DNA from: an uncultured Elusimicrobiales bacterium
GTDB taxonomy: Bacteria; Elusimicrobiota; Elusimicrobia; Elusimicrobiales; Elusimicrobiaceae
Assembly (NCBI GenBank): GCA_944326765.1
Contig: CALVFE010000013.1
Location: 1 to 38,496, forward strand
DNA: 38,496 nucleotides
Reading direction: 5' to 3'
How positions within the stretch are numbered: position 1 is the stretch's first letter; every line of letters begins with the position of its first letter. The translations under genes were made by a program, and so were the position numbers. The notes beneath the pieces were generated by a model, which was given only the letters and a program-made list of their open reading frames with translations, ran no database searches and had not been told where the DNA came from. Of the stretch, positions 1-38,496 are shown piece by piece.

Positions 1-9
1 CCTCTAGCG

Positions 10-38
10 TTGATTTGTTGGCAGTAAATTATTAAACT
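10..38 (+). promoter_or_regulatory. Candidate promoter of the first pilin gene
   Basis: A TTGATT hexamer (10-15) and a TAAACT hexamer (33-38) are 17 bases apart. Each matches the sigma-70 consensus at 4 of 6 positions. This would give a leader of about 35 bases carrying the ribosome binding site of the pilin gene. The match is weak and the region is AT-rich, so it may be chance. Confidence 0.35.
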
Positions 39-77
39 GTAAATAAGCCTTTAAATCAACGCGCTGAGGGGTTTTTT

Positions 78-560
78 ATGAAAAAAGGTTTTACATTGAT
101 AGAGTTATTGGTCGTAGTTTTGATTATTGGGATATTGGCGGCGGTAGCGTTGCCGCAGTATCAAAAAGCCGTATTAAAAGCGAGGTTTGTTCGTGCTATG
201 ACGGCGGGAGATGCTTTGTATAAGGCATCGGAGTTATATTATACCGCCAATGGGGTATGGCCTACGCGACTCGATGAACTGGATATCACGCTTCCCGGTG
301 AACAAACTGCAGACAATATAGTAGAGGGGGAAGGATATGAGTGTACCCTGGCGAATTACCAGGAAAACATCGGCAATGCATCTCCTTCCATTATATGTTA
401 CATATCCAATACGAAGATTGCTTTTCGACGGTTTTTTAGCGCAACAGGGAAGCGTTTTTGTTATGCATTAATTTCTTCACAAGAAGGAAATGAATTTTGT
501 AAAACAATGGGAACCTATTTTTCTAAGAACGACAGCTATAATCTGTATGAAATAAAATAA
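78..560 (+). CDS. Type IV prepilin-like protein (PilE/PulG family)
   Basis: Major-pilin or pseudopilin-type subunit, 160 residues. The sequence shows a very short leader (MKKG) followed by the classical prepilin segment FTLIELLVVVLIIGILAAVA. The prepilin peptidase site is therefore G4|F5, and the conserved Glu is the fifth residue of the mature protein. The hydrophobic N-terminal helix runs to about residue 30, followed by a globular domain with four cysteines (about residues 88, 109, 128 and 139) that could form disulfides. Processing by PilD and assembly into a pilus or type II-secretion-like pseudopilus is known for the family. The ATG has a good ribosome binding site, GAGGGG at 66-71. The gene stands alone, closed by a strong terminator, with no assembly genes nearby. 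A second pilin with nearly the same N-terminus lies at 21944-22456. The exact role (major pilin, minor pilin or pseudopilin) cannot be told. Confidence 0.85.
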   Translation: MKKGFTLIELLVVVLIIGILAAVALPQYQKAVLKARFVRAMTAGDALYKASELYYTANGVWPTRLDELDITLPGEQTADNIVEGEGYECTLANYQENIGNASPSIICYISNTKIAFRRFFSATGKRFCYALISSQEGNEFCKTMGTYFSKNDSYNLYEIK

Positions 561-574
561 GCGTGTATTGTAGT

Positions 575-608
575 AAAAAAGCCCCGCTTTAAAAAGCGGG
601 GCTTTTTT
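575..608. terminator. Bidirectional terminator between pilin and hydrogenase-like gene
   Basis: A long perfect hairpin, with arms at about 575-590 and 593-608 around a GCCCCGC core, is flanked by an A-run on the left and a T-run on the right. It can therefore terminate transcription on both strands, serving the pilin gene (plus) and the convergent gene ending at 624 (minus). Confidence 0.9.
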
Positions 609-623
609 ATAGCAAGAGATTTC

Positions 624-2090
624 CTATTTGTTTTCTTTTTTCTCGTCTAAAGCGCAAGGCACTTTGGGGCTTTGGGCGACGAGGTCTTTGATGGGTTTGA
701 TTACCGCCGCTTGTTTTTTAAGCGTGCACGGCCCGCCAATGCAGCCGCCTTTGCAGCTCATAACTTCCAAAAGCTGAAAGTCGCCCGCGCCTTTGGCATA
801 AGCATTTAATACCATCATCGTTTTCTTATCCAACCCATTCACGGCCATTTTCTTAAAAGTCCGTTTGCCGGCAATCGCGTTTTCCACCGCTTGAGCGACT
901 CCGCCCGTTACGCCGTAGTAGCGTGCTTCACCGGAAATTTTGGGATCCAACGGAGTGTCTTCGCACTCGGCCGGGTTGATCCCTTTGGCTTCCAGCATGG
1001 CGCCCAGTTCTTCATAAGTCATTACGAAATCGATGTTGGGGTCTTCCATGCCTTCCACGCGTTTGGAAACGCACGGGCCGACAAACACGGTTACAAAGCC
1101 GTTTTTCTTTTCGATTTCGGCAGTATAACCGGCCGGCGTTTTGGTGTGGGAAACAAATTCTTTTAAAGCCGGCAGATGTTTCTTGACGGCTTGGATCCAC
1201 GCTGCACAGCAGGAAGTGGTCATAAACCGGGCGCCGTTTTCCAAACGTTCCACCAGTTCGCGGGCTTCGTTGGCGGTGGTGATATCCGCCCCTTCGGCGA
1301 CTTCGGTTACTTTGTCAAAACCGGCTTTTTTAATGGCGGTCATAAGCTGCGGCAAGGTGCAATCAAATTGCCCGACAATAGAAGGGGCAATCATCGCGCA
1401 GACTTTGTTGTGGCTTTGCATCTGGCTCAAGATGTCAATCAGTTGGCTGCGTTCCATAATCGCGCCGAACGGGCAGGCGTCCATACAATGCCCGCAGGAG
1501 ATGCACTTGTCAAAATCAATTTCGGCGAATCCGTTTTCGCCTTTATGGATTGCGTCCACCGGGCAGGATTGTTCGCATGGTACGGGAACATAAGTGATGG
1601 CGTTGTACGGGCAGACGGCTTTGCACTGGCCGCAGTTTTTGCACTTGTCGGGGTCAATGTGGGAGCGCCCGTCGGAAAAAGAGATCGCACCGAATTTGCA
1701 CGCCTGTTGGCACGGGCGGGCCAGACAACCTTGGCAGGCTTCTGTTACGATATGACGCGCCTTGACGCAGCCTTTGCAGGCGATATCCATAACGGTCAGC
1801 GGTACTTCCGGCACGGCTTTGCGCAGGAGAGCCTGTTTGGCGTAATCGTTCAGAGAGGTCGCTTCGTCATCTTTTTCCACGCTGCAGCCCATGGCGGCCA
1901 AAGTCCGCGCACGGAAAACAGCCCGTTCTTTGTAAATACAGCAACGTACCGCGGATTTGGAATCCGGGGGAATAACTTCAAAAGGGATACGGTACGCGTT
2001 TTTTTCCAGGTTGCCCTTATCAAAAGCTTCTACAACTCTTTTGAGAGCTTCGCGTTTAAAATATACGGCTTTATTGTCTGATGTGTTCAT
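624..2090 (-). CDS. [FeFe] hydrogenase-family iron-sulfur protein with four ferredoxin-like motifs
   Basis: Protein of 488 residues with an N-terminal iron-sulfur part and a C-terminal H-cluster domain. Cysteine-rich motifs at about residues 104-215 include CKNCGQCKAVCP and CISCGHCMDACP, so several [4Fe-4S] clusters are expected. The three H-cluster loops are recognisable but not canonical: TSCCAAW near residue 292 (usual TSCCPxW), GPCVSKRVE near 337 (usual MPCxxKxxE) and EVMSCKGGCIGGPC near 440-452. All four cysteines expected to hold the H-cluster are present. This resembles the less-studied monomeric branches of the family (often called group B) more than the classical clostridial enzyme. 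The likely role is ferredoxin-linked H2 production or H2 sensing. No HydE, HydF or HydG maturase is in the window. The start is an ATG with a weak AGG (TAGGTAATTATG). It is transcribed alone. Confidence 0.8.
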   Translation of the reverse strand: MNTSDNKAVYFKREALKRVVEAFDKGNLEKNAYRIPFEVIPPDSKSAVRCCIYKERAVFRARTLAAMGCSVEKDDEATSLNDYAKQALLRKAVPEVPLTVMDIACKGCVKARHIVTEACQGCLARPCQQACKFGAISFSDGRSHIDPDKCKNCGQCKAVCPYNAITYVPVPCEQSCPVDAIHKGENGFAEIDFDKCISCGHCMDACPFGAIMERSQLIDILSQMQSHNKVCAMIAPSIVGQFDCTLPQLMTAIKKAGFDKVTEVAEGADITTANEARELVERLENGARFMTTSCCAAWIQAVKKHLPALKEFVSHTKTPAGYTAEIEKKNGFVTVFVGPCVSKRVEGMEDPNIDFVMTYEELGAMLEAKGINPAECEDTPLDPKISGEARYYGVTGGVAQAVENAIAGKRTFKKMAVNGLDKKTMMVLNAYAKGAGDFQLLEVMSCKGGCIGGPCTLKKQAAVIKPIKDLVAQSPKVPCALDEKKENK

Positions 2091-2100
2091 AATTACCTAT

Positions 2101-2109
2101 ATTTTACCA
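2101..2109 (-). promoter_or_regulatory. Extended -10 element of the hydrogenase-like gene
   Basis: Read on the minus strand, TGGTAAAAT is an extended -10 (TGn plus TAAAAT) ending 10 bases before the ATG at 2090. No -35 match is visible 17 bases upstream. The predicted mRNA leader would be only about 3-4 bases. The identical nine bases occur before the citrate-synthase-like gene at 29792-29800. Confidence 0.45.
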
Positions 2110-2149
2110 TATTTACAAGCCCCTTCCGGCAAGTGCAGCGCGCGATGTT

Positions 2150-2896
2150 TTAAGCAATTTCCAAGCGCGCCAAGAGCGGGTTATGATCCGATCCGCGGGT
2201 AGTGCGAATGCCGCTGGCCAAGACGTTTAATCCGCGTATAAATAAATAATCTACCGGCTGCCCTAAGTACAGGGTGCGTGCGTCCGGTTCGAAGGTTACT
2301 TCCGTAAGGCCTGCCGTTTTGGCCATACTGCAAAGCAGCCGCCGGCGTTTTGCGTTCCAGGCGTTAAAGTCGCCGCCTAACAGTATGGGGCCGTTATAAT
2401 CCAGCAGCAATTCCATCGCTCCGCGCAGATTATGTTCAAAAGCTTTTATTCCCGTAAAATTAATGGCATGTATATTGACGACTAAAAGCGCCCGTTTGGC
2501 GTTCTGAACCGGCACCAGGGTAGCCAGGGTCATTTTGGGGATACGGAAGAGAGGTTCTTTTTCCACTGCGGCAAAAGAAACTTGCATCGGTTTTGCCGTA
2601 CAGCCGGTGGCGACTCCAACGGGGTCATCTCCTCTTAACGAAAAGAAACTAATGGCTCCGTTCCAATGATAACCGGCTTTTTCCATAATGGTTTTAACTG
2701 TGGGAGAACGATGTACTTCCTGCGCCAGAAACAAGTCCGCGGCCGAAGCTATTTTCGTAAATTCTTCCGCCCAGGTTTTTTGTTTGCTTTTTTGCCAATT
2801 CCACACACATACGGTAAACCGCCGCGGCAGCGCGGGTTGGACGGCAGAGCCGTGTTCGATTAATATATTATTCGGGAGAGGTTTTTTATATAGCAT
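2150..2896 (-). CDS. Endonuclease/exonuclease/phosphatase-fold hydrolase
   Basis: Protein of 248 residues of the EEP (DNase I-like) superfamily, metal-dependent phosphodiesterases acting on DNA, inositol phosphates or lipids. Recognisable motifs in order are the QEVHRS segment near residue 59 (metal-binding Glu), NIHAINF in the middle, GGDFNAW near 176 (catalytic Asp and Asn), PVDYLFIRG near 214 and RGSDHNPLL near 234 (the catalytic Asp-His pair). There is no clear signal peptide or membrane segment. The ATG lies one base after the stop of the upstream cardiolipin synthase, so the two are surely co-transcribed and probably translationally coupled. This pairing hints at a role in phospholipid or envelope metabolism, but EEP proteins next to PLD-type synthases are not specific enough to name a substrate. 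Confidence 0.75.
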   Translation of the reverse strand: MLYKKPLPNNILIEHGSAVQPALPRRFTVCVWNWQKSKQKTWAEEFTKIASAADLFLAQEVHRSPTVKTIMEKAGYHWNGAISFFSLRGDDPVGVATGCTAKPMQVSFAAVEKEPLFRIPKMTLATLVPVQNAKRALLVVNIHAINFTGIKAFEHNLRGAMELLLDYNGPILLGGDFNAWNAKRRRLLCSMAKTAGLTEVTFEPDARTLYLGQPVDYLFIRGLNVLASGIRTTRGSDHNPLLARLEIA

Positions 2897-2897
2897 A

Positions 2898-4328
2898 TTA
2901 ATAGTAAGGCGTCAGCAGGCGGAATGTATTGTCCACCAGCGTGCGCAGCAGCGAAGGGGGCAGCTTTTTTTCCAAATGTGCGTTTGCTTTTTTGTGCGAA
3001 ATGATTTTATCTATTTCCGCCGCCAGCTGTTTATCCAAACATTCCATATTGCATTCGAAGTTTAATTTAAAACTTCGTACGTCCCAGTTGGCCGACCCGA
3101 CAAAAAGCCAAGCATCGTCCACCAACATAATTTTGCTGTGGTCAAAGGGCGGTTGGGTGCGGTAGATTTTTACGCCTTTTTGAAGCAGCCGCGCAAAATT
3201 GGAACGCATGGCGTTGTCCATGGCGAAGATATTGCTTTTAGACGGGAGAATGATTTCTATATCAATTCCCCGCATGGCGGCTACTTCCAACGCGGTTAAG
3301 ATGTTGTTTTCCGGCAAGAAGTATGGGGTTACGATTTTGACGTTTTTTTGGGCGCAGGAAAGCGCGCCCAGCGCCATGAGTTCTATTTTGCCGTAGTCGG
3401 CGTCCGGCCCGTCCGGAATAATGCGTGCCGGCATGGTTCCCGGCAGCGGCCCGGACGCATGGAAAGAGGCGGGGATAAAATGTTTTTTCCCGGAAAAAAT
3501 CCAATCTTCTTCAAACACGCGCGACATTTGATCCACCACCGGACCTTCTACTTTAAACGTAATGTCTATGATGGGTTCTTTCGGATTGGTTTTTACCAAA
3601 TTTCCGGCGGCCACGTTCATGCCTCCAAAAAAGGCGGTGCGGCCGTCCACAATTAAAATTTTGCGGTGGTTGCGTAAATTGACAAACGGCAAATTGATGG
3701 GCTTTTTGGAAGGAAGAAAGACGGAAAATTCCACCCCCGGTAGGTGTTTTAATTTGGCGGCAATGGTGGGTTTGGAATAATTGATGCCTACGCCATCGAC
3801 TAATACTTTTACGCGGGCGCCGTTTTTGACCGCTTGTTGAAAAGCTTCTACAAACAATTGGCCGGCGCGGTCATTATCAAAGATATAGCTTTGCATCAGC
3901 ACTTCTTTTTGGGCGGAAGCAATAAGGCGGCACATTTCGGGATAAGCCGTATCTCCGTTTACAAAAGCCTGTGCGCGGTTGCCCAGTGCAAAACGTTGGG
4001 GGTGCACTTTGTATCCCAGCCGCAGCAGTTGTAAAAACGGCTGGGGAATCTCTTTTTCAATTTCTTCTTCGGTTTTTCCGGTAACGGTAAAAATGTCCGG
4101 CCCTTTGTTGCGCAGCGACAAGGCCTTGCGGCGGATTCGGTTGATGCCAAAAACGATATAGATAATACAGCCAATTAAGGGCGTAAACCATACCAAGCCT
4201 ATCCAGCCGAAAGAACTTTTTACGTCGTCTTTGCGGCAGATGATATGCCCGGTTACGAGGATCTGCAAAATCAGATATAGTAAGCCGGCGATTCCAAAAG
4301 AAGAAAGCGAAACGGGATCCATATACAT
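2898..4328 (-). CDS. cls: Cardiolipin synthase (phospholipase D superfamily)
   Basis: Membrane enzyme of 476 residues that joins two phosphatidylglycerol molecules into cardiolipin and glycerol. The two HKD motifs of the phospholipase D superfamily are clear: HRKILIVDG followed by GGMN near residue 222, and HSKIMLVDD followed by GSANWD near residue 398. The N-terminus has two hydrophobic segments (about residues 8-28 and 40-60), as in ClsA-type synthases. Length is typical. It is the first gene of a two-gene unit with the EEP-fold hydrolase downstream. No Shine-Dalgarno precedes the ATG at 4328; instead TATAAT lies exactly six bases upstream, suggesting a leaderless transcript. A second in-frame ATG at 4322 is also possible. 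Confidence 0.88.
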   Translation of the reverse strand: MYMDPVSLSSFGIAGLLYLILQILVTGHIICRKDDVKSSFGWIGLVWFTPLIGCIIYIVFGINRIRRKALSLRNKGPDIFTVTGKTEEEIEKEIPQPFLQLLRLGYKVHPQRFALGNRAQAFVNGDTAYPEMCRLIASAQKEVLMQSYIFDNDRAGQLFVEAFQQAVKNGARVKVLVDGVGINYSKPTIAAKLKHLPGVEFSVFLPSKKPINLPFVNLRNHRKILIVDGRTAFFGGMNVAAGNLVKTNPKEPIIDITFKVEGPVVDQMSRVFEEDWIFSGKKHFIPASFHASGPLPGTMPARIIPDGPDADYGKIELMALGALSCAQKNVKIVTPYFLPENNILTALEVAAMRGIDIEIILPSKSNIFAMDNAMRSNFARLLQKGVKIYRTQPPFDHSKIMLVDDAWLFVGSANWDVRSFKLNFECNMECLDKQLAAEIDKIISHKKANAHLEKKLPPSLLRTLVDNTFRLLTPYY

Positions 4329-4334
4329 ATTCTT

Positions 4335-4340
4335 ATTATA
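4335..4340 (-). promoter_or_regulatory. -10 element six bases before the cardiolipin synthase ATG
   Basis: Minus-strand reading gives TATAAT, AAGAAT, ATG. A perfect -10 hexamer at this distance would start transcription at or next to the A of the start codon. No convincing -35 is seen. Confidence 0.5.
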
Positions 4341-4407
4341 AGAAATCTGCGGTTGCTGATAGGTAAAAAAATATGGTTAGAAAACAGGAAACGGCCGCAC
4401 GCCCGTC

Positions 4408-5268
4408 TTATTGCGGCGTGGGCAGCGGGGTGCCGGCCGGGATATTGCTGGGCGTCAAGGCGGGTAACGGCTTGGCATTTACGGCGCGCGGCATATACAT
4501 TTGGTCTTCCACCGTTCCGCCGGAAACGAGCGCTTTGCGCACCGGGCGGTTGGCGCGTTCCCAGGCTTCCTGGCGTTCTTGGGCGGCTTTCTGTTGGCGG
4601 GCTTGTTCGGCGGCTTTTTGCTGGGCGGATCTGTTTTTGTTGCTTTGGGATAATTTCCCCACAAATTGGTAATAGGCATCATCGCCGACGTAGGTTTGAA
4701 TAAGATCGTCTTCTTCAAACACAAAATAATGAGGCTGTGGGGTTTTGTTATTGATATCGGAATAATTGAGTTTGTAAACCTGATAAGTTTTTCCGGCGGC
4801 GGTATCTGCCAAGTTCATCAGGGTGGTTTGGTTTTCATAGCGGCGCACAAAATCCCGTCGGCTGACCCCTAAATTAACGTTGTATTTTTTGTTTACGGCC
4901 AGTACGTCTTCCACATTGGCCGCACAGGCCAGAAAAGTTTGGGGGTCCTCGGCCTTGAATAAGAATTTGCGATAATCCCCGTCGTCGCTTCCGTAACGCA
5001 CGAAAGCATATTCTTTACCGTCGGCGGCGGAGATGATTTCGTCTTTGGAAGAAACGTTGTCTGCGTGATAGAGCACATAAGTACGGTCTTTGCCGCGGAA
5101 GATTTTAGTAAGTTGTTTTGCGTTTTTATCCCAAAGGGATATCGATTCCCGCGGAGCGCTGGCTTCTCCTTGCATTTCAATGACGATTTCCGGCGCGCCG
5201 GGCTGTGCCTGCAGCAGACTGCTGCCCAGGAATATAGCAAACAAGCAAATCGCCATTCTTATTTTCAT
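4408..5268 (-). CDS. Exported protein of unknown function with Gln/Ala-rich segment and proline-rich tail
   Basis: I do not recognise this family. The 286-residue protein starts with a signal peptide (MKIRMAICLFAIFLGSSLLQAQ; likely cleavage after LQA), so it is expected to cross the inner membrane. The mature part has a domain of about 165 residues rich in aromatic and charged residues. It is followed by a Gln/Ala/Arg-rich stretch (about residues 200-230) likely to form a helix or short coiled coil, and a Pro-rich C-terminus. The ATG at 5268 is preferred because it begins the signal peptide. A longer reading to a TTG at 5304 would overlap cysK and put twelve unrelated residues ahead of it. 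A promoter-like pair ends seven bases before this ATG. Its neighbours (cysK upstream, cls downstream) give no functional clue. Confidence 0.65.
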   Translation of the reverse strand: MKIRMAICLFAIFLGSSLLQAQPGAPEIVIEMQGEASAPRESISLWDKNAKQLTKIFRGKDRTYVLYHADNVSSKDEIISAADGKEYAFVRYGSDDGDYRKFLFKAEDPQTFLACAANVEDVLAVNKKYNVNLGVSRRDFVRRYENQTTLMNLADTAAGKTYQVYKLNYSDINNKTPQPHYFVFEEDDLIQTYVGDDAYYQFVGKLSQSNKNRSAQQKAAEQARQQKAAQERQEAWERANRPVRKALVSGGTVEDQMYMPRAVNAKPLPALTPSNIPAGTPLPTPQ

Positions 5269-5275
5269 ACCTAAT

Positions 5276-5304
5276 ATTGTAATAAGAGAATCGCAATTAT
5301 TCAA
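5276..5304 (-). promoter_or_regulatory. Candidate promoter of the exported unknown protein, overlapping the end of cysK
   Basis: On the minus strand TTGAAT (5304-5299) and TACAAT (5281-5276) are separated by 17 bases. The -10 ends seven bases before the ATG at 5268, so transcription would begin on or beside the start codon. The -35 lies over the last codons of the cysteine synthase gene. Confidence 0.5.
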
Positions 5305-6208
5305 ATAAAGCGGTACTTAAATAACGCTCTCCGCCGTCCGGCAAAACCGCAACAATATTTTTGCCGGCATTGTGCGGCCGTCGGGCTACTTGCAAAGCCG
5401 CCCATAACGCCGCTCCGCCGGAAATGCCGGGCAAAATCCCTTGTGCGGCTGCCAGCCGGCGCGCGGTTTGGTAGGCGTCGGGGGCGGAAACGGGTATGAT
5501 TTCATCTAAGAGAGCGCGGTCTAAAACGGCGGGAATAAAATTGGCGCCTATTCCCTGAAGGGCGTGCGGCCCGGCTTTGCCGCCGGATAAAAGAGGGGAG
5601 TCTGCCGGTTCCACCGCGATGATTTTTAGATTTGGATTTTGTTTTTTCAGATACCGTCCGGCGCCGGTAATGGTGCCGCCGGTTCCCACCCCGGCTACCA
5701 GAAAATCCACCTGACCGTTTAGATCTTTCCAAATTTCGGGGCCGGTCGTTTTTTCGTGCGCCAAGGCATTATTGGGATTATCAAATTGACCGGGCATAAA
5801 GGAACCGGGGGTATCGTGCAGCACTTGCAAAGCGGCCTCGATGGATCCTTTCATGCCTTGTTCCCGGGGGGTTAATAGCAGGTGCGCTCCTAAGGCTTTT
5901 AACAGCTTGATCCGTTCGGCGCTCATGTTTTCGGGCATGGTCAAGATCAGCTTATACCCGCGCGCCGCCGCTAAAAAAGCCAAGGCAATTCCCGTATTGC
6001 CGCTGGTGGGTTCCACGAGGGTTGCGCCGGGAGAGAGAAGCCCTTCCTGCTCTGCGGCGTTTAACATAAAAAGGGCGGCGCGGTCTTTAATGCTAAAAGG
6101 ATTAAACATTTCCAGTTTCGCCCAAACTTTTCCCGGCCCCGAATTTAGCCGGGTAATTTGTGCCAGCGGTGTATGACCGATGGCCTGTTCTAATGAATTT
6201 ATTTTCAT
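5297..6208 (-). CDS. cysK: Cysteine synthase (O-acetylserine sulfhydrylase)
   Basis: PLP enzyme of 303 residues that makes cysteine from O-acetylserine and sulfide in the cytoplasm. The PLP lysine is in NPFSIKDRAA (about residue 41). The substrate loop PTSGNTG is near residue 68, the phosphate loop GVGTGGTITG near 173, and the C-terminal PDGGERYLST is conserved. One variation is seen: the usual GISSGA loop reads GISGGA, which replaces a serine that contacts the PLP ring region. Length is normal. No serine acetyltransferase gene is adjacent. The start codon follows a modest GGGGA ribosome binding site, and a good sigma-70 promoter lies just upstream. CysM-type specificity cannot be excluded from sequence alone. 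Confidence 0.88.
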   Translation of the reverse strand: MKINSLEQAIGHTPLAQITRLNSGPGKVWAKLEMFNPFSIKDRAALFMLNAAEQEGLLSPGATLVEPTSGNTGIALAFLAAARGYKLILTMPENMSAERIKLLKALGAHLLLTPREQGMKGSIEAALQVLHDTPGSFMPGQFDNPNNALAHEKTTGPEIWKDLNGQVDFLVAGVGTGGTITGAGRYLKKQNPNLKIIAVEPADSPLLSGGKAGPHALQGIGANFIPAVLDRALLDEIIPVSAPDAYQTARRLAAAQGILPGISGGAALWAALQVARRPHNAGKNIVAVLPDGGERYLSTALFE

Positions 6209-6228
6209 GCTGTCCCCGTCTTTTTTCT

Positions 6229-6257
6229 ATTATATGCGTTTAGGAACAGTTTGCCAA
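6229..6257 (-). promoter_or_regulatory. Promoter of cysK
   Basis: On the minus strand TTGGCA (6257-6252, 5 of 6 consensus positions) is followed after 17 bases by a perfect TATAAT (6234-6229). The leader would be about 15-20 bases. Confidence 0.7.
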
Positions 6258-6358
6258 CCGTTTTAAATAATTAAAAAATAACCTGTCTGTTAAAAAAAAT
6301 TTTATACAATGCAAGGGAATGCTGTTTAGGTATTATTAAAAAAGAGGGGATTCTATCC

Positions 6359-7849
6359 ATGTATAAAAAAATATTTCATTCGGCCGCTTTGTTTGCGTTG
6401 GCGCTGGCGGTCATATCTGTATGCGGCTGCAAAAAAGCGGAAAATTCGGGTTCGATGCCGCTTCCCGTAGTCAGCGCGATTACGGTGGTTCAGAAAGATC
6501 TGCCTTGGAATATAGAGTATCCGGCGCAGGTGGCCGGATCGTTGGAAATTCAGATTCGGGCGCAGGTGGGCGGTATTTTGCAGGCCCGTTTGTATAACGA
6601 AGGAGAATATGTAACCGAAGGAACGCAGTTATTCCAAATAGACGATAAGGAATATAAAGTGGCCTTGGATAAGGCGAAAGGTTCTTTGGCGCAGGCGGAG
6701 GCGGAAGAACGCCGTACCCAGCGCACTTATGCGCGTATGAAACGCCTTCGCGCGGACAATGCCGTCAGCCAACAGGATTATGACAATGCCCTTTCCGCCT
6801 ACGAAACCGCTCAAGCCAATGTAAAAGTGGCGAAAGCTGGTGTGAGTGATGCGGAAATCAATTTAGGCTATACCAAGGTTACGGCGCCCATTTCCGGTAT
6901 TGCGGGCAAGGAAGCGCAATCGGTAGGGAGCTTGATTTCCCCGGCCGGCGAATCCGGCTTTTTGACGACGATGGTGCAAATCAATCCGCTGTATGTGAAC
7001 TTTTCCATGCCCAGCCGCCAGTTTGAAAAATTGTCTGCCGGTTTTATTTCGGGGCAGATTTCCATTGGAACGGAAGAACAGCAGGATAAATTGGCGGCTG
7101 AACAATACCGCCGCACCGCCGCCGCGGACGCGCCTCTTTATGTGGAAGTGCTGTTAAATAACGGGAAAATCTATCCCGAAAAAGGCAAAATCATTTTCTT
7201 TGACAGCACCGAAAACACGCAGACTTCCAGTTTGGCCATGAAGGCCGAATTTGCCAACCCCAAAAACTCCCGCGCGCTGATGCCCGGTCAGTTTGTGCGG
7301 GTACGCCTGGTAGGCGCCACTTATAAAAATGCGATTTTGATTCCTTCTTCCGCCGTACTTAATACGGCGCAAGGAATGCTGGCGTATGTAATTGACGCCA
7401 ACGATACTATTGTTTCTCGTCCGATTCAAGCCCAGCTGCAGGAAGACATGTATATTGTTACCGACGGTTTAAAAGCCGGAGACCGCATTGTCAGCGAAGG
7501 GCTTATTAAAGTGCGGCCTGGTCAAACGGTAAAGGTACAAATGAAGCCTTTTAACGCGGAAGAACCCGCTGCCCCGCAAGAACAAGCCCTTTCCCAAGAC
7601 GGCCGCAGTACCGCTTTATTGGAAGAAGAAATAGAAGAAGACGAAGCTCCGGACACGCAGGCTTTGCCGTCTGCCGAGGAGGCCGGTGTTCCGGCGAACG
7701 CGGCTGCCGTTCAAGCCCAATCGCAAGCCCCAGCGGCTTCGGCCGTCCCGGTTCAGACGCCTGCCGATTCGGCCGCGGCTCCGGCGGCAGCTTCAGCCGC
7801 GGTGCAAGAAGCTCCGGCGGCGGATGCGGTTTCCGCAACAGGGAAATAA
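6359..7849 (+). CDS. RND efflux periplasmic adaptor lipoprotein (AcrA/MexA family) with long Ala/Pro-rich tail
   Basis: Membrane fusion protein of 496 residues that links the inner-membrane RND pump to the outer-membrane channel. It begins with a lipoprotein signal peptide; the lipidated cysteine is probably Cys24 (VCGC). The family layout follows: a lipoyl half-motif near 65 (IRAQVGGILQARLYNEGEYV), a coiled-coil hairpin (about 105-165), the second lipoyl half (VTAPISGIAG) and the beta-barrel part ending near residue 395. The last ~96 residues are an acidic then Ala/Pro/Gln-rich low-complexity extension absent from AcrA (about 400 residues), perhaps a disordered periplasmic tether. AGAGGGGA at 6343-6350 sets the start. 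The pump gene follows nine bases after the stop. No regulator gene is adjacent, and the drug range cannot be predicted. Confidence 0.9.
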   Translation: MYKKIFHSAALFALALAVISVCGCKKAENSGSMPLPVVSAITVVQKDLPWNIEYPAQVAGSLEIQIRAQVGGILQARLYNEGEYVTEGTQLFQIDDKEYKVALDKAKGSLAQAEAEERRTQRTYARMKRLRADNAVSQQDYDNALSAYETAQANVKVAKAGVSDAEINLGYTKVTAPISGIAGKEAQSVGSLISPAGESGFLTTMVQINPLYVNFSMPSRQFEKLSAGFISGQISIGTEEQQDKLAAEQYRRTAAADAPLYVEVLLNNGKIYPEKGKIIFFDSTENTQTSSLAMKAEFANPKNSRALMPGQFVRVRLVGATYKNAILIPSSAVLNTAQGMLAYVIDANDTIVSRPIQAQLQEDMYIVTDGLKAGDRIVSEGLIKVRPGQTVKVQMKPFNAEEPAAPQEQALSQDGRSTALLEEEIEEDEAPDTQALPSAEEAGVPANAAAVQAQSQAPAASAVPVQTPADSAAAPAAASAAVQEAPAADAVSATGK

Positions 7850-7858
7850 GGAGAGGGT

Positions 7859-10800
7859 ATGTTTTCCAAATTTTTTATCAACCGCCCTATTTTTTCCACA
7901 GTTATTTCTTTGTTGATTTCACTGGCCGGCATCGTATCCATTACGATGCTTCCCATTGAACAATATCCCGATCTGACGCCTCCGACGGTGGAAGTGTCGG
8001 CTACATATCCGGGCGCCAGCCCCGAAGTGATTGCCAATACGGTAGCCGCCCCGATTGAACAACAGGTTAACGGAGTGGAAGATATGTTGTATATGAATTC
8101 CACTTCTTCTTCCAACGGGGATATGTCGCTGGTTATTTCGTTTAAAGTGGGAACGGATCCGGATCAGGCCGTTATCAATGTAAACAACCGCGTGCAAAGC
8201 GCGACGGCCAGCCTGCCGGAAGATGTGCGGCGCTACGGGGTTACGGTAGATAAAAAATCGTCTTCGATTTTGCAGTTGATTGCGTTATATTCTCCCAACG
8301 GACATTCCGATACTACCACGATAGGGAACTACGCGCTGTTAAACATTGTAGATGATTTAAAACGTATTGAAGGCGTGGGCGATGCGCAGGTAATGTCGGC
8401 CAATGATTATTCCATTCGCATTTGGATCAAGCCGGACGTTCTTTCCCAGCGGGGGCTGTCCGTCAGCGATTTGGTATCCGCCGTACAGGCGCAGAATACC
8501 CAGCGTTCCGCCGGAAAAATCGGCCAGCCGCCGCTGCCGATAAAAGTGGACAGGACCTATTCCATCATCGCTCCCGGCCGCTTGACCGATCCCAAAGAAT
8601 TTGAAGAAATTATTCTGCGCGCCAACCCGGACGGCACTTCTTTGCTTTTAAAAGATGTGGCACGGGTGGAGCTGGGCAGCCAAACGTATGAATTTAATGC
8701 TACTTTTAACGGCAAGCCGGCCGTTCCAATCGGAATTTATCTTTCGCCGGGAGCAAACGCCGTGGCTACGGCCGAAGCGGTGGACGCGCATATGAAAGAA
8801 TTGGCGCAGAATTTCCCGCCCGAATTGGATATTGACTACAAAGTGGCCTACGATACCACGCTGTTCGTTACCGCCTCCATTAAAGAAGTAATCCACACGC
8901 TTATTGAAGCGATGATTTTGGTGTTCTTGGTAGTTTACCTGTTCCTCAAGGACTGGCGGGCTACGTTAATCCCGTGTCTGGCGGTGCCGGTATCTATCAT
9001 CGGAGCATTTGCGGGAATGCTGTTGCTGGGATTTTCCATTAATACGCTTACGTTATTCGGATTGGTGTTGGCCATCGGTATGGTGGTGGACGACGCTATC
9101 GTCGTCATAGAAAACGTGGAACGCATTATGCACGAAGAAAATCTGCCCGTAAAGGAAGCCACCATTAAAGCGATGGACGAAGTTTCCGGCCCGGTAGTAG
9201 CCATTGTGTTGGTGTTGTGTTCGGTGTTTGTGCCGGTTGCTTTTATGGGCGGTTTAACCGGGGTAATGTACCAGCAGTTTGCTATTACGATTGCCGTATC
9301 GGTTATTATTTCCGGTTTGGTGGCGCTGACGCTGACGCCGGCTTTGTGTGCGTTGTTGCTTAGAAAACAAGAACACCCCACAAAAGGATTTTTCTATCAG
9401 TTTGACCGTTTCTTTGAAAAACTGACCGCAAAATACGGTTCCTGGGTGGCTTTTTTCATTCGCCGCTTGTCGGTATCCGCGGTACTTATTGCGCTGGTGT
9501 TTTTGGCGGCGCTGGGATTGTTTAAAGTAGTCCCCGGCAGCTTGCTGCCCGATGAAGACCAGGGCGTTATTATGGTGGCGGCGCAGTTGGATCCGTCGGC
9601 CTCTTTGGCCAACAGCGATGCCGTAGCCAAGCAGCTGGAAGAACTGATTGAATCCCAGCCGGCCGTATCGCAGGAGCTGACGTTCTCCGGGTTTGATTTG
9701 CTCAGCAGTACGCAAAAGGGAAATGCGGTTTCTTCGTTTATTATGCTTAAACCGTGGGACGAACGTAAAGAAAAATCGCTTTCCGCGGCCGCGGTCGTGC
9801 AGAATTTGTATGTGCAGTCTCAATCCAAAATCCCGGCGGCGGTCGTGATGCCGTTTAACCCGCCGGCCATTATGGGTATGAGTACAACAGGCGGTTTGGA
9901 AGGATATATCCAAAACCGCAGCTCCGGCGGCAGTGCGGAGCTGGAAGCCCAAACCCAGAAATTTATTGAAGCCGCTAAAAAACGGCCGGAGCTTTCCAGC
10001 GTAAGCACCACTTTCTCGGCGGCGGTGCCACAGTATAAGCTGGACGTAGACGAAATCAAAGCCCAATCCATGGGGGTAACGCTGTCGGAATTATATACTA
10101 CGCTGCAAGGTACTTTCGGTACGTATTATATTAACGACTTTACTTACTCCGGCCGCAGTTTTAAAGTGATGATGCAGGCCGATGGCCAGTACCGCGCTAC
10201 ACCTGAACAAATTTCCGGCATTTATGTGCGTTCTTCTTCCGGCGCCATGGTACCGCTTTCTACTTTGGTTACGCTGACCCCCATTTTGGGGCCGGACGTG
10301 GTAGAACGGTTTAACGTGTTCCCGGCGGCCAAAATCATCGCTAATCCGGCGGAAGGTTACAGCTCCGGCGATGCAATCCGCGCCGTGGAAGAAACCGCTA
10401 AAGAAGTGCTGGATTCCGGTTTTACGCTGGCGTGGACGGGTACCACTTACCAAGAAAAACTGACGGGCAGCTCCTCGGCTTCCGCCTTGTTATTGGGTAT
10501 GTTGGTGGTATTCCTTATTTTAGCCGCCCAGTATGAAAAATGGAGCCTGCCGGTGGCGGTTCTTTTGGCGGTGCCGTTTGCCTTGTTCGGGGCATTGGCC
10601 GGCACTTGGGCGCGCGGCCTTTCCAATGACGTCTATTTCCAAATCGCCCTAGTGGCGCTGGTTGGATTGGCGGCCAAGAACGCCATCTTGATTGTGGAAT
10701 TTGCCGTCATGCTCAAACAGCAGGGAATGGAAACCGCGAAAGCCGCCATACAAGCCGCTGAGCTGCGTTTCCGCCCGATTGTGATGACTTCGCTGGCCTT

Positions 10801-11008
10801 TATCTTAGGCTGCGTGCCGCTGGCCATCAGCACCGGCGCCGGCGCGGCCAGCCGTCATTCCATTGGTACGGCGGTTGTGTTTGGCATGTTGGCGGCTACG
10901 GTGATTGCACCGTTGTTTATTCCGCTTTTCTTCTGCATTTTTGATGGTTGGAAAAAGAAAAAGGCAGAAACTGCTGAAACTATTCAAACCAAAGAGGAGC
11001 ATTTATGA
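7859..11008 (+). CDS. RND multidrug efflux pump, inner-membrane subunit (AcrB/MexB, HAE1 family)
   Basis: Proton-driven pump of 1049 residues, typical for the hydrophobe/amphiphile efflux-1 family. It begins with the conserved FFINRPIF segment. The TM4 proton-relay pair is present (GMVVDDAIVVIENVER, Asp near 411-412), as is the TM10 lysine (VGLAAKNAILIVEF, Lys near 940). The two large periplasmic loops, each between the first two transmembrane helices of its half, have the expected size. As known for the family, a trimer captures substrates from periplasm and membrane and passes them to the outer-membrane channel. The start codon follows a GGAGAGGGT site nine bases after the adaptor gene. The stop overlaps the ATG of the channel gene (ATGA at 11005-11008), so the three subunits are coupled. 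Confidence 0.95.
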   Translation: MFSKFFINRPIFSTVISLLISLAGIVSITMLPIEQYPDLTPPTVEVSATYPGASPEVIANTVAAPIEQQVNGVEDMLYMNSTSSSNGDMSLVISFKVGTDPDQAVINVNNRVQSATASLPEDVRRYGVTVDKKSSSILQLIALYSPNGHSDTTTIGNYALLNIVDDLKRIEGVGDAQVMSANDYSIRIWIKPDVLSQRGLSVSDLVSAVQAQNTQRSAGKIGQPPLPIKVDRTYSIIAPGRLTDPKEFEEIILRANPDGTSLLLKDVARVELGSQTYEFNATFNGKPAVPIGIYLSPGANAVATAEAVDAHMKELAQNFPPELDIDYKVAYDTTLFVTASIKEVIHTLIEAMILVFLVVYLFLKDWRATLIPCLAVPVSIIGAFAGMLLLGFSINTLTLFGLVLAIGMVVDDAIVVIENVERIMHEENLPVKEATIKAMDEVSGPVVAIVLVLCSVFVPVAFMGGLTGVMYQQFAITIAVSVIISGLVALTLTPALCALLLRKQEHPTKGFFYQFDRFFEKLTAKYGSWVAFFIRRLSVSAVLIALVFLAALGLFKVVPGSLLPDEDQGVIMVAAQLDPSASLANSDAVAKQLEELIESQPAVSQELTFSGFDLLSSTQKGNAVSSFIMLKPWDERKEKSLSAAAVVQNLYVQSQSKIPAAVVMPFNPPAIMGMSTTGGLEGYIQNRSSGGSAELEAQTQKFIEAAKKRPELSSVSTTFSAAVPQYKLDVDEIKAQSMGVTLSELYTTLQGTFGTYYINDFTYSGRSFKVMMQADGQYRATPEQISGIYVRSSSGAMVPLSTLVTLTPILGPDVVERFNVFPAAKIIANPAEGYSSGDAIRAVEETAKEVLDSGFTLAWTGTTYQEKLTGSSSASALLLGMLVVFLILAAQYEKWSLPVAVLLAVPFALFGALAGTWARGLSNDVYFQIALVALVGLAAKNAILIVEFAVMLKQQGMETAKAAIQAAELRFRPIVMTSLAFILGCVPLAISTGAGAASRHSIGTAVVFGMLAATVIAPLFIPLFFCIFDGWKKKKAETAETIQTKEEHL

Positions 11009-12459
11009 ATCTAAAACGATTAATGGCCGCGTGGGCAGGGATATTGCTGTTGGGCGGCTGTATGTTGGGACCTAATTACAAACAGCCGGATTTGGACTTG
11101 CCGCAAGGCGAAGCCGCCGATAATTTCAGCGTGTTTACCAACGCTAAATGGTGGGAAGTTTTCCAGGATCCGGTACTCAACCAATTGGAAGCCGACGCCT
11201 TAGAACATAACAAAGATTTACAGGCCGCTATTGCTCGCGTGGATCAGGCGCGTGCGGAAGTAGGGGTAGCCACGGCCGATCAGCTGCCCAGCCTTTCGGC
11301 GGCGGCGGAATCAGGCCGCGCCGGCAGCCAAGCCGGTTCCGGGCAGACGCAGAGTACGGCCAACGTGTCGGTCTCTTATGAATTGGACCTGTGGGGTAAA
11401 TATCGCCGATTAAGCGAAGCCGCCCGTGCCCAGCTGCTTTCCAGTCAGGCCGCCAGCGATACCGTACGTTTGACGCTTACGGCTGATGTAGCCAAAAATT
11501 ATTTTACGCTGCGCATGCTGGACGCTCAATTGGAAATCGCCCAGCGTACATTAGCCGCGCGGCAGGAAAATGTGCGCATTTATACCAGCCGCTATCAAAA
11601 CGGTTATTGTACGGAAGTGGATTTAAGACGTGTGGAAGCCAATATGTCCAGCGTGCAGGCGCAGGAACAGCAGCTGCGTCTGAAAATCGCCCAAACCGAA
11701 ACCGCGCTTTCTGTGTTGGTGGGAAAATCGCCGCGTGAAATAGTGGAAAACAATACGCCGCGCGGCAAGACGCTTTCAGAAATTACGCTGATCCCCGATG
11801 TACCGGAAGGCATTCCTTCCGATTTGTTGGCGCGACGGCCAGACGTACGCTCCGCCGAAGGACAGTTGATTGCCGCCAATGCCAACATCGGCGCAGCGCG
11901 TGCGGCGTATTTCCCCAGTATCCCGCTGACGGCTTCCGCCGGCTATGCCAGCGGCGCGCTGGACAGTTTGTTTACGGGTTCTTCCGGCGTATGGGCGGCC
12001 GGAGGCCAGTTGTTGGCGCCTATTTTTGAGGGCGGTAAAATCCGCGCAGAAAACGAAAAAGCGGAAGCCCAATACCGCGAGATGCTGGCTTCATATGAAA
12101 AGACCGTACAAGGCGCCTTCAAAGAAGCGTTAGACGCCATTGCCGCCAACCGCATCAACCGCGAGATTTTTGACTCTTACAAACAGCAAACCGAAGCAAT
12201 GCAGCGCAGCTATGACCTGACTAAAAAACAGGAAGACGCCGGGCTGATTGGCGTAACGGATTTGCTGGACGTAGAAGAAAACCTGCTTTCTGCCGAGATG
12301 AACCTGGCGAGCGCCCGCAACGACGAGTTGGCCGCGATTGTCAATTTGTCCAAGGCGCTGGGCGGCGGCTGGAATGTGCAGGGAGGGTTTGGCCCGTATG
12401 AAGAAATCGTAAAAGAGCAGCAGGCTCAATTAGCGGAAGATTCTTCCCCTGCTAACTAG
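11005..12459 (+). CDS. Outer-membrane efflux channel lipoprotein (OprM/NodT family)
   Basis: Third gene of the efflux operon, 484 residues. The lipoprotein signal ends in LLGGC with Cys19 as lipid anchor, followed by the family's MLGPNYKQP start. Two repeats of the outer-membrane efflux domain are visible, each rich in helical segments (for example AAIARVDQARAEVGVA and DLLARRPDVRSAEGQL). The latter is the usual signature in the second repeat. The protein should trimerise into the TolC-like exit duct for the pump. The ATG sits inside the stop of the pump gene, preceded by GAGGAGCATTT. A strong terminator follows, so the operon is exactly three genes. Confidence 0.92.
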   Translation: MNLKRLMAAWAGILLLGGCMLGPNYKQPDLDLPQGEAADNFSVFTNAKWWEVFQDPVLNQLEADALEHNKDLQAAIARVDQARAEVGVATADQLPSLSAAAESGRAGSQAGSGQTQSTANVSVSYELDLWGKYRRLSEAARAQLLSSQAASDTVRLTLTADVAKNYFTLRMLDAQLEIAQRTLAARQENVRIYTSRYQNGYCTEVDLRRVEANMSSVQAQEQQLRLKIAQTETALSVLVGKSPREIVENNTPRGKTLSEITLIPDVPEGIPSDLLARRPDVRSAEGQLIAANANIGAARAAYFPSIPLTASAGYASGALDSLFTGSSGVWAAGGQLLAPIFEGGKIRAENEKAEAQYREMLASYEKTVQGAFKEALDAIAANRINREIFDSYKQQTEAMQRSYDLTKKQEDAGLIGVTDLLDVEENLLSAEMNLASARNDELAAIVNLSKALGGGWNVQGGFGPYEEIVKEQQAQLAEDSSPAN

Positions 12460-12475
12460 AAATCGCTTCTTTAAT

Positions 12476-12505
12476 AAACGCCCCGTCTTTTAGGCGGGGC
12501 GTTTT
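12476..12505 (+). terminator. Terminator of the efflux operon
   Basis: GC-rich hairpin (ACGCCCCG pairing with CGGGGCGT around a nine-base loop) with an A-run before it and TTTT after it, 17 bases after the stop codon of the channel gene. Confidence 0.88.
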
Positions 12506-12599
12506 AGTGGGCGGCTGGAACCCGGCAACGGGCAGAAAAATCTTCGGAAAGAATTGTCAAATGAACGCAAGAAGCCAGCCGCAGAGGCTTTTAATTTAG

Positions 12600-12605
12600 T
12601 AAAAT
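12600..12605 (+). promoter_or_regulatory. -10 element six bases before the purB ATG
   Basis: TAAAAT, ATCATT, ATG. There is no Shine-Dalgarno in front of purB, so the transcript may start at the ATG. No -35 is seen at the normal distance (a TTGTCA at 12554-12559 is 40 bases away). Confidence 0.4.
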
Positions 12606-12611
12606 ATCATT

Positions 12612-14006
12612 ATGAGAATATCGGCGCTGTGCCCGTTAGACGGCCGCTATAGCGGCAGAGTGGGCGCGCTCAGAAGTGTGATGAGCGAAGCCGCCTTTAC
12701 TGCATACCGCGTGCGAGTGGAATGCGCGTGGTTAGAGATCCTTTCCGATTTAAAACTCCCTCATTTTAAGCCGCTTACCCAAAAAGAACGCCAATTGCTG
12801 GCAGAAACGTGTAAATTAGATGAATCTGATTTGGCGTTGATTCGGACGCTGGAATTTGACGGCTATCAGCAGATACCGCCTACCAAACACGATGTAAAAG
12901 CGGTGGAGTATTTTTTGCGGCTTCGGTTTGAAAAAACTTCATTGAAAGACCGTTTACAATGGCTTCATTTCGCGCTGACCAGTGAAGATGTGAACAGCGC
13001 CGCTTACGCGCTTTTGTTGGCGGAAGGATTGGAACAAGTCTTGTTGCCGCAATTAAACCGTTTGCAGCATACCCTTTCGCAAATAGCCCGTCGGGAAGCC
13101 CGTTCGGTGCTCTTGGCGCGCACCCATGGCCAGCCGGCTGTTCCTACTACCTTCGGCAAAGAAATACGCGTATTTGCCCAGCGGATTTCCCGACAAATTG
13201 ATGACTTGAAGAAACGGGAAATTTCTTTCAAATTCAGCGGTGCGGTAGGAAATTTTAATGCACATTATGCCGCTTTTCCGGATATTGACTGGCCGCGCGT
13301 AGCGCGCAAAATGGCGACGGCTTTAAACCAAAAACGAAAAATAAAACTGTTTCTTTCGCCGATTTCTACCCAAGTGGATCCGCGGGACAGCTATGCCGAA
13401 CTGTTTGATAATATGCGGCGTGTAAATGTGATTTTGCTGGATTTATGCCGGGATATGTGGCAGTATATTGCTTTGGGACTGGTGCGCCAAAAAACGGCAA
13501 AGGGGGAAGTGGGGTCTTCCACCATGCCGCAAAAAGTGAATCCTATCGATTTTGAAAATGCCGAAGGAAACTTGCAGTTGGCTGACGCTTTGTTCGAATT
13601 GTTTTCACGCAAGCTGCCGGTGTCGCGCTTGCAGCGGGATTTGTCGGATTCTACGGTGCTTCGGAACATAGCGGTGGCTTTTGGGTATGCACTGGTCGCC
13701 TATCAGTCCATCTCCGGCGGACTTGCCAAAATTTCGTTTGACCGGCCGGCCGCCCGGCGGGAACTAGACGCGCACCCGGAAGTATTGACGGAAGCTTTCC
13801 AAACGATTTTGCGTTCGGCCGGTTATTCCAACGCCTATGAAATTTTGCGTGATTTTGCCCGTGGCCGACAAATTACCGAAAACGCCGAAAAAGATTTTAT
13901 AGAAAAATTGGATATCGATGAGAATACTCGTACCAGACTGCGTGCTTTTACCGCGGCAAAATATCTGGGGCGGGCGTGCGAATTAGCGGAGGAAAAAAAT
14001 GATTGA
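12612..14006 (+). CDS. purB: Adenylosuccinate lyase
   Basis: Fumarase/aspartase-superfamily enzyme of 464 residues. It removes fumarate from SAICAR in de novo purine synthesis and from adenylosuccinate to give AMP. The start SALCPLDGRY is typical of the E. coli-like branch of PurB. The substrate-binding histidines lie in ARTHGQPAVPTTFGKE (near residue 172) and the catalytic serine loop is GSSTMPQKVNPIDFENAEGN (near 299). Length fits that branch. It overlaps purA by eight bases, which puts the two enzymes of the IMP-to-AMP branch in one unit. It lacks a ribosome binding site and has a -10-like hexamer six bases before the ATG. Confidence 0.95.
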   Translation: MRISALCPLDGRYSGRVGALRSVMSEAAFTAYRVRVECAWLEILSDLKLPHFKPLTQKERQLLAETCKLDESDLALIRTLEFDGYQQIPPTKHDVKAVEYFLRLRFEKTSLKDRLQWLHFALTSEDVNSAAYALLLAEGLEQVLLPQLNRLQHTLSQIARREARSVLLARTHGQPAVPTTFGKEIRVFAQRISRQIDDLKKREISFKFSGAVGNFNAHYAAFPDIDWPRVARKMATALNQKRKIKLFLSPISTQVDPRDSYAELFDNMRRVNVILLDLCRDMWQYIALGLVRQKTAKGEVGSSTMPQKVNPIDFENAEGNLQLADALFELFSRKLPVSRLQRDLSDSTVLRNIAVAFGYALVAYQSISGGLAKISFDRPAARRELDAHPEVLTEAFQTILRSAGYSNAYEILRDFARGRQITENAEKDFIEKLDIDENTRTRLRAFTAAKYLGRACELAEEKND

Positions 14007-15015
14007 TATTGTGTGCGGCGGACAAGCCGGCGATGAAGGAAAGGGGAAAATTTCTGCTTATCTGTCTTACAAAGGAAATTATGATTATTGCGTGCGGGTG
14101 GGCGGCCCCAATGCGGGGCACACCGTTGTGAAAGACGGGAAATCTTACACGCTTAAAAATATTCCGTCCGGCTTTTTGAACCCCAAAACCAAATTGGTGC
14201 TGGGGGCGGGCGCTTATACCAAAACCGAATGGCTGTTGGAAGAAGTTAAATTTACCGGTACGCACGACCGCCTCATCATCGATCCGTATGCCGTGCTGAT
14301 TTCTGATGAACAGACCGCGGCCGAAAAAAATGCGTCGCATTTTATGAAACACATCGGAAGCGTGGGAACGGGGCTCGGACAGGCGGTGCGCGACCGGATT
14401 GAACGGCGCGACATTAAGTTCGCCAAAGACGAGCCGCTGTTAAAAGAATTTATTCAAGACGTTCCTGAGTTATTAAACGATTGCTTGGATAAAGAGGGGC
14501 AAATTTTATTGGAGGGCACGCAAGGAATAAAACTTTCTCTGCTGCACGGAGAATATCCGTTTGTTACTTCGCGCGACACTACGGCCAGTACTTTTTTGGG
14601 CGAAGCCGGGCTAGGGCCCAAATCCGTACGCGACGTATATGTGGTGTTTAAACCCTATATCACGCGGGTAGGACCAGGCCCGCTGGAACGGGAATTAACC
14701 GACGAAAAAGAATTGGAAATTTATCATACCAAAGGCCATGAAATCGGCAGCGTCAGCAAGCGGCTGCGCCGCATCGGGGCGTTTGAAACGCGTTCCGCCA
14801 AGCGGGCGATTATGATTAACAATTGCACCAAAATCGCCATTACGCATATAGATATGTTTCCGGGAAATGACCGGGTGAAAAAATATGAAGATTTTACGCC
14901 GGAGGCCAAAGCTTTCCTGGAACATTTGAAAACGTTGTGCGCTCATACTTATCCGCACCCGGAAATTTCCTTGATTTCCACCGGCCCAGATATGGAAGAC
15001 ACCTTGGTTTTATAA
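13999..15015 (+). CDS. purA: Adenylosuccinate synthetase, short archaeal-type form
   Basis: GTP-dependent enzyme that condenses IMP with aspartate to adenylosuccinate. At 338 residues it is about 90 shorter than the usual bacterial enzyme (about 430) and matches the short Pyrococcus-type form. Motifs are intact: the P-loop GDEGKGK (11-17), GGPNAGHTV with the catalytic histidine near 41, the EGTQG loop near 172, YPFVTSRDTTAS near 186, and RVGPGPLERE near 222. The common GTQWGDEGKGK reads GQAGDEGKGK here. The ATG follows GGAGGAAAAA and lies inside the end of purB. A terminator follows five bases after the stop, so truncation is unlikely. It is the native end of a shorter family member. Confidence 0.92.
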   Translation: MIDIVCGGQAGDEGKGKISAYLSYKGNYDYCVRVGGPNAGHTVVKDGKSYTLKNIPSGFLNPKTKLVLGAGAYTKTEWLLEEVKFTGTHDRLIIDPYAVLISDEQTAAEKNASHFMKHIGSVGTGLGQAVRDRIERRDIKFAKDEPLLKEFIQDVPELLNDCLDKEGQILLEGTQGIKLSLLHGEYPFVTSRDTTASTFLGEAGLGPKSVRDVYVVFKPYITRVGPGPLERELTDEKELEIYHTKGHEIGSVSKRLRRIGAFETRSAKRAIMINNCTKIAITHIDMFPGNDRVKKYEDFTPEAKAFLEHLKTLCAHTYPHPEISLISTGPDMEDTLVL

Positions 15016-15019
15016 CATG

Positions 15020-15047
15020 CACCCACGCTTTCCAGCGTGGGTGTTTT
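15020..15047 (+). terminator. Terminator of purB-purA
   Basis: Perfect ten-base-pair stem CACCCACGCT / AGCGTGGGTG with a four-base loop, followed by TTTT. Confidence 0.88.
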
Positions 15048-15054
15048 AAGACGG

Positions 15055-15084
15055 TTGCGTTTTAGGTATTGCACGGGGTATAAT
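15055..15084 (+). promoter_or_regulatory. Promoter of the HAD hydrolase gene
   Basis: TTGCGT (15055-15060) and a perfect TATAAT (15079-15084) are separated by 18 bases. The leader is about 12 bases and carries AAGGGGGA before the ATG at 15102. Confidence 0.6.
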
Positions 15085-15101
15085 AAAAACAAGGGGGATT
15101 T

Positions 15102-15701
15102 ATGAAAGATATTGTTTTTGATCTAGGCGGCGTCATGATTGACTGGAATCCGCGGCATTTGTATAAAAAGATTTTTGCTTCGGAAGAAGAAATGGAATGG
15201 TTCCTTTCTAATGTTTGTACGCCGCAATGGAATACGCAGCAGGACGCCGGGCGTCCGTTTGCGGAAGGGTTGGCGTTGGTAAAGGAAAAGTATCCCAAAT
15301 ATTCCGCCCAGATCGACGATTATTATAACCGCTGGGAAGAAATGTTGGCCGGCCCCATCAAAGGAACGGTGGCGGTTTGGCGTGCTTTAAAAGACAAAGG
15401 ATACCGCATTTTCGCGCTGACTAACTGGTCGGCGGAAACGTTTCCGGTCGCACGGGAAAAATATGATTTTCTGCGGCAGATGGACGGGATCGTCGTTTCG
15501 GGCGAGGAACATTTGGTAAAACCCGATCCGGAAATTTATGCCCGGCTGCTTAAACGGTTTAATCTGAATTCCACCAACTGTGTTTTTATTGATGACAATG
15601 CCGCGAATATATCGGCGGCTGCCAATTTGGGGTTTGATACCATACATTTCCAAGGAGCAGACGCCTTGCAGGTGGAATTGATGCGCCGCGGTTTATTATA
15701 A
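15102..15701 (+). CDS. HAD-superfamily hydrolase (YihX-like sugar-phosphatase type)
   Basis: Cytoplasmic hydrolase of 199 residues, HAD subfamily IA. Motif I is FDLGGVMIDW (nucleophile Asp7, with the second aspartate replaced by Gly as in YihX-like members). Motif II is the LTNWS near residue 108, motif III the lysine in LVKPDPEIY near 144, and motif IV FIDDNAANI near 164. A helical cap lies between motifs I and II. YihX of E. coli dephosphorylates glucose 1-phosphate; related members act on other phosphates or on haloacids, so the substrate is open. The gene stands alone between its own promoter and a shared convergent terminator. Confidence 0.82.
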   Translation: MKDIVFDLGGVMIDWNPRHLYKKIFASEEEMEWFLSNVCTPQWNTQQDAGRPFAEGLALVKEKYPKYSAQIDDYYNRWEEMLAGPIKGTVAVWRALKDKGYRIFALTNWSAETFPVAREKYDFLRQMDGIVVSGEEHLVKPDPEIYARLLKRFNLNSTNCVFIDDNAANISAAANLGFDTIHFQGADALQVELMRRGLL

Positions 15702-15717
15702 ATTGATTTGCGGATTT

Positions 15718-15746
15718 AAAACCCCACCGGAAGGTGGGGTTTTTTT
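15718..15746. terminator. Convergent terminator between HAD hydrolase and CorC-type genes
   Basis: Stem ACCCCACC / GGTGGGGT around GGAA, with four A before it and seven T after it, so it works in both directions. The minus-strand gene's stop codon (15745-15747) overlaps its right edge. Confidence 0.85.
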
Positions 15747-17043
15747 ATTGTGCTTTACTAATTAAAACTTCCATTAATTTATGCCGGCGGAATTTACGGG
15801 GATCCACCAGTAATCCGTCTGCCTGCAGTTTGTCGCTTTTATCCAACGCGCGGCCTAACTGTTTTTCCGTCCACTGGGATACGGTCATATTGGCCGGCAG
15901 TTCCGGCGGCGGCGCCATATTTAATTGGTTAAATACATCGGCCATTTTGGCGGAAGCGCTGGCTACCAGCGCCGATCCTATCGGCCGGATATAGGCGGGG
16001 AAAAAATCATATTCGTCTTCAATTTCGCCCACCATTTCTTCGAAAATGTCTTCCAGCGTCAGAATGCCGGTAATTTTTTCTCCTTCCGTTACCAAGCAAA
16101 TGTGCTGTTTGTTTTTCATCAGTTTTTCCAGTGCTGTAGAAATAAGGGTGTCGGCTTCCAATTTTAAAATGGGGCGAATGATGGTGCGCGCGGAAGTGGG
16201 GGCGCCGCCGGCCATTTTGGTGGAAAGAAAAATGTCTTTGAAATTAAGATACCCGATAATGCTTTGCGGATCGGACGGATCTTCCCGCACGGGAAAACGC
16301 GTGTGCATATCCAGATGGGCTTTTACAAAAGTGTCGGCGATGGAGTCTGCGGCGTCCAACATATACACTTGATCCAGCGGAACTTGAATTTCGCGGATTT
16401 TGCGGATACAAAACATGGCGCTGGAAAGTACAATCTTTTCTTCAGTTTTGCCGAACAGCCGCGAAGAAGACGCAATGGCCGCGGCGGTGCGTAAATCCGT
16501 CATGGCCGCTTTTTGCGCTTCTTTGGGATCCGGCGCTTTATGAGACAGCGATTTTTGCGTACAGAAACGAACCAACGCCTCCATAATGCGCACAATGGGC
16601 GACAAAATCGAATAAAGCACGCGCATTACCGGTGAGAATTTAAGCGTTACAAATTCTTTGTTTTTAATGGCAAAGGTTTTTGGGGTCAGTTCGGCGAACA
16701 CGATGGTAATAAAACTCAGCGGCACTACCACTACGGCTACGGACAGCGCATCAGCCAGCCGTTTGGGAATGGAAAGCCATTCCTGAAGCACAGGGGAAAA
16801 CATTTCGTCTGCGCCCGCACCGCCGGCGGCCGCGGCGATGGCACCCACCAACGTAATGCCAATTTGTACTACCGCCAAGCTGCCTTCCATATGATCTTTC
16901 ATGAACAGGGCTTGCTCGGCGCCCAAGCGTTTTTCTTGGGCGAGAATGGACAGTTTCGTGCGAGAAACGGATGCCAGCGCCATTTCATAGGCGGCCAGCA
17001 AGGCATTTAGGGCCAACATGAGTATGATGATGAGGATCGTCAT
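15745..17043 (-). CDS. CorC/HlyC-type membrane protein (DUF21, CBS pair, CorC_HlyC domain)
   Basis: Inner-membrane protein of 432 residues from the CNNM/CorC family, whose members are implicated in magnesium or cobalt efflux and sometimes called hemolysin-like. The N-terminal DUF21 domain (to about residue 180) has several membrane helices and the conserved FAELTPKTFAIKN segment. A CBS-domain pair follows (about 205-330), holding SARTIIRPILKL and GILTLEDIFEEMVGEI. The C-terminal CorC_HlyC domain (about 345-425) ends in a typical basic stretch. Length is normal. No Shine-Dalgarno precedes the ATG; an extended -10-like TGCTACACT ends seven bases upstream. The ion is not known from sequence. Confidence 0.87.
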   Translation of the reverse strand: MTILIIILMLALNALLAAYEMALASVSRTKLSILAQEKRLGAEQALFMKDHMEGSLAVVQIGITLVGAIAAAAGGAGADEMFSPVLQEWLSIPKRLADALSVAVVVVPLSFITIVFAELTPKTFAIKNKEFVTLKFSPVMRVLYSILSPIVRIMEALVRFCTQKSLSHKAPDPKEAQKAAMTDLRTAAAIASSSRLFGKTEEKIVLSSAMFCIRKIREIQVPLDQVYMLDAADSIADTFVKAHLDMHTRFPVREDPSDPQSIIGYLNFKDIFLSTKMAGGAPTSARTIIRPILKLEADTLISTALEKLMKNKQHICLVTEGEKITGILTLEDIFEEMVGEIEDEYDFFPAYIRPIGSALVASASAKMADVFNQLNMAPPPELPANMTVSQWTEKQLGRALDKSDKLQADGLLVDPRKFRRHKLMEVLISKAQ

Positions 17044-17050
17044 GGGATAT

Positions 17051-17059
17051 AGTGTAGCA
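17051..17059 (-). promoter_or_regulatory. Extended -10 seven bases before the CorC-type gene
   Basis: Minus-strand TGCTACACT, then ATATCCC, then ATG. TACACT matches 4 of 6 -10 positions and is preceded by the TGn extension. No ribosome binding site is present between it and the start. Confidence 0.4.
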
Positions 17060-17149
17060 AAAAAGAAGCCTAAGGAAAAGGACAGTTCCGTCGTAAATGG
17101 GGAAAAACGGCCGTCTGTTTGACGGAGGGGCAGGGCGGAGTTGCCCGGC

Positions 17150-17178
17150 TTGACAATTTTCGACGATAAGCATATGCT
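17150..17178 (+). promoter_or_regulatory. Promoter of the copper ATPase gene
   Basis: Perfect -35 TTGACA (17150-17155), 17-base spacer, -10 TATGCT (17173-17178). A 12-base palindrome overlaps the -10. The start of copA is 25 bases further on. Confidence 0.7.
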
Positions 17179-17179
17179 T
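17168..17179. promoter_or_regulatory. Palindrome AAGCATATGCTT over the copA -10, possible operator
   Basis: A perfect 12-base inverted repeat covers the -10 hexamer, a position typical for a repressor site. It is short and contains common AT-rich steps, so chance is a real possibility. No regulator gene lies next to it. Confidence 0.3.
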
Positions 17180-17203
17180 TAATAGAAGAGGATTTTGATA
17201 AAT

Positions 17204-19699
17204 ATGAAGAAAAAATTTAATGTAACCGGTATGACTTGTTCCGCCTGTCAGGCGCATATAGAAAAGGCAGTCGCCAAATTGCCGGGGGTACGCTGTGCGG
17301 CGGTTAATCTGTTGCAAAACACGTTGATTGCCGAATACGATGAAGATCGGTTGGATCCGCAGGATATTGTGGCAGCGGTACGGGCGGCGGGATATGACGC
17401 GTTTGCGCCGGGAGAAGAAACGGGTTTTTTATCTCCCCAGCGGGCGGCCAAAGAAGAGGCCAGTCGGTTAAAATATCGTTTTATTGCCTCGCTGCTGTTT
17501 TTAATTCCGCTTTTTTATGTGGCGATGGGAAATATGTGTTCTTTGCCGCTTCCTGCGGTGTTGAGCCGGAATCCCGGGATATTTGCTTTAACGCAGTTTC
17601 TGCTTACTTGGCCTATTTTATCCATAAACCGCCGTTTCTTTACCAACGGTTTTAAACGATTGTTGCGCGGCGCGCCTAATATGGACAGCCTGATCGCTTT
17701 GGGCGCCGGGGCAGCGGTCTTATCGGGACTGTGGGGATTGTTCCGTATTTTGTTTCTGATGGAACATCCGGATTGGACAGCCGCTTTTGAAACGGCGCAT
17801 CTTGGGTTATATTTCGAATCGGCGGCGACAATTTTAACATTGGTTACTTTGGGAAAATGGCTTGAAGCGCGTGCCAAGGTAAAAACGTCTGATGCCATTT
17901 CGGCATTAGTGCGCCTCGTTCCGCAGGAGGCGTCGGTATTGCGTGATGGCAAGGAAGTAGCAGTCCCCGTGGAAGGATTGGTGGCGGGGGATATTATTGT
18001 TATACGGGCGGGGGAGCGGATTGCGGCAGACGGAGTGGTCGTAGAAGGCGGCGGGGCTGCCGATGAGTCCGCTTTGACTGGCGAAAGCGTGCCGCAGGAT
18101 AAGCCCATCGGGGCGGAGCTGGCCGCCGGAACTTTGCTGGCCAGCGGGTATGTGGAACTGCAGGTAGAACGCACAGGAAAAGATACGGTTTTGGCGCAGA
18201 TCATTCTGTTGGTGGAAGAAGCGGCCGGAAGTAAAGCGCCCATCGCGCAGTTGGCCGACCGCGTGAGCGCTGTATTTGTTCCGACCGTTATGGCAATTGC
18301 CTTGCTGACGCTGGTGGTATGGCTGGCGCAGGGAACGAGTTTTGTCTTTGCCCTTTCGTCTGCTATTTCCGTTTTGGTAATTTCTTGTCCCTGTGCGTTG
18401 GGGCTTGCCACGCCTACGGCCATTATGGTCGGTACGGGCAGCGCGGCGCGGCATGGAATTTTGGTAAAATCTGCGGCGGCTTTGGAACGGGCGCATAAAG
18501 TAACTACTGTCGTGTTGGATAAAACGGGTACGGTGACCACCGGCCAAATGCAGGTGGCTTCCGTAGTACCTGCGGGCGGAATGAAAGAGGAAGAATTGTT
18601 GATCCAAGCCGCATCGCTGGAACATTTTTCGCAGCATCCTTTTGCCCGGGCGTTATCGACGTATGCGGAGGAAAGAAATCTGCCGTTGGTGCCGGTGTCC
18701 GCGTTTGAAGGGCTGCCCGGCCGCGGGGTGTGCGTCCAAGAAGGAAAAGAAGTTTTGGCGGGCGGTAATTTAACGTATATGAAAGAATTGGGGGTTCAGG
18801 TGCCGGCGGGGGAAAAGCGTCTGCAGGAAGAAGCCTCCCTCGGAAATACCCCGCTTTTCTTTGCGCGCGGAAATCGTTATTTAGGAATGATCTCTTTTGC
18901 CGATACGGTAAAACCGTCCGCGGCGGACGCCGTAAAACTGCTTCAGCAAATGCATCTAAAAGTTGTTTTGCTGACAGGAGACAACGAGCAAACCGCCGGA
19001 CGGGTGGCTCAAGCGGTGGGTATCGAACGCGTCATCGCCGGAGTGTTGCCCAAGGAAAAAGAGGGCGTGGTGCGCCGATTGCAAGACGAAGGGGAAACCG
19101 TCGCGATGGTCGGTGACGGGGTCAACGATGCGCCTGCCTTGGTGCGGGCAGATGTGGCAATTGCTTTAGGCGTCGGAACGGACGTGGCGGTAGAGTCCGC
19201 GGATATCGTGTTAATGAAAGATGATTTGATCGGCGTGGCAACGGCCCTGCAGTTAAGCCGGGCTGTATTGCGCAACATTAAACAGAATTTGTTTTGGGCG
19301 TTTCTTTATAACGTGTTGGGCATTCCGTTGGCAGCCGGTGCACTCTATTTGCCATTTGGCTGGAAACTCAGCCCAATGTTTGCGGCGGCGGCGATGAGTT
19401 TGAGTTCCGTATGCGTGGTAACTAATGCGTTGCGCCTGCGTTTTTTCAGGCCGGCGCGGGTAGCTAAAAAAGGAAAACAAGGGGAAAAGGGTATGCGAAA
19501 GACACTGATTATCGAAGGAATGGTATGCAGCCATTGTGCCGGACGTGTGGAACGGGCGCTCCAAGCCATTCCCGGGGTGCAGGTAAAGGTGGACTTGGGA
19601 AAAAAGTGTGCAGTAGTGGAAGCGGCGAGCGAGATAAAAGATGAAGTGCTTACGGAGGCGGTGCAAAAAGCGGGTTATGAGGTAATTGCAATCAATTAA
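17204..19699 (+). CDS. copA: Cu(I)-exporting P1B-type ATPase with metal-binding domains at both ends
   Basis: Inner-membrane copper exporter, 831 residues from the ATG at 17204, which has GAAGAGGA 11 bases upstream (a TTG at 17195 is too close to it). The N-terminal heavy-metal domain carries GMTCSACQ. The ATPase core has all hallmarks: TGES, the transport motif CPC near residue 395, phosphorylation site DKTGT near 439, an SQHP motif in the nucleotide domain, GDGVNDAP, YN in TM7 and MSLSS in TM8. These TM6-8 residues mark the Cu(I) class. Unusually, a second heavy-metal domain (GMVCSHCAGRVERAL) follows the last helix, joined by a basic linker rich in Lys and Gly. That domain has its own ATG and ribosome binding site, entered separately. 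A palindrome covers the promoter -10. A terminator follows. Confidence 0.93.
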   Translation: MKKKFNVTGMTCSACQAHIEKAVAKLPGVRCAAVNLLQNTLIAEYDEDRLDPQDIVAAVRAAGYDAFAPGEETGFLSPQRAAKEEASRLKYRFIASLLFLIPLFYVAMGNMCSLPLPAVLSRNPGIFALTQFLLTWPILSINRRFFTNGFKRLLRGAPNMDSLIALGAGAAVLSGLWGLFRILFLMEHPDWTAAFETAHLGLYFESAATILTLVTLGKWLEARAKVKTSDAISALVRLVPQEASVLRDGKEVAVPVEGLVAGDIIVIRAGERIAADGVVVEGGGAADESALTGESVPQDKPIGAELAAGTLLASGYVELQVERTGKDTVLAQIILLVEEAAGSKAPIAQLADRVSAVFVPTVMAIALLTLVVWLAQGTSFVFALSSAISVLVISCPCALGLATPTAIMVGTGSAARHGILVKSAAALERAHKVTTVVLDKTGTVTTGQMQVASVVPAGGMKEEELLIQAASLEHFSQHPFARALSTYAEERNLPLVPVSAFEGLPGRGVCVQEGKEVLAGGNLTYMKELGVQVPAGEKRLQEEASLGNTPLFFARGNRYLGMISFADTVKPSAADAVKLLQQMHLKVVLLTGDNEQTAGRVAQAVGIERVIAGVLPKEKEGVVRRLQDEGETVAMVGDGVNDAPALVRADVAIALGVGTDVAVESADIVLMKDDLIGVATALQLSRAVLRNIKQNLFWAFLYNVLGIPLAAGALYLPFGWKLSPMFAAAAMSLSSVCVVTNALRLRFFRPARVAKKGKQGEKGMRKTLIIEGMVCSHCAGRVERALQAIPGVQVKVDLGKKCAVVEAASEIKDEVLTEAVQKAGYEVIAIN
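19493..19699 (+). CDS. Possible internal start giving a free CopZ-like copper chaperone
   Basis: In frame with copA, an ATG at 19493 is preceded by AAGGGG (19479-19484) at a spacing of eight bases. Starting there gives a 68-residue protein, MRKTLIIEGMVCSHCAGRV onward, with the MxCxxC copper site and the length of a stand-alone CopZ. It comprises the whole C-terminal metal-binding domain of copA and nothing else. The reading frame is certain because it is part of copA; whether ribosomes start here is inference. E. coli is known to produce a free chaperone from copA by a different trick, frameshifting after the N-terminal domain. Confidence 0.35.
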   Translation: MRKTLIIEGMVCSHCAGRVERALQAIPGVQVKVDLGKKCAVVEAASEIKDEVLTEAVQKAGYEVIAIN

Positions 19700-19711
19700 G
19701 CGTTGCATTTT

Positions 19712-19742
19712 AAAAAGCCGGGCTTTCGCGCCCGGCTTTTTT
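19712..19742 (+). terminator. Terminator of copA
   Basis: Stem GCCGGGC / GCCCGGC (19717-19723 and 19730-19736) with an A-run on the left and six T on the right, 13 bases after the stop codon. Confidence 0.88.
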
Positions 19743-19752
19743 AGTGGGATAA

Positions 19753-19761
19753 TGATACAAT
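19753..19761 (+). promoter_or_regulatory. Extended -10 of the NAD synthetase gene
   Basis: TGATACAAT: TGn followed by TACAAT. It lies 32 bases before the ATG at 19794, leaving room for the GAAGGAG ribosome binding site. No good -35 is evident. Confidence 0.4.
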
Positions 19762-19793
19762 AATAGAGTAGTTTACAGCAGAAGGAGCATTGT

Positions 19794-21725
19794 ATGAACC
19801 ATTTTGGTTTTGTGAAAATAGCGGCCGCCGTACCGTCTGTAAAAGTGGCTGATCCCGTGTATAATACGGCTCAGATGGAGGACAGTCTTGCCCAAGCTGC
19901 GCACCGCGGGGTGCGGGCGGTCGTGTTCCCAGAATTGGGAATTACCAGCTATACATGTGGTGATTTGTTTTCCAAACCTCTGCTGGCGCAGGCGGCCGAA
20001 AGCGCGTTGGGTATGCTGCTTAAACGTACCCGGAAATCGGATATTCTTTTTATTGCGGGATTGCCCGTTCGGGCAGGCAGTGTTTTGCTGAATGCTGCAG
20101 CTATATGTTACCGGGGTGAAATTTTGGGAGTGGTTCCTAAAACTTATTTGCCCAATTACAGTGAATTTTATGAAGCGCGTTGGTTTACTTCTTCGTTGGA
20201 ATGGGCAGGCGATGCAGTTGAATTATGCGGCCAAACTGTACCGGCCGGAACGGATCTGTTGTTTGAAGCAGGCGGCATGAAATTTGGAGTAGAAATTTGC
20301 GAAGATTTATGGGCGGTAGTGCCGCCTTCCTCCCGGTTGGCTGTGCAGGGAGCTGACGTAATTTTTAATCTTTCCGCCAGTAATGCGCTGGTGGGAAAAT
20401 ACGCTTATGTGCGCCAATTGGTCAGCCAGCAGTCTGCCCGGTGTATTTGCGGGTATGTATATGCTTCAAGCGGATTCGGAGAATCTACCACCGATGTCGT
20501 ATTTGGCGGAAACGCTTTAATATATGAAAATGGCCTAGAGCTGGATTGTTCGAAACGTTTTTCCACGCAAGGGCAGTTGTGCTGTACGGAAATAGACGTT
20601 GAACGGCTGCGCGCCGAGCGGGCGGTCAATACCACTTTCCGTTCGGACGTTGCTTATGAAACGGCAGATCCCTACAGGCTGGTCAAAACCGGTATGCCGC
20701 CCGCGCCGCTGGTAAAATTGACGCGGCCGGTATCTCCTTGCCCGTTTACGCCGCCAACCCATGCATTTGATGAAAATTGCCGGGAAATTTTCAACATTCA
20801 AACAACCGCGTTGGCTACCCGTTTGGCGGCGGCGCACGCTAAAACGGCCGTGCTGGGGGTTTCCGGCGGGCTGGATTCCACCCTGGCTTTGCTGGTTTGT
20901 GTGAAAACGGCTGATAAATTGAATTGGCCGCGCCCAAATATCATTGGGGTAACAATGCCCGGATTCGGAACCACTCGCCGCACTTACCAAAACGCAGTAA
21001 ACCTGATGAAGCAATTAGGGATTACGGTGCGGGAAGTGGATATCAAAAAAGCCTGTAAACAGCATTTTTGCGATATTGGACACAATCCAGAAAACAAAGA
21101 CGTTACCTACGAAAACACGCAAGCCCGCGAACGTACGCAGGTGCTAATGGATATCGCCAACCAAACAAACGGTCTTGTGGTCGGTACGGGGGATTTGTCG
21201 GAGCTTGCTTTGGGCTGGGCGACTTATAACGGAGACCATATCTCCATGTATGGGGTGAATGCCGGCGTGCCCAAAACATTGGTGCGTTCGCTGGTGCAGT
21301 GGATTTCCCAACACGAAACTGACCCAAAAACGCAGCGGGTAATGACGGATATTCTCTCTACACCCATCAGTCCGGAATTGCTGCCGGCTAACGCAAAAGG
21401 GCACATCGCCCAAAAAACCGAAGATTTGGTGGGGCCGTATGAACTGCACGATTTCTTTTTGTTCTATTTCTTGCGGTACGGGTTTGGTCCGGCGAAGATC
21501 TATTTCCTGGCCAAACATGCGTTTGAGAAGAAATTTACCGGTCATGTTATTAAAAAGTGGCTGCAAGTATTTTTTAAACGATTCTTTTCCCAACAATTCA
21601 AGCGCAGCTGTTTGCCAGATGGTCCGAAGGTGGGTTCGGTTGGATTGTCTCCGCGCGGCGATTGGCGTATGCCCAGCGACGCCAGCGCCCAAGTGTGGCT
21701 GAGCGAGGCCGAACACTTGCGCTGA
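19794..21725 (+). CDS. nadE: Glutamine-dependent NAD+ synthetase
   Basis: Two-domain enzyme of 643 residues that makes the last step of NAD synthesis, amidating deamido-NAD with ammonia released from glutamine. The N-terminal nitrilase-type glutaminase has its Glu in VFPELG (near 47), Lys in PKTYLPNY (near 115) and nucleophile Cys in EICEDLW (near 170). The C-terminal synthetase has the ATP pyrophosphatase loop SGGLDSTLAL near residue 357 and the NAD-site segment VVGTGDLSELALGW near 463. Length agrees with the long bacterial form. GAAGGAGCATTGTATG sets the start. The same GGAGCATTGTATG start region is found at the PTS gene at 27993. It stands alone, between two terminators. Confidence 0.95.
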   Translation: MNHFGFVKIAAAVPSVKVADPVYNTAQMEDSLAQAAHRGVRAVVFPELGITSYTCGDLFSKPLLAQAAESALGMLLKRTRKSDILFIAGLPVRAGSVLLNAAAICYRGEILGVVPKTYLPNYSEFYEARWFTSSLEWAGDAVELCGQTVPAGTDLLFEAGGMKFGVEICEDLWAVVPPSSRLAVQGADVIFNLSASNALVGKYAYVRQLVSQQSARCICGYVYASSGFGESTTDVVFGGNALIYENGLELDCSKRFSTQGQLCCTEIDVERLRAERAVNTTFRSDVAYETADPYRLVKTGMPPAPLVKLTRPVSPCPFTPPTHAFDENCREIFNIQTTALATRLAAAHAKTAVLGVSGGLDSTLALLVCVKTADKLNWPRPNIIGVTMPGFGTTRRTYQNAVNLMKQLGITVREVDIKKACKQHFCDIGHNPENKDVTYENTQARERTQVLMDIANQTNGLVVGTGDLSELALGWATYNGDHISMYGVNAGVPKTLVRSLVQWISQHETDPKTQRVMTDILSTPISPELLPANAKGHIAQKTEDLVGPYELHDFFLFYFLRYGFGPAKIYFLAKHAFEKKFTGHVIKKWLQVFFKRFFSQQFKRSCLPDGPKVGSVGLSPRGDWRMPSDASAQVWLSEAEHLR

Positions 21726-21730
21726 ACTTT

Positions 21731-21756
21731 CCGCCGCGCAGCCGCGCGGCGGTTTT
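21731..21756 (+). terminator. Terminator of nadE
   Basis: Perfect nine-base-pair stem CCGCCGCGC / GCGCGGCGG with a four-base loop and TTTT, five bases after the stop codon. Confidence 0.88.
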
Positions 21757-21829
21757 CTATAAGGGCTATTTATGTATGCGGTAATTATTATCGGGTTAGG
21801 TCGGCTTGCTCTTTTGTCGTAACATTCCC

Positions 21830-21904
21830 AACAAGTTGTTTCCCTAATGCGTCAGCACCGTAATTTGCGAACCCTGTTCAAGGCAGAATTCCCTGGCCTG
21901 GAAT
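21830..21904. repeat. Three short inverted repeats upstream of the second pilin gene
   Basis: Within 75 bases lie AACAAGTTGTT (21830-21840, centre G), GAACCCTGTTC (21869-21879, three-base centre) and ATTCC/GGAAT arms (21888-21892 and 21900-21904). They sit between the nadE terminator and the pilin promoter. They may be regulator sites or chance; they are unrelated to one another in sequence. Confidence 0.3.
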
Positions 21905-21908
21905 ACCC

Positions 21909-21937
21909 TTGACTCGTTTCTTTTTTTTTGATAAATT
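21909..21937 (+). promoter_or_regulatory. Promoter of the second pilin gene, ending six bases before its ATG
   Basis: TTGACT (21909-21914, 5 of 6 consensus positions), 17-base spacer with a T-run, and TAAATT (21932-21937). The ATG is at 21944, so transcription would start at the start codon. No ribosome binding site is present. Confidence 0.55.
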
Positions 21938-21943
21938 TTGCGT

Positions 21944-22456
21944 ATGAGCAAAAATTATCAAAAAACATTCCCCGGCGAAAAAAACGCCGGATTTACGCTA
22001 ATAGAGCTATTAGTGGTGGTTTTAATTATTGGCATACTGGCTGCAGTTGCCTTGCCGCAGTATGAAAAAGCGGTAGAGAAAAGCCGCGCGACTCAAGCGA
22101 TTACCTATTTGGATACTTGGGTAAAAGCCCAACAACTTTATTATTTGGCTAATGGTACTTATATAAATGGTTCCGGTGAAAAGCTATGGCTTACTGCAGG
22201 AATAGAAGCACCTAAGTATGATACAAGTTTATGGTCCCGTTGGATATTTTTTGGTGGGGCAGGGCATAATATAACATTAAGAAGAGAAATCACGGATTAT
22301 TATGAATTAAAAGCCATTATGACATCAGAAGGCGTGCTGCGTATTTGTCTTGGAAATGAGAAATGGTGCAAGGCCATCAATAGCGGAGCGGGGGATTGTA
22401 CACCCGGGGGATCGGTTGATGATCCCGTTTGGTGTTATGCCGCAAAGGAATTCTAA
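21944..22456 (+). CDS. Type IV prepilin-like protein (PilE/PulG family), second copy
   Basis: Prepilin of 170 residues. The leader is longer than in the first pilin: 16 residues ending in KNAG, then FTLIELLVVVLIIGILAAVA with the conserved Glu at mature position five. From there to KAV the two pilins differ by a single residue (Q/E), yet the DNA differs at many third codon positions. The rest of the proteins is unrelated apart from scattered cysteines and aromatic residues; this one has a CYAAKEF end typical of pilin-like disulfide loops. The ATG at 21944 is preferred to a TTG at 21938. There is no Shine-Dalgarno, and a -10 lies six bases upstream. The gene is a single unit between terminators, with no assembly genes near. 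Confidence 0.85.
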   Translation: MSKNYQKTFPGEKNAGFTLIELLVVVLIIGILAAVALPQYEKAVEKSRATQAITYLDTWVKAQQLYYLANGTYINGSGEKLWLTAGIEAPKYDTSLWSRWIFFGGAGHNITLRREITDYYELKAIMTSEGVLRICLGNEKWCKAINSGAGDCTPGGSVDDPVWCYAAKEF

Positions 22457-22460
22457 TCTA

Positions 22461-22490
22461 AAAACCCCGGGGATCTATTCCCGGGGTTTT
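22461..22490. terminator. Convergent terminator between pilin and deoB
   Basis: Eleven-base-pair stem AAAACCCCGGG / CCCGGGGTTTT with an eight-base loop. It sits four bases after the pilin stop and two bases from the deoB stop, and is symmetrical enough to act on both strands. Confidence 0.88.
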
Positions 22491-22492
22491 CG

Positions 22493-23701
22493 TTATTCGT
22501 GCAAGAAGCTTTTGCCGAATTTTAACGGCGGCAGGTTGAAGTAATCCGCAATCGTCTGCCCTAAATCGGCATAACTGCTGCGCCCGCCGATAAACTGCGG
22601 CTTTACGTTTGGGCCGAACATCAAAACCGGCACATGTTCGCGCGTGTGGTCGGTGCCTTTATAGGTCGGATCGCAGCCGTGGTCGGCCGTAATAAAAGCG
22701 AGGTCTCCCGCTTGCATTTGGGCGGCCAATTCGGGCAGACGTGCATCAAAATATTCCAGCCCCTTGGCATAACCTTCCACGTCGCGGCGGTGTCCCCAAG
22801 TCATATCAAAATCCACGAAGTTCGTAAATACCAAACTGAAATCCGGCGCCGCCGCGGCTTCGGCTAATGTAACGTTCCAAAGTTCTTCCAGTCCGGAAGC
22901 TTTCACCGCTTTGGTAATGCCCTGCTGAGCGAAAATATCGAATATTTTCCCAACCGAAATAACTTCTCCGCCTGCGTTTTTGATTTCGTCTAGCACCGTA
23001 ATCATAGGGGGTTTGACGGAGTAATCGTGGCGGTTTTTGGTGCGCTTAAATTCGCCTTTCTTTTCGCCTTCAAACGGCCGCGCAATCACGCGGGCAATGT
23101 TATACGGCGCCACCAATTTAAAGGCAATTTCACACACTTGATACAGCCGTTCCAGCCCAAAGTGTTTCTCGTGGGCGGCGATTTGAAATACGCTGTCGGC
23201 CGAAGTGTAACAAATGGGTTTGCCGGTTTTAATATGTTCTTCACCCAATTCTTCAATAATGGCCGTGCCGGACGCGGCCTTGTTGCCCAAAATGCCGGGC
23301 AGGCCCGCCTCGGTGCAGAGTTTTTCAACCAGTTCCGGCGGGAAAGAAGGATAATCCGGTTTAAAGTATCCCCATTCAAATTCCACCGGCGCGCCGGCCA
23401 TTTCCCAGTGGCCGGAAGAAGTGTCCTTTCCTTTGCTGATTTCCCGCATAAAACCGTATTTGGAAGGGAGCTGGACGCGGGGGGCGTCTTGCGGCCCGGC
23501 CGGTGGCATTTCTCCGCAGGAGGCCTCGGCCGCTTTTAATAAACCCAGGGCTGTCAGATTGGGAATATTCAGCCTGCCGCGTGCCGCGACGATATGACCT
23601 AACGTATCGGCGCCAGCGTCTGCAAATTGCGCGGCGTCTTCGGCTCCGCCCAGTCCAAAGGAATCCATCATCAAAATTACGGCACGGCCTTTTTTAGTCA
23701 T
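22493..23701 (-). CDS. deoB: Phosphopentomutase
   Basis: Alkaline-phosphatase-superfamily enzyme of 402 residues that interconverts (deoxy)ribose 1-phosphate and 5-phosphate in nucleoside breakdown. Metal-site and signature segments are present: [13 protein letters not shown] near the start, [13 protein letters not shown] near 92 (phosphorylated Thr region), [14 protein letters not shown] near 298, [10 protein letters not shown] near 343 and [11 protein letters not shown] near 356. The start at 23701 is chosen because GGAGG lies five bases upstream. A second ATG at 23713 precedes that site and would leave no spacing for its own. It is single here, without the usual deoA/deoC/deoD partners, so nucleoside salvage genes must be elsewhere. 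Confidence 0.94.
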
Positions 23702-23724
23702 ATTTTCCTCCATCCTTTTCTTCT

Positions 23725-23753
23725 ATTATACTCCAAAAAAATAACGGCGTCTA
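23725..23753 (-). promoter_or_regulatory. Promoter of deoB
   Basis: On the minus strand TAGACG (23753-23748), 17 bases, and a perfect TATAAT (23730-23725). The leader contains the GGAGG used by deoB. Confidence 0.6.
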
Positions 23754-23789
23754 ATCCGTTTGCGGCGCCTAAAAAACAGACGTAAAATG

Positions 23790-23798
23790 TGCTAGTAT
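23790..23798 (+). promoter_or_regulatory. Extended -10 of the unknown gene at 23817
   Basis: TGCTAGTAT: TGn plus TAGTAT, 18 bases before the ATG. AAGGGGGA (23805-23812) follows it as ribosome binding site. Confidence 0.4.
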
Positions 23799-23816
23799 AT
23801 AACCAAGGGGGAATGT

Positions 23817-24344
23817 ATGAAACAAGCGTATATCAATATGCGAAATTTTTGGTTAGATGTAAAAAATCTGGAGAACCGCAAGGGAGTCATTGAAATCGGT
23901 CCGGATAAAATTTCCGTTGCCGGGATTGAAATGTCCATGCAAGACGGCAGTGAAACAAAGCATCTGTTTTTGGCTACCAATTCGCTGGGGGACAGCAGTT
24001 TGTATTTCGAAAATAACAGCAAAAGCGGTTTAGGAGGCGTCATCGGCGGACATGGGCACGAAGCTTTGCAGGAAGCGGCCGCCCGTATGCTGGCGCACGC
24101 CAGCAAGCTTACCGGGGAAATGACGTCTGCGCCCGCCGGGAGCGAATTGCCTCCGCCTTCCGCCGTACAGATGGTGCGGTTGTTTGCGGTATCGAAAGAA
24201 AAGCTTTTCTATACGGAATTGCCCGAAGCAGAGTTGCGCAATCCGGAAAACAATTTTTATCCTTTCTTTGCTTATTCCCAGCAGACATTGGGATTATTTC
24301 GGCAGCAGGAAATGAACGCTTCTTCAGAACAGGCGCACTCTTGA
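23817..24344 (+). CDS. Protein of unknown function, 175 residues
   Basis: I do not recognise this family. The ATG follows a strong AAGGGGGA ribosome binding site, and codon use looks like that of the neighbours, so the gene is probably real. No signal peptide or membrane helix is seen, so it is likely cytoplasmic. The N-terminal ~60 residues look like alternating beta strands (IEIGPDKISVAGIEMSM). They are followed by a Gly/His segment (GLGGVIGGHGHEALQEAA), a helical stretch, a small Pro-rich linker (SELPPPSAVQ) and an aromatic-rich C-terminal part. It lies divergently from deoB and converges on a glycosyltransferase; neither says what it does. Confidence 0.65.
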   Translation: MKQAYINMRNFWLDVKNLENRKGVIEIGPDKISVAGIEMSMQDGSETKHLFLATNSLGDSSLYFENNSKSGLGGVIGGHGHEALQEAAARMLAHASKLTGEMTSAPAGSELPPPSAVQMVRLFAVSKEKLFYTELPEAELRNPENNFYPFFAYSQQTLGLFRQQEMNASSEQAHS

Positions 24345-24366
24345 AGAAGGATATTCTCTTAAATTG

Positions 24367-24392
24367 AAAAGCCGCCTTATAGGCGGCTTTTT
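24367..24392. terminator. Convergent terminator between unknown gene and glycosyltransferase
   Basis: Stem AGCCGCCT / AGGCGGCT with a three-base loop, A-run before and T-run after, so usable from both sides. It ends seven bases from the stop of the minus-strand gene. Confidence 0.87.
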
Positions 24393-24398
24393 GCAGGA

Positions 24399-25331
24399 TT
24401 AATCGCAATTTGTTTTTTCATCTATCAGGTAAAGCGGGCGTTGTTTGGTTTCTATAAAAACCCGTCCTAAATACTCGCCGATTACGCCTAACGAAATAAG
24501 CTGTACCCCGCTGAAAAACAAGACAGTTACCATTAAAGAGGCATAACCGCTGACGGGGTTTCCCCAGAAGATCTTTTGCGCAGCTATCCACAGAGCGTAT
24601 AGGAAAGCAAATCCGGATACGATAAACCCAAAATAAGTCCATAGCCGCAGCGGTAGCGTACTGGAAGCCGTCAATCCTTCCAGGGCAAAATTCCACAGCC
24701 GCCAATAATTCCATTTTGTTTTACCCGCCTTGCGTTTTTGGCGGGCGAAAGGAACGGCCGCCGTACGAAAGCCTATCCAATTAAAGAGTCCTTTCATAAA
24801 ACGTTCTCGTTCCGGCAAAGACAATACAGCTTGGACGGCGCGGCGGCTTAAGAGGCGGCAGTCACCCGCGTTTTCCGGCAGCGGCCGGACGGCGAGGGCG
24901 TTATAAAGTTTATAAAAACAGCGAGCGGTAAAACGTTTGAAAAAAGAATCTCTGCGTCGGTCGCTGCGTTGGCCATATACCACGTCAAATCCTTCGCGGT
25001 ATTTTTGCAGAAAAGGAATAATTAATTCCGGCGGATCCTGTAAATCGGCATCTAAAATAATGACCGCATCTGCCTTTGCGGCTTCGTACAAGCCGGCCGT
25101 TAAAGCGGCTTCTTTGCCAAAATTGCGGGAAAGCGAAATGATTTTGATAGAAGAATTTTCCGCCGCCCATTGTTTTAAGAGCGCGAGCGTGCCGTCCGTA
25201 CTGCCGTCGTTGACAAACAAATATTCAAACGTTTCCTGCGGCAGAGATTTTCGTACGGACTGGAGTTGCTCCCATAAAAAAGGGAGTACTTCTTGTTCAT
25301 TATATACGGGAACGAGTAGAGCGGTTTTCAT
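24399..25331 (-). CDS. Membrane-anchored family 2 glycosyltransferase (GtrB/DPM1-like)
   Basis: Inner-membrane enzyme of 310 residues. It probably moves a sugar from a nucleotide sugar to polyprenyl phosphate for envelope or surface glycan assembly. The GT-A domain starts at LVPVYNEQE and has VNDGSTDGT near 45 and the metal-binding DADLQDPPE near 96. The ERERFMKGLFNWIGFR and GKTKWNYWRL segments are typical of the GtrB/YkcC/dolichol-phosphate mannosyltransferase group. Two membrane helices follow (about residues 230-255 and 268-290). The ATG at 25331 is preferred because AAGGAGG lies eight bases upstream; the frame stays open far beyond it, but the extra residues look non-coding. No flippase or second transferase is adjacent. 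The sugar is unknown. Confidence 0.87.
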   Translation of the reverse strand: MKTALLVPVYNEQEVLPFLWEQLQSVRKSLPQETFEYLFVNDGSTDGTLALLKQWAAENSSIKIISLSRNFGKEAALTAGLYEAAKADAVIILDADLQDPPELIIPFLQKYREGFDVVYGQRSDRRRDSFFKRFTARCFYKLYNALAVRPLPENAGDCRLLSRRAVQAVLSLPERERFMKGLFNWIGFRTAAVPFARQKRKAGKTKWNYWRLWNFALEGLTASSTLPLRLWTYFGFIVSGFAFLYALWIAAQKIFWGNPVSGYASLMVTVLFFSGVQLISLGVIGEYLGRVFIETKQRPLYLIDEKTNCD

Positions 25332-25577
25332 ATGTGAAACCTCCTTTTTCATTATAATATTTTCCTTTTGGCGGTTGGTTATTATTTTGGATTTGTCTCC
25401 CGTTGAAGTATTTCCGTCAAGGGGAAATGCGCGGCGGCGGGGAAAAATTTTGGAACGGGGTTGTTTCGGGGGAAGTTTTGCTTTTCCGTTTTTTCCGAAC
25501 GCGGCTTTTAAAATTCTTTCCGACGATAAAAACGACGAGTCAGCCGGATTTTCTTTCCATTGATTTTGGCGGATAAA
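25332..25577. other. Non-coding gap between divergent genes
   Basis: About 250 bases without a supported gene. It holds the AAGGAGG ribosome binding site of the glycosyltransferase and an AT-rich TATTATAAT stretch (minus strand, near 25355-25363) that may be its -10. A frame stays open across it on the minus strand, but its sequence is Arg/Lys/Pro-rich and looks like chance. Confidence 0.5.
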
Positions 25578-25586
25578 TGCTATAAT
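25578..25586 (+). promoter_or_regulatory. Extended -10 of the GGDEF/EAL gene
   Basis: TGCTATAAT: a perfect TATAAT with the TGn extension. TTGATT (25560-25565) lies 15 bases upstream, shorter than ideal, but extended -10 promoters tolerate this. A small hairpin (CGGCG/CGCCG near 25595) lies in the leader. Confidence 0.6.
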
Positions 25587-25629
25587 AATTACGCGGCGGG
25601 TCCGCCGTCTGGATTTCTGCCGGGAGGGT

Positions 25630-27861
25630 ATGCTGGTGCAGCGCATTTCTTTTCGTTTATTTATTTTTTTCTTTATGGTAGCCGCGGCCGTGATTGGCGC
25701 CGGCGTGGCGCTGTATTGGCAGCAAGTAAGTGATATTTTGGAGCGAGATGTAAAATCCCATGTGGCGGCCGCCAGCGAAGAAGCCGCTTCCGATTTTAAC
25801 CGCTTGATTCAAAACGACCAACAAGTATTAGAATCCATAGCCATTACCGTAGAGGATACTTACCCTTGGACGGATTCCGCCAAATTGACTGAATTTTTAC
25901 AGCGCCAGACCCGACATAATTATTTCAAATTGCTGGGGGTAATTACGGAGGGGGGCAATGTTTTTTTGTCCTCCGAACGTTCTTTTAACCCGGTCTTTCT
26001 AACCGATGTGCTGGCGCGTACGATAGAAGAAGGTCATTATCTTTCCGTTCGACAGGCGGATCCGGCCGACGGGAAAGATGTATTGGTGCAGTCGGTGGTG
26101 CTAACCCAGCAGGGAAAGCCGGTGGGAGCTTTGTTCGCGTTGCAGGAACCACAGCGTTATCGACCATTGTTGGCGCTGTCGGCTATGGGCAACCGGGGCT
26201 ATTCGCTGGTAATTGAGCGGAGCGGAGCGCCGGTGCTGGGGTATCGAAGCCCGGGGTTTGAGAACGCTTTTGAAGAATTGGCCGCACTCGAATTTGATGG
26301 GGAAATGTCGGCCGATTCCTTGCGTACGGCCGTGCAGCAAGGCAAACATTTTATGGTGGGGGTGCGCGGGAAAAACGGGCATCGATTCCTGCATTTTATT
26401 CCGTTGCAGATTAATGATTGGTATATGGTTTCGGCGTTGCCTACTACTTATGTGGAACACCAAGCCCAACATTTGACCTGGCTTTCCTTTATTTTGTTCT
26501 TATCGGTGTTTGTTATCTTTTGTGCTTTGATTTTTTATATTTTGCATATGCGCGCCTATAGCAATCGACAGCTTTTTACGACGGCATTTGTCGATCAGCT
26601 GACGGGGGCGGACAATTTTAACCGCATGTGCGAACAATTCGCTGACAAATTGGCCGGTTTGCACGGAGAGGCTGCCTTAGTTATTTTTGATATCAATAAA
26701 TTTAAGGTAATTAACGATTTGCACGGCTACGAACGCGGCAACCAAGTGCTGCAGCGGGTGGCGCGTGTATTGCGGGAGAATGTGGCGCCGGAAGAATGTT
26801 TCTGCCGATCTACGGCAGATACTTTTATTTTGCTTTTAAAATATACGGACCGCAAAACTTTTCGCTCCCGCATTAACGCCTTGACCACCCAGCTGCGCCG
26901 AGATTGTACGGTAGCGGATTCCTGCCTGATGATTGATGTGGCGTTTGGCGTTTATGAGGTAAAAGAAAATATCCCTTTCTACATTATGCTGGACCGAGCG
27001 CATTTGGCTTTGGAGAACGCCAAAAAAATGTCGTTTGACAAATGCCAATTTTACGACGAAGCCGATCGTAAACGCATTGTGGCCGAAAAACAAATTGAAA
27101 ACACGATGGAAGCCGCCCTGGATCACGGAGATTTTACGGTTTATCTGCAGCCTAAATGTGATTTTGCGAACGGACAGATGCGCGGAGCGGAAGCCTTGGT
27201 TCGTTGGAACCGGCTGGAACAAGGGTTGGTAAAGCCGGACGATTTTATTCCGGTTTTCGAAAAAAACGGTTTTATTTTGCGGTTGGATATGTTCATTTTG
27301 GAAGAAGTTGTCCGCCTGCTGGCGGCCTGGAAAGTGAAAGGATTTGTGCCGGTGCCGGTGGCCGTCAATTTTTCCCGGCTGCACTTAAACGACACCCGTT
27401 ATATTCCGCAAATGCTGCGGGTGGTGGACAAGTATGATGTACCGCATAACATGATCGAGGTGGAGCTGACGGAAAGCGTCATCTTTAATAACCTAGAACG
27501 CGCCCAGAATGTAATTAACCGGCTGCACCGAATGGGATTTTCGGTCGCGATGGACGATTTTGGTTCCGGTTATTCTTCGTTAAATGTGCTTAAAAGCCTG
27601 CAGTTTGACAGCATTAAACTGGATAAAGAGTTTTTGAGCGGGTTTGATCAAAATCCGCACGCCCATAAGGTTATTGAGGGGGCGGTGTCTATGATTAAAT
27701 CGTTAGGGATAAAAATCGTGGCCGAAGGCGTGGAAACCCAGGAACAGGCGGATTTCCTCCGGGCTACCGGCTGCGATTTGGCACAAGGCTATTTCTTTTC
27801 CCGCCCGCTGCCGGCTGCCCAATTTGAAACCTTGCTGCGCAAAGTCGGCTGCGACCGCTGA
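25630..27861 (+). CDS. Membrane c-di-GMP phosphodiesterase (sensor, degenerate GGDEF, EAL)
   Basis: Protein of 743 residues anchored by helices at about 7-29 and 282-306, with a periplasmic sensor domain of ~250 residues between them. A GGDEF-fold domain follows (about 316-445), but the signature is STADTF near 393 instead of GGDEF, so cyclase activity is unlikely. The C-terminal EAL domain (about 480-740) keeps the catalytic set: GAEALVRW, VAVNFS, ELTES, DDFGSGYSSL, KLDKEF, AEGVET and AQGYFFSRP. It should break down c-di-GMP, perhaps with GTP binding by the degenerate domain as a control. The ATG has GGGAGG only two bases away; a GTG at 25636 fits that site better and would drop two residues. 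Given two pilin genes in the window, control of surface motility is a natural guess, but there is no direct link. Confidence 0.9.
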   Translation: MLVQRISFRLFIFFFMVAAAVIGAGVALYWQQVSDILERDVKSHVAAASEEAASDFNRLIQNDQQVLESIAITVEDTYPWTDSAKLTEFLQRQTRHNYFKLLGVITEGGNVFLSSERSFNPVFLTDVLARTIEEGHYLSVRQADPADGKDVLVQSVVLTQQGKPVGALFALQEPQRYRPLLALSAMGNRGYSLVIERSGAPVLGYRSPGFENAFEELAALEFDGEMSADSLRTAVQQGKHFMVGVRGKNGHRFLHFIPLQINDWYMVSALPTTYVEHQAQHLTWLSFILFLSVFVIFCALIFYILHMRAYSNRQLFTTAFVDQLTGADNFNRMCEQFADKLAGLHGEAALVIFDINKFKVINDLHGYERGNQVLQRVARVLRENVAPEECFCRSTADTFILLLKYTDRKTFRSRINALTTQLRRDCTVADSCLMIDVAFGVYEVKENIPFYIMLDRAHLALENAKKMSFDKCQFYDEADRKRIVAEKQIENTMEAALDHGDFTVYLQPKCDFANGQMRGAEALVRWNRLEQGLVKPDDFIPVFEKNGFILRLDMFILEEVVRLLAAWKVKGFVPVPVAVNFSRLHLNDTRYIPQMLRVVDKYDVPHNMIEVELTESVIFNNLERAQNVINRLHRMGFSVAMDDFGSGYSSLNVLKSLQFDSIKLDKEFLSGFDQNPHAHKVIEGAVSMIKSLGIKIVAEGVETQEQADFLRATGCDLAQGYFFSRPLPAAQFETLLRKVGCDR

Positions 27862-27901
27862 GCGGAGAATTTGCACGGCGGGTTGTTTCTGTCAAATAGA
27901 G

Positions 27902-27930
27902 TTGAAGAAGTGCGTCAAAAAAGATACTAT
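27902..27930 (+). promoter_or_regulatory. Candidate promoter of the PTS gene
   Basis: TTGAAG (27902-27907), 17 bases, TACTAT (27925-27930); each matches 4 of 6. The leader of about 55 bases holds a weak hairpin (AAAGA/TCTTT, 27933-27949). I see no recognisable antiterminator site. Confidence 0.4.
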
Positions 27931-27992
27931 CCAAAGAGAGAGGTCTTTTTCTTGGTGTGGTACACATCTTATCTTAAATAGAGGAGCATTGT

Positions 27993-29687
27993 ATGGCTTC
28001 ATCGAAAAATCATAAAGCGCTTACTGTCATACAAACCATAGGACGTTCATTTTTTCTGCCGATATCCATTCTTCCCGTAGCGGGGCTTTTGTTGGGTATC
28101 GGCGCTTCTTTTTCCAACCTTTCTACTGTACAGCAGTATGGGTTGGAATCGATCATGGGGGCAGGCACGGTGCTCAACCATGTTTTTATGCTCATGAGTT
28201 CGGTGGGCAACGCCGTATTTGCCAATTTGCCTTTGTTGTTCGCTTTGGCGGTGGCGATGGGTATGGCTAAGGAAGAAAAGGCGGTGGCGGTATTGTCGGC
28301 CGCGCTGTCTTTTATCATTATGCATGTAACCATTCACGAACTGTTGGTCTTTTCCGGTCAGATTCTGCCCGATGGTCAGCTGGCGCAAACTGTGATCGCC
28401 GGAACGATTGGAACTACGCTGGGCATTCAAACCTTAGAAATGGGTATTTTCGGCGGAATTTTAGTAGGGCTGGCAGTCGCTTGTTTGCATAACCGATTTT
28501 ACCGCATCGAACTGCCGGTTGTGTTTTCCTTCTTTGGCGGCGTGCGTTTTGTGCCGATCATCTGTACGTTATCCGCCATTGTGCTGGGAGTGATTTGTTT
28601 CTACGTCTGGCCGCCGATTCAACGCTTAATTTTGGCCAGCGGTGCCTTGGTGGTAAAAACAGGGTATTACGGAACGTTTATCTTCGGATTTATGGAACGC
28701 GCTTTAATTCCGTTTGGTTTGCACCACGTGTTTTATATGCCGTTCTGGCAATCCGGTTTGGGCGGCGCGATGAATATTGACGGAACGATGGTTTATGGCG
28801 CGCAAAACATTTTCTTTGCCCAGCTGGCTTCCCACAATACCCAGCATTTTGCCATTGAAGCCGCCCGGTTCATGACCGGTAAATACGCCATTATGATGGG
28901 CGGATTGATGGGGGCGGCGCTGGCGATGTACAATACGGCCAAAACCAACAAGCGCAAACTCGTGGGAGGGCTTTTGTTCTCCGCCGCGCTTACGTCGTTT
29001 TTAACGGGTATTACCGAACCGATTGAGTTTACGTTCCTGTTTGTGGCGCCGCTTTTGTATGTGGTGCATTGTGTGTTTGCCGGTATTTCCTTTGTGTTAA
29101 TGCACGTTTTTCAGATTACGATCGGGACCACTTTCTCCTGCGGGCTGATTGACTATGTGCTTTACGGGGTCATGCAAGGAAACGATAAGACGAACTGGGT
29201 GCGCCTTCTGCCTATTTTAGTCATTTATTTCGTGGTGTATTATTATTTGTTCCGCTGGGTTATTTTAAAATGGGATTTGCCTACGCCCGGCCGCGAAGCG
29301 GACGACCAAGAAACGAAACTTTACACGAAAGCGGATTACCAGGCTAAACAAGAACAGCAGGCCGCCGCAAAAGAAACGCCCGAAACGGCTGCGGCTGCGG
29401 AAAAGGACGCCGCGGCGGCTGGATTTGAGCGCAATGAACAGATGGAAAATATCATTGCCGGGCTGGGCGGATTGGATAATATGGAAAATCCGGAATGCTG
29501 TGCCACGCGCCTGCGCTTGAATGTGCAGGACAGCAGCAAAATAGATAAAGCGCTTCTTAAAAAAGCCGGGGCATTGGGAGTAGTCATTAACGGCAATGCC
29601 ATTCAGGTCGTATATGGGCCGGTGGTCAGCGTGATTAAACCGAAATTGCAGGAATATATGGATAAAAAACGCGCCGCCGGGAAATAA
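27993..29687 (+). CDS. PTS permease EIICB, glucose/N-acetylglucosamine family
   Basis: Sugar phosphotransferase permease of 564 residues that imports and phosphorylates a hexose. The EIIC domain (about 10-430) has the opening TIGRSFFLPISILPVAGLLL, the FGLHHVFYMPFW segment and the substrate motif GITEPIEF near residue 346. An Ala/Glu/Lys-rich linker (about 445-485) leads to the EIIB domain, whose phosphorylated cysteine is in CCATRLRL near 506. There is no EIIA domain, so the phosphate must come from a separate EIIA-Glc-type protein. The closest resemblance by eye is PtsG/NagE/MalX, and glucose or N-acetylglucosamine is most likely. GAGGAGCATTGTATG sets the start. A terminator follows, so it is a single-gene unit. 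Confidence 0.9.
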   Translation: MASSKNHKALTVIQTIGRSFFLPISILPVAGLLLGIGASFSNLSTVQQYGLESIMGAGTVLNHVFMLMSSVGNAVFANLPLLFALAVAMGMAKEEKAVAVLSAALSFIIMHVTIHELLVFSGQILPDGQLAQTVIAGTIGTTLGIQTLEMGIFGGILVGLAVACLHNRFYRIELPVVFSFFGGVRFVPIICTLSAIVLGVICFYVWPPIQRLILASGALVVKTGYYGTFIFGFMERALIPFGLHHVFYMPFWQSGLGGAMNIDGTMVYGAQNIFFAQLASHNTQHFAIEAARFMTGKYAIMMGGLMGAALAMYNTAKTNKRKLVGGLLFSAALTSFLTGITEPIEFTFLFVAPLLYVVHCVFAGISFVLMHVFQITIGTTFSCGLIDYVLYGVMQGNDKTNWVRLLPILVIYFVVYYYLFRWVILKWDLPTPGREADDQETKLYTKADYQAKQEQQAAAKETPETAAAAEKDAAAAGFERNEQMENIIAGLGGLDNMENPECCATRLRLNVQDSSKIDKALLKKAGALGVVINGNAIQVVYGPVVSVIKPKLQEYMDKKRAAGK

Positions 29688-29706
29688 ACTCTATAGTTAA
29701 CCAACC

Positions 29707-29737
29707 AAAACGCCCCGCGCAAAGCGGGGCGTTTTTT
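29707..29737 (+). terminator. Terminator of the PTS gene
   Basis: Stem ACGCCCCGC / GCGGGGCGT with a five-base loop, A-run before and six T after. Confidence 0.88.
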
Positions 29738-29791
29738 ATGCGCCGGCATCAGAAAAGCCCAAAAAATCAAACTGGGCGGCCGGTTCAAATA

Positions 29792-29800
29792 TGGTAAAAT
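29792..29800 (+). promoter_or_regulatory. Extended -10 of the 2-oxoglutarate operon
   Basis: TGGTAAAAT, identical to the element before the hydrogenase-like gene (2101-2109 minus). It precedes the first gene of the operon by 36 bases. No clear -35 is seen. Confidence 0.45.
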
Positions 29801-29836
29801 CTACGAATATAAAACTGTTTTGGAGGACATGCTGTT

Positions 29837-31096
29837 ATGAAACATACCATTTGGATTGTGGACGTAACCAACCGAGACGGCGTACAAACTTCCCGGTTGG
29901 GTTTGTCCAAACTGCAGAAAACCATGTTGAATTTTTATCTTAATGAATTAGGGGTGGCATTTTCTGAATTTGGGTTCCCGACTACCAGTCATGAAACCAA
30001 CTATTTAAACGCCAATTTGGAGCTGGTCAAACAGGGGGTAATTACCAAGACCCGCTTGAGCGGCTGGCTGCGCGCCGTAGAGGAAGACGTCAAGCTGGCC
30101 TATAAGAACGTGCCCGGGCTGCAGTACTGTAATCTTTCTATGTCCACGTCGGATCAGATGCTTGCCGGCAAATTCGGCGGCAAATTTGATCGTAAAGATA
30201 TTTTGAATAAAGCCGTACATGCGGTGCGACTGGCAAAAGAAAAAGGCGCCCTGGGAGTAGGCGTCAACGCGGAGGACGCCTCCCGCACCGATCTGGATTT
30301 TTTAATTGAATTTGCCGGCGCCGCCAAAGAAGCCGGTGCGTCGCGTTTTCGCTATTGCGATACTTTGGGGTACGATACGCCGGACGTTATTTACGAACGG
30401 ATTCGCAAAATTGCCGAGGCAACCCATATTGCCATCGAGCTGCATTGCCATAATGATCTGGGTATGGCGGTAGCCAACTCGGTTATGGGCGCCAAAGGCG
30501 CCGTGGACGGCGGTTCGGAAGCTTTTATCAATACGACGGTAAACGGTTTGGGAGAGCGCGCCGGAAATGCGGATTTGGTGTCTTGCCTGTTGGCAATTGT
30601 ACATGGCAGCGGTATGCAGGATTACAAGTTAAACCCCAATATCCGGTTAAATAAGGCTTGGCAGTTGGCTAAATACGCTTCGTATGCCTTTGGCGTGCCG
30701 ATACCAATTAATCAGCCGGCGGTGGGGGCCAATGCCTTTGCGCATGAATCGGGCATTCATGCCGACGGGGCGCTGAAAGATCGCCGCAATTATGAACTGT
30801 ATGACTACGAAGAACTGGGGCGCGGCGAACCGGAAATTATTGAAACCGGCCGCGTTATTACCACGGGCGAATACGGGGGCATTAAAGGGTTCCGCAATGT
30901 ATATGAAAAATTGGAGCTGGAATTTAAAAACGATGCCCATGCTCGTGAAATTTTAGAGATTGTGCGCTATGCCAACGTGCACAATCAGCTGCCGTTGGTG
31001 GCAAGTGAACTGCGCTTTATTTATCATCACCCCGACATTGCCGCCAAGGTAATGACGATTGCCCCTCATTATTTGGGAGAAGAAAAAAATGCTTAA
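29837..31096 (+). CDS. Re-type citrate synthase or homocitrate synthase (LeuA/NifV superfamily)
   Basis: Aldol-condensing enzyme of 419 residues from the DRE-TIM family. The metal and catalytic motif is DVTNRDGVQTS (Arg13, Asp14), and the metal histidines are in ELHCHND near 204-206. NTTVNGLGERAGN and FAHESGIHADG are further family marks. The NRDGVQTS start, rather than the LRDGEQ of 2-isopropylmalate synthase, and the lack of a ~120-residue leucine-feedback domain fit the branch that, as I recall it, includes the Re-citrate synthases of strict anaerobes. Homocitrate synthase is the main alternative. It heads a four-gene operon with aconitase-family subunits and an isocitrate-type dehydrogenase, which favours citrate and a route to 2-oxoglutarate and glutamate. 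GGAGGA lies ten bases before the ATG. It overlaps the next gene by eight bases. Confidence 0.75.
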   Translation: MKHTIWIVDVTNRDGVQTSRLGLSKLQKTMLNFYLNELGVAFSEFGFPTTSHETNYLNANLELVKQGVITKTRLSGWLRAVEEDVKLAYKNVPGLQYCNLSMSTSDQMLAGKFGGKFDRKDILNKAVHAVRLAKEKGALGVGVNAEDASRTDLDFLIEFAGAAKEAGASRFRYCDTLGYDTPDVIYERIRKIAEATHIAIELHCHNDLGMAVANSVMGAKGAVDGGSEAFINTTVNGLGERAGNADLVSCLLAIVHGSGMQDYKLNPNIRLNKAWQLAKYASYAFGVPIPINQPAVGANAFAHESGIHADGALKDRRNYELYDYEELGRGEPEIIETGRVITTGEYGGIKGFRNVYEKLELEFKNDAHAREILEIVRYANVHNQLPLVASELRFIYHHPDIAAKVMTIAPHYLGEEKNA

Positions 31097-32342
31097 ACAA
31101 ACACTTGCGGAAAAAATTATTTCTGCGCATACGCCTGCGCCGGTACGCGCGGGAGATTTCGTCGTGGCGGACGTGGACGTTACCGCCGTGCAGGACGGTA
31201 CCGGCCCGTTGACGGTGGCCGAATTGGAAAAGGCGGGATTTACGACGGTTAAAAACCCGTCAAGAACGATTTTGTTTATTGACCATGCCGCCCCCAGCCC
31301 GCGCAAAGAACTTTCCAATACGCATGTGGTATTGCGCGAATTTGCCAAACGTACGGGAGCGGTTTTGTCCGAAATCGGCGAAGGCGTCTGCCATCAGCTG
31401 TTGGTGGAAAAATATGTAAACCCCGGGGAAATTTTAATCGGGGCGGATTCTCACACCTGCACGTCGGGCGCGTTGGGGGCGTTTGCGACGGGAATGGGTT
31501 CTACGGACGTGGCGGTCGGTATGGCGATTGGCAAAACGTGGCTTAAAGTTCCTGCTACCTTTAAAATAGAAGTAACGGGCAAGTTCCAGCCGGGGGTGGG
31601 CGCAAAGGATTTGATCCTGCATTTGATTGGCCTGATTGGAGCAGACGGCGCCACCTATAAGGCGTTGGAATTCTGCGGAGAAACCATTGAAAATATGGAA
31701 ATGGCCGACCGGTTTACGCTGTCCAATATGGCCGTAGAAGCCGGGGCAAAAGCCGGGCTGATTGCTCCGGACGAAAAAACCAAAAAGTTCCTGCAGGAGC
31801 ATGGCCGCGGCGATAAATTTAAAGACATCAAAGCCGATGAAGGCGCCGCGTATGAACGCGTGATTCGTATCGATGCCGCGCAAGTGGAGCCGACTGTTTC
31901 CTGCCCGCATACGGTGGATAATGTTAAAAAAGCCAAAGAATTGGCGGACGTAACCGTCAACCAGATCTATATTGGCACTTGTACCAACGGCCGCATAGAG
32001 GATTTGCGCGTAGCCGCCGGCCTGTTAAAAGACAAAAAAATTGCTCCCGGCGTGCGCTTGTTTATCACGCCGGCTTCGCGCGATGTGTTGCTGCAGGCGT
32101 TACGGGAAGGACTGATCGAAATTTTCGTAAAAAGCGGCGCCTCCGTTCAAACGCCGGGCTGCGGCCCGTGCGTGGGGGTTCACGGCGGTATTTTGGGAGA
32201 CGGCGAAGTGTGTCTTTCCACCCAGAACCGCAATTTTCAGGGACGCATGGGCAATACAAAAGGATTTATTTACCTGTGCAGCCCGGCTGTGGCGGCCGCC
32301 AGCGCCTTAACAGGACATATTACGGATCCAAGGGGGATTTAA
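31089..32342 (+). CDS. Aconitase-superfamily dehydratase, large subunit (LeuC-type; proposed aconitase role)
   Basis: Catalytic iron-sulfur subunit of 417 residues. The three cluster cysteines are in GTCTNG near 298 and PGCGPC near 357-360, and GADSHTCTSGALGAFATGMG near 118 is the substrate-loop signature. The size and motifs match the prokaryotic isopropylmalate isomerase/homoaconitase family in which large and small subunits are separate proteins, rather than the ~900-residue aconitases. By its operon partners it most likely isomerises citrate to isocitrate; leucine or lysine intermediates are the alternatives. The start at 31089 overlaps the upstream stop; a longer frame from 31059 lies within the synthase gene and adds no conserved residues. 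Confidence 0.85.
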   Translation: MLKQTLAEKIISAHTPAPVRAGDFVVADVDVTAVQDGTGPLTVAELEKAGFTTVKNPSRTILFIDHAAPSPRKELSNTHVVLREFAKRTGAVLSEIGEGVCHQLLVEKYVNPGEILIGADSHTCTSGALGAFATGMGSTDVAVGMAIGKTWLKVPATFKIEVTGKFQPGVGAKDLILHLIGLIGADGATYKALEFCGETIENMEMADRFTLSNMAVEAGAKAGLIAPDEKTKKFLQEHGRGDKFKDIKADEGAAYERVIRIDAAQVEPTVSCPHTVDNVKKAKELADVTVNQIYIGTCTNGRIEDLRVAAGLLKDKKIAPGVRLFITPASRDVLLQALREGLIEIFVKSGASVQTPGCGPCVGVHGGILGDGEVCLSTQNRNFQGRMGNTKGFIYLCSPAVAAASALTGHITDPRGI

Positions 32343-32343
32343 G

Positions 32344-32844
32344 ATGGAACTAAAAGGAAAAGCATGGAAGTTCGGAGATGATATCAGCACCGATCATATT
32401 GCACCGGGGCGTTTGTTTCATTTGCGCAGCAATTTGCCCGAAATGGCCAAACACGTATTGGAAGACGCCGATCCGGCCTTTGCTTCTTCCATGCAAAAAG
32501 GCGACTTTGTGGTGGCTGGCAAGAATTTTGGATTAGGCTCCTCGCGCGAACACGCGCCGACCATTATCAAATTGGCGGGGGTTAATGCGGTGCTGGCTAA
32601 AAGTTTCGCGCGGATTTTCTTCCGCAATGCCATCAACATTGGGCTGCTGCTGGTAGAATGTGATACCGATAAAATCGCCGCCGGCGATGAACTGGCGGTA
32701 GATGTTAAAGCGGGGGTGGTGCATAACCTGACCCAGAAAATCGATATTCCGGTTACGCCCTTACCGGAAGTAATGATTAAAATCTTAAACGAAGGCGGCC
32801 TGATGGCACATATTAAAAAACACGGCGGGTTTGATTTGGTATGA
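32344..32844 (+). CDS. Aconitase-superfamily dehydratase, small subunit (LeuD-type)
   Basis: Swivel-domain subunit of 166 residues that completes the active site with the large subunit. GDDISTDHIAPGR near residue 12 and GLGSSREHAP near 60 (substrate-binding Ser and Arg) are clear. The loop after the first motif, which sets substrate choice in this family, reads LFHLRSN instead of the YLRT-type sequence of isopropylmalate isomerases that I remember; this hints at a different substrate but does not prove it. The gene starts one base after the large-subunit stop with AGGGGG as ribosome binding site, and its stop overlaps the next start (ATGA). Confidence 0.85.
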   Translation: MELKGKAWKFGDDISTDHIAPGRLFHLRSNLPEMAKHVLEDADPAFASSMQKGDFVVAGKNFGLGSSREHAPTIIKLAGVNAVLAKSFARIFFRNAINIGLLLVECDTDKIAAGDELAVDVKAGVVHNLTQKIDIPVTPLPEVMIKILNEGGLMAHIKKHGGFDLV

Positions 32845-33845
32845 CGAAAACATATACGGTAACCCTTATCCCCGGCGACGGAATCGGCCCGGAAATTACG
32901 GCCGCGGTAATAAACGTTATCCGCGCGGCCGGCGTGAAAATCAATTGGGAAGAACAGTCGGCCGGTGCGTCCGTACTGGAAAAAGAAGGAACCGTTCTCC
33001 CGCAGCGCGTGCTGGACAGCATTTCCAAAAACGGCGTGGCTTTAAAAGGCCCTATCACTACCCCGATCGGAAAAGGATTTCGCAGCGTGAATGTGGCGCT
33101 TCGCAAGGAATTGGATTTATACGCCTGCGTGCGGCCGGCGAAAACGCTGCCCGGCATTAAAAGCCGCTATGAACAGGTAGATTTGGTAATCGTGCGTGAG
33201 AACACCGAAGATTTATATGCCGGCATTGAACGTAAAATTGACGATGATACGGCCGAATCCATCAAGCGGATTACGCGCGGTGCGTCGGAACGGATTGCGC
33301 GTTATGCGTTTGAATATGCCGTAAAAAATAGCCGCCATAAGGTAACGGCCGTAAGCAAAGCCAATATCTGCAAGTTTTCCGACGGTCTTTTTTTAGAAGG
33401 CGTGCGCACTGTGGCGCAGGAATATCCGCAAATTGCTTATGAGGAAGTTTTGGTGGACAATTTGTGTATGCAGTTGGTAATTAACCCGGAAATATATGAT
33501 GTATTGGTGTTGCCCAATCTGTATGGGGATATTGTTTCTGATCTGGCGGCCGGACTGACCGGCGGGCTGGGCGTAGCCCCGGGGGCAAACATTGGTGCGC
33601 ATGCCGCCGTTTTTGAAGCCGTACACGGCAGCAGTCCTGCTTTGGCGGGACAGCATAAAGCCAATCCGACCGCACTTTTATTAAGTGCGTGTTTGATGCT
33701 TCGGCATTTGGGAGAAGTGGCCGCCGCGCAGAAAATAGAGCAAGCCTTGGAAGCGGTTTTGAAAGAAGGAAAGGTGCGTACGTTTGATCTGGGCGGTTGC
33801 GCCGCTACGGAAGAATTTGCCCAAGCCGTCATAGCGAAGTTATAG
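32841..33845 (+). CDS. NAD-type isocitrate dehydrogenase (beta-decarboxylating dehydrogenase family)
   Basis: Enzyme of 334 residues that would oxidise and decarboxylate isocitrate to 2-oxoglutarate. It has IPGDGIGPEI at the start, the substrate segment SVNVALRKELDLYACVRP near 77-94 (the serine and asparagine ahead of LRK are features of isocitrate rather than isopropylmalate enzymes), VRENTEDLYAGIE near 119, the lysine in KANICKFSDG and the metal aspartates in NLYGDIVSDL near 230. The closing segment VAPGANIG also fits NAD-isocitrate dehydrogenases. The cofactor loop reads GSSPALAGQHKANPT. Homoisocitrate dehydrogenase is the main alternative. It is the last gene of the operon, followed by a shared terminator. 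Confidence 0.82.
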   Translation: MTKTYTVTLIPGDGIGPEITAAVINVIRAAGVKINWEEQSAGASVLEKEGTVLPQRVLDSISKNGVALKGPITTPIGKGFRSVNVALRKELDLYACVRPAKTLPGIKSRYEQVDLVIVRENTEDLYAGIERKIDDDTAESIKRITRGASERIARYAFEYAVKNSRHKVTAVSKANICKFSDGLFLEGVRTVAQEYPQIAYEEVLVDNLCMQLVINPEIYDVLVLPNLYGDIVSDLAAGLTGGLGVAPGANIGAHAAVFEAVHGSSPALAGQHKANPTALLLSACLMLRHLGEVAAAQKIEQALEAVLKEGKVRTFDLGGCAATEEFAQAVIAKL

Positions 33846-33858
33846 TTTGTTTTTCCTC

Positions 33859-33892
33859 AAAAAAACCTCCGCTTTTAAAGCGGAGGTTTTTT
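33859..33892. terminator. Convergent terminator after the 2-oxoglutarate operon
   Basis: Long stem of AAAAAACCTCCGCTT pairing with AAGCGGAGGTTTTTT around a short loop, usable from both sides. It lies 14 bases after the dehydrogenase stop and eight from the stop of the minus-strand hydrolase. Confidence 0.9.
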
Positions 33893-33899
33893 GTCTCAG

Positions 33900-34991
33900 C
33901 TAGAAAGAAAGCGTTTCGATTTTTTCCGGAGTTTTATCCAGCGGCAATACTTGCGCTTTCACGGAGGCGAAGTCGATTTTGCTTAAATCCACCTGCCGGA
34001 TTTGGCTGTTGTTCATGGTGCGGTAGTAGAAGGCCGGTTGGGTCATGTTGGTAACGCTGGTCCATTGGGTGGCGCTGGGCAAGTCGGGTATTTTCTCGCC
34101 GGCGGCAAATTCCACGCCGATGGGAATATCAAAATTATTTAAGATATGAAAGGCCTGCAATACGCCGTCTGCCGCGGTCGGCATAACCGGTGCGGTGTGC
34201 AGGTAGAAAAACGCCCGTACAAAGCGCGAAGGCGGCGTGATGTCGCCCGGCAGCCCCCACATGCCTGCTCCCGCGCCAAAGGCGGAAAGAGTCGTTTCAC
34301 CGTAAGATACGGGTTTTACGTCGCCCGCTTGCAGGTGTACATAGTTTTTTAAATGCGTTACCTGCCACGGAAACGAAGGCGAATTGGTAAATACGCCTAC
34401 GGTGTTCTCATAAATATGCCGCTGCCCGTTGTTCTCGATTTCCAGCACGATACTTCTGCCTGTAGCGTCTGCAATGCGCCAATGTCCGGTAGAGGCGGTT
34501 TCCTGCCCGGGCTGCGGCGGATAAATGGTAACGATATCTATTTTTCTAAGTGCTTGCATCACTTCTTCTACCGTAGCGAAATTCGTTAAAATCCAACGTA
34601 CCAGTTCTACATCGGCTACGGATTTTTTAGCTCGTTTGGGATTAAACGGCGCCAAACTGCCATAACCGGAAAAATAGAAAATCCCGGCAGCTAACCCTTT
34701 TTCGTTGACGCCTTCGCCGATGAAAGGATCCTTTACCACGCTGATTCCAACGGCGCCGTATTTATTGGTCCAAGAAAGACCGTTCTGGCCTTGGGGGGTA
34801 AACGAGGTGTTCTGCTGGCCGCGCGGCATGATAACGAGTTTGCTGTCTAACGAAAATCCGCCCCATTCAATGGTGCGCGCCTGCAGCTGGGCGCCGTCTT
34901 GCGTGCGGAAGGCGATTCCGGTACAAGCATCTGCCGGGATCTGCGAACAAAGCAGTCCGGCGGCCAAGAAACAAGCAAATAGTTTTTTCAT
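33900..34991 (-). CDS. Exported choloylglycine-hydrolase-family enzyme (bile salt hydrolase / penicillin V acylase type)
   Basis: Ntn-hydrolase of 363 residues. A signal peptide ends ADA|CTGIAF, so cleavage by signal peptidase I would expose Cys23 as the N-terminal nucleophile. This is how Gram-negative members of the family are activated. ARTIEWGG near residue 38 carries the Arg of the active site (the family's Asp position is Glu here). GEGVNEKGLAAG near 94 and FTNSP near 202 supply the asparagines, and PPSRFVRAFF near 254 the last Arg. Substrates in the family are conjugated bile acids, penicillin V or acyl-homoserine lactones; a gut origin would favour bile salts. AAGGAGG lies six bases before the ATG. 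It is a single gene. Confidence 0.83.
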   Translation of the reverse strand: MKKLFACFLAAGLLCSQIPADACTGIAFRTQDGAQLQARTIEWGGFSLDSKLVIMPRGQQNTSFTPQGQNGLSWTNKYGAVGISVVKDPFIGEGVNEKGLAAGIFYFSGYGSLAPFNPKRAKKSVADVELVRWILTNFATVEEVMQALRKIDIVTIYPPQPGQETASTGHWRIADATGRSIVLEIENNGQRHIYENTVGVFTNSPSFPWQVTHLKNYVHLQAGDVKPVSYGETTLSAFGAGAGMWGLPGDITPPSRFVRAFFYLHTAPVMPTAADGVLQAFHILNNFDIPIGVEFAAGEKIPDLPSATQWTSVTNMTQPAFYYRTMNNSQIRQVDLSKIDFASVKAQVLPLDKTPEKIETLSF

Positions 34992-35020
34992 ATACTTCCT
35001 CCTTTTCCCTATTATAAAAA

Positions 35021-35047
35021 AGAACCCCCCCTTTGCAGGGGGGAATT
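35021..35047 (-). terminator. Terminator downstream of the metalloprotease gene
   Basis: On the minus strand a run of six G-C pairs (CCCCCC / GGGGGG, loop TGCAAAG or similar) is followed by GTTCTTTTTT. It lies about 75 bases past the stop at 35121. Confidence 0.7.
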
Positions 35048-35120
35048 TTGTATTAGACGCAATAATGTTTTGATCTGTTTATTTGAAAAAAAATACAAGC
35101 GCTCCTTGTTAGAACAGATA

Positions 35121-36675
35121 TTATTTGGAAAAGTAAGACTGCAATTCCCGGTATAAGTTTTGTCTGAAGGAAGTTTCTTTCTTTTTGTTGATTCTTATTC
35201 TGTTGAGTTTAATATCCGGCACCGGGTAATATTTGCGAATATATTCTTGCCAACGGAAAGCCTGCAGAATATATTCGTCCGGCTGGAAATCCGATTTATA
35301 TATGCCGTAATAATTTTTTTTCTCTTTATCAATCAGATCGCGCAGGCCGTCCATTTGAATGATTAATATCGGATTTATGTCGCCGAAGACGGCTCCGTCC
35401 CGCCAAAGCGTATATTGATCATGGTGTTGAATATTGTAGATGAACGAAGTATCGTCTGGTACCGAATAGCCAAAAGCATAAGTGTCATCTAATATGGCAT
35501 AGACGTATAACAGTTGGCCGCGCCAGTCTTTTATCTTTACTAAAATTTGCGCGAGATCAGAATTAAACGAGATTTCACGAATAACAAGAGGAGCATATTC
35601 CTGTACAATCGTGTTTAAAGTCAGCGGAATTTTTTTGCGGTTTGGGTCGCTTAAATCAACCTGTTGATAAATCGCTTCGGGCGTATTTTCTGTTTTCAAC
35701 GGCAGTTGAGGTATTTCATAAGGAACCGATTCGCATTCGTTTGCGGCAATGGTTTTGAGGGCGTTCGGCTCTTTGTAATTAATCTCAAGGGTTTTTTTGA
35801 TGTTTCCGTTCCGACAGAACTCCGTCACATAATATTTTCCATTTATAAACTGGAACGTCGGCTTGCGATTCGTTTGCTTGGCATTTTTAAAAACAATGGC
35901 TGTTTCGTTTTCTTTTTTGCAAAAAGAGGAAAAGGAAAAGTCCGGCAAGGACGGGTCCTGATTTTTCATAACCAGATAAATTGCATTTGCCAAAGCATCG
36001 GCATCGTCGCATGTTAAAGTTATTGCTCCGTTCATTATGGAGGGGCGGATATCGCTGCTGTAGCGGATATCATTTAACTGAGAGCCTCCCGCATAAGAGT
36101 CTGCTATTGCCAAGCTGTGTCCTATTTCATGGGTAAGGACTTTTTGCATAATATCCGGAGTTCTGTTTTTTATGTAAATGATCATAGTGGAAAGAATATG
36201 ACGAAATGTCCCGTCCACATGTCTTTGAAAGTCTTTCCAATAAGAAGAATCTTGATCCGCTAACAATACGGAAAGACCGCCATTATAGATAAGCTCTCCG
36301 TCCTGCGTTTCCGAGGCGACTTTGTCCGACATGCCAAAATCGATAATTTTTTGCATAAACGCGAATTCCGTACGATTTTGCTGGACAATTCTGTCATTCA
36401 GGTTTTTAAACCAGTTTTGATAGGCTTTTTTTTACGCTGATTGGACTTTGGTTTTCCGCTATCGTTATAAAGTTTTCATGCTGGACGTTTTGAATTTCAA
36501 AACGAACTGGTTTCAAATTGACAATACGATGTATGGCATATTCTTCTCCTTCTTGTGGTGCGCTGGAAAGGGGCTTGTCCAGTAAAAAGTAAGGAGTGGC
36601 CATTAAACTGCCGTGGATTAACAGGAGCAGAAATGTTCCTAAAGTCTTGGCTATATATTTAATATGTTTGTCCAT
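35121..36675 (-). pseudogene. Exported zinc metalloprotease-like gene, interrupted by a frameshift at an A8 run
   Basis: Two minus-strand frames form one gene. The first (from ATG 36675) has a signal peptide (KTLGTFLLLLIHGSLMA), runs on for about 60 residues and stops at 36406. The second is open from the A8 run (36433-36426 on the minus strand) to 35121. With seven A instead of eight the frames join as SVKK-AYQNWFKNLNDR and give 517 residues. The second part contains HEIGHSLAIAD, a zinc-protease HExxH with a metzincin-like third ligand (Asp; the usual Gly is Ala), and a C-terminal region of unknown type. No family beyond that is recognisable. Base composition is slightly AT-richer than in the neighbours. 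Either a real frameshift, phase variation, transcript slippage or a sequencing error at the homopolymer explains it. A -10-like TATATT is six bases before the ATG. Confidence 0.7.
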
Positions 36676-36681
36676 ATAGTT

Positions 36682-36687
36682 AATATA
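36682..36687 (-). promoter_or_regulatory. -10-like hexamer six bases before the metalloprotease ATG
   Basis: Minus-strand TATATT, AACTAT, ATG. No ribosome binding site is present. TTGACC (36717-36712) is 24 bases upstream, too far for a standard -35. Confidence 0.3.
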
Positions 36688-36723
36688 CATAAGTAACGTC
36701 TGCATAAAAAGGGTCAAAAGACC

Positions 36724-36840
36724 CAGGTGGAAATGAGTCTTTTTTCATATTTTTTTGACTTTTCGTATGTGGATTTTACAAATCGATGTTTACGGTAAAC
36801 CGATAATTTTTCTAGCAATGATGCGGGCGAAATCCACCTA
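36724..36840. repeat. Inverted and related repeats in the metalloprotease-rmuC intergenic region
   Basis: GTGGATTT (36769-36776) and AAATCCAC (36830-36837) are perfect inverted copies, extending to 10 of 11 with the flanking TA. CAGGTGGAAAT (36724-36734) resembles the first arm. Between the arms lies a perfect GTTTAC-G-GTAAAC palindrome (36788-36800). A TTGACT (36755-36760) and TACAAA (36777-36782) pair could be the rmuC promoter, which would place most of this in the leader RNA. Confidence 0.45.
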
Positions 36841-36885
36841 GAAAAAGTAAAATAAAAAAGTAACAATTCAAAAAAGAGGAATGCT

Positions 36886-38310
36886 ATGGAAACAATCGTA
36901 ATTGGAGTCATTGGATTGCTGGCGGTCGGGTTGGCTTTTAAGGCCGGGCGGGAAAATAACAAAAGAAAAATGGAGTCCGAACGGTTAGAAAAAGAACTGC
37001 TGCTGTTGCGACAAGAAAAACAAGAAATAGATGTCCTGTATCAGCGAACAGTGGAGAGATGTGCTTCATATCAAGGCATCAATGATACGTTGCGCCAACA
37101 AATAGCAACTTTGCAGCAGGAAAAAACCGCTCAAAACAACGATATCAAAAACCTGCAGGAAACCTTGGCCAGCGTGAAAGTAGAACGGGCGGAACTGGCG
37201 ACGGAAAAGAAAAATCTTTCTGAAGAAAAACTTAAATTTAATGCGGAAAAGGAACATCTGTTGGAAACATATAAAAGTCAGTTTGAAACGATGGCAACGG
37301 ATATTTTTCAAAAACAATCCCAGCTTTTTAAACAAGGAAATAAAGAAGAATTAGGAAACGTACTAACTCCATTAAAAGAACAGCTGGCGGAAAAATTGCG
37401 CGATTTTAAGGAAAAAATAGATGCTTATGCTAAAGACCAGCGCGAAGATAAAACCAATTTAAACAATAAAATCCAGTTAATCGAGAAAATTACCACCCGT
37501 TTTGTTTCCAGTATTACCAATCAGGTGCAGGCACGCGGATTATGGGGAGAAACGTCCGTACGCCAGCTTTTGGAAAGTTCCGGCCTCCAGAAAGATGTCA
37601 CTTATTTCGAGCAAATCAGCCAAGATGACAAACGGACGGATTTTATCGTACGGTTACCCAATAATAAATTAATTGTCATAGACGCCAAAACGCTTTTTTC
37701 CCATTATGATTCTTTTATGCAGGCCACCGATGAAGAAACTAAAAAAACACAGCTTAAGGCGCACTTAAATGCCATGAGAGAAACCATTAAAAATTTAGGA
37801 ACAAAAGCGTATCAAAAACAGATCGACAAAATCTGCAAAAAATTAAATATCGAAGAAAGCGGGGATCCGGTGGAAATGGTTTTGATGTATGTCCAGCCGG
37901 AGGGGGCATTAAGCTGTGCTTTGGCGGCAGACTCCTCGTTGTTAGAGTTAGCCAAGCAAAAAAAAGTGGTGTTGGTGTCTCAAAGTACATTGATGGGTGC
38001 TTTGCAGTTAGTGGATGCTTTGTGGCTTAATTTCCGTGATGATGAAAAAAATCAGGAAATTCGTGCGGCGGCGGAGAAGTTTATTGCTTCTTTCGGCGCT
38101 TTTTTTGCCGCTTGGGTTAAAGTGGGAGAAAGGCTGAAAGAAGCCCAGACGGCACACCGGGAAACGATAGATATGGTGGGAAAAGACGCCACGGAAGGAT
38201 TGCTAAAAGAAGCGCAGGAGCTGGCCAATCTACAGCCTTATAAAATTAATGAGAAAACCGCAAAAGTAATTTTGAAAGCGGGGTATGATTTTACCGGAGA
38301 ACGAAAGTAG
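36886..38310 (+). CDS. rmuC: RmuC-family DNA recombination protein
   Basis: Protein of 474 residues. It starts with a membrane helix (about residues 2-18), then a long coiled coil (about 25-150, very rich in Glu, Lys and Gln), then the RmuC nuclease-like domain (about 180-430). Typical segments are QVQARGLWGETSVRQLLESSGL, RTDFIVRLPNNKLIVIDAKT (restriction-endonuclease-like Asp...DAK core) and YVQPEGAL. RmuC limits inversions at short repeats in E. coli; its biochemical action is not settled. AGAGGA lies five bases before the ATG. A recombinase fragment begins directly after it, which is suggestive but not evidence of a functional link. Confidence 0.9.
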   Translation: METIVIGVIGLLAVGLAFKAGRENNKRKMESERLEKELLLLRQEKQEIDVLYQRTVERCASYQGINDTLRQQIATLQQEKTAQNNDIKNLQETLASVKVERAELATEKKNLSEEKLKFNAEKEHLLETYKSQFETMATDIFQKQSQLFKQGNKEELGNVLTPLKEQLAEKLRDFKEKIDAYAKDQREDKTNLNNKIQLIEKITTRFVSSITNQVQARGLWGETSVRQLLESSGLQKDVTYFEQISQDDKRTDFIVRLPNNKLIVIDAKTLFSHYDSFMQATDEETKKTQLKAHLNAMRETIKNLGTKAYQKQIDKICKKLNIEESGDPVEMVLMYVQPEGALSCALAADSSLLELAKQKKVVLVSQSTLMGALQLVDALWLNFRDDEKNQEIRAAAEKFIASFGAFFAAWVKVGERLKEAQTAHRETIDMVGKDATEGLLKEAQELANLQPYKINEKTAKVILKAGYDFTGERK

Positions 38311-38311
38311 A

Positions 38312-38496
38312 CCGTGCCCTCTCCAGCAGCGGGCGCAAAGAACTTTTCGCCGGGCAGACTATAAAAACATGTCCGATGGCGATGCCCAGCGCGAGGCCTG
38401 CATGGCCTATATCGCCAGCCAACGCGGGGAGGGGTGGCATCCTCTTAATACCCATTATGATGACGGCGGCTTTACCGGTGCCAATACGGACAGGCC
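38312..38496 (+). pseudogene. Fragment of a large serine recombinase, lacking its catalytic start, cut by the window end
   Basis: The plus-strand frame from 38312 is open to the window edge and contains QREACMAYIASQRGEGW and YDDGGFTGAN. These are the segments found ~40-80 residues into phage- and transposon-type large serine recombinases. The preceding part of such proteins, with the YxRVS catalytic serine, is absent: the frame upstream reads into the end of rmuC and is not recombinase-like. An ATG lies at 38369, without a clear ribosome binding site. So this is a 5'-truncated remnant or the edge of a rearranged element. What follows is beyond the window. Confidence 0.7.

What the first reader, a model, noticed from the sequence alone, without database searches (positions are those of the whole stretch)
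36406..36460. Metalloprotease gene split by one extra base in a run of eight adenines
On the minus strand, the upstream frame (signal peptide) and the downstream frame (HEIGHSLAIAD zinc site) join perfectly if the A8 run at 36426-36433 had seven A. A homopolymer of this length can be a sequencing error. It is also a classic site for slipped-strand phase variation and for transcriptional slippage, which can restore some full-length product. An exported protease is a plausible phase-variable surface function.
Basis: partly seen in the sequence, partly recalled or inferred. Interest (0 to 1): 0.55.

Follow-up and report, generated by a model that had tools for sequence, protein, structure and literature searches.

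The report
Broken protease gene in gut bacterium
A gene for a secreted zinc protease in an uncultured gut bacterium is interrupted at a run of eight adenines; its nearest relative is also broken, but at another place, so this looks like an ordinary recently decayed gene rather than a switch.

Summary
In detail: on the minus strand an upstream frame (start, signal peptide-like stretch, first strand of the fold) and a downstream 436-codon frame (HEIGHSLAIAD, CDDAD) meet at an A8 run, 36426-36433. The protein belongs to an unnamed, genus-wide, multicopy family of exported metzincin-like proteases in Elusimicrobiaceae gut genomes. Its closest relative in 66 genus genomes (42% identity, also upstream of the same bile-salt-hydrolase-like gene) is interrupted too, by an in-frame TAG at another position. 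In a census of 137 family genes, 9 are broken by mixed lesions; 4 of the 14 genes in the window's clade are among them. The long runs at three lesions are absent from the nearest relatives checked, and the family has fewer long homopolymers than synonymous shuffles. That fits slippage-born indels that were not repaired (pseudogenes) better than a phase-variable switch. The common +1 transcriptional slippage would not restore the frame. In 438 kb of the same genome 28 A/T8 runs lie inside intact frames, so a general homopolymer error is unlikely; an error at this one site cannot be excluded without reads. Verdict: ordinary, likely a recent pseudogene.

The parts
36406..36690 (-). Upstream fragment: ATG (36690 or 36675), signal peptide-like stretch, first beta-strand of the catalytic fold (PVRFEI), then out-of-frame tail to TAA
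   Evidence: strand assignment inferred from the model of L216; no Shine-Dalgarno-like match of 3 or more at either ATG
36426..36433 (-). A8 run at which the two frames meet
35121..36431 (-). Downstream fragment: 436 open codons plus stop; metzincin-like catalytic domain and C-terminal region
36099..36131 (-). Zinc-site motif HEIGHSLAIAD
35997..36011 (-). Family motif CDDAD, shortly after the SIMN Met-turn-like stretch
35314..35321 (-). Second A8 run in the same gene, frame intact across it
33900..34991 (-). Choloylglycine-hydrolase-like gene (CBAH) downstream; same order in the relative G008:C3
36886..38310 (+). Divergently placed RmuC-family gene

Best explanation
The gene is a recently inactivated copy (pseudogene) of an exported metzincin-like zinc protease, one of a multicopy family spread through a genus of Elusimicrobiaceae gut bacteria. 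A one-base indel, probably replication slippage in a short A run, put the two parts out of frame (inferred). The upstream piece keeps the export signal and first strand; the downstream piece keeps the zinc site but has no export signal or evident ribosome-binding site, so neither piece should yield a secreted active enzyme (inferred from sequence). Because the downstream frame has gained no stop, the loss is recent if it is neutral: about 5% substituted sites would give a 95% chance of a new stop.
For: Closest relative, syntenic, also interrupted but by an in-frame TAG between signal peptide and body. 9 of 137 family genes broken, 4 of 14 in the window's clade against 5 of 123 elsewhere (Fisher p 0.0066). 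Lesions are mixed: 8 frameshift junctions and 4 in-frame stops, at different places. The runs at three lesions are not kept in the nearest relatives checked. Long homopolymers are fewer than in synonymous shuffles (A>=8: 16 against 31.6; G/C>=7: 6 against 17.6), as in neighbours. No internal start with a good Shine-Dalgarno near the break. Age bound.
Against: The downstream frame is clean and the zinc and CDDAD motifs are intact. The nearest relative is only 42% identical, and no other genome of the same species could be read, so reversibility was not tested directly. Homopolymers are over-represented at junctions (4 of 8), which a slippage switch would also give. The clade enrichment was noticed before the tree was built and may be partly post hoc. 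Intact clade members exist (10 of 14, plus two in L216).
Confidence: 0.7

Rival explanations
1. Assembly or sequencing error in the A8 run; the gene is intact in the organism.
For: Metagenome assembly of 75 contigs with 2.6% estimated contamination and contigs from other species. Only one base in one homopolymer is at issue; the rest of the gene is clean.
Against: In 438 kb of the same genome 28 A/T8, 1 A/T9 and 188 A/T7 runs lie inside intact frames, and the other long frames of the window are open. The nearest relative is broken by an in-frame stop, which a run-length error does not explain.
Confidence: 0.14
2. Phase-variable contingency locus: slippage in the A8 run reversibly turns the exported protease off and on in the population.
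For: The run lies in the first fifth of the gene, in an exported protein; A8, A7, T7 and G7 runs sit at 4 of 8 family frameshift junctions. Precedent: inlA 5' poly(A) in Listeria (PMC2831843, abstract read).
Against: No such run at the same place in the relative (A5); G082 and G016 runs not kept in nearest relatives; family has fewer long runs than shuffles; nearest relative broken by a stop that run-length slippage cannot reverse.
Confidence: 0.1
3. Transcriptional (or ribosomal) slippage at the A8 run makes some full-length protease.
For: A8 is the shortest A run on which E. coli RNA polymerase slippage was detected (PMC6260861, passages read); A11 in Citrobacter tssM1 gives about 20-25% (PMC4256274, passages read).
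Against: Needs net -1 or +2; +1 meets TGA eight codons after the run. Insertions prevail and deletions in homopolymers are rare (PMC5574713, passages read). A -1 ribosomal shift gives the same wrong frame as a +1 RNA insertion. No conservation of the site.
Confidence: 0.03
4. The two pieces are separate working genes.
For: Both frames are open and adjacent.
Against: The break lies between the first strand and first helix of the catalytic domain (inferred); no internal start with a good Shine-Dalgarno near the break; in 128 of 137 family genes no break was detected.
Confidence: 0.02

Closest known systems
Frameshift pseudogene clusters (GeneTack classification, PMC3711429, abstract and passages read)
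   Same: Few genera, frameshift position not conserved among relatives, no recoding motif that restores the frame
   Different: The lesion set here includes in-frame stops; no annotation of the locus was available
Metzincin metalloproteases (matrixins such as karilysin and MMPs; serralysin; snapalysin)
   Same: HExxHxx(G)xxD and a Met-turn-like SIMN; model of clade member L216 aligns to the karilysin MMP domain, Z 8.8, 135 residues, rmsd 3.4; weak snapalysin match; best profile hits of A1 are serralysin-type proteases, E about 0.03
   Different: No Pfam family above its cut-off for the two window pieces or for the one member whose scores were shown; long C-terminal region; CDDAD motif; the window's clade mostly lacks the motif glycine
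Poly(A) phase variation, inlA of Listeria monocytogenes (PMC2831843, abstract read)
   Same: Frameshift in a poly(A) run near the 5' end of a gene for an exported protein
   Different: Here no strain data, run not kept in relatives, nearest relative broken by a stop
tssM1 of Citrobacter rodentium, transcriptional slippage at A11 (PMC4256274, passages read)
   Same: Interrupted gene with a poly(A) run before the stop
   Different: A8, and the frame needed is not the one reached by the common +1 insertion

Membership tests
Frameshift pseudogene | Reading frame interrupted relative to intact homologues | tested here: met
Frameshift pseudogene | Lesion site not conserved among relatives | tested here: met
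Frameshift pseudogene | No functional product made | not testable with these tools
   no RNA or protein data
Phase-variable contingency locus | Repeat tract kept at the same place in relatives | tested here: not met
   A5 in the one close relative; family tracts scattered and fewer than shuffles
Phase-variable contingency locus | Different tract lengths among cells or strains of one species | not testable with these tools
   no reads; no second genome of the species found
Transcriptional slippage recoding | Common slippage product restores the frame | tested here: not met
   +1 frame meets TGA; needs -1 or +2
Metzincin metalloprotease | HExxHxxGxxH/D zinc motif | tested here: inconclusive
   HExxH and D present, glycine replaced by A in the window; G in 4 of 14 clade rows, 118 of 123 other rows
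Metzincin metalloprotease | Metzincin fold with Met-turn | tested here: inconclusive
   model of L216 member: mean pLDDT 58.5, blocks mostly 65-94 over residues 31-170; Z 8.8 to karilysin, Foldseek best E 5.6e-3; SIMN present
Metzincin metalloprotease | Zinc-dependent peptidase activity | not testable with these tools
   no assay

The most novel reading that the evidence does not exclude
The window's clade of glycine-less metzincin-like proteases is a set of exported proteases whose copies are turned off and on over short evolutionary times by slippage in transient homopolymers, so that each species carries a different mixture of on and off copies rather than a fixed contingency tract.
Probability: 0.07. 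Interest if true: 0.5.

Novelty: new member of a known kind. Interest (0 to 1): 0.2.

Why it matters
As a broken gene it matters little. It does expose an unnamed, multicopy family of exported metzincin-like proteases in gut Elusimicrobiaceae, with frequent loss of copies in one clade. The frame break should not be cited as a phase-variation case without reads.

Tried and rejected
Gly to Ala in HEIGHSLAIAD as a sign of decay: rejected, because 10 of 14 clade rows lack that glycine, including intact ones. Downstream gene with its own start: no good Shine-Dalgarno near the break. General homopolymer error in the assembly: not supported; of the candidate junctions I took six sites (ten frames) to Pfam: two proved to be pairs of different genes (AnmK and GH3; sigma factor and zf-HC2), the others were uninformative, so other broken genes in the sample are not excluded. 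RmuC in viral contigs: nothing. Rfam on the window: 0 matches. Literature: 'Elusimicrobium' with 'metalloprotease' gave 2 papers, irrelevant by their listing; 'Elusimicrobia' with 'phase variation' 4 papers, one used; 'Elusimicrobium minutum' with genome and protease 16 papers, listing only, none used. No match of the C-terminal region to a known fold was seen, but it was modelled poorly and not tested alone. Papers were read only as abstracts and passages.

Full report
Observation. On the minus strand the window holds two frames that meet at an A8 run, 36426-36433. The upstream frame starts at ATG 36690 or 36675, has a hydrophobic signal peptide-like stretch (judged by eye), and ends at TAA 36406-36408. 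The downstream frame is open for 436 codons (36431 to 35124) and holds HEIGHSLAIAD and CDDAD. The two frames differ by one base at the run. A8 itself is common and even depleted in the window (7 matches, 22.6 expected).

What the protein is. No Pfam family reaches its cut-off for either window piece. In the window's own genome (G000, 1.49 Mb, 75 contigs, 87% complete) there is one further weak match, on C69. A search of 66 genus genomes with the closest relative found family members in 59 of 66; with the window protein 31 of 61 genomes had a match, 0 of 24 of them in the neighbouring family f2 (the query is divergent, so this absence is weak). Loci from the named collection carry titles such as uncultured Elusimicrobiales, Elusimicrobiaceae and Elusimicrobium sp.. 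A profile of 12 members hits serralysins and snapalysin weakly, and 8 of 12 members match the matrixin model at E 0.1 or better. A model of an intact clade member, L216:4294-5829, has mean pLDDT 58.5, with block means mostly 65-94 over residues 31-170 and again at 201-250, but 46-56 at 171-200; residues 39-214 align to the karilysin MMP domain with Z 8.8, 135 residues, rmsd 3.4, Foldseek best E 5.6e-3, snapalysin. I infer a metzincin-like protease. By comparison with that model the window's break falls between the first strand and the first helix of the domain, so neither piece holds the whole fold (inference).

The relative is broken too. G008:C3 is the only close relative in the 66 genomes (42% identity). 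It lies upstream of the same choloylglycine-hydrolase-like gene, in the same order. It has a signal peptide-like frame from ATG L004:1261, an in-frame TAG at 1369-1371, and then 469 open codons. At the place of the window's run it has A5 and an open frame. The two lesions differ in kind and place.

Family census. By my check all places listed were covered by fetched loci; they were read with a family profile on stop-to-stop frames. After merging pieces I count 137 genes: 137 rows of the tree, less one row because one gene is present as two rows (G029:C8), plus one gene left out of the tree for too few columns (G021:C6:272682). One contig-edge fragment (G033:C29:5453) was dropped, and a member found later (G086:C5, in L217) and the two in L216 are not counted. 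Genes cut by contig edges are included and could hide lesions. Nine are broken: window, G008:C3, G012:C1, G016:C1:424940, two in G021:C6, G025:C75:5989, G029:C8 and G082:C1. They hold 8 frameshift junctions and 4 in-frame stops by my reading. The tree places the window and G008:C3 as sisters (support 99) in a clade of 14 (support 97), of which 4 are broken, against 5 of 123 elsewhere (Fisher p 0.0066). It is a quick tree, and I had noticed the excess before building it, so this p is partly post hoc.

Slippage as origin, not as a switch. Runs of 7 or more sit at 4 of the 8 frameshift junctions (window A8, G016 A7, G021 T7, G082 G7), where 0.67 would be expected (P 0.005; the stretch lengths were chosen by me). 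That fits slippage, or error, as the source of indels. But nearest relatives lack the runs: A5 in G008:C3, no run of that length in the three sisters of G082:C1 or in G008:C12 for G016; the G021 T7 was not compared. Over 132 protease frames A>=8 runs number 16 against 31.6 in synonymous shuffles, and G/C>=7 6 against 17.6; the 385 neighbour frames show the same (25 against 87.8; 13 against 38.0). So there is no sign that the family keeps contingency tracts. PMC3711429 (abstract and passages read) uses the lack of a conserved frameshift site as a mark of pseudogene clusters.

Rescue. The frame would be regained in RNA by a net -1 or +2; a +1 product meets TGA eight codons after the run. In E. 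coli and Buchnera insertions dominate in A/T runs and deletions are rarely in homopolymers (PMC5574713, passages). The E. coli polymerase showed no detectable slippage below eight A (PMC6260861, passages). A rescue is therefore unlikely, not excluded.

Error. In 438 kb of G000 (20 stretches and the window) 28 A/T8, 1 A/T9 and 188 A/T7 runs lie inside intact frames of 120 codons or more. A general homopolymer problem is unlikely; a single-site error is possible. The assembly is mixed: C28 is 99% identical to G012:C4 and C69 99% to G001:C37. The window's NAD synthase gene is single in G000 and at most 81% identical to other genomes, so the window contig is not an obvious piece of another held species.

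Age and expression. If the downstream frame is neutral, about 66 substitutions (5.0% of sites) would give a 95% chance of a new stop; 64 (4.5%) for G008:C3. Neither ATG of the window gene has a Shine-Dalgarno-like match of 3 or more; of 119 other members 14 also have none.

Verdict. A recently broken copy of a lineage-specific exported metzincin-like protease, most likely a pseudogene (0.7), with error (0.14) and phase variation (0.1) as rivals.

Noticed in passing
window 35000-38300: GC falls from about 0.50-0.52 to 0.39-0.40 at 35 kb, where DNA similarity with relatives also ends (34,905-35,057); protease and RmuC may sit on an acquired stretch. The protease of G008 is also AT-rich (0.39).
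   Followed up: partly
window 36886-38310: This RmuC type (67-73% identity) occurs in only 5 of the other 65 genus genomes; most others have a distant RmuC. Two of the five have a family protease near it (L221, L217).
   Followed up: partly
window 38285-38494: The contig ends in a frame that looks like a serine recombinase piece (motif recalled; no Pfam match).
   Followed up: no
window 36099-36131 and 13 clade members: The clade mostly lacks the glycine of the metzincin zinc motif (4 of 14 keep it, against 118 of 123 other rows) while HExxH, D and CDDAD stay.
   Followed up: partly
L112 (G000:C28) and L002 (G000:C69): The genome bin is mixed: C28 is 99% identical to G012:C4 and carries a second copy of the leuC-CBAH block; C69 is 99% identical to G001:C37.
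   Followed up: yes
L143, G082:C1 about 55285-55403: Protease frame broken at a G7 run right after the signal peptide, rest intact; the three sister genes lack a run of that length.
   Followed up: partly
window 78-560 and 21938-22456: Two pilin-like genes (N_methyl); their 5' parts recur on many contigs of the genome as an interspersed repeat.
   Followed up: partly
window 36711-36743: A terminator-like hairpin with a T run lies just upstream of the protease start on the same strand, though no gene upstream on that strand is evident.
   Followed up: no
L098, L105, L110, L112: Other family proteases, short or in pieces, lie next to the CBAH gene in G012, G021, G016 and G000:C28.
   Followed up: partly
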